Of a DNA stretch of 39,609 nt, positions 1 to 39,609 are shown in pieces; position 1 is the first letter of the stretch; the number at the start of each line of letters is the position of its first letter. The notes under the pieces were generated by a model that did no database searches, had not been told where the DNA came from, and worked only from the letters and a program-made list of their open reading frames with translations. The stretch lies in NCBI GenBank assembly GCA_020719005.1, contig DYQZ01000005.1:1-39609 (forward strand), in the 5' to 3' direction. A program made the position numbers and the translations under genes. The stretch is from Candidatus Omnitrophus sp. (GTDB lineage: Bacteria > Omnitrophota > Gorgyraeia > Zapsychrales > Fredricksoniimonadaceae).

Positions 1-31
1 GGAGAACCCTGCCCTTCTTTTTCAAAGAGTT

Positions 32-697
32 TCAACTAACTTTAGCATTCCGCCGCTCCATAAAATAAGCATAATCATCAACCCATTTATTCACAGATTC
101 GATACAAATATTATATCTCGCAAGAACCTCTCTTATTTTCTCCGGAGAAGGTTCAGTCCAATTAGGAAAGTCTGACAAGTTGTCCAGTTCTTTTCCAGCC
201 TCCTGATTTTGTTTAGGCGCATCAAAGTTTGCATGATGCCCATTTTCTTGCAATTTAACGCGCCAACGAATCGCTCGACAGAAAATTACTGTGATTCCTT
301 TTCGCCAACGATCTTCCGCCGCTAAAATCTGCTTTTCTTCTATCCCTATACCCCTTAAAGCCTGCACAACCTTATCGTGCAAGATCATTCGTTGCTTCAA
401 AGTCATACTACCCATAAAAGACCCGGCCATTAGATCAGTCAAAGTCGCCTCCGAAGACACCAACGCAATATTCTGAAGCTTCTTCAAAATAACATCAGCC
501 TCCTCGATCTTCTGGTTCATCTTTGCTGTAATCGGCCCCAAAGAAAACTCAACCAAGCGATCAAATTTTGAAATTATCGTCATGAAAACGCCAATTATAA
601 GAGCAACCCATACCAAGGCCATGTCATTGAAGATTATTTTTACGGTAAATGGCGCAATTATAGTAAAAAGGATCCCTGTCCAGAAAAGTACTGCCAT
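32..697 (-). CDS. hypothetical membrane protein (N-terminal TM segments, soluble C-terminal part)
   Basis: 221-aa ORF; hydrophobic N-terminus MAVLFWTGILFTIIAPFTVKIIFNDMALVWVALIIGVFMTII; good Shine-Dalgarno (GGAGAAGGAGTTTTAATG) upstream. Confidence 0.75.
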   Translation of the reverse strand: MAVLFWTGILFTIIAPFTVKIIFNDMALVWVALIIGVFMTIISKFDRLVEFSLGPITAKMNQKIEEADVILKKLQNIALVSSEATLTDLMAGSFMGSMTLKQRMILHDKVVQALRGIGIEEKQILAAEDRWRKGITVIFCRAIRWRVKLQENGHHANFDAPKQNQEAGKELDNLSDFPNWTEPSPEKIREVLARYNICIESVNKWVDDYAYFMERRNAKVS

Positions 698-829
698 TAA
701 AACTCCTTCTCCAACGGTGAATGAAAAGAAACCCGAGCACAGAGCCCGAGTGCATTCATTGCGAACCAGTTCTTAAAACAATAATGATTATTAACGACAC
801 GTTTCCCATAAGCCCCCCAAATGTCGTTT

Positions 830-857
830 ATTCTATCACCAGATCGCCACTTTTCAA
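830..857 (-). promoter_or_regulatory. putative sigma70-type promoter for the 32..697 gene (TTGAAA-N16-TAGAAT)
   Basis: minus strand: -35 TTGAAA (852-857), -10 TAGAAT (830-835), 16-nt spacer; flanked by ATGTCGTTT/AAACGACAT inverted repeat. Confidence 0.5.
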
Positions 858-889
858 ACGACATCTGCAAGCAACAACCCGAAAAATAA

Positions 890-912
890 AGAGCGGCTAA
901 AAAAGCCGCTCT
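890..912 (-). terminator. rho-independent terminator downstream of the 947..1384 ORF
   Basis: perfect AGAGCGGCT/AGCCGCTCT stem followed on the minus strand by TTTATTTTT. Confidence 0.85.
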
Positions 913-946
913 CGCTAAGAAGTCTCACCTCACAGGCCACCCGCGT

Positions 947-1384
947 CTAGGCTAACGCAGAGGGTTTGGAGGAGAGAACATGGGTTTTCCACTGAAGGTG
1001 GACCGTCAGGCCATGGCTATACAGAACACGGTAGATGAACCGATGCTGTTTCATATAGACAACGCCCTTGACCCGAAACAGAAACACCTCCGAACGCCCC
1101 TCAGACTCTATCTTCTTCGTGATAAAGACCTCGGGTGCCGGGATATCCTGCGGGATCTGATCCACGCGCGACACGAGATAAACAAAGGTCTTGTTCACCT
1201 GCGTATCGCTTTCTTTATCACACGACACCTCGCGGACAGAAACCGCGCGGCCAACGCGTGAAGTAAGTTCTTTTTTACGGTACACCACATTTTTCATATA
1301 CCACCTTGGATCCCCAAAATACATGTTCGGATACAGACGATCTATCCGCACTCGAAAGATAACATTTAAAACAGGGGTAAACAA
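947..1384 (-). CDS. hypothetical protein (start uncertain; ORF start codon is TTG)
   Basis: 145-aa ORF ending just before a strong minus-strand terminator; no recognised domain; overlaps weaker plus-strand ORFs. Confidence 0.5.
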   Translation of the reverse strand: MFTPVLNVIFRVRIDRLYPNMYFGDPRWYMKNVVYRKKELTSRVGRAVSVREVSCDKESDTQVNKTFVYLVSRVDQIPQDIPAPEVFITKKIESEGRSEVFLFRVKGVVYMKQHRFIYRVLYSHGLTVHLQWKTHVLSSKPSALA

Positions 1385-1631
1385 GGTGCCCGAGGGCTTC
1401 TCGAGAAAACGTTATTTTCTATGCACGGCTCAAGTCGCTTTGCCTGCCATAACGTGCCACCTCGCCGTCCTCGCTCGCTTAAAACGAGTTTCATCTGATC
1501 GGTGGCCTGAGTAATGCCGACGGGGTTTCTTAGTTAATAGCGCGGAACGTTCCTTCAATGCCGCTCACTGCGGGCGGCAAGGCCTCCGTCACTCGGCGCG
1601 GCAAAGCCAACCAATTCCAGAAAATATACTG

Positions 1632-2264
1632 TTATTTCTCATGAAAAGGAAGCGGGACTTTGGGTTCTTGGCCTTGTAAAAGGCGGTGGATATTGGGGCG
1701 ATGGCGAAAGACAATAAAGACACAAAAGATGATACTGAGCGCTTTTACGCTGAAAGGAGCATCCACAATGATCATGAGAACCGGGAGCAAAAGCCCTGCA
1801 AGGATAGAAGATACGGAAATATAAGCGGTCAACAGAAAACAGATCACCCATGCCAACACACATAAGAAGACAGCCAAACGGATGGATGGAAGCGCAATGG
1901 TCAGACCAATAAGGACACCCAATGAGGTCGCGATCCCCTTCCCACCTTTGAATTGCAAGAAACATGTCCAATTATGCCCGATGACCGCCATGATCGCGGC
2001 CATGATCGGGATATTGGCATCGCCTGGAAAAATAAAACCTGATACCGCTACCGGCACGATGCCCTTAATGATATCCAAAATAAGCACAGTTGCTCCCGGG
2101 CCTTTGCCAAGCACGCGAAAAGCATTCGTTGCCCCCACATTACCTGAGCCATGCTGACGGATATCAATATTCTTTAGGATTTTACCAAAAATAAATGCGG
2201 TCGGAATAGAGCCGATAATATAACTGACGGCGGCAGTGATAAGCATATTAACGAACATCATCAT
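1632..2264 (-). CDS. plsY: glycerol-3-phosphate acyltransferase PlsY
   Basis: polytopic protein with YIIGSIPTAFIFGK, GSGNVGATNAFRVLGK and FKGGKGIATSLG motifs of PlsY. Confidence 0.95.
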   Translation of the reverse strand: MMMFVNMLITAAVSYIIGSIPTAFIFGKILKNIDIRQHGSGNVGATNAFRVLGKGPGATVLILDIIKGIVPVAVSGFIFPGDANIPIMAAIMAVIGHNWTCFLQFKGGKGIATSLGVLIGLTIALPSIRLAVFLCVLAWVICFLLTAYISVSSILAGLLLPVLMIIVDAPFSVKALSIIFCVFIVFRHRPNIHRLLQGQEPKVPLPFHEK

Positions 2265-2811
2265 TGAGCACCTTGATCCCTTCTTTCATATACATGATCC
2301 CTGAAATAACCGTTGAACATAATGCCACCCACCAGACGAACAGTGCCAAATGGAATTGAAGAAAAACAGCAACGATACACACCACCTGAAAGAAGGCGGT
2401 GACCTTGCCCCAAACGTTCGGACGGATCTCAACGATACCGACCTTAAGCTCGACCAGGAAACTGCCCAAGATAAGGATGATATCACGGCTCACGAACGCT
2501 ACGACGAGCCACAGCGGCATGCGCACCGCCCAGTCATGATCCAGCCCTACTTTATATAAACACAACAAAGCGCTGATAAAAAGAAGCTTGTCGGCCAGAG
2601 GGTCGAGGATCGAACCCGCTTTTGTTTTCTGCCGATAGTGACGCGCGATATAACCATCGACCACATCCGTTATTTCAGCGAACAAATAAATACCCAGTGC
2701 ATACCAGCGCAGATATTCACGCGCCTCGGTATAATACATCATCACCGCAATAAAAACGGGTATGAGGATAATACGCCCGATCGTTATTTTATTGGCAAGT
2801 GTTAAAGACAT
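2248..2811 (-). CDS. pgsA: CDP-diacylglycerol--glycerol-3-phosphate 3-phosphatidyltransferase
   Basis: CDP-alcohol phosphatidyltransferase motif (DVVDGYIARHYRQKTKAGSILDPLADKLL). Confidence 0.93.
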   Translation of the reverse strand: MSLTLANKITIGRIILIPVFIAVMMYYTEAREYLRWYALGIYLFAEITDVVDGYIARHYRQKTKAGSILDPLADKLLFISALLCLYKVGLDHDWAVRMPLWLVVAFVSRDIILILGSFLVELKVGIVEIRPNVWGKVTAFFQVVCIVAVFLQFHLALFVWWVALCSTVISGIMYMKEGIKVLNDDVR

Positions 2812-2820
2812 AGGGTCTTT

Positions 2821-3156
2821 CTATTCAGGAAGGATTTCCAGCTTGACACCTGTCTCAGGGTCAACCTCAAGCTCACCGCTATAATGCTTTCCTGTCACCG
2901 GCGAATATTTCACGACAACCGGTTTGCCGGCGCCGAGGATCTTGTTGGCGGCATCCCGTGATCCCGGATCGGTCTGAACATCCCGGATCATGCGCTTCAT
3001 ATCACTGTTCGACACATCACGTCCGGTCATCCCGCCCATAACTTTTTGCGCCATATCAAATTGATCATTGGGTGTTTCTTTGGGTGCGGATGATCTGCCG
3101 GAAGCGCATCCGCCGAACAATAAACCGCATAAAAGAAGCATCGGAATAAGTTTCAT
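2821..3156 (-). CDS. small putative lipoprotein, unknown function
   Basis: MKLIPMLLLCGLLFGGC signal peptide with lipobox (LFGGC); start moved to the internal Met. Confidence 0.75.
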   Translation of the reverse strand: MKLIPMLLLCGLLFGGCASGRSSAPKETPNDQFDMAQKVMGGMTGRDVSNSDMKRMIRDVQTDPGSRDAANKILGAGKPVVVKYSPVTGKHYSGELEVDPETGVKLEILPE

Positions 3157-3164
3157 CTTGCCCG

Positions 3165-3761
3165 TCACTTGATCCATCGGACCCTATTCAGCGGCCAGAA
3201 AATGCATTCGGCTTTGCCAAGCACATAATATTCGGGCACAAAGCCCCAATAACGGCTGTCATGGCTGGAGCCGCTATTATCCCCCATCACAAAATAATTC
3301 CCGGTGGGAACAGTGATCTTCTTCCCCTCTATGCCGTATTCACCGCGATTATAATAATGGATATTATCCAGGGCCCCGTCACTCAAGACCTTGTCATTGA
3401 TCAAAACCTTTCCATCCTTGATCTCAACGGTCTCACCGCCAAAAGCGATCAGGCGTTTAATAAAATCCTTATCCCTGGTCACGGGATACTTAAAAACGAT
3501 CACATCGCCCCGTTTTGCCTTAGTGAATCCCGGCAAACGGTATTTAGTGAACGGGAAAAGCGGGCCATACGCGAGCTTGTTCACGAACAAACGGTCCCCT
3601 TCAATGAGTGTCATGCGCATCGAACCCGACGGGATCTTGAAAGGCTGGATCAAGAAAGAACGGATGACCATCGCGAGAATGAATGCGATCACGATCGACT
3701 CTGTCCATTCCCAGATGATCGGTTTCCAATGCGCGATGAATGCCTGCTGTTTGTCTGTCAT
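3165..3761 (-). CDS. lepB: signal peptidase I
   Basis: catalytic Ser box IPSGSMRMTL, Lys region KRGDVIVFKYP..KDFIKRLIAFGGE, GDNSGSSHDSRYWGFVP. Confidence 0.96.
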   Translation of the reverse strand: MTDKQQAFIAHWKPIIWEWTESIVIAFILAMVIRSFLIQPFKIPSGSMRMTLIEGDRLFVNKLAYGPLFPFTKYRLPGFTKAKRGDVIVFKYPVTRDKDFIKRLIAFGGETVEIKDGKVLINDKVLSDGALDNIHYYNRGEYGIEGKKITVPTGNYFVMGDNSGSSHDSRYWGFVPEYYVLGKAECIFWPLNRVRWIK

Positions 3762-3775
3762 TTCGTTTATCCTTT

Positions 3776-5566
3776 TTATATCTTAAGCGCGGCGAGAAAA
3801 GCCTCTTGAGGCACTTCAACACGCCCAACCTGTTTGAGTTTCTTTTTACCTTCTTTTTGCTTTTCCCACAACTTGCGTTTACGGGAAATGTCGCCGCCAT
3901 AACATTTTGCGGTCACATTCTTGCCCATGGACTTCACGCGCGATGAGGCGATGATGCGCCCATCGCAAGAAGCCTGAATGCGGATCTCGAACAATTGCGC
4001 CGGAATAAGTTCTTTGAGTTTATCGCACAGTTTGGCACCTTTATCATAAGCATGATCCTTATGCACCAGACACGAGAATGCATCGCATTCTTCGTCGTTG
4101 ATGAGGATGTCTAACTTGGTGATGGGAGCCACCTTGTATCCACAAAATTCATAATCGATCGAACCATACCCTTTTGTCGCGGATTTGATCATGTCATTGA
4201 AGTCCACGATGACCTCAGCAAGCGGGATCTCATAAATAACACGCATACGGTCTGAAACGAATTCGCTCTTGATATAAACACCGCGCTTGCGCTTGGTCAA
4301 CTCCATAACAGCGTCCATCGACGTGACCGGGGTCAAGACCGACACTCTAAGCATGGGCTCTTCCACAGACTTGATATCACTCATGCTTGGAAGGTCCGAG
4401 GGGTTCTCAACATCTTTCATGATACCGTCTTTGGTCTCATAACGATACCCGACATTCGGGGTCGTCAAGACAAGGCTCAAATTGTATTCACGCTCGAGGC
4501 GTTCCTGCACGACTTCCATATGAAGCAGCCCTAAGAAACCGCAACGGAACCCGTGCCCGAACGACTGGGATGTTTCAGGCTCAAATGTAAAGCTCGGATC
4601 ATTCAGCCGCAATTTATCGATCGCCACGCGCAGGTCCATATATTCATCCGCCGTTACGGGATACACACCGCAAAAAACCAAGGGCTTAAGCTGACGGTAG
4701 CCTTCCATCGGAGCATCACACGGATTCGCCACATCCGTGATCGTATCACCGACACGGATCTCTTTCGGATCACGCACATTGCAGGTGATATAACCGACCT
4801 CGCCTGTGCCGAGCTCCTTGAGCTTGGTATCAAAAGGTGAGAAACAACCTATCCCCTCGACGGTAAATTCCTGTGCGAGATGCATGAGGCGAATGCGCGA
4901 ACCGATCGCCAACTTACCATCAAAAACACGAACAAAAATAACCACGCCTTTGTAGACATCGAACTTCATATCAAAGATCAGCGCCTTAAGAGGTTTATTC
5001 TCCTCGCCGTAAGGCGCTGGGATAAAGCTCACGATCTTCTCGAATAAGAGATCGATATTAAGACCGACCTTGGCAGAAACTTTCTGGATATCCTCTTCCT
5101 TGAACTTCAACACTTCCTTGAACTGCCGCACCGCTTCATTAGGATCGATATTAGCAATGTCGATCTTATTGATGACCGGCAAGATCTCTAGGTTGTTATT
5201 AACCGCCAGATAATAATTCGCGACGGTCTGCGACTCAACGCCCTGCGATGCATCAATAATAAGAAGAGCCCCTTCACACGCCTTCAGGGATTTCTCGACC
5301 TCATAGGTAAAATCAACGTGCCCGGGAGTATCAATGAGGTTAAGTAGATATTCCTGACCATCTTTGGCTTTATACATGAGCTTGACGGCGGACGCTTTGA
5401 TCGTGATACCGCGTTCGCGCTCAAGGTCCATGTCATCCAACAGCTGATTCTTGAAACTGCGCTCATCAATGGCCCCGCAATGAAGCATGAGCCGGTCAGC
5501 CAACGTGGACTTTCCGTGGTCAATATGCGCGATAATGGAGAAATTACGTATAAGTTCCTGTTTCAT
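3776..5566 (-). CDS. lepA: elongation factor 4 (LepA), ribosome back-translocase GTPase
   Basis: 596 aa, starts MKQELIRNFSIIAHIDHGKSTLADRL; GTPase motifs DTPGHVDF, NKID; LepA C-terminal domain. Confidence 0.98.
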   Translation of the reverse strand: MKQELIRNFSIIAHIDHGKSTLADRLMLHCGAIDERSFKNQLLDDMDLERERGITIKASAVKLMYKAKDGQEYLLNLIDTPGHVDFTYEVEKSLKACEGALLIIDASQGVESQTVANYYLAVNNNLEILPVINKIDIANIDPNEAVRQFKEVLKFKEEDIQKVSAKVGLNIDLLFEKIVSFIPAPYGEENKPLKALIFDMKFDVYKGVVIFVRVFDGKLAIGSRIRLMHLAQEFTVEGIGCFSPFDTKLKELGTGEVGYITCNVRDPKEIRVGDTITDVANPCDAPMEGYRQLKPLVFCGVYPVTADEYMDLRVAIDKLRLNDPSFTFEPETSQSFGHGFRCGFLGLLHMEVVQERLEREYNLSLVLTTPNVGYRYETKDGIMKDVENPSDLPSMSDIKSVEEPMLRVSVLTPVTSMDAVMELTKRKRGVYIKSEFVSDRMRVIYEIPLAEVIVDFNDMIKSATKGYGSIDYEFCGYKVAPITKLDILINDEECDAFSCLVHKDHAYDKGAKLCDKLKELIPAQLFEIRIQASCDGRIIASSRVKSMGKNVTAKCYGGDISRKRKLWEKQKEGKKKLKQVGRVEVPQEAFLAALKI

Positions 5567-5586
5567 ATTCTTTTCTGTACGAAGTA

Positions 5587-6261
5587 TTATGCTTTGGACT
5601 GGACACGCCGGACGATAAGGTCAACGACCTCGTCGATCGACATGCTGGTCGAGTCAATAATAATAGCATCATCTGCTTTTTTAAGAGGGCCCGCCTTACG
5701 CGTGAAATCCTTATGATCGCGCTCAGCCAAGTCTGCCTTGAGCGCCTGTTCATCAACAGGCTGTCCTTTAGCCTTGAGCTCATCGATACGGCGCTGGCAA
5801 CGGATATCAAAATCCGCATCCAGATAAAACTTGTAGGCTGCATCCGGGAACACCACGGTCCCAAGGTCCCGCCCATCGCCTACCATGGACTGCTCACGCC
5901 CCATCCGGCGCTGCCACTCCAACATCACATGACGGACACCCGGCGTGCGGGCGATATAAAATGTATTATTAGTCACGTCCGTCGAGCGGATCGTTTCGGA
6001 GACATCCTCGCCGTCAAGGGTCACTTTAAGAGGTTTCCCCGCTTCGTTGACCAGATCGATATGTGTCACTTCCGCAAGCTTGATCAGCGCCTGCTCATCT
6101 TCAAGGTTCAATTTCGCACGCAGTGCTTTGACGGTCAGCGCCCGGTACATCGCCCCTGTGTCCATGAACGCGAAGCCAAGCCTCTTCGCCGCCATTTTGG
6201 CAACCGTGCTTTTTCCTGCCCCCGCAGGCCCATCGATAACAACTACAAGATGATCAGCCAT
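5587..6261 (-). CDS. cmk: cytidylate kinase
   Basis: VVIDGPAGAGKSTVAKMAAKRLGFAFMDTGAMYRALT; VGDGRDLGTVVFPDA; start assigned to MADHLVV; overlaps the tyrA stop. Confidence 0.96.
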   Translation of the reverse strand: MADHLVVVIDGPAGAGKSTVAKMAAKRLGFAFMDTGAMYRALTVKALRAKLNLEDEQALIKLAEVTHIDLVNEAGKPLKVTLDGEDVSETIRSTDVTNNTFYIARTPGVRHVMLEWQRRMGREQSMVGDGRDLGTVVFPDAAYKFYLDADFDIRCQRRIDELKAKGQPVDEQALKADLAERDHKDFTRKAGPLKKADDAIIIDSTSMSIDEVVDLIVRRVQSKA

Positions 6262-7123
6262 TTTTTTTCTCGAGAAGTTCACGTTTTGTTTTAGCCTGTG
6301 TTAATGCCTGCGTTAATGCCGGCTCATCATGGTCCACAATGGCCTTACGGATATCCGACAAAGAACGGACAGTTTCATCGATCGCTTTAAGGATATGACG
6401 ATAATTCGACGCGCAAATATCATTCCAGATCTTGGGAGAAGACCCCGCGATACGGGTCGTATCCCTGAGTCCCGACGATCCATGGGCCAGCATTTCTTCG
6501 GGGATCGCACGCATAAGCGCAAACGCCACGATATGAGGCAGATGACTTACATAAGCCAGCGCCTCGTCATGTTTAGCCGGCTCCATCATCACTACATTGG
6601 CACCCAAACTTGTCCAAAGATGCTTGATCTTATCTTTCGCAAGGCGGTTCGTCTTTTCGACAGGCGTCATGAGACACGTCGCACCTTTGAAAAGATCCGC
6701 GTTCGCATGCGCCACACCGCTCTTCTCTGAACCTGCCATCGGATGAGACCCGACGAACAGGACATGCTGAGGCAGATATTTCTGTGCTGCCTCAACGATC
6801 GAGACCTTGGTGCTTCCCACATCTGTCATGATGGCGCCGCGTTTGATCGCCTTGATAAATTCTTTATCCTTGATCTGCTCAAGGATCACTTTCACGGGAG
6901 ATGCTAAGATCACCAGATCCGCATGCATGACCGCCTGACGGATATCGGTCGTTCCCTCATCAATGATCCCTTTCTCGCGCGCGGCCTTCATGGAAGCTTC
7001 CTGACGGAATGACCCAACCACTTTACCAGCGAGATTATTCTTCTTAAGCGCCAGGGCCAATGACCCGCCAAGGAGCCCTGTACCAATGATCGCTACTTTT
7101 CCAAACAAATGACGTCTGAACAC
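6254..7123 (-). CDS. tyrA: prephenate (arogenate) dehydrogenase
   Basis: Rossmann GTGLLGGSLALALKK; VGSHPMAGSEKSGV; SHLPHIVAFALM motifs. Confidence 0.93.
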   Translation of the reverse strand: MFRRHLFGKVAIIGTGLLGGSLALALKKNNLAGKVVGSFRQEASMKAAREKGIIDEGTTDIRQAVMHADLVILASPVKVILEQIKDKEFIKAIKRGAIMTDVGSTKVSIVEAAQKYLPQHVLFVGSHPMAGSEKSGVAHANADLFKGATCLMTPVEKTNRLAKDKIKHLWTSLGANVVMMEPAKHDEALAYVSHLPHIVAFALMRAIPEEMLAHGSSGLRDTTRIAGSSPKIWNDICASNYRHILKAIDETVRSLSDIRKAIVDHDEPALTQALTQAKTKRELLEKKNG

Positions 7124-7131
7124 GTTTTACC

Positions 7132-8148
7132 TCAGATTTCTCTTCCGACGGCGTTCGCCACCGCGGAAAGCTCTTTCATGAGCTGTTGAAAATTATCGAT
7201 CTTAAGCGACTGGGCACCATCCGACCAGGCTTCCTCGGGGTTTTCATGGACCTCAACAACAACCCCATCCGCGCCCGCGGCGATCCCTGCTTTTGCAATA
7301 CTGCTGACCAAACCCCAACGTCCTGTCCCATGGCTCGGGTCCACAATGATCGGTAAATGCGACTTCTGCTTCACGACGGGAACAGCATTGATATCGAGTG
7401 TATTACGCGTTTCGGTCTCAAAGGTGCGGATACCGCGTTCACACAAGATCACATCAAAATTCCCCTGCGCGAGGATATATTCCGCTGACATGAACCATTC
7501 TTTTATCGTCGAGCTGATACCACGCTTGAGGAGCACGGGCTTGCGCGCCTTGCCCACTTCCTTAAGGAGAGAAAAGTTCTGCATATTACGCGCACCGATC
7601 TGCAGCATATCGGCATATTCACACACCAAAGCCACATCACGCGGGTCCATGACCTCGGTCACGGTCGCGATCCCAACCTCTTTCCCGACGGCAGAAAGAA
7701 TACGAAGCCCCTCTTCGCCCATCCCCTGAAAATCATACGGAGATGACCTGGGCTTGAACGCCCCTCCGCGAAGCACGGTCGCCCCCGCGGCCTTGACCTG
7801 GCGGCCGATCGATAAAAGCATGTCATAGCCTTCGATCGAACAAGGACCTGCCATGACAACAGCCTTCTTACCGCCGATCACAACATCTCCACCGACCTTG
7901 ACCCTCGAACCCTCAGGATTCACTTCACGCGATACAAGTTTATACGGTGCCAATACCGGCATGACCTTTTCAACGCCGGGAAAAACTTCCAAGGGAACGA
8001 TCTGAAGTTTATCTTCGGGGCCGATAAGCCCGATGACCGTACGTTCAGCGCCGCGCGACACATTGGCCTTCAGCCCCATCTTGCCTGTTTTATCAAGGAT
8101 ATGCTGAATATTCTCTTCTGTAGCGCCTGGTTTTAAAACAACGATCAT
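7132..8148 (-). CDS. aroF: 3-deoxy-7-phosphoheptulonate synthase (DAHP synthase, type I beta with N-terminal ferredoxin-like domain)
   Basis: VVMAGPCSIEG, LRGGAFKPRSSPYDFQG, LPIIVDPSHGTGRW motifs. Confidence 0.95.
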   Translation of the reverse strand: MIVVLKPGATEENIQHILDKTGKMGLKANVSRGAERTVIGLIGPEDKLQIVPLEVFPGVEKVMPVLAPYKLVSREVNPEGSRVKVGGDVVIGGKKAVVMAGPCSIEGYDMLLSIGRQVKAAGATVLRGGAFKPRSSPYDFQGMGEEGLRILSAVGKEVGIATVTEVMDPRDVALVCEYADMLQIGARNMQNFSLLKEVGKARKPVLLKRGISSTIKEWFMSAEYILAQGNFDVILCERGIRTFETETRNTLDINAVPVVKQKSHLPIIVDPSHGTGRWGLVSSIAKAGIAAGADGVVVEVHENPEEAWSDGAQSLKIDNFQQLMKELSAVANAVGREI

Positions 8149-9242
8149 AAACTCTCCTTAAGCGCCTTCAGAAATTTCTTATTCTCCGCCGGTGTCCCGA
8201 TCGTCACACGGATATAGTTCGACAAACCCCATGCGCTCATATCGCGGACAATGATACCTTTTTTAATAAGTGCCGGCGACAACGCACGGCTGTCGATCAA
8301 TGTGCGCACCTGAATGAAATTCGTGCAGCCCTTACTGAAAGACACGCCTTTAGCGGCCAGCATCTCTAATTCTTTACACAACAGGTCGCGCTCACGACCA
8401 AGTTGTTTAAGGATCTTTTGATAATAAGCACTATCCTTAAGCGCAGCCACGGCCGCGGCCTGTGCGAGGGAGGTAACATTGAACGGTTCACGCGCGCGGT
8501 TCATAAGATCCGCCACTTCGAGGGACGCCGCACCATACCCCACACGCAGCCCCGCCAAACCATAGATCTTTGAGAATGTCCGTGCCACGACGACATTCCT
8601 GCCCGCACGAAGCAAGGCCAATGTGTCAGGATAATCTTTTTCTTTAGCCGCAAATTCAAAATACGCTTCATCAAAGAAAACAATAACGCTCTCTGGCAGA
8701 TCCTTCATGAACACCGCGACCTCATCCTTGGTCGGATACTGTCCTGATGGATTATCGGGGTTGCCGATAAAAACGATCTTGGTCCTCGGTGTCACCGCTT
8801 TCTTCATGGCAACAAGGTCATAACGCAGACCATTGAGTGGTATCTGCACCAGTTTAGCGCCTGCCAGCGTCGATGCTAAAGAGTAAACAAGAAATGACGG
8901 CTTGGCCATCACGACCTCATCGCCTTCGTTGATAAAAGCGCGCAGAGCCAGCACAATGACCTCATCCGACCCGCAGCCGAACACAAGTTGATCCGCCCCT
9001 ACCTTAAGGCGCTTGGCCACTTCCTGACGCAGCTCAAAACAAGCCCCGTCGGGATAACGATTCAAGGTCTTGGCACAAGCGCTAATGGCCTTGAGCACCT
9101 TCGGAGATGGCCCGTAAGGATTTTCATTCGACGCCAATTTAATAACATTCTTTAAACCGAACTCGCGCTTCACTTCTTCGATCGGTTTTCCTGGCACATA
9201 AGGCTTGATGCCTGTCACAAATTTATTCGCTAAAGTCTTCAT
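8145..9242 (-). CDS. hisC: histidinol-phosphate aminotransferase family
   Basis: KLASNENPYGPSPKVL, TFSKIYGLAGLRVGYG PLP-Lys motif; located in an aromatic-amino-acid cluster so may act on aromatic substrates. Confidence 0.92.
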   Translation of the reverse strand: MKTLANKFVTGIKPYVPGKPIEEVKREFGLKNVIKLASNENPYGPSPKVLKAISACAKTLNRYPDGACFELRQEVAKRLKVGADQLVFGCGSDEVIVLALRAFINEGDEVVMAKPSFLVYSLASTLAGAKLVQIPLNGLRYDLVAMKKAVTPRTKIVFIGNPDNPSGQYPTKDEVAVFMKDLPESVIVFFDEAYFEFAAKEKDYPDTLALLRAGRNVVVARTFSKIYGLAGLRVGYGAASLEVADLMNRAREPFNVTSLAQAAAVAALKDSAYYQKILKQLGRERDLLCKELEMLAAKGVSFSKGCTNFIQVRTLIDSRALSPALIKKGIIVRDMSAWGLSNYIRVTIGTPAENKKFLKALKESL

Positions 9243-9259
9243 CTACTCACCTTGTTATC

Positions 9260-10321
9260 TTACGCGGGATATGATCCCAGTATTTTTAAGAATTTGCACA
9301 TCCCCTCGAGCTGTCCGAGGGCTTTCTTTACTTTTACATCATCACGATGGCCTTCAAGATCCACAAAGAAATAATAATCCCAAGCCTTCCTTTTGATCGG
9401 ACGCGACTCAATGCGGGTCATGTTGATCTTGTTCTTCGCGAATGGCGAGAGCATCGCCTGCAATGCCCCGACCTTATCCTTGATCGAGAAAACGATCGAT
9501 GTCTTGTCTCGCCCCGTCGAAGGCGCATCCTGCTTCGCGATCACAAAGAACCGTGTCGCATTATGCGCAATGTCCTGGATATCCGTCTTTAACACCGGCA
9601 ATTTATAGATACGCGCACATTCAGGGGACGTGATCGCCGCCGCATTCTTCTCGTGTGAAGCAATGCACGCCGCATCCGTCGTTGCGCCCACCGCAATCTG
9701 CGCTACTTTTTCAGACGACAAATTCGCCATCAACCAATTGCGGCACTGCGCCAACACCTGCGGATTAGAATACACTTTCTTAATTCTTTCGATCGGGCAC
9801 TTTGAAAGCAGACTGTGCGATATCCTGATGGTGATCTCGGCACACGCCTGAAGATTTGACTCCACCAAACGATCCGCCGTCGGCGTAACAGTCCCCTCAA
9901 CAGAATTCTCGATCGGAACCACCCCATAATCACAATCATGATGCTCCACACGCGTGAACACATCCTCAATACTGCCGCACCCGACATAAACAAGCTGGGA
10001 TCCAAATTTCTTAAGTGCCGCCGTGTGTGAATTCGATCCTTCCGAACCGAGATACGCGATGCGTAGTGGCTTTTCAAGCGACAACGATGAGGACATGACC
10101 TCGCGATAAATAGCTTCAACAGCGCCGCTGGGCATAGGGCCCTTATTCAGCGCCTTGACCCGGTCCAACACCTTGCGTTCCCGTGCGGGCGCATAGATCC
10201 CGGCATTGGTCGCTTTCTTGGCCTTGCCGATCTCCAAAGACACTTGGGCGCGCTCATTTAAGACCGCGACGATCTTTTCATCCAGCAGATCAATTTTCTG
10301 TCGAAGGTGTGTCAGATCCAT
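9260..10321 (-). CDS. pheA: bifunctional chorismate mutase / prephenate dehydratase with ACT domain
   Basis: AroQ-type N-terminus (LRQKIDLLDEKIVAVLNERAQVSLEIGKAK), PDT motifs (IENSVEGTV, NATRFFVI), ACT domain (ESRPIKRKAWDYYFFVDLEGH). Confidence 0.95.
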   Translation of the reverse strand: MDLTHLRQKIDLLDEKIVAVLNERAQVSLEIGKAKKATNAGIYAPARERKVLDRVKALNKGPMPSGAVEAIYREVMSSSLSLEKPLRIAYLGSEGSNSHTAALKKFGSQLVYVGCGSIEDVFTRVEHHDCDYGVVPIENSVEGTVTPTADRLVESNLQACAEITIRISHSLLSKCPIERIKKVYSNPQVLAQCRNWLMANLSSEKVAQIAVGATTDAACIASHEKNAAAITSPECARIYKLPVLKTDIQDIAHNATRFFVIAKQDAPSTGRDKTSIVFSIKDKVGALQAMLSPFAKNKINMTRIESRPIKRKAWDYYFFVDLEGHRDDVKVKKALGQLEGMCKFLKILGSYPA

Positions 10322-11144
10322 GCTTATTCTCCGTCGTGTCAATATCCGTGTTCATCAAACGGGCCTGCCCGCTTGATTCACCGCTGATCTCTTCTTCCAT
10401 CCGATCAGGATTATGGGTGCACGCCTGTTTCTCAAGTTCATCAATATCCAATCTTGTGCGTGCCTTGGCCAATTCTTCAGCCAGCGCGGCCTCATGTTCT
10501 ACTTCCGGCACCGCCGAGACAGGCTCACCCGCCGCGGTTTCAACAAAACTTTCCTGCACAACAGGCGCATCCGCTGTCACGACCGTTGGAGCCACTTCAT
10601 TAGCCTTGCCAACAAGCGCCGGGAATTCCTCAAGCTTCGGCAGATCCTCCAGTGCACGTAGCCCGAAATATTCCAGGAACTGCTGTGTCGTACCATACAC
10701 ATACGGCCGCCCCGGGACTTCTTTGCGCCCCGCGATCTTAATAAGCCCCTTGTTCAGCAGATGCATCACAACACCGTCGGAGTTCACCCCGCGCAGCACC
10801 TCGACATCGGTGCGCGATACCGGCTGTTTATAGGCAATGATCGCCAGCGCCTCAAGCGCGGGACGTGATAATTTTTCCTTATGGCGCGTCTTATAAAATT
10901 CACGGATATAACCCGCGAATAAAGGATTGGAAAGCATCTGCCATCCGCCCGCGATCTCAATGACCGTAACACCTTTGCTGGCCACTTCATAATCTGTACG
11001 CAGCGCACTGAGCGCCTCTTTGATATCGTGAGCACCAACGCCGACGATCGCATCCTTGAACTGATCGATCGTGACCGGCTTCTCACTGACGAAGAGAAGC
11101 GCCTCAAGCGCACCTTTTAAATGATCAAGCTGTGATTGTTCCAT
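10290..11144 (-). CDS. scpB: segregation and condensation protein B, with long acidic C-terminal tail
   Basis: winged-helix ScpB motifs (LEALLFVSEKPVT, LSRPALEALAIIAYKQPVSRTDVEVLRGVNSDG). Confidence 0.93.
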   Translation of the reverse strand: MEQSQLDHLKGALEALLFVSEKPVTIDQFKDAIVGVGAHDIKEALSALRTDYEVASKGVTVIEIAGGWQMLSNPLFAGYIREFYKTRHKEKLSRPALEALAIIAYKQPVSRTDVEVLRGVNSDGVVMHLLNKGLIKIAGRKEVPGRPYVYGTTQQFLEYFGLRALEDLPKLEEFPALVGKANEVAPTVVTADAPVVQESFVETAAGEPVSAVPEVEHEAALAEELAKARTRLDIDELEKQACTHNPDRMEEEISGESSGQARLMNTDIDTTENKHGSDTPSTEN

Positions 11145-11770
11145 TAGGCCATGACCTTTTGTTTATAGATCTCGTTAAGCAATTCCTCGACCGTCGCAAG
11201 CGTCGGCTGACGTGACAATGCCTTGTCGATCATCTCCTCGGCCTCGGCTTTCTTATACTGCAACTGCACCAAAACCGCCAACGCCTCGTCGCGGAATGGC
11301 ACCGCAGCCGTTGCCTGCGCCTTGAGCGCATGATCCTTGATCAAACCGAACCGGCTGACCTTGCCCTGCAATTTCGCGATAATATCTTTTGCTTTCTGCT
11401 GTCCGATCCCGGGCAGCGTCTTTAAGAAAGCCGCATCCCCCTGATCAATCGCGCGCGCAATATCCGCGATCGAACGGTCCAGCGCCCGGATCGCGGCCTT
11501 TGGCCCGATACCGGAAACAGAAATGAACTGCAAAAAGAAATCCTTCTCAAGCTCATTTAAGAATCCGAACAAATGCGCTGTTCCGCTCGAGGGGTTCATC
11601 TGCAAATAATAATACGTCGATAAAGTCACCAGACCCTCAGCATCGACCATGCCGTCAATGCGCTCCATCACAGAGCACGGGACCATGACCTCATAAAAAA
11701 TGCCGCTGACATTAATGACAACGGCATTTTCTTTCTTCTCAACTATATTTCCTCTGATACGGGCGATCAT
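11144..11770 (-). CDS. ruvA: Holliday junction DNA helicase subunit RuvA
   Basis: MIARIRGNIVEK start; HhH motifs VSGIGPKAAIRAL, LPGIGQQKAKDIIAKL. Confidence 0.95.
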   Translation of the reverse strand: MIARIRGNIVEKKENAVVINVSGIFYEVMVPCSVMERIDGMVDAEGLVTLSTYYYLQMNPSSGTAHLFGFLNELEKDFFLQFISVSGIGPKAAIRALDRSIADIARAIDQGDAAFLKTLPGIGQQKAKDIIAKLQGKVSRFGLIKDHALKAQATAAVPFRDEALAVLVQLQYKKAEAEEMIDKALSRQPTLATVEELLNEIYKQKVMA

Positions 11771-12255
11771 ATCTGTATCCCTCGCGACATCGACGCGTAT
11801 CCCAGCGCCAATGCCAACGCATCAGACGCATCTAAGGTCAATTTATCCGCATCCACCTTAAGCACTTGTGCCACCACCCGGCATGTCTGTTCTTTGCTGG
11901 CATTGCCGTTGCCAACGACCGCCTTGCGGATCCGCTTAGGGCTTTCCTCAACGAGCAAAAGGCCCTGCTCGGCGCACACCAGACAAATAACACCGCGCGC
12001 ATGCCCCATAATGGAGGAGGTGACCGGATGCTTCACATGGCTGTATAACTTCTCAAGCACCAGCACATCTGGCTTATGCCGAACGACCAACCCGGTCAAA
12101 TGCGTATGTATTTTTAAGAGCTTTTCGGGTAGCGCGCCCGTCTGTTTCGGCTCAATGATCCCGGCCTCAACAGGCTTCACACGCCCGTCTTTATCAACTG
12201 TCACGACACCATACCCCGTAGCCTTAAGCCCGGGATCAATGCCCATTATCTTCAT
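11767..12255 (-). CDS. ruvC: crossover junction endodeoxyribonuclease RuvC
   Basis: MKIMGIDPGLKATGYGVV; VLEKLYSHVKHPVTSSIMGHARGV; ALALGYA. Confidence 0.96.
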   Translation of the reverse strand: MKIMGIDPGLKATGYGVVTVDKDGRVKPVEAGIIEPKQTGALPEKLLKIHTHLTGLVVRHKPDVLVLEKLYSHVKHPVTSSIMGHARGVICLVCAEQGLLLVEESPKRIRKAVVGNGNASKEQTCRVVAQVLKVDADKLTLDASDALALALGYASMSRGIQI

Positions 12256-13004
12256 TATTCTGCAATAGCTGCCATATCTTCGTCGGAAATATCGAAGTTG
12301 GCATACACATTTTGAACGTCTTCCAGATCTTCCAGCGTTTCAATGAGTGCAAGAACACTCTTGGCTTCCTGACCCGCGACCTTGATCGTGGACGTCGGGA
12401 TCATCGTGACTTCCGCTGACTTCATCGGGATCTTTTTCGCTTCAACCGCAAGACGCACTTTTTCAAATACCGCGACTTCGGTCGTGATCTCATACGCATC
12501 ACCCTCAGTCGTCATATCCTCAGCCCCAGCCTCAAGAACAATGTCCATGAGATCGCTCTCGCCGATCGCCTTGGTCTCGACCACGATAAGCCCTTTTTTA
12601 TTGAACAAAAAAGCCACCGAACCCGGGGACGCTAAACTGCTGCTCTTACGGGTAAGCGCACTGCGTACTTCAGCGGTCGTGCGGTTCTTGTTATCTGTTA
12701 GCCCGTCGATAAAAATAGCCACGCCGCCTGGACCATACGCGTCGAACGTGAATGATTCATAAATAATTCCTTCGCCACCGCCGGTGCCTTTTTTGATAGC
12801 ACTCTCGACGTTAGAACCCGGCATACCGATACCACGCGCACGGGTCATCGCCATACGCAAACGCGGGTTCATATCCGGATCGCCACCGCCTTCTTTCGCC
12901 GCTGTGGTGATCTCTCGCGCCATCTTCGTGAACGAAGCCCCGCGCTTCGAATCCGTGATCGCCTTCTTATGCTTGATTTTTGCCCACTTTGAATGACCTG
13001 ACAT
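12255..13004 (-). CDS. yebC: YebC/PmpR (TACO1) family protein
   Basis: MSGHSKWAKIKHKKAITDSKRGASFTKMAREI signature. Confidence 0.97.
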   Translation of the reverse strand: MSGHSKWAKIKHKKAITDSKRGASFTKMAREITTAAKEGGGDPDMNPRLRMAMTRARGIGMPGSNVESAIKKGTGGGEGIIYESFTFDAYGPGGVAIFIDGLTDNKNRTTAEVRSALTRKSSSLASPGSVAFLFNKKGLIVVETKAIGESDLMDIVLEAGAEDMTTEGDAYEITTEVAVFEKVRLAVEAKKIPMKSAEVTMIPTSTIKVAGQEAKSVLALIETLEDLEDVQNVYANFDISDEDMAAIAE

Positions 13005-13045
13005 GATCCTGCCTCCGTTAACTGCGTTTGTTTTTTAATCTCTAT

Positions 13046-13388
13046 ATCAAGCAGACCATAAGCCGAGTTCTGTTCCTCTCCCGAAGGAAAGGCGGACAGC
13101 CATCTGTCTCACTCCACCAGTCGCCCGGCGGACTCTTGCGGCCTACCCGGGAATACGAACGGTACGGATGATACCGTGTCCGAAGACTCTTCCCATATTT
13201 GGCCTTACTCCACGCAGAGAATGCCCGTTTCACCCTCTTCCCCGAAAGGAAAAGTATCGTCACTGTGGCTCTGATCATCCGCGGCTTTAACACCGCGCTC
13301 GCAGCGTTACCTGCGTGCGTTATCCTATGGAGCTCGGACTTTCCCCCCCGATGACAAATTCATCGGCGCGGCTATCCTGGCCTGCTTT
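13046..13388 (-). ncRNA. rnpB: RNase P RNA (bacterial, rnpB)
   Basis: minus strand CR-I GGAAAGTCCGAGCTCCATAGG (near 13324-13344) and CR-V ACAGAACTCGGCTTAT (13058-13073). P1 = AAGCAGGCC (13379-13387) x GGTCTGCTT (13049-13057); P2 = GGATAGCC (13370-13377) x GGCTGTCC (13094-13101); P3 = CCGATGA-5nt-TCATCGG (13348-13366). Confidence 0.95.
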
Positions 13389-13781
13389 TTTTCTAAGAAC
13401 AGACGATGCGAGGCGGTCAGCTTCTGTATTCTCTTCCCGCGGCACCGCTTTGAATTCAACCTTCTTGAAACTTTTTAAAAGTTCGATCGCTTCTTTGTGA
13501 AGCGGGATCATGTTCGGATGCTTGACCTTGTAGGCCCCCTTGATCTGGAAAAACATGAGCTCACTGTCCGTACGGACGCGGATATGCTCGGCGCTAAGTG
13601 TCTTGAGTTCTTTCAACCCGCGGATCAGGGCTGAATATTCCGCTACATTATTCGTCGTATTGCCAATGGCTTCCGCGACCCTACGAACAACTTTTCCGTT
13701 ACAATAGATGATCACACCCACAGAGGCAGGCCCGGGATTCCCGCTGCAGCCTCCATCTGTGAACATCTCATAAATATTCAT
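13320..13781 (-). CDS. rnhA: RNase HI family protein; 3' end overlaps rnpB
   Basis: YEMFTDGGCSGNPGPASVGV, NVAEYSALIRGLKEL, RTDSELMFFQIKGAYKVKHPNM, EENTEADRLAS; frame remains open about 68 nt into rnpB. Confidence 0.92.
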   Translation of the reverse strand: MNIYEMFTDGGCSGNPGPASVGVIIYCNGKVVRRVAEAIGNTTNNVAEYSALIRGLKELKTLSAEHIRVRTDSELMFFQIKGAYKVKHPNMIPLHKEAIELLKSFKKVEFKAVPREENTEADRLASSVLRKKAGQDSRADEFVIGGESPSSIG

Positions 13782-14506
13782 TACAGGTCTTCAGGCAGAT
13801 AAATGAACCGCGCACACATCTCACAACGGACCACATCTTCATACATCTTGATGCGATTTACCGTCTGTTCGGGAACATTCATGAAACACCCGCCGCACGA
13901 CATCCCTGCCACAGGAACAAGCGCGATCCCGCCGCGATTATCGATCACGCGTTCATAGACCGCCAACATATTTTTATCTATACCTTCAGCCGCCTCACGA
14001 CGCTGACCTGCCAGACCGTCCACTTTTTCTTCAAGTGCGCGGATGGCCGCATCTATCTTTTCTTTCTCAGCGAGATACTGCTTTTCTTCGCCCGCGAGGA
14101 ATTCTTTTTCTTTAACAACATCCTGCTGAAGCTTTTCAACCGTTTCCATCGACCGCAGGATCTCATCCTCAAGGATCGATTTATCAGCTTTCAGGTTCTC
14201 GATCTCAAAAAGCTTGATCTGATATTCTTTATTGGTCTTAAGGGTCATAAGCGCCGCATTCGCCTTGACGATATCATCTTCTTTATTCTTCAGATCCCCT
14301 TCAACCTTTTTACGCGCCAACTCAGCCTGCTTGATCGACGTCTCAAGTTCATGGAACTGCTGTTTCTTGGCCTCGTATTTTTCTTTCAGCCCTTCAAGCT
14401 CAGCCGGCTTGTCCTTTAGCCCGCGCTTGTACTCATAAAGCTCTGTATCAAACTTTTGAAGTGCGACGAGCTTCTTGATCAAATCCTTAACATTCTGTCC
14501 AGCCAC
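13781..14506 (-). CDS. coiled-coil protein with C4-type zinc ribbon (DUF164/CdsZ-like)
   Basis: long coiled coil, C-terminal CGGCFMNVPEQTVNRIKMYEDVVRCEMCARFIY. Confidence 0.88.
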   Translation of the reverse strand: MAGQNVKDLIKKLVALQKFDTELYEYKRGLKDKPAELEGLKEKYEAKKQQFHELETSIKQAELARKKVEGDLKNKEDDIVKANAALMTLKTNKEYQIKLFEIENLKADKSILEDEILRSMETVEKLQQDVVKEKEFLAGEEKQYLAEKEKIDAAIRALEEKVDGLAGQRREAAEGIDKNMLAVYERVIDNRGGIALVPVAGMSCGGCFMNVPEQTVNRIKMYEDVVRCEMCARFIYLPEDL

Positions 14507-14554
14507 GTTTTCCTTCTTTCCGCAGAATAATTTTATACTTCCCTATGAAAAAAC

Positions 14555-14631
14555 TGGTGGACGCAGTAGGGATCGAACCTACGACCTCTGCCATGTGAGG
14601 GCAACGCTCTAACCAACTGAGCTATGCGTCC
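14555..14631 (-). tRNA. tRNA-Val (CAC), 3' CCA encoded
   Basis: minus strand GGACGCATAGCTCAGTTGGTTAGAGCGTTGCCCTCACATGGCAGAGGTCGTAGGTTCGATCCCTACTGCGTCCACCA; anticodon loop CTCACAT. Confidence 0.96.
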
Positions 14632-14640
14632 AAAATCCAC

Positions 14641-14761
14641 GGGACTGTTTCAAAACGCCTATCTGCGGCGTTATTTCCGCGTTCGCTTGTGCGGCGTACT
14701 GATGTACGCCTCCGCGCTCACTTCGAAAATGCCTTGCATCTAGGCATTTTGAATCAGTCCC
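14641..14761. repeat. 121-bp palindromic multi-hairpin element between the two tRNA genes
   Basis: terminal inverted repeat GGGACTGtTTCAAAAcGCCTA / TAGGCaTTTTGAAtCAGTCCC (19 of 21 paired); internal AACGCC-7nt-GGCGTT, GGCGTAC-TGAT-GTACGCC and AAAATGCC-9nt-GGCATTTT hairpins. Confidence 0.8.
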
Positions 14762-14820
14762 AATATATTTTATAAGAACTTTAAAAAGTCTTAATCTTTC
14801 TTTCCTGGTCGATAAAATAA

Positions 14821-14894
14821 TGGGCCCACCAGGACTCGAACCTGGGACCAAGAGATTATGAGTCTCCTGCTCTAACCGACTGAGCTATAGGCCC
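14821..14894 (-). tRNA. tRNA with CAU anticodon, most like tRNA-Ile2 (lysidine-modified); CCA not encoded
   Basis: minus strand GGGCCTATAGCTCAGTCGGTTAGAGCAGGAGACTCATAATCTCTTGGTCCCAGGTTCGAGTCCTGGTGGGCCCA; anticodon arm resembles tRNA-Ile2 (..GACTCATAATC.CTTGGTC) more than elongator or initiator Met. Confidence 0.85.
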
Positions 14895-14948
14895 AAGATC
14901 TCTATTACTTACTAAAAAGAACAATTCTAACTAGAAAAATGTCTAAAA

Positions 14949-14977
14949 ATCATACCACAGACCCCCTGTTTTTTCAA
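14949..14977 (-). promoter_or_regulatory. sigma70-type promoter for tRNA-Ile (TTGAAA-N17-TATGAT)
   Basis: -35 at 14972-14977, -10 at 14949-14954 on the minus strand, 17-nt spacer; very AT-rich tract (about 14998-15018) upstream could be an UP element. Confidence 0.7.
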
Positions 14978-15075
14978 TGTGAAAAGTTTTGCGCCTTTAT
15001 AATTATAATATATAGAGACCTAGCTCAAAAGGCCGGAGGCCCAACCTTGGCAATAAGCAATAATTGACGCAAACC

Positions 15076-15202
15076 AAATGTTGCCAGTCTCAGGTATGTT
15101 GACCGCGCGAGTTAAAAAAACGTCTCCCCCTAACCCAAATATGAAAGACGTTTTTTTCTGTCTGAGCGAGGGCAACATGCCTGAGACTATCAGGCAACAT
15201 TT
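15076..15202. repeat. giant imperfect hairpin element in the intergenic region between rpoD and tRNA-Ile
   Basis: AAATGTTGCC+AGTCTCAGGTATGTTG (15076-15101) pairs with CAACATGCCTGAGACT-atca-GGCAACATTT (15173-15202); inner AAAAAAACGTCT (15114-15125) x AGACGTTTTTTT (15146-15157). Confidence 0.75.
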
Positions 15203-15296
15203 CCGAGTTTTAAAGATGCGCTAACATGAACACCTTGAAGACCGGTATGTTGAGGCGATTCCTCGGCCTGTGGGCCTCGGAATGACGGTTAAATAA

Positions 15297-15327
15297 AAAG
15301 GCCTGCTCGTTTCTTGAGCAGGCCTTT
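15297..15327 (-). terminator. rho-independent terminator of rpoD (potentially bidirectional)
   Basis: AAAGGCCTGCTC-loop-GAGCAGGCCTTT followed by T-rich tract on the minus strand. Confidence 0.9.
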
Positions 15328-15352
15328 CTTGGAACTTTATCATACGCGAAGA

Positions 15353-16945
15353 TCAGATCGCGTAATCGTCTTTCGCGGACATATCAATGAACGTCTTGAT
15401 ACGGCGAGAGCGCGTGGGATGACGCAACTTCCGAAGCGCCTTGGATTCGATCTGACGGACACGTTCACGGGTCACGTTGAACTCTGCCCCGACCTCTTCG
15501 AGCGTCCGGCTTGTGCCGTCCACGATCCCGAAACGAAGCTCAAGGATCTTGCGTTCGCGTTCATCCAAGGTATCCAGAACACCACCAATTTCATCCTTCA
15601 GCATCGAATGGAGCGTTGCCTGAGCGGGTGAAATAGCCTTTTTATCCTCGATAAAGTCCCCGAAGTGCGTGTCACCCTCGTCGCCGATCGGCGTCTGCAA
15701 GGATATCGGCACCTGGGAGATCTTCATGATCTCCTTTACCTTGGAAACAGAGATCTTCATCTTTGCCGCGATCTCCTGAGGAGATGGCTCACGCCCGTTC
15801 TCCTGCACGAACATACGGGAAATACGAATGATCTTGTTAATAGTCTCGGTCATATGCACCGGGATACGGATCGTGCGCGCCTGATCCGCGATCGAACGCG
15901 TGATCGCCTGACGGATCCACCATGTCGCATACGTCGAGAATTTATAACCGCGCTGATACTCGAACTTCTCGACCGCGCGGATAAGACCCATGTTCCCTTC
16001 CTGAATAAGATCCAGGAAAGATAAACCACGATTAATATACTTCTTTGCGATCGACACCACGAGACGAAGGTTAGCCTCGACCAAAAGTTTCTTGGCCTTG
16101 TTGAATTCGCTCTGGCGCATTTTGATACTGCGCAACTGCTTCTTCAACGTCTCAACAGGCTGTCCAAGATCTTTGAGGATCTTACGACGGGATTCTTCAA
16201 GGTCCTTACGAGGCACCGGCGTTTTCTTAAGCGTTAACTGCCGCTCAAGACGCGCCACTTCGTCGATCTGCTTTTCAATACGCGAGATCATCTGCTCATT
16301 CACAGAGGAGGTCAGCTTGAACTCTGAAAGCATGCGGGCACAATCACTTGTTCCGGCTTTCATGTGCTTGACCTTATCCAAAAGACGCTTGAGGTCTTTC
16401 AGCAATTTCGGCCTGCGTTCAAGTTCGTCCTTGACCACATCCTCAACATTGATCTCTTCCTTGAGCGCCTGATCGATCGTGCTGATCGCCTCTTTACGGG
16501 CGAACGCGGTCATAAAAAGAGCTTCCGCGAACTTGATCTCAGCCTCTTCGATACGCTTCGCCAACGAGATCTCTTCATCACGCGTAAGTAGCGGAATGGA
16601 GCCCATCTGCTTCAGATACATTTTCACCGGATCGTCGAGCGGGATGAACTTATCAGAGTAATCATCCTCATCACGATTTTCTTCACGGACACGACGGAGC
16701 TGCTGTTCGCGGGTTTCTTCCGCTTCGCCCTCCGGTTCCGCATCAGCATCCTCATCCGCGTCAATGACACGGATACCTTTGCCGTCTAAGATCTCAAAAA
16801 CCTGATCGATCTCTTCAGAAGAATCGATGGAATCGGAAAGTGTCTGATTGACCTCATCATAGGTCAAAAAGCCTTTCTTCTTTCCTGAGTCGATCAACTT
16901 CTCAAGATCCCCATGCAGATCTTTTTCTTTTTCTGGTTCCCTCAT
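15353..16945 (-). CDS. rpoD: RNA polymerase primary sigma factor (sigma70/RpoD)
   Basis: region 2 ([59 protein letters not shown]) and region 4 ([27 protein letters not shown]). Confidence 0.98.
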
Positions 16946-16957
16946 CCTATTACCTCA

Positions 16958-18730
16958 CTACGATTTGATGAGCTGGTTAAATTCCTGTTGTAAGGCAAGG
17001 ACCCTTTCCTGCTCCCCTGCCTGTTCTGCCGTGCGGATCTCTGCACGAAGAACATCACGCCGCGCTTTCTGCACAGCACCCCGCACACGTTTGATACAAT
17101 CGTTGAACGCGCGCGTTTCATCCTCGTCCTTTTGCTCAGACGGCGTGCTCGCAAGTTTTGCCGCGAGCATACGACTTTCTTCATCCTCCAACCGAGCACA
17201 AACAGCAGCCACGGCCGGTTCCTCAGCTCCATCAACCAGCTCGAAGAGTCTGGCGGCGATCTCGCAGGCCGCTGGATGCGTGAAACTTTCAGGGGTCAGG
17301 CTTTGTCGGCCTGTCATCGCCCACTTGGGCTCCCGAAGCATCATCGCAAGCAGCAGTGCCTCATCACTGCGGAGCTTTGCTTCTTTCCGTTTTTCAACGG
17401 GCACTATTTGAGACGACACAGGCGGCTTTTTGGACAACACTTTCCCGCGCTCTGCGAAAATGGCCGTTTCCGGTACATTAAGTTTCGCGGCGAGCTGTCG
17501 GTAATACCCGTCCTTGGCGACCTCACTTTTTATTTTCTCAACGGTCAGAATCATCTCTTTACAGATGTTCGCCCGTGCTTCCGGCGTGGACGAGCCATAT
17601 TGTTCGAGGAGCATCGATAATTTAAAATCGAAAAGTCCTCTGGCTGAAGTCAAACACTGCCGAAAATCCTCAACACCATACTTTTGGATGAACGAATCGG
17701 GGTCTTCCCCTGCCGCCAATGTGGCGATGCGCACGTTCATGTCTTCCTCGAGTAGGAGGTCAAGGCTTCGTAAAGTCGCCGCCTGTCCTGCGGCATCCAT
17801 GTCATAGAGCATAATGACGTTATGTGTATAACGCCGTATCAAACGTATTTGATCAATGGTCAGGGCTGTTCCCAAAGATGCGGAAACATGATGCACTCCG
17901 GCGAAAAACGGCCGGATCAGGTCCATATATCCCTCGACGATCACAACGGCATCTTCCTTGGAGATAGCATCTTTGGCCCAATTAAAACCGTAAAGATGCT
18001 GTCCCTTCGTATAGACCGGCGTTTCGGACGAATTGATATATTTTGCTTTTTCCGTCTTGTCGATCGCGCGTGCGCCAAATGCAATGGAACGCCCGCGATA
18101 ATCAAAGATCGGGAAAATAACCCGTCCGCGGAACCGGTCGTAGACGCCTTTGCCATCCTGGCGAGGAACGACCAACCCTGACTTTTCAATGAGCTCGTTA
18201 TCAAAACCTTTAGCGCGAAGGACATTAAGAAGAGCATCCCACCCGTCGGGCGCATACCCCAAACGGAACTGCTTGACACATTCAAGCGAAACACCCCGCG
18301 CTTTCAAATATTGCTGTGCCGCCTTCGCACCGTCAGTCTTAAGCGATATAAGCTGTGCGTGAAAGAACGCCACTGCTTCTTCATTCGCCTGAAAGATCTG
18401 CTGACGAAAACTGTCACGCGCGCTGTCGCCCCCTTCTTCGGGGATCGTGATCCCGGCTTTCTGGGCCAGGAACCGCACTGCCTCGGGAAATTCAAGATGT
18501 TCGATCTTCATCACGAACGAAAGAACATTCCCGCCGACACCGCATCCAAAACAATGAAAGATCTGTTTATCCGCCGTCACCACAAAGGACGGCGTCTTCT
18601 CATGATGAAAAGGACAAAGGCCTTTTTGATTCCGACCCATATGTTTAAGCGGAACATATCCCGCGATCAGTTCCGCAATATCGGTCCGATCGATCACCTG
18701 TGCTATCACATCATCAGGGATACGCCCCAT
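16958..18730 (-). CDS. dnaG: DNA primase
   Basis: zinc motif CPFHHEKTPSF...FHCFGCGVGGNVLSF; TOPRIM EGYMDLIRPFFAGVHHVSASLGTALT. Confidence 0.98.
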   Translation of the reverse strand: MGRIPDDVIAQVIDRTDIAELIAGYVPLKHMGRNQKGLCPFHHEKTPSFVVTADKQIFHCFGCGVGGNVLSFVMKIEHLEFPEAVRFLAQKAGITIPEEGGDSARDSFRQQIFQANEEAVAFFHAQLISLKTDGAKAAQQYLKARGVSLECVKQFRLGYAPDGWDALLNVLRAKGFDNELIEKSGLVVPRQDGKGVYDRFRGRVIFPIFDYRGRSIAFGARAIDKTEKAKYINSSETPVYTKGQHLYGFNWAKDAISKEDAVVIVEGYMDLIRPFFAGVHHVSASLGTALTIDQIRLIRRYTHNVIMLYDMDAAGQAATLRSLDLLLEEDMNVRIATLAAGEDPDSFIQKYGVEDFRQCLTSARGLFDFKLSMLLEQYGSSTPEARANICKEMILTVEKIKSEVAKDGYYRQLAAKLNVPETAIFAERGKVLSKKPPVSSQIVPVEKRKEAKLRSDEALLLAMMLREPKWAMTGRQSLTPESFTHPAACEIAARLFELVDGAEEPAVAAVCARLEDEESRMLAAKLASTPSEQKDEDETRAFNDCIKRVRGAVQKARRDVLRAEIRTAEQAGEQERVLALQQEFNQLIKS

Positions 18731-18766
18731 ACCCGTTCCTTAATACAACAAAACGCGTCCTTGATC

Positions 18767-19339
18767 TTACTTCGCACGCACTTTATTCAATGTCTCACTC
18801 ACGCGCTCGTTAAATCTTTCACTGCCTACAAGCTTGGTCACAAATCCATCACATATGCCGCGATAAACCGACGGCGCAACTGACATCGCATACTTGTGCG
18901 CGAACGAACGCACAGTCATGGTCTCAAGATATTTGTTCCCGGTCGTTAATAACAGGAATAATGACATGCTCGCGACCAGAAAGAACCGTCCCACCGCCAA
19001 GACCGGAGCTCCCCATTTATTGACCAGTTCCTGGGTCTGGACCGTAAAGATCAACGCAAGCCCATCACGGATAAACTTACACAGGATAAAAAGAGCCGCC
19101 CAGAGAACAGCAAAAGTGATCGCAAAAGATAACCCCTCAGCCATCCCTGAATTCTTGAAGATAATACCCCCAAGCGCACTGTAATAATGGAAACAAAGGA
19201 ACAGTGTCACAACCGTACCGAGCAACTTGAAAAGTTCCACAATAAAGCCGGTCTGCACGCTGGTATAAATGACCCTGACAAGGATCGCCAATGCCAACAG
19301 GTCGATCCAGTTGAAACTTTTAATAAAATCAAAAGACAT
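18767..19339 (-). CDS. CvpA family membrane protein
   Basis: four-TM N-terminal architecture FNWIDLLALAILVRVIYTSVQTGFIVELFKLLGTVV. Confidence 0.8.
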   Translation of the reverse strand: MSFDFIKSFNWIDLLALAILVRVIYTSVQTGFIVELFKLLGTVVTLFLCFHYYSALGGIIFKNSGMAEGLSFAITFAVLWAALFILCKFIRDGLALIFTVQTQELVNKWGAPVLAVGRFFLVASMSLFLLLTTGNKYLETMTVRSFAHKYAMSVAPSVYRGICDGFVTKLVGSERFNERVSETLNKVRAK

Positions 19340-19402
19340 AAGACCTCAACGTAAAATCAAATATTTTCAACATGTTACGCGCTTCTACTAAATGAGTCCT
19401 TA

Positions 19403-19432
19403 AGTATAACATATTATTTTTAACCCTGTCAA
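19403..19432 (-). promoter_or_regulatory. sigma70-type promoter for cvpA-dnaG-rpoD (TTGACA-N18-TATACT)
   Basis: -35 at 19427-19432, -10 at 19403-19408 on the minus strand, 18-nt spacer. Confidence 0.72.
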
Positions 19433-19477
19433 GGTAGGCGAACCAAGAGCGGTTATGGACAAGAGAACGAAAAGAAA

Positions 19478-19507
19478 AGCCCCTGACGTTCTACGCTGTC
19501 AGGGGCT
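19478..19507 (-). terminator. rho-independent terminator of smc
   Basis: perfect AGCCCCTGAC-loop-GTCAGGGGCT followed by TTTTCTTTT on the minus strand. Confidence 0.9.
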
Positions 19508-19531
19508 GGGGATCGTTCTATCTGTTATAAC

Positions 19532-22500
19532 CTACACTACGGCAAGCTCTTCTGGCTGTGACTTTGCTTCTGGAGGCATGGCTTCGGGAACAGAGACCGC
19601 CTCTGTTTGGACACTTGCCGCAACCGGTTCGGCGTCATTCTTTTCAGGAGCCGAAAATTCTACTCTTTCGCTCTCTACTTTTCCAGTCCCATCCTTGAAT
19701 TCCGAGAACTTGACCGACACCACACGCGACACACCGCGCTGCTGCATGGTCACGCCATACATCACGTTGGCATTGGCAATAGTCTTTTTATTATGCGTGA
19801 TCACGATGAACTGCGCGATCTTCGCAAATTCCTTGAGCACGAGCGCGAAACGATCGACGTTCGCTTCGTCCAAGGCCGCGTCAATTTCGTCAAGGACGCA
19901 GAACGGGCTTGGGTTGACCTTGAAGACCGAGAAAATAAGCGCGATCGCGGTCATGGTCTTTTCACCACCCGACAAGAGCGTGATGGTCTGCAATTTCTTG
20001 CCAGGAGGACGCGCCACGATCTCGATGCCCGACTCAAGCGCATTCTCTGGATCAACGAGGATCAGCTGAGCTTCGCCACCGTTAAAGAGCATCTTGAAAT
20101 GAATGCGGAACTGCTCATTGACCTTATTGAACGTGTCGACGAACAATTCACGCGTCGTACGATTGATCTTACGGATCGTCTGCTCAAGCATATCTTTGGC
20201 CGTCAACAGATCGCTCTGCTGTTTGGTCAGGAATTGGAAGCGGTTCTTTAATTCCTCAAATTCCTCGATAGCCATCAGGTTCACACCACCGAACGATTCA
20301 CAGCGTTTTGTCAGCGTCTGGATCTCAAGCGCCAAAGCTTCAATATCAACCTGCGGCGTTCCGACGGATTCGCCGCCTTCGGACGTCACCTCAGCAACGG
20401 GTACAGAAAAGTCGATCTGATACCGCTGAAGCATACGTTCTTTAATAGCCTGCATCTGAAAATCGATCTGCTGAATGCGCATTTCACGCGTATGAAGGGC
20501 ATCACGATTGTTCGCGATCTCTTTCTCGATCCCCAATATCTGCGCACGCACGCTCGATAGACGCTGATCAACATCCTGCCGCTCAGCCTCATGACGCGAA
20601 AGTGTTGCACGCAATTCTTCTTTTTCAACGTGAAGCCGCGCGATCTCCTCTTCGAGTTGCGCGATCTCTTCACGGAATTTGGCACGTTTTTCATCAAATG
20701 AATGTGACTCGCTGTTCAAACGGGTCATGTCTTCCAAATACCCGTTCAGATCCCGACGGAACATCTCAAGGTTCGAGCGCCATCCCTGCTCTTTATCACG
20801 CAATGCCACGGCCTCCACCTCGGTCTGTGCTACGGCAACAGCGGCCGCTTCACGGTCCTTGCGCTTCTGTTGAAGCATTTCCTGCCGACCGCGGATATCT
20901 TCCCTCGCAAAAGAAACTTCTTCCTCGACTATCCGAAGATCCTCCCTCAACGCATCTTCCACCGTCTTAAGACGCGTGATCGCTTCATCTGATTCGAGCG
21001 TTTCCATCTCAACGGTCTCGATCTCACTCAGGATCTTTTTGGCTTCAACGCTGATATCGACCTGCTGGGCTTCACATACGGATAAACGTTTTTCTTCGCT
21101 ATGGATGTCGGCCTGGATACGCTCAACAAGTTTGGACTGCTCGGCGATCTTCAAGACCTTTGAGTCACGCTCGATCACCGTTCTCTTGATCTCAGCCTCG
21201 ACTGCATCAATACGTGTCAGCATTTCCTGAGGGTCCAGCTCCAGATACTTGGACTCACAAATAACCTCATAAACCGTTTCCCCCTCAAGCCCCTCGAGCT
21301 GCTGCTTAAGGCTACTTAAGTGTTCGGCCGTAAAAGCGCGCACAGATTTGACTTTACCCACGATCCCCGTATGCTTCTCCGACGGCACCGCCGTGCTCAA
21401 AAAACGTCCTGTAACAACCGGATCAGGCATATCGTCATACTGGACCTGTAATTTTTCGATGAATTCTTTCTGGGAAAGTAAAAAGAGTTTCTTACGCTCA
21501 AGGCTTTCGATACGGCTGTTCAGGACCGCAAGCTCTTCATTCTGATGCGCCAAGGCGCCGCGTTCACGGGCTACGTCATCCCATAACTGTTGACGCTTGG
21601 AAACAATATCCATGATACCCTGCGAAACACCCTGCAATTTGCGGTCAACTTCCTCGCGCTCGGCAGTGACTTTCGCACGCTCGACATCCAACCGGCGACG
21701 ACGCGCCAGAAAACCCTGGCTTTCTTTCATATTCTCAGTCAGCTGATTATTGATCTCCACCTGACGCGAGGTCATGGAAAGGATCTTTTCCTCGTCCTGA
21801 CGGATGGACTGCTGATATTCATCAATGAGCGCGGATACTTGCACCAAAGAAGATCTCTTTTCATTCAGCGTCCCGATCGACGCCTCAACAGAACCCAAAA
21901 GAGCGGCGAGATCATTCTCAAGCGCCGCGATCTTGGCCTGATGTGTCTGGCATTTCTCGACCAACTGCGCTTTCTGCTCAGAAAGGCGTGTTTCATTCTC
22001 ATCAATATTACACAAACGCTCTTCGTTAAAACCGATATGACGTGTCTGAAGCTCGATCTGACTGCCAAGCTTGATCTCCTGCTCACGGACTTCCTGCACC
22101 TTAAGCTCAAGGTCTTCCAAGAGCATTGACTCACGCTCGACCACCTGACGGAATTCTTCAAGTTCGCCGGAATGAAGGTCTTCACGCCCGCGCACGTCAT
22201 CCAAGAACGCCTGGATCTCGGCCTTTTCTTTATCAGCCAACGAAAACTGATACAGCGCCATGATCTGTTCAAAGCCTTTTAATTTCTCAAATTCTTCCTT
22301 ATAACGCTGAGCCTTCTGCGCCTGACGTTCGATCGACCCGATCTGACGCTTGACCTCGACGACAATATCATTGATACGGAGCAAATTCTGATCCGTGTCT
22401 TTAAGCTTATTCTGCGCTTCACGTTTCTTGGCTTTATATTTAGTGATGCCCGCCGCCTCATCAAAGATCATACGGCGGTCTTCAGGCTTCGCACTCACGA

Positions 22501-22945
22501 CCAAGTCCACGCGGCCCTGCTGGACGAGCGAATAAGCTTCTGCCCCAACACCGGTCCCCATGAAAAGCTCGGTGATATCTTTCAGGCGCGTAACTTCTTT
22601 ATTAATAAGGTATTCGCTCTCACCCGAGCGGAACAAACGACGTGTCACAAGCACATCATCCGCATTGATCGGAAGGGTCCTCGAGGCATTATCAAAGGTA
22701 ACGCTGACCTCGGCAAACCCGAGTGCAAGCTTGGTGTCAGTGCCGTTGAAAATAACATCTTCCATCGCACCGCCGCGCAACTGCTTTACACTTTGTTCAC
22801 CCAAGACCCAGCGGATCGCGTCGAATACATTGCTTTTACCGCAGCCGTTCGGGCCAACGATCGCCGTGATGCCCTGCTCAAAATTAAAAACAGTTTTCTC
22901 GGCGAAGGATTTAAAACCGAATATTTCTAACTTCTTAAAATACAT
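19532..22945 (-). CDS. smc: chromosome segregation protein SMC
   Basis: 1137 aa; Walker A GPNGCGKSNVFDAIRWVLGE; hinge; LLSGGEKTMTAIALIF and PFCVLDEIDAALDEANVDRF C-terminal motifs. Confidence 0.98.
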   Translation of the reverse strand: MYFKKLEIFGFKSFAEKTVFNFEQGITAIVGPNGCGKSNVFDAIRWVLGEQSVKQLRGGAMEDVIFNGTDTKLALGFAEVSVTFDNASRTLPINADDVLVTRRLFRSGESEYLINKEVTRLKDITELFMGTGVGAEAYSLVQQGRVDLVVSAKPEDRRMIFDEAAGITKYKAKKREAQNKLKDTDQNLLRINDIVVEVKRQIGSIERQAQKAQRYKEEFEKLKGFEQIMALYQFSLADKEKAEIQAFLDDVRGREDLHSGELEEFRQVVERESMLLEDLELKVQEVREQEIKLGSQIELQTRHIGFNEERLCNIDENETRLSEQKAQLVEKCQTHQAKIAALENDLAALLGSVEASIGTLNEKRSSLVQVSALIDEYQQSIRQDEEKILSMTSRQVEINNQLTENMKESQGFLARRRRLDVERAKVTAEREEVDRKLQGVSQGIMDIVSKRQQLWDDVARERGALAHQNEELAVLNSRIESLERKKLFLLSQKEFIEKLQVQYDDMPDPVVTGRFLSTAVPSEKHTGIVGKVKSVRAFTAEHLSSLKQQLEGLEGETVYEVICESKYLELDPQEMLTRIDAVEAEIKRTVIERDSKVLKIAEQSKLVERIQADIHSEEKRLSVCEAQQVDISVEAKKILSEIETVEMETLESDEAITRLKTVEDALREDLRIVEEEVSFAREDIRGRQEMLQQKRKDREAAAVAVAQTEVEAVALRDKEQGWRSNLEMFRRDLNGYLEDMTRLNSESHSFDEKRAKFREEIAQLEEEIARLHVEKEELRATLSRHEAERQDVDQRLSSVRAQILGIEKEIANNRDALHTREMRIQQIDFQMQAIKERMLQRYQIDFSVPVAEVTSEGGESVGTPQVDIEALALEIQTLTKRCESFGGVNLMAIEEFEELKNRFQFLTKQQSDLLTAKDMLEQTIRKINRTTRELFVDTFNKVNEQFRIHFKMLFNGGEAQLILVDPENALESGIEIVARPPGKKLQTITLLSGGEKTMTAIALIFSVFKVNPSPFCVLDEIDAALDEANVDRFALVLKEFAKIAQFIVITHNKKTIANANVMYGVTMQQRGVSRVVSVKFSEFKDGTGKVESERVEFSAPEKNDAEPVAASVQTEAVSVPEAMPPEAKSQPEELAVV

Positions 22946-22992
22946 GTGAAAGCTCCGTAAATAGAGGTAGCTAAAGGAGTTTTATGCCGCTA

Positions 22993-23208
22993 TCAAGCCT
23001 TGATCTCGGTCTCAACCGGTGTTTCAGCGCCTGCTTCTGAGTCAGTTTCAAGCCATGTGTCAATGCGGTCCTTGCGAAAACGCCACAAGCCAACCGTCTT
23101 CATCGCCGGGATCTTGCCCTTTTTAACCCAGTCGTAAACCGTGCGTTTCTTGACGCGCAAATAATCAGCGACCTCGTCAATGGTCATCAAATTTCCGTGT
23201 TGTTCCAT
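22993..23208 (-). CDS. excisionase/MerR-type helix-turn-helix DNA-binding protein
   Basis: LMTIDEVADYLRVKKRTVYDWVKKGKIPAMKTVGLWRFRKDRIDTWL. Confidence 0.9.
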   Translation of the reverse strand: MEQHGNLMTIDEVADYLRVKKRTVYDWVKKGKIPAMKTVGLWRFRKDRIDTWLETDSEAGAETPVETEIKA

Positions 23209-23231
23209 ATTCCCTCGCATGTGTTAGAACG

Positions 23232-23262
23232 GCGTAATACCTATATATAGGCATTATCGCCA
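23232..23262. promoter_or_regulatory. near-perfect palindrome in the 5' leader of the HTH gene-smc unit (candidate operator or leader hairpin)
   Basis: GGCGtAATaCCTATATATAGGcATTatCGCC; core CCTATATATAGG is a perfect palindrome. Confidence 0.55.
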
Positions 23263-23303
23263 CGCTTATCCGCAAAATATAGTGTCTACCCGCTAATAAA
23301 TCT

Positions 23304-23332
23304 AATTTAATGACCAAGCAGGGCAGTGTCAA
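23304..23332 (-). promoter_or_regulatory. sigma70-type promoter for HTH gene-smc (TTGACA-N17-TAAATT)
   Basis: -35 at 23327-23332, -10 at 23304-23309 on the minus strand, 17-nt spacer. Confidence 0.6.
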
Positions 23333-23447
23333 TATAAGTTTGGTATTTTTTCTATTAAGTATTAAGAAAAACGGTGGGGAAAATAGAGGTTATCTATTAT
23401 CGACGGAGTAATTGCAATGGATACTGTTCTGTGACATTCTTTGAAAT

Positions 23448-23492
23448 AAAAAAGGACACGCGAGGTTCTTATCGAGCCTTCGTGTCCTTTTT
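23448..23492 (-). terminator. rho-independent terminator downstream of the lipoprotein gene (bidirectional-looking)
   Basis: AAAAAAGGACACG...CGTGTCCTTTTT stem with A/T tracts on both sides. Confidence 0.85.
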
Positions 23493-23502
23493 CTATTTGA
23501 TC

Positions 23503-23898
23503 TCAATATTTATTAACGCTGTTCTCACGCTGATCATCTTTTTTTGTCTGGTGCTTACTCTCAGCAACCAGGGCTTTCTCATCCTGTTCCGATCCTTCTA
23601 CGCGAACATACGGCGACGCTTCTTTTTTCTCAGGCTGAGGAGCATCTTGTTGTTCTTTGATCTTGGCTTGAGGCTCTTCCAACTGCATCATTCTTTTAAT
23701 ATTTTCTTCTTTTTCTTGCAAACGAGCAGCCTCTCTTTGATCTTCAGCTCGAACTGATGCATCCCATTTCTTAAGCATACGCTCATACTGCTGGTCTGCA
23801 GATAACGCCTCCTGTTCCGCTGCAAGAACATTATCAGAACTCCTCGAGCAAAGCAAACATCCAACAAGGAACAAACAGAGAAAAAATATTCTTTGCAT
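23503..23898 (-). CDS. putative lipoprotein, charged/coiled-coil, unknown function
   Basis: signal peptide MQRIFFLCLFLVGC with lipobox LVGC; 3 nt separate it from the upstream CDS. Confidence 0.7.
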   Translation of the reverse strand: MQRIFFLCLFLVGCLLCSRSSDNVLAAEQEALSADQQYERMLKKWDASVRAEDQREAARLQEKEENIKRMMQLEEPQAKIKEQQDAPQPEKKEASPYVRVEGSEQDEKALVAESKHQTKKDDQRENSVNKY

Positions 23899-23901
23899 AT
23901 C

Positions 23902-24945
23902 TTATCGCTTTCTGTAAATTCTTAAACTGACCCCTTCAATAAGCCCTGAAGCCCGCTGATCCACATACTTTAAATTCCTATTACTTTCTTTATAATCCGA
24001 CCAAGTATATTCACTAGAAGCAGTATACGCGGTATTCCCACAATATGTGGGCTTCATAGTTGGAAAACATGGTAATTGAACCTTAGGCGGGATAATTGGG
24101 ATAGCTGTATCATCCCCGCTGTCCCACTGCGCTTGTGTTGAAACTTGAGGACCTATCTCTTCCGACCAATTCAACACCTCCGCCATTGGTTCTATTCTCA
24201 AAAACAAGGAAATCCTCCAAGTAGCACGATAAAATCCAACTTCTACACTCCTCACGGGGATCTCTACAGTTCCTTCAGCGGCATCATCCTGAATAAAATC
24301 AAGACCATTTGTAGCATTAGGATTGACCACTTCCTGCGTATCAATAAGCCGCCAATGGTCTCCAATGGCTTGATACAACGAAACCTTAAATTTTCTTCCT
24401 GTAAAGAATTTAATTGTCCCGCCTCCATATTCGATCTTATAATTACCTGGAAGTGGCTCGACCTTATTAGATATTAAAAGACGGATGATCGCGGGATACC
24501 TAGACAGAATATAAACAGGATGAGAACTGTCAACTTTTGCCCAATTCTTAATATTATAATTCGTAGTGTAGGTCAATGCTGGTGAGAAATACGTAGCAAT
24601 AGAGGTATAGGCTTCCTGAACAGATGCCGGCATGCCCACTTCCCCCACAAGAATATCACCCGCATCCTCCTGAGCGATGGGAACAAATGCAAAGCCATCG
24701 ACACCCAAGTTTTGACACACCTTGACCTGATTCGCAAAATTATCGTAGATCAGCGTTCCAACATTGGCCACGACTTCACACGTGCCTTCTGTCCCAAGCT
24801 TCACACCACCCTGAACATAAAGACTGTTATCCGCGACATCCGGTCTGGTCGCCACATTATGACAATTTTGTCCAACACACATCCTGGTCGAACGCATGCT
24901 TTGATAGGAACCGGAGGGAGCGGGATAATAAGTCGTGAGGGTCAT
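23902..24945 (-). CDS. exported protein of unknown function; N-terminal signal peptide appears frame-disrupted upstream of the ORF start
   Basis: ORF begins MTLTTYYPAPSGSYQS; in-frame upstream codons encode FLLFLLSLFVFPNILLAEE with no start codon; SD+ATG at 25019-25032 is 1 nt out of frame. Confidence 0.7.
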   Translation of the reverse strand: MTLTTYYPAPSGSYQSMRSTRMCVGQNCHNVATRPDVADNSLYVQGGVKLGTEGTCEVVANVGTLIYDNFANQVKVCQNLGVDGFAFVPIAQEDAGDILVGEVGMPASVQEAYTSIATYFSPALTYTTNYNIKNWAKVDSSHPVYILSRYPAIIRLLISNKVEPLPGNYKIEYGGGTIKFFTGRKFKVSLYQAIGDHWRLIDTQEVVNPNATNGLDFIQDDAAEGTVEIPVRSVEVGFYRATWRISLFLRIEPMAEVLNWSEEIGPQVSTQAQWDSGDDTAIPIIPPKVQLPCFPTMKPTYCGNTAYTASSEYTWSDYKESNRNLKYVDQRASGLIEGVSLRIYRKR

Positions 24946-25126
24946 CTCTTCGGCGAGAAGAATATTAGGAAAGACAAAAAGAGAAAGAAGAAAGAGGAGA
25001 AAATCCTTGGCGTGATCGCATAAAGGTCCTTTCTTTTATATCAATCAAATATCACGCCATAAGTATACTTTATAGCGGATGGAAATGCTAACCATTGGAA
25101 CAAGCCTTGGGCGATCGCGAAAAGGA

Positions 25127-26317
25127 TCAGTCAAGCTTAAGATCGATCTCAACATCAGCGTCGTAATCAACGCCTGGGAAGCCGAAACCGAACAGCTTGA
25201 GGAATTCTTTATTATAACTGTCAACGCCGCCGAACTGGTTGGCATTAAGCGTGGTCACGGCGGTCCACATCTGCTTGACCTCACTCTGGACCTCTTTGCA
25301 CATTTCCCAGTCATCAACACGCACGCGGCCCTGTTCATCTGTTGGGATGGCCTTGCGGTCACGGTTATAAAGACGTTCATGGAAAAGCCGCACGATCTGC
25401 TCGATACAGCCTTCATGGATATTTCTTTCCTTCATGACCTTCATGAGAAGCACGATATAAAGTGAAATGAACGGGATAGCCGAACTCGCCTGTGTCACGA
25501 GTGCCTTATTGACCGACACGAACGCCCGGCCTTTGAGTTCCATCATTTTCTTATCAAGCGCCACACCCGTTGCTTCCAGATGATCCTTGGCCGCACCGAT
25601 CGTCCCCTGACGATAGATAGGCTGGGTCACTTCGGGTCCGATATAAGAATAAGCGACCGTGATACACCCTTCGGCGAGCAGGCCTTCAGCACGCATCAGA
25701 TCGATCCACATCTGCCAATCCTCACCACCCATAACGGCGACAGTCTGCTTTACATCATCATCCGTTGCCTGTTCAAGGGTAACGGAGATGACTTCATTCT
25801 TATCGAAATCAAATGACTTATTGGTATAGTTGCCGACAATGGGCTTTAATGTTGATTTGAAGGTCTCGCCTGTCTTAGGATGTGTCCGACGTGGAGATGC
25901 CAAACTATAAATAACCATATCAACCTGGCCCAGATCTTTCTTGATCATATCCAACACCTGGCGGCGGATCTCATCAGAGAACGCATCACCATTCACACTT
26001 TTCGCGTAAAGACCTTTGGCGTGAGCCGCTTTCTCGAAAGCAACTGTGTTATACCAGCCCGCCGTCGCTGTGCGCTTACCGTCCGACGGCTTTTCAAAAA
26101 ACACACCGAGTGTCGCCGCACCCGAGCCGAATGCCGCAGTGATACGCGACGCCAAACCATAACCCGTCGATGCACCGATCACGAGCACTTTCTTTGGGCC
26201 TCCCTGGACCAGGCCTTTTTTGGTGACAACATCAATTTGTTCCTGAACGTGACGGGCACAACCAACTGGATGTGCCGTAGTACAAATGAACCCGCGTATC
26301 TTAGGCTGAACGATCAT
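25127..26317 (-). CDS. fabV: trans-2-enoyl-CoA/enoyl-ACP reductase FabV
   Basis: MIVQPKIRGFICTTAHPVGC start, VIGASTGYGLASRI NAD site, Y-X8-K catalytic motif YRQGTIGAAK. Confidence 0.96.
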   Translation of the reverse strand: MIVQPKIRGFICTTAHPVGCARHVQEQIDVVTKKGLVQGGPKKVLVIGASTGYGLASRITAAFGSGAATLGVFFEKPSDGKRTATAGWYNTVAFEKAAHAKGLYAKSVNGDAFSDEIRRQVLDMIKKDLGQVDMVIYSLASPRRTHPKTGETFKSTLKPIVGNYTNKSFDFDKNEVISVTLEQATDDDVKQTVAVMGGEDWQMWIDLMRAEGLLAEGCITVAYSYIGPEVTQPIYRQGTIGAAKDHLEATGVALDKKMMELKGRAFVSVNKALVTQASSAIPFISLYIVLLMKVMKERNIHEGCIEQIVRLFHERLYNRDRKAIPTDEQGRVRVDDWEMCKEVQSEVKQMWTAVTTLNANQFGGVDSYNKEFLKLFGFGFPGVDYDADVEIDLKLD

Positions 26318-26350
26318 GCTCTTTTACCTTTCTGAAATTTCTAAAACGGC

Positions 26351-27565
26351 TTACCCTTGTATCGGTGTGCGCTTGGCAACAATGACAATACCCGACGCTG
26401 TTACAGCAAAACGTTTACGGTCTGATTCAAGGTCATAACCGATCCGCTCACCTGCAGGGACCACGACCTGTTTATCAATAATGGCGTTCTTGATCTTGGC
26501 GCCCTCACCGATCGTGACGCTCTCGAGGATCACGGAGTCAGAAACACAGGCATCCTTGTGCACGATGACCATGGGAGAAAGTACCGAGCGCTCGACCCGT
26601 CCGCCATCAATGATACATCCGGGGGAAACGATCGAATCCACTGCCGCACCCTGGACCTCATCTTCCCCTTCATGCACGGTCTTGATGAGCACCGGCGGAT
26701 AATGCGAATAATGGGTGCGGATCGGCCAACTCTTGTCATACATATCGAACGGCGGATTAGAATGCACCAGGTCCATATTTGCCTGATAATAAGCATCACG
26801 CGTTCCAATGTCGCGCCAATAATCATATTGAAGGCCGAAATTATACGCGAGAAGCTTCTTTCTGTCCTTAACCATCTTAGGAATAATATTCTTGCCGAAA
26901 TCATGGTCAGAGCGAACATCAACCGCGTCTTTTTCCAGTTCTTCGACCAAGGCCTTGCGGTTGAAGAGATAAATACCCATCGACGCGTAGATCTTGTCGG
27001 GCGCATTGGGGATGGTGCGGGGGACCATCGGTTTCTCCTGGAAACCGCAAATAAAATTATCTTTATCAACTTCCACTACGCCAAAATGAGCCGACTCTTC
27101 CTTGGGCATCTGGATACACGGGACCGTGACGTCGACCCCCGCCTTCAAATGCTCCTCGATCATCTTTTGATAATTCATCTTATACAAGTGATCCCCGGCA
27201 AGAATAAGCACAAGCCCCGGATTATTGTCATTGATCGCGTAAATATTCTGATAAATAGCATCGGCCGTCCCTTTATACCAGTCTTCACCTAGACGCTGTT
27301 GGGCAGGCACCACATCGATGAACTCGCCAAGCTGTGTTGAGACCACATCCCAGCCGGAAAGGATATGTTTCTGTAACGAAAAAGACTTGTATTGGATCAA
27401 CACGAAAATACGGCGCAGTCCTGAATTGATGCAGTTGGAAAGCGTAAAATCGACAATGCGGTAGATCCCGCCGAACGGCACCGCGGGTTTGGCGCGATCG
27501 CGGGTCAGCGGATCCAGGCGTTCGCCTCTTCCTCCGGCCAGCACAAATGTAAGTACATTTCTCAT
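26351..27565 (-). CDS. glgC: glucose-1-phosphate adenylyltransferase
   Basis: VLAGGRGERLDPLTRDRAKPAVPFGGIYRIVDFTLSNCINSG; GTADAIYQN; LILAGDHLYKMNY. Confidence 0.97.
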   Translation of the reverse strand: MRNVLTFVLAGGRGERLDPLTRDRAKPAVPFGGIYRIVDFTLSNCINSGLRRIFVLIQYKSFSLQKHILSGWDVVSTQLGEFIDVVPAQQRLGEDWYKGTADAIYQNIYAINDNNPGLVLILAGDHLYKMNYQKMIEEHLKAGVDVTVPCIQMPKEESAHFGVVEVDKDNFICGFQEKPMVPRTIPNAPDKIYASMGIYLFNRKALVEELEKDAVDVRSDHDFGKNIIPKMVKDRKKLLAYNFGLQYDYWRDIGTRDAYYQANMDLVHSNPPFDMYDKSWPIRTHYSHYPPVLIKTVHEGEDEVQGAAVDSIVSPGCIIDGGRVERSVLSPMVIVHKDACVSDSVILESVTIGEGAKIKNAIIDKQVVVPAGERIGYDLESDRKRFAVTASGIVIVAKRTPIQG

Positions 27566-27567
27566 AA

Positions 27568-29904
27568 TTATTTTCCTAGTGGTTTGCTTTCTGTCCCTGC
27601 AAGCCGTTCCTTGATGCCTTTATCGTCGCTGCGGCTCTTCATGGCCCGGCGCCACTGAAGCCTTGCGCCTGAAATATTCTTCTGTTCTTTTAAGACATCG
27701 CCCAGCCTGACCCGCGCATCTGTAAAAAGCGGATCTTTCTGCAGTACCATCTTATAACATTTCCCGGCCAAAACGTAGGCTTTATCCGTAAAAAAGATAT
27801 CACCCAACGCGACGACATCATCCACCTTCTTAAAACGGGACTTAAAAGCTTGAACTAATATATCATAAGCTTTTTTATTCTGCTTTTTTTTCGCGAACGA
27901 TCTTGCCATAGCGAGTTGAGCGCGCACATTGGAAGGCTGAATATCCAGCACCTCCTCGGCCTGTTTGATCGCCTCATCATAAGCGCCTGTTTCATAATAA
28001 CAAACAACAAGCTTGGAGCGAATGTCCATATCACCTGTATCCAGCGAGGCTGCGGTGCGATAACTCTTGAACGCTTTTTCAAATTCCTTGCGCTCGTAAT
28101 AAATACGGCCCTTGATCGCGTGCGCCTCTGAAAAGGACGGATAAACGACGAGCGCCGCATCTGCCTCGGCCATGGCCAGATCATCAAAACCCATGGCCAA
28201 GAGTGAATTTGCCCGGCTAACAAAAGGATATGGCACCACGGGCATAGGTCCGAATTTCTTCAGGTCCAACCCGTAGGGCTTCCACATGGACATATCCAGA
28301 GCATTCTTATCGATCGCCTCTTCATTAACAGGCGCATCCTTAAGAAAGATCGCGGCGTCATAGTCCAGATAGACCATGTACCAGTCTTTTTTATTGGAGA
28401 TCATCTTAAGGAATTTCTCCGGCGCCTGGTTATAAGCGGTATTCACAAAAGCACCGGTCAATTGATACCGCGCAACCATCTCATCAAAAAGCTTTTCATC
28501 CCCTTCTTCCCACAGTTTCTTATATGTTGTAAAAAATTTAGCACCGCGGAGTTCGGTGCGGCCATCCATAAAGACGCGGATGTTCGGATAGACACGGCCG
28601 ATCAAAAAAGCGCCGGAATTAAAATCATTAAAGAAATTCCCTTTGATGTTGTTCTTGCGCAGAAAATCCACGGCATGATGGGGAAAAACACGACGGTCAA
28701 TGCCCAGATACACGCTTTTGCGGGCATATGCATCAAAGTCATAATATCCGCGGTCTTGAAGATCACAACCCGCATTAAGGAGCCCGATCATGAGTAGCAC
28801 ACCCACAAACACGCCGGTCAGATGCATGAACTTTTCCGATAAAAAACGCACAGGACTAAGATCATCAACCGATATGTTAACTGACGAGATCATCAGCAAA
28901 AGATATGCCATGACCGCAAAATAAGTGATGTTGCGCAGGGCTATCACAGAAAATAATAAGAAAAATAGCCAGAACAACAGCACCCTGATATCAAGACGAC
29001 GACGGCCAAGAAAAAGCGCGACTGCTGAAAGAAAGATGAGCGCCTTATAAGGCCACTGCACGCCCATGTCCCAAAGCGTTGACAGGCTTAATGGACGGCG
29101 AAGTTCTGTGATATGTTCAAAGAATACATTGGACGCACCGGAAGGGATCTGCCACAAGACCGTCAGCGGATACACCGTTCCCCGCCAACCCATAGGATTG
29201 ATCAGCGTCGCTAAGATCACCGCGCCGCCGATAAGATGCAGGCGACGGAATTCTTCATCTGTCAAAAGCCCTTCTTTATTCCATGACCATGGAAGATGCA
29301 CACGGCGCTTGATCCACTCCGCCGCGAGCGCCAACACCACGATGAGGACACCCAAAAAGAAATACCCGTGCATGTTCGTCCAAATAATCTGCAAGAAAAA
29401 TAATGCCCACAACGACCAACGGCGCTTAAGGCTTGTGGCCAGGATCGCAATGAACGTCACCATCAACAGGATGCTGAAGATATCCGGACGGATCGTAAAA
29501 CGTGTTTGATAGACGAGAAAAACAAGATACAACAGCGGTGCCATCAGAAGCAGACGTGACGCTCGGTAGGTCAATAGCATCAGGACAAGGAACGTGAGAA
29601 GCACCACCCCTGCCTGCATATAAATAAGCGCATCCATGCCCCACAAACGCTTCACCCCGTAAACGATCACCTGGAACAGCCACTCATGATTATTCCAGGT
29701 CTGGCCCTTGGCAGAACAGGAGAATACATCAACGACAGGCACCTCACGATGATGCACAATATAATTACCCGACCGGAGATGGAACCAGAGGTCAAGGTCC
29801 TTGACCTCAAGGGTCGCCGCAAACGTAATGATGCCAAACAAAATACCCAGCACCAAAAGCCCGAACGTGAAATTTAATTTACGGTAGAAATCAATGCTGA
29901 ACAT
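27568..29904 (-). CDS. polytopic membrane protein with C-terminal TPR repeats, unknown function
   Basis: 778 aa; N-terminal multi-TM region, C-terminal TPR-like repeats (AFKSYRTAASLDTGDMDIRSKLVVCYYETGAYDEAIKQAEEVLDIQPSN). Confidence 0.85.
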   Translation of the reverse strand: MFSIDFYRKLNFTFGLLVLGILFGIITFAATLEVKDLDLWFHLRSGNYIVHHREVPVVDVFSCSAKGQTWNNHEWLFQVIVYGVKRLWGMDALIYMQAGVVLLTFLVLMLLTYRASRLLLMAPLLYLVFLVYQTRFTIRPDIFSILLMVTFIAILATSLKRRWSLWALFFLQIIWTNMHGYFFLGVLIVVLALAAEWIKRRVHLPWSWNKEGLLTDEEFRRLHLIGGAVILATLINPMGWRGTVYPLTVLWQIPSGASNVFFEHITELRRPLSLSTLWDMGVQWPYKALIFLSAVALFLGRRRLDIRVLLFWLFFLLFSVIALRNITYFAVMAYLLLMISSVNISVDDLSPVRFLSEKFMHLTGVFVGVLLMIGLLNAGCDLQDRGYYDFDAYARKSVYLGIDRRVFPHHAVDFLRKNNIKGNFFNDFNSGAFLIGRVYPNIRVFMDGRTELRGAKFFTTYKKLWEEGDEKLFDEMVARYQLTGAFVNTAYNQAPEKFLKMISNKKDWYMVYLDYDAAIFLKDAPVNEEAIDKNALDMSMWKPYGLDLKKFGPMPVVPYPFVSRANSLLAMGFDDLAMAEADAALVVYPSFSEAHAIKGRIYYERKEFEKAFKSYRTAASLDTGDMDIRSKLVVCYYETGAYDEAIKQAEEVLDIQPSNVRAQLAMARSFAKKKQNKKAYDILVQAFKSRFKKVDDVVALGDIFFTDKAYVLAGKCYKMVLQKDPLFTDARVRLGDVLKEQKNISGARLQWRRAMKSRSDDKGIKERLAGTESKPLGK

Positions 29905-29913
29905 GCTTTTTCC

Positions 29914-30684
29914 TTAAGAGGCGAGCGTATGATCGAACGCCGCTTTCATTAACTGCCGTGTGTACGGATCTTTCGGTGTATCAAAAACTTCTTTTACACC
30001 GTCATATTCTATAACACGTCCCTCTTTCATCACAGCGATCTTCTGACAAAGTGAGCGCGCCACCCGCAGATTATGCGTGATGACAAGCAGGGTCAGCCCC
30101 GTCTTCTGACGTAGCTCATCAATGGTCTTGAGCACTTGCTGCTGGACAAGAACATCCAGCGATGAAACGGCTTCATCAAGAATAAGCAGGGATGGACCCG
30201 TCATCAGCGCCCTGGCGATACAAATGCGCTGACGTTCTCCGCCGGAGAACTCATGAGGATAACGGCTTAAGATATCCCCGGGCAACCCGACAGAGCCAAG
30301 ACAACGCGCCATCCGTTCTTTTATTTCCGAACAAGTCATTTTCTGTTCCAATACCAAAGCCTCGCGTAGAACAGCCTCGATGGTAAAGCGCGGATCAAGC
30401 GCAGAAAAAGGGTCCTGAAAGACCATGCGGACCTTTCTTCTGAAAAGTCTCAACGCCTCAGCGCCTTTGACGACCTTTCCATCAAAAAAGACCTCGCCGC
30501 TGTCCGGTGACACCAAATGCATAATGATACGTGCCAGTGTTGTTTTACCACAACCCGATTCACCGACAAGCCCCAAACTTTCTTGAGGCTTGATCGACAA
30601 ACTCACATCATCGACCGCCTTAACAAGCCCCTTGTTGGCATGGCTTTTAAATGTTTTAATGATGCGCCGCGTTTCGATCAGCAT
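29914..30684 (-). CDS. oppF: oligopeptide/dipeptide ABC transporter ATPase, OppF-type
   Basis: Walker A GESGCGKTTL, signature FSGGERQRICIARAL, Walker B LLILDEAVSSLD. Confidence 0.88.
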   Translation of the reverse strand: MLIETRRIIKTFKSHANKGLVKAVDDVSLSIKPQESLGLVGESGCGKTTLARIIMHLVSPDSGEVFFDGKVVKGAEALRLFRRKVRMVFQDPFSALDPRFTIEAVLREALVLEQKMTCSEIKERMARCLGSVGLPGDILSRYPHEFSGGERQRICIARALMTGPSLLILDEAVSSLDVLVQQQVLKTIDELRQKTGLTLLVITHNLRVARSLCQKIAVMKEGRVIEYDGVKEVFDTPKDPYTRQLMKAAFDHTLAS

Positions 30685-31466
30685 TATATTTGCTCCGCCT
30701 GCAAAAGGGCTTTAGTATACGGATGCCGCGCCTGATCTGTTAATACCGACGGGGTTCCCTGCTCTACGATACGTCCCTCATTTAATACCACGATCTTATC
30801 CGCAACACGGCGAAGCACGCCCAGGTCATGCGAAATAAATAATACCGATAAGGCCATCTTCTCCCGCAACGACCTAAAAAGGTCCAGGATCACGGCCTGG
30901 ACCGTCACATCCAGATTACTCGTCGGCTCATCGGCAATAAGTAGCGACGGCCCGCATGCGAGCGCCTGAGCGATCATGGCCCGCTGACGAAGCCCGCCGG
31001 AAAGTTCATGCGGATAACTTGAGAAAATACGCTTAGGATCGCTCACGCCACAACATGATAAAAGCTCCATGGCACGCATCCTGGCCTTCTCCCCTGATAA
31101 GACATGATGAGCTTCCATCACCTCTATGATCTGATAACCGATCGTGTAAAGAGGATTGAATGCACTGAGCGGTTCTTGGAAAACCATGCCAACACGCGAC
31201 CCGCGCATGGAACACAACGCGTCTTTTGAAAGGGTCAAAACGTTTTTCTCCTCAAAAACCACCTCTCCGGAAACGATCCGCATGGCAGGGGAAATAAGCG
31301 CAAGGAGGCTTAAACCGAGAGTCGTCTTGCCGCTGCCTGACCCGCCGGCAATACCCAGAATCGAGCGAGGCTCAACATCGAACGACACTTCATCCAGTAT
31401 TTTCTTCTGCGAAGCATCATTGAGGACGATCATCAGCGCATTCACGGATAAAAGCGGCTTATTCAT
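30684..31466 (-). CDS. oppD: oligopeptide/dipeptide ABC transporter ATPase, OppD-type
   Basis: Walker A GGSGSGKTTL, signature LSGGLRQRAMIAQAL, Walker B LLIADEPTSNLD. Confidence 0.88.
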   Translation of the reverse strand: MNKPLLSVNALMIVLNDASQKKILDEVSFDVEPRSILGIAGGSGSGKTTLGLSLLALISPAMRIVSGEVVFEEKNVLTLSKDALCSMRGSRVGMVFQEPLSAFNPLYTIGYQIIEVMEAHHVLSGEKARMRAMELLSCCGVSDPKRIFSSYPHELSGGLRQRAMIAQALACGPSLLIADEPTSNLDVTVQAVILDLFRSLREKMALSVLFISHDLGVLRRVADKIVVLNEGRIVEQGTPSVLTDQARHPYTKALLQAEQI

Positions 31467-32488
31467 CGGCTCCCTCCTTGATCCATCGACGGATCGACCG
31501 CATCACGTAGCGCATCCCCGATCACATTAAAACACATGACCGTGATGAAAATAAAAAACACCGGCCACAAGATCCACGGCGAGAACGTCAGGCGCACGAT
31601 ATTCATGGATTCAGAAAGCATATTTCCCCAACTGGCATAAGGGTCTTGAATGCCAAGCCCAATGAGGCTAAGCGCCGACTCACTTAAGATATATCCCGGG
31701 ATAGAAAGCATGAGCGCGGCGAGTGAATAAGAGACCGTATGCGGCAAGATATGGGTCATGATGATCCGCATATCCGACACGCCCATGGACTTGGCCGCAA
31801 GCACATACTCGCGTTCCCGAAGGGATAAACACATCCCGCGGATCACGCGCGCAAGCCCCGCCCATCCGATAAAAGAAAGGATCACAATGATCGACGCATA
31901 GACCTGCAGTGAATTGAACGAATCCGGCACCGCGGCACGGAGCGCAAGAAGAAGATAAAAACCCGGCACCATCATGACCATTTCACATAAACGCATGAGC
32001 ACATTGTCCATCCGTCCGCCGAAATATCCGGCAATGCCACCGACCAGAAGGCCGATAGCAAATGAAATAGTAACGCCGATAAGACCGATCGATAACGATA
32101 CGCGCGCGCCATAAAGGATGCGGGAAAAGATATCCCGCCCACGCCCATCTGCACCCAAGAGATAGATCCGTCCCGGCGCCTCCACTGTAAATAGGCGACT
32201 CTGAAAGAATTTAATAAAAGAGCGTGCCGACTTATCTTCAATATAGATCCGGCGATGATACGTATCAAATTCCATCCGCTGGCCATACACAAAAGGCCGT
32301 GAGAGTTTTCCTTCATGCATGATATGAACAACCGTCGGAGGGCAATAGGAAAAAGCACGCGCTTCATCCTTAAAAGAATAAGGTGTCAGGAAATCAGCAA
32401 AGGCCGCAGACACACAAAGCGCCCCCAGCACCCACAGGCACACAACAGCCCGGCGATTTTCTTTGAAAGACTGCCACATCGAACGCAT
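31463..32488 (-). CDS. oppC: oligopeptide ABC transporter permease, OppC-type
   Basis: LLGADGRGRDIFSRILYGARVSLSIG; EREYVLAAKSMGVSDMRIIMTHILPH; start set to MRSMWQSF, abutting the oppB stop (TAAAATG). Confidence 0.88.
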   Translation of the reverse strand: MRSMWQSFKENRRAVVCLWVLGALCVSAAFADFLTPYSFKDEARAFSYCPPTVVHIMHEGKLSRPFVYGQRMEFDTYHRRIYIEDKSARSFIKFFQSRLFTVEAPGRIYLLGADGRGRDIFSRILYGARVSLSIGLIGVTISFAIGLLVGGIAGYFGGRMDNVLMRLCEMVMMVPGFYLLLALRAAVPDSFNSLQVYASIIVILSFIGWAGLARVIRGMCLSLREREYVLAAKSMGVSDMRIIMTHILPHTVSYSLAALMLSIPGYILSESALSLIGLGIQDPYASWGNMLSESMNIVRLTFSPWILWPVFFIFITVMCFNVIGDALRDAVDPSMDQGGSR

Positions 32489-32489
32489 T

Positions 32490-33476
32490 TTACTGACCCT
32501 TACCTTCCTGCTTCGCGTCTTTGATCCTGGGATCTGCCATGGAAAGAAGAATATCCGCGACAAGATTCCCTGCCACAAAAAGCACGCCGCCCATCATCAT
32601 GCTCGCCATCACCAGATAAATATCTTTTGCGCGCACTGCGGTCAACATCAAGCTCCCAAGCCCAGGCCAACTTGTGATGATCTCAATAAGCGCCGCACCG
32701 CTCAAAAGCCCGGCGAGCTCATAACCTAAAAGTGTCAGCAATGGATTGATCGCATTACGAAGTGCATGTACATATATCACGCGCGTCTCCGACAGACCCT
32801 TGGCCCGTGCGGTCAGGATATATTGACGGCCCAGGACCTCAAGCATGTTCCCCCGCATGATGCGCGCCAATGCCGCGATCGACCCGAGCGACAAGGCAAT
32901 GGTCGGAATGATCAAGTGTTTTAAGACATCGCGGATCTGTCCTGCCCATGACATCGTGTCATATTCCGGACTTTGCATCCCGCCCAGAGGCAACCAACCA
33001 CTTCGGCTCGCCCAGAAAAGAAGCATCATCGCAATAAAAAAACTGGGGAGCGACAAAAGCACATACGAAACGAACTGGATCACATGGTCCGTCATTTTTC
33101 CCCGGCGAAGCGCGGCCCATGTTCCCAGCGGGATCGCCACCAGCCAGGTGAACAAGAATGCCGCAAATGACAAAATAAATGTATTAAGCAGTCTGGAGGC
33201 GATCAGCGTGGCAACAGGAATATTGTAATAGAAAGAATACCCGAACTCGCCGCGGCAAAAACCTTTTAACCAATAAAAGTATTGAACCACCGGCGGCTTA
33301 TCAAGCTGATAAAGTTTGGTGTAATGCAAAAGTGTATCCTGTGAGATCTGCGGATCAAGACGGAGCGTATCAATAAAATTTCCCGGTGTCAGACGCATGA
33401 GCATGAACGTGCAAAAGCTCATCACAAGGAGCAAAAACACCGCAATAACAACACGTTTTAGAATATAACGAATCAT
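32490..33476 (-). CDS. oppB: oligopeptide ABC transporter permease, OppB-type
   Basis: MIRYILKRVVIAVFLLLVMSFCTFMLMRLTPG; RQYILTARAKGLSETRVIYVHALRNAINPLLT. Confidence 0.9.
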   Translation of the reverse strand: MIRYILKRVVIAVFLLLVMSFCTFMLMRLTPGNFIDTLRLDPQISQDTLLHYTKLYQLDKPPVVQYFYWLKGFCRGEFGYSFYYNIPVATLIASRLLNTFILSFAAFLFTWLVAIPLGTWAALRRGKMTDHVIQFVSYVLLSLPSFFIAMMLLFWASRSGWLPLGGMQSPEYDTMSWAGQIRDVLKHLIIPTIALSLGSIAALARIMRGNMLEVLGRQYILTARAKGLSETRVIYVHALRNAINPLLTLLGYELAGLLSGAALIEIITSWPGLGSLMLTAVRAKDIYLVMASMMMGGVLFVAGNLVADILLSMADPRIKDAKQEGKGQ

Positions 33477-35263
33477 ATCCCTCCACCCTTCCCGGTAGGG
33501 AGGAGGTAGATCTCTTCCAAATTATGGAATACTCCGCCGAAGATGGCGGGTTTCAAATTACCAAAACGTTCCCGCACCGCGGTCAGTCTGGCACCCAGAA
33601 CGGTATAAGCGACCGGCACTTCATCTGCGATGATCTTTTGATATTCGTCGTAATACACTTTACGCTTTTTCTCATCCAGCTCCTGAACGCCTGCGGCAAA
33701 AAGTTCATCAACCCGCTTTTCCCAACTCGTCGCCGGTGACGCCTGCTTCGGGTTCCATAAATGCAATTGCCCGGATGACAACCACACATTCTGACCAAAA
33801 TGCGGATCGCTCGATCCGGTCAACCCCAGAACGATCGCCTCCCAGTCAAACGTAGATGTCAATTTTCCGACAAGCGTATTGAATTCCAGGAACTGCAAAT
33901 TCACTTTCATCCCCAAATTCTCAAAGTCCTGCCGTACGATCGCTGCCGTCTCTGCACGCTCGCTATTATCAGCATTCGTATAAAGCGAGAATTCAAGTTC
34001 ATGACCGTCTTTGTCCTCGAGCACACCATCTTTATCCGGGTCCGTAAATCCCGCCAATGCCAACTCTTCCCCTGCCTTCTTCAGATCAAGATCATACGGC
34101 CTCACATCCTTGCAATAAAAAAGCCCGATCGCGGGGCTGAGCGGAGAATACTGTGGATACCCCAGCCCGTTCTTAACAATATCAATGATGCGCTTCTTAT
34201 CGATCGCATACGCCACTGCCCGACGGAAATGGACATTCGAGAACCATTTCTGCTTATAGGCCTGCACATAGGGCTTCCCCGTCTTTTCATTCTGACCGAG
34301 GTTTTGATTGAACACCACAAAACTACTTCCCATATCAGGCCCCATATCATGGATCTTAAAATGCCCCTTTGCTTCCAACGGTTTTAAAAGCGGATAATCT
34401 GTCCCGCGCACACCATACGCATCGATAGTCCCTTCCATGAACTTAAGAAGCTCGACCTCAATACTCGGCACCACCAGATAAATGATCTTTGCCAAATAAG
34501 GAAGCTGGCCGCCGCCCTTGGACTTCTTCCAGTAAAGCGGGTTAGGCACGAACACGATCCTTTGTCCGGGCTTATATTCACTTAACATAAAAGCCCCGGT
34601 ACCGATAATACGCTTGACCGGCGTATCGATACCCCAGGTAAAAGCAAACTTCCCCGCCTTGACCGACGCCTCAAGCACATGCTTCGGCAAAATGCTCTCT
34701 CCCATGCTCGTTAAAAATGGCGCGAACTTCGTCGGCAGAATGAACCGCACCGTAAAGGCATCCACCCTCTCAACCTTAAGAGGCTGACCGCTGATTGTGA
34801 AAATATCCCGCGCGGAATTCGGTACCGCATCATTAAAAACAAGATCATTGAACGTAAAGACCACATCATCTGCCGTAAAAGGAACACCATCCGCCCAGCG
34901 AACATCACGTCTTAAGAAAAATGTCCATGTGCGGCCATCCGCCGACACTTCCCAGCGCTCAGCCAGATTAGGCTTTGCCGTCAGATCAAAAGGATCGGTC
35001 CTGGTCAGCCCTTCGAAAATAAGGGATGTGATCTCGGTCGTTGAGGTTTCTTTGGCAAGGACAGGATTAAAAGACTTCGGGTCTGATGTAGTAGACAAAA
35101 CAAGCGTCCCACCATATCGGGAAGCCTCTGCCATATCTCCGGCGAAGACAGCGGGACAGCACAAAAAAAAGCGCAACAGGACAATGCCTATCGCGCTCTT
35201 TTTTAAAACAGATAAAAACGTATGCTCTGTGTATCTTCTCAAGGGCATGGCCCTCAGTTTCAC
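33473..35263 (-). CDS. oppA: family 5 extracellular solute-binding protein (OppA/DppA-like)
   Basis: RYGGTLVLSTTSDPKSFNPVLAKETSTTEITSLIFEGLTR; GRTWTFFLRRDVRWADGVPFTADDVVFTFN. Confidence 0.9.
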   Translation of the reverse strand: MKLRAMPLRRYTEHTFLSVLKKSAIGIVLLRFFLCCPAVFAGDMAEASRYGGTLVLSTTSDPKSFNPVLAKETSTTEITSLIFEGLTRTDPFDLTAKPNLAERWEVSADGRTWTFFLRRDVRWADGVPFTADDVVFTFNDLVFNDAVPNSARDIFTISGQPLKVERVDAFTVRFILPTKFAPFLTSMGESILPKHVLEASVKAGKFAFTWGIDTPVKRIIGTGAFMLSEYKPGQRIVFVPNPLYWKKSKGGGQLPYLAKIIYLVVPSIEVELLKFMEGTIDAYGVRGTDYPLLKPLEAKGHFKIHDMGPDMGSSFVVFNQNLGQNEKTGKPYVQAYKQKWFSNVHFRRAVAYAIDKKRIIDIVKNGLGYPQYSPLSPAIGLFYCKDVRPYDLDLKKAGEELALAGFTDPDKDGVLEDKDGHELEFSLYTNADNSERAETAAIVRQDFENLGMKVNLQFLEFNTLVGKLTSTFDWEAIVLGLTGSSDPHFGQNVWLSSGQLHLWNPKQASPATSWEKRVDELFAAGVQELDEKKRKVYYDEYQKIIADEVPVAYTVLGARLTAVRERFGNLKPAIFGGVFHNLEEIYLLPTGKGGGI

Positions 35264-35652
35264 TTCGCTTTGTTATCAGCCGGAACAACAGCATTACTGA
35301 TCGGCTGATCAGGTTTTGTTTCCGCCGCATTGATCACGATCGTCTCCGACGGCTTCTTGTTAAAAAGATCCTCAACATTCACGGTCACTGCCTGACGCTT
35401 ATCAGGACGTCTCATGAGCGAACGCTCTTTTCTCGATGAAACAAATGCCAGCACAATGCTAAGCCCCAAAAAAAGCGCGACCAGCACCGCCGTCACCTTG
35501 ACCATGACCTTATTGGTCTGGGTCCCAAGCAGATTCTCGGCAGAAGAAAAACCTTCCGCCAAACCACCGCCCTTACCAGACTGCATCAAAATAGAAATGA
35601 TAAGAACGACAGCGATAATAACATGTAGAACAAAAAGAAAACCCACAGCCAA
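35260..35652 (-). CDS. secG: preprotein translocase subunit SecG
   Basis: LHVIIAVVLIISILMQSGKGGGLAEGFSSAENLLGTQTN. Confidence 0.93.
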   Translation of the reverse strand: MAVGFLFVLHVIIAVVLIISILMQSGKGGGLAEGFSSAENLLGTQTNKVMVKVTAVLVALFLGLSIVLAFVSSRKERSLMRRPDKRQAVTVNVEDLFNKKPSETIVINAAETKPDQPISNAVVPADNKAK

Positions 35653-35673
35653 CTCCTTACTTAACCCACATTT

Positions 35674-36432
35674 TTATTTAACCGCATTTTTGATGATCGC
35701 GGCAAAACTATCCGCCTTAAGACTTGCGCCTCCAACCAAAGCGCCGTCGATATCTGCCTGCCCCATCAATTCCGCCGCATTCTCGGGCTTCACACTGCCG
35801 CCATACTGGATACGGGTCGCCGAGGCCACTTCCTGATCGAACATCCCTGCCAAGACCTTACGGATATACGCATGCACTTCCTGTGCCTGTGCGGATGTCG
35901 CGGTCTTGCCTGTGCCGATCGCCCAAACAGGTTCATACGCGAGAACGATCTTGTTCATCTCTTCTTTAGTAAGGCCTGCCAACGAGCCGGTCACATGATC
36001 CTTGACCACATCAAACGTCTTGCCACCTTCACGCTCGGCGAGATTCTCACCGACACAAACGATCGGCAAAAGCCCATTCTTCAATGCCGCCTTGATACGC
36101 TTGCTCACCGTTTCATTCGTCTCTCCAAAATACTGACGGCGTTCAGAGTGCCCGATGATCACATACTGCGCGCCGGTCGACTTCACCATCGCGCCTGAGA
36201 TCTCACCCGTAAAAGCACCTTCCGCTTCCCAATACAAATTTTGTGCGCCAAGCTTAACACAGCTTCCCGCGACGACCTTACTTACTTCGGTCAAACAAAC
36301 GAACGTCGGACAGATCACCACATCACAACCTTCAAATCCGCCGAGTTCTTTCTTAAGTCCGCCCGCGAGCTCAACAGCCTCGGCAACGGTCTTATACATT
36401 TTCCAATTCCCTGCAATGATCTTTCTTCTCAT
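35674..36432 (-). CDS. tpiA: triosephosphate isomerase
   Basis: [59 protein letters not shown]. Confidence 0.98.
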
Positions 36433-36457
36433 AGCACCACTCCGTCTGTGTCCCTAT

Positions 36458-37753
36458 TTATTTACACCCGCAACCGCAACCACCGGCCGGCTTTTTCGTC
36501 TTCAGCGCAGCAATACCCGGCAGTTCTTTTCCTTCAAGAAGCTCCAAAGAAGCGCCGCCACCCGTCGATATATGCGACATCTTATCCGCCACACCAGCCT
36601 TGTTGACCGCGGAAACAGAGTCCCCTCCACCGATGACCGTGATGCAGTCAGGCAGGATCGAGATCGCCTTGGCAAGCGACATTGTTCCAGTCGCGAACTT
36701 CGGGAATTCAAAGACACCGACCGGCCCATTCCACAATACCGTACGCGCACCTTTGAGTACGTGAGTGAATTTCTGAATAGATAAAGGCCCGATATCCATA
36801 CCCATTTCATCATCTTCAATACCACCGCGCGCCACCTGACGAAAAGCCGTGTCAGCTGCAAATTCCTTGGTCACAATATGGTCGACGGGAAAATAAAGGT
36901 GAACGTTCATATCATGAGCCTTACCCAGGATCCTACGCGCCGTTTCGATCATATCTTCTTCAACAAGGGATATCCCGACAGCCAGCCCCTTTGCCTTCAA
37001 AAAAGTATAGGACATGCCGCCCGCAATGATCAAACGATCAACCTTGGTCAGCAAACTCTCAAGAACCGCAAGCTTGGAGGACACTTTGGCGCCGCCAATG
37101 ATGGCCACGAAAGGCTTCGCCGGATCATTCATGACTTTATCCTCAAGATACTCGATCTCTTTCTCCATCAAGAATCCTGCCACTGCCGGAAGAAAATGCG
37201 CCACTGCTTCTGTCGACGCATGCGCCCGGTGTGCAGAACCAAAAGCATCATTCACAAAAACATCGCCGTACTTAGCTAAAGCCTGTCCCATCTTTTCGCG
37301 CTCTGCCGCATCCTTGGATGTTTCTTCCTTGTGAAAACGGGTGTTCTCAAGCATCACGATCCCGCCGTCGGCAATGGCCGCGACCATCGCATCAGTCTCA
37401 GGCCCCATACACGCCGGCGCCAATTTGATATCCTTACCTAAAAGCTTGGCACACAGAGCCGCCACCGGCGCCATCTTATGCTTGCCTTCCAGGAATTTCT
37501 TCTCATCAAAAGGCTTTCCCTCTTTATCCGCCTTTTCCTTCGCCTTTTGCGCATCCTTCTTCGGATCACCTAAATGAGACATAAGAACAAGGCTCTTGGC
37601 CCCGTGCTCCAACACATATTTGATGGAAGGGAGCGCCGCACGGATACGGGTGTCATCCTGAACAACGCCGTCTTTCATAGGCACATTAAAGTCCACGCGC
37701 ATGAGGACTCTTTTCCCCTTAAGCTCAACATCTCTGATGGTCATTTTATTCAT
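36458..37753 (-). CDS. pgk: phosphoglycerate kinase (with C-terminal GGCGCGCK tail)
   Basis: GKRVLMRVDFNVPMKDG, LMSHLGDPK, VNDAFGSAHRAHAST, IIGGAKVSSKLAVLESLL, GGGDSVSA. Confidence 0.98.
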   Translation of the reverse strand: MNKMTIRDVELKGKRVLMRVDFNVPMKDGVVQDDTRIRAALPSIKYVLEHGAKSLVLMSHLGDPKKDAQKAKEKADKEGKPFDEKKFLEGKHKMAPVAALCAKLLGKDIKLAPACMGPETDAMVAAIADGGIVMLENTRFHKEETSKDAAEREKMGQALAKYGDVFVNDAFGSAHRAHASTEAVAHFLPAVAGFLMEKEIEYLEDKVMNDPAKPFVAIIGGAKVSSKLAVLESLLTKVDRLIIAGGMSYTFLKAKGLAVGISLVEEDMIETARRILGKAHDMNVHLYFPVDHIVTKEFAADTAFRQVARGGIEDDEMGMDIGPLSIQKFTHVLKGARTVLWNGPVGVFEFPKFATGTMSLAKAISILPDCITVIGGGDSVSAVNKAGVADKMSHISTGGGASLELLEGKELPGIAALKTKKPAGGCGCGCK

Positions 37754-37819
37754 AAAAACTCCTGGTTGAATGAACTCTCGTGCTCTTTGATCACATTTTA
37801 AGGCAAAAATAACTTCCCT

Positions 37820-37847
37820 ATTATATTGAGGCTCGGCTCTTTGTCAA
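37820..37847 (-). promoter_or_regulatory. consensus sigma70-type promoter for pgk (TTGACA-N16-TATAAT)
   Basis: -35 TTGACA (37842-37847) and -10 TATAAT (37820-37825) on the minus strand, both perfect consensus, 16-nt spacer. Confidence 0.78.
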
Positions 37848-37863
37848 ATCAAGGTTTTAGTAC

Positions 37864-39318
37864 TCAATTCATACGCCGAAAAAGTACCCAATGGTCACTA
37901 ACAAACATCGGAGTCCACATTTCTCCCAAACGAGAGAGGTCCTGGTCACCCCATTTTGGTCCCCATAAATAATAGCGAGTTCTAGGATCAGCCAGGATCT
38001 CGCGCACATTGGGCGTAAAAACAAAATTTTTGTAGCCTTTGCCATATATACCATTTACCTGAGCTACGATCGTCTCACAAGGCTCCCAGGCATTCCCGCG
38101 AACAACGGCACCAAGAGCCATCTCATGTTCAAAAAGCGAATTTGTCGCAAGCCATTTCATTAAGTTCGCCGTATCATATTGATAAACAGAATGGAACCTT
38201 AATGCTGACGCACTTACAACCAAGGCAAAAACAAATGATCCAACAGCCAACGCGATAAAATGAGCAGGCCGTAAAGCCTCCACTCTATCTGCCAAAAGAA
38301 CGGCGATCGTAAAGGCAAAGAAAATACCAAGCGGTGTGGCATAATGCCCCCAAGTAGACCATGGGAGAAGGATCAACACATAAGCAATATACGCGATCGA
38401 TCCGACCATAAACATCCATAAACGTGTAGCTGTCCATCTTTTTAAAGAGGAGCTCTTGACAAAGATCATCAATATCGCAGCTAGCAGTATCCATGGCGTA
38501 TGATATGCAAGGTCATTTCTAACCCACACTAGAATATTCTGTCCAATAACATTGAAATTTATGCTCGCATAAGTCGCTGAGTAGTCCTTCACCACCAGGA
38601 CCCTCAAAAAGATTGCATACCCGATCGCCGTCAAAAGACTTGCGATCCCAAAACCCATAAGCCCTTTCTTTCGATGAATAAAAGAAACAACGATCGAACC
38701 CCCTCCCAACGCAGCCATAACAGCAAAGAACGGCTCCTTACAGCCAACCGCCAATAATAGAAAGAAGATCCCGAACAAGAAAGGCCATTTGCGAACTCTT
38801 CCACCATTCTCTAGCCTCTGCTCAAAGGCATTTAAGAAAAACGTTGCGGAAAGACCAAAGAACAAAACACCAAGGATCTCATTAGTAGAAAGAAAAAAGA
38901 CCGCATCATAGGTTTTATAAAAAGACAACGCTACAAGAAGAAATAGCGGTGCCGCGAATTGACTACGTGTCACCCGAGATGCCAAAAGAGCCCAAAGTCC
39001 TAAGGCAAAAACACATTCAACCCAACGAAAGATATAAAAAGCTGTCGGAGAATAGGCAAAGATCTTATAAAATATCGCTGCATGTACATAATAAACAGGA
39101 ACAACCCGCCCGGTAGAAATAGATGTCGGGAACACAGACATGATCCGTTGCAGAATATTCCCCGGAATATTCATAAACTTGTAATCATCCATTAATCCCC
39201 AAGACCATCCGCCCAGAATAAAAGAAACCAAGATCACGATCAATGGGATGAACGCAAGGATCGGCCACACCTGCGCTGATGATATATTGAACTTTTTAGG
39301 ATCATCCTTATCCATCAA
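37864..39318 (-). CDS. polytopic membrane protein, glycosyltransferase (GT-C)-like topology, unknown function
   Basis: 484 aa, multiple TM helices. Confidence 0.75.
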   Translation of the reverse strand: MMDKDDPKKFNISSAQVWPILAFIPLIVILVSFILGGWSWGLMDDYKFMNIPGNILQRIMSVFPTSISTGRVVPVYYVHAAIFYKIFAYSPTAFYIFRWVECVFALGLWALLASRVTRSQFAAPLFLLVALSFYKTYDAVFFLSTNEILGVLFFGLSATFFLNAFEQRLENGGRVRKWPFLFGIFFLLLAVGCKEPFFAVMAALGGGSIVVSFIHRKKGLMGFGIASLLTAIGYAIFLRVLVVKDYSATYASINFNVIGQNILVWVRNDLAYHTPWILLAAILMIFVKSSSLKRWTATRLWMFMVGSIAYIAYVLILLPWSTWGHYATPLGIFFAFTIAVLLADRVEALRPAHFIALAVGSFVFALVVSASALRFHSVYQYDTANLMKWLATNSLFEHEMALGAVVRGNAWEPCETIVAQVNGIYGKGYKNFVFTPNVREILADPRTRYYLWGPKWGDQDLSRLGEMWTPMFVSDHWVLFRRMN

Positions 39319-39424
39319 TAACCTCCAACATTTACCTTCCCAACGCCGTTATAGATCTGATCAGGCTCAAAAAACAAAAATACCACATCTAAATAATAAG
39401 AATAAAACCCGAATCTTTATCAGA

Positions 39425-39609
39425 TCAAGGTTTTAGAAGCGCTTGATCATCACTTTCCCCACTAAAGACCGGAGGCACGACCATCAGAAAACCCGCCATA
39501 GCCCAAAAGATCGCCGTAAGTTGGGACGAATACAACGTTGTATCAAAGAAACTATGCACCAGAACACCGCACCATCCGGCTAAAAATGCAAATAACATAC
39601 CTCGTTTGA
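39425..39609 (-). CDS. C-terminus of an O-antigen-ligase-like membrane protein (partial, runs off the window)
   Basis: minus-strand translation ...LFAFLAGWCGVLVHSFFDTTLYSSQLTAIFWAMAGFLMVVPPVFSGESDDQALLKP*. Confidence 0.6.
   Translation of the reverse strand, partial: KRGMLFAFLAGWCGVLVHSFFDTTLYSSQLTAIFWAMAGFLMVVPPVFSGESDDQALLKP

Follow-up and report, generated by a model that had tools for sequence, protein, structure and literature searches.

How can the 5′ domain of RNase P RNA, an essential and almost universal tRNA-processing ribozyme, also supply the last codons of a protein gene read from the same strand, and what would keep the two readings together? The question is raised by a locus of Candidatus Omnitrophus sp. 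(order Zapsychrales, class Gorgyraeia, phylum Omnitrophota), analyzed here in a window of 39,609 nucleotides, where a sequence-only reading had placed the start of rnpB within the end of an RNase H-type ORF (rnhA). A cmscan search against Rfam recovered RF00010 over the complete model (positions 1–367; 156.9 bits, E = 7e-49, against a gathering threshold of 100 bits), and the coordinates of this match and of the ORF overlap. The alignment contains the conserved CR-I, its 3′ partner region and helices P1–P3; the folding z-score is −4.25, and no second RF00010 copy occurs in the genome. The P1 and P2 pairings proposed from the letters alone were borne out (13387–13379 with 13049–13057, and 13376–13370 with 13095–13101), and the estimate of about 68 dual-use nucleotides came close to the 69 nt measured (13320–13388), as the covariance model sets the rnpB 5′ end 68 nt upstream of position 13320. 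The overlap combines real RNA pairing with a real ORF, rather than marking a loose gene boundary, and it recurs across the order in a single frame (Table 1).

Table 1. Features of the rnhA–rnpB locus and its flanks, in window coordinates.
Feature	Position	Strand	Remarks
yebC	12255..13004	−	Start lies 39 nt downstream of rnpB
rnpB, RNase P RNA, bacterial class A	13044..13388	−	RF00010, 156.9 bits
rnhA-like ORF, type I RNase H, 153 aa	13320..13781	−	PF13456/PF00075 at residues 4–128; last 22 codons and stop inside rnpB
Dual-coding rnhA/rnpB overlap, 69 nt	13320..13388	−	P1 and P2 5′ strands, whole P3, CR-I, stop codon
TAA stop of rnhA, after CR-I	13320..13322	−	Stop triplet in 53/55 read-through relatives
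CR-I (GAAAGUCCGAGCUCCAUAGGA), codons ESPSSIG	13323..13343	−	RF00010 alignment, relatives
P3 hairpin, codons of ADEFVIGG	13344..13366	−	RF00010 alignment and covariation
P2 5′ strand	13370..13376	−	Partner 13095–13101; RF00010 alignment
P1 5′ strand	13379..13387	−	Partner 13049–13057; RF00010 alignment
boxA-like TGTTCTTAGA, immediately before P1 and within the rnhA reading frame	13392..13401	−	9/10 match
CdsZ/CT398-like coiled-coil zinc-ribbon gene	13781..14506	−	Overlaps rnhA start by 1 nt (TAATG)

The PF00075/PF13456 domain scores of the ORF are 82.5 and 53.6 bits, above cut-off, and nothing else in the genome matches PF13456 (RVT_3/RNase H-like). Its best solved homologue is PDB 3hst (Rv2228c, Mycobacterium), aligned over residues 8–138; candidate sites of the DEDD catalytic residues were considered at the level of motifs, with TDGG, AEY, TDSE and ADRL visible in the translation and aligned to this structure. 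The RNase H fold is complete ahead of the overlap, leaving the rnpB-encoded tail, KAGQDSRADEFVIGGESPSSIG, as an extra segment outside the catalytic fold. The C-terminal peptide of the window ORF, ADEFVIGGESPSSIG, has its equivalent in relatives as ...EESPSSxG.

We fetched the rnpB loci of related genomes, mostly fragmentary assemblies, and located RNase H by profile, obtaining 75 loci from the order (54 in a first set and 21 held out). RNase H lies directly upstream of rnpB in 74 of them (54/54 in the first set, 20/21 in the held-out set), and in 55 loci the ORF continues across CR-I, always in the same frame (...EESPSSxG). Most of the 54 first-set ORFs stop 65–70 nt inside rnpB with the common ending (G)EESPSSxG-stop, and the held-out genomes (n = 21) repeat the first-set pattern. 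The stop itself follows CR-I in 39 of 41 read-through genomes of the first set (TAA 26, TAG 8, TGA 5) versus 8 of 13 others, and in 14/14 read-through members of the held-out set; pooled, the figures are 53/55 for read-through and 13/20 for uncoupled genomes (p = 0.001). Two read-through loci (L033 and L027) have lost this stop, to TAT and CAA, and their ORFs run to about +80. Comparison with related genomes thus finds the overlap to be common among relatives and its reading frame to be kept across an order; because the frame is the same each time and nearly every read-through genome has a stop behind CR-I, the overlap is confirmed as real and beyond chance.

Elsewhere in the class, RNase H almost invariably precedes rnpB directly as well, its boundary scattered mostly between about −300 and +99 and its tail usually 4–12 aa long; in other classes of the phylum the two genes are non-adjacent. 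Same-frame read-through also occurs in four class families (f44, f20, f36 and f43; loci L055, L097, L106 and L109), where CR-I is followed by a sense codon instead of a stop, so that the ORF extends ~4 codons further. Two further class loci (L059 and L107) read through in another frame.

What, then, holds the frame? Part of the sequence is under RNA constraint: CR-I is nearly invariant in relatives, an invariance due to RNA function, and the P3 pairs covary though they are codons, with six of seven canonical in at least 30 of 33 relatives, the seventh in 27, and several double-sided changes. Codon-position bias across P3 is weak, at 6.1 steps per site for third positions versus 4.0 and 3.7 for the others. 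One explanation is that the rnpB-encoded tail has a protein function of its own, for instance by binding to RNase P RNA or to some partner, which keeps the frame. The P1–P2 part is read in different frames by different families (AGQDGR versus EQAKMVA) although the frame at the CR-I end stays constant, a pattern that would point to selection on the ...EESPSSxG-stop end. That end, however, is the part fixed by RNA conservation, and the protein tree implies ~15 independent losses of read-through in the order, all at or near the tips. These losses show the tail to be dispensable over long times, and since it also lies outside the catalytic fold, selection on it looks weak; we regard a dedicated tail function as unlikely.

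A second explanation dispenses with selection on the protein reading altogether: the rnhA stop drifted downstream, RNA conservation holds the frame open, and the tail is unselected. The scattered boundaries and occasional run-ons in two frames elsewhere in the class would be expected under such drift, as would the many losses of read-through and a CR-I that is nearly invariant for RNA reasons, but the lengths of the intervening segments argue otherwise. As a measure of frame we took the spacing between the RNase H ADxL motif and CR-I, which was a multiple of 3 in 64 of 72 order taxa versus 12 of 42 class taxa, and in 18 of the 20 held-out genomes with a usable distance. Length changes were then inferred on a tree that combined YebC with RNase H and the zinc-ribbon protein; triplets made up 26 of 34 in the order versus 14 of 38 elsewhere in the class, counts that are partly non-independent (Fisher p = 9e-4; binomial against the class rate, 3e-6). 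Of the eight changes in the order that were not triplets, none has a read-through descendant (0/8); this absence is partly definitional, because an uncompensated shift ends read-through, but the triplet excess is not.

Within P3, too, changes of length come in threes or are offset exactly. The P2-to-CR-I length is 24 in two families of the order (f1 and f7) and 22, 25 or 49 in read-through members of five others (f2–f6), and the linker before rnpB offsets these differences by exactly the frame-restoring amount. Six loci carry single-lineage, non-triplet changes of this length (L031, L017, L048, L049, L082 and L137), and all six lack the usual-frame reading of CR-I; in L031, the ORF stops 75 nt upstream and P3 is one base shorter than in its sister L029 (P2-to-CR-I 23 versus 24). 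Once the ORF is uncoupled, as in these six loci, RNA length has changed freely. Nor does RNA conservation leave every frame open, since the other two are open from P1 through CR-I in only 25/54 and 13/54 genomes. With the triplet bias, the compensated linker and P3 lengths, the free length change after uncoupling, and a stop that is kept in coupled but often lost in uncoupled genomes, the frame and stop tests disfavor neutral run-on, which we consider distinctly improbable. The frame is kept beyond what RNA function needs, as dual selection would predict, and its retention is non-random, with both readings kept working by evolution.

The same layout bears on how the RNA is made. Because rnpB starts within the rnhA coding sequence, its mature 5′ end would be made inside rnhA codons, either from an internal promoter or through cleavage, a point already raised by the sequence-only reading that follows from the position of the overlap. 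Within the window, no canonical sigma-70 promoter was found ahead of rnpB; −10 matches at this position are weak in the order, and clear TATAAT boxes appear in some class and phylum members only. A boxA-like sequence (TGYTCTTTRA) precedes rnpB across the phylum, including classes in which rnhA is non-adjacent, and in the order it lies within rnhA codons, matching at 8/10 or better in 18 of 40 read-through relatives versus 7.5% under synonymous recoding. This distribution points to an antitermination element that has come to lie inside rnhA. On the other side, yebC follows rnpB in the order, usually within 15–130 nt (15 nt in L018), and because it sits so close behind, often with no obvious terminator between the two, rnpB has the look of an operon member. 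The window also contains tRNA-Val(cac) (14555–14631) and tRNA-Met(cat) (14820–14895), which share the strand of the zinc-ribbon gene, lie upstream of it and adjoin an rpoD-like sigma factor.

The sequence-only reading suggested that making RNase P RNA might preclude translating RNase H from the same transcript, and such an organization could in principle act as a regulatory switch, in which ribosomes ending rnhA cover P1–P4, block folding of RNase P RNA and couple RNase H output to RNase P. Termination at a fixed place just after CR-I would suit this mechanism, as would the position of rnpB between rnhA and yebC, often with short gaps; read-through, however, has been lost in many lineages, and an internal promoter would bypass ribosome coupling. 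A strict regulatory requirement for read-through is unlikely because the tail lies beyond the catalytic fold and because of the ~15 losses, and we give the switch a slimmer chance still than neutral drift. A gene-calling or assembly artefact, such as a missed earlier stop or a frameshift error, might be suspected where genomes are mostly fragmentary assemblies, but it is refuted by the independent recurrence of the same frame in 55 genomes and has next to no probability.

We therefore favor, with a probability of roughly 0.7, a long-standing overlap in which a protein gene runs into a housekeeping ribozyme encoded on its own strand, with the RNA first and the protein reading under weak selection. 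An ancestral rnhA directly upstream of rnpB would have lost its stop codon, and the ORF would have run on in the single frame that reads CR-I as EESPSSxG, with a U in the joining segment after CR-I supplying the UAA, UAG or UGA stop. Most of the tail sequence would be dictated by RNA function, while weak purifying selection on translation — for a harmless tail and a prompt stop, or for a minor tail function — would limit RNA-internal length changes to triplets. Transcription of rnpB would proceed through rnhA or from inside it, as part of a zinc-ribbon–rnhA–rnpB–yebC operon or from a boxA-associated start. Because the rnpB 5′ end would be made inside rnhA codons, one RNA molecule presumably could not be both an intact rnhA mRNA and a mature RNase P RNA.

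The bacterial RNase P holoenzyme also includes a protein, RnpA, whose gene usually follows rpmH. PF00825 (RNase P protein) matched in none of the 38 genomes sampled from the order, of which 23 reach a completeness of 90% or more, nor in four class families as sampled (f15, f18, f20 and f25); it is present in most other families of the phylum. A profile made from class RnpA sequences likewise gave no credible match in the order, the best (E = 0.016) spanning 32 positions and containing a stop. In 12 of 16 order rpmH loci a yidD motif lies 76–167 nt after rpmH, the sequence after rpmH in the other four being yidD-like by eye, and because yidD follows rpmH so closely, there is no room for rnpA between them in these loci. 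In the genome of the window, rpmH and then yidD are found at L145:63–488. HARP (TIGR03875), considered as a substitute RNase P, was matched in 0/38 order genomes.

RnpA has been reported in nearly all bacterial genomes (PMC6380272). The same reduced rpmH–yidD–yidC order has been reported in Aquifex, which also lacks rnpB (PMC10941002); the rpmH–yidD order is alike here, whereas rnpB is kept. The order thus retains rnpB without a detectable rnpA: a strongly diverged or relocated RnpA is possible, and RNase P may possibly have dispensed with RnpA or recruited a new partner. More genomes lack rnpA than share the overlap, and we draw no causal link between the two. One combined reading is highly improbable: RNase P would work without RnpA, the linked RNase H with its rnpB-encoded tail would have become a partner or expression-coupled regulator of the RNA, and the overlap would be kept because both products have to come from a single locus.

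Collectively, in most of 74 genomes from a single order, core helices of the ribozyme are at the same time codons. Nature thereby provides a test case for the sharing of a sequence between RNA and protein constraints, and for how one operon can yield an mRNA as well as a stable catalytic RNA. The order is also where an RNase P that lacks a protein, or has a new one, might be sought. A literature search of open-licence papers returned no report of an rnhA/rnpB or other CDS/rnpB overlap, nor of boxA with rnpB, and we know of no prior report of the rnhA/rnpB overlap.

Several known systems are related. Rv2228c-type RNase HI (3hst) is a Mycobacterium protein fused to a CobC-like phosphatase domain, whereas here the fold is followed by an rnpB-encoded tail. 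Compared with class A RNase P RNA (RF00010), the window rnpB is alike in its complete consensus structure and in scoring above the cut-off; it differs in that its 5′ domain doubles as the 3′ end of a coding sequence, that P3 length evolves in codon-sized steps, and that rnpA is undetected in the order. In Thermus, the protein genes rpmH and rnpA overlap in different frames, so that there too an RNase P subunit gene overlaps its neighbor, although here it is the RNA subunit, and RNA overlaps with protein. Also related are DapZ/dapB and MicL/cutC, whose small RNAs start in or are cut from the 3′ ends of coding sequences, their 5′ ends coming from an internal promoter or from processing (PMC9438474). 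These likewise begin inside an upstream same-strand coding sequence, but they are regulatory, whereas the RNA described here is an essential catalyst whose core elements are themselves codons, conserved across an order.
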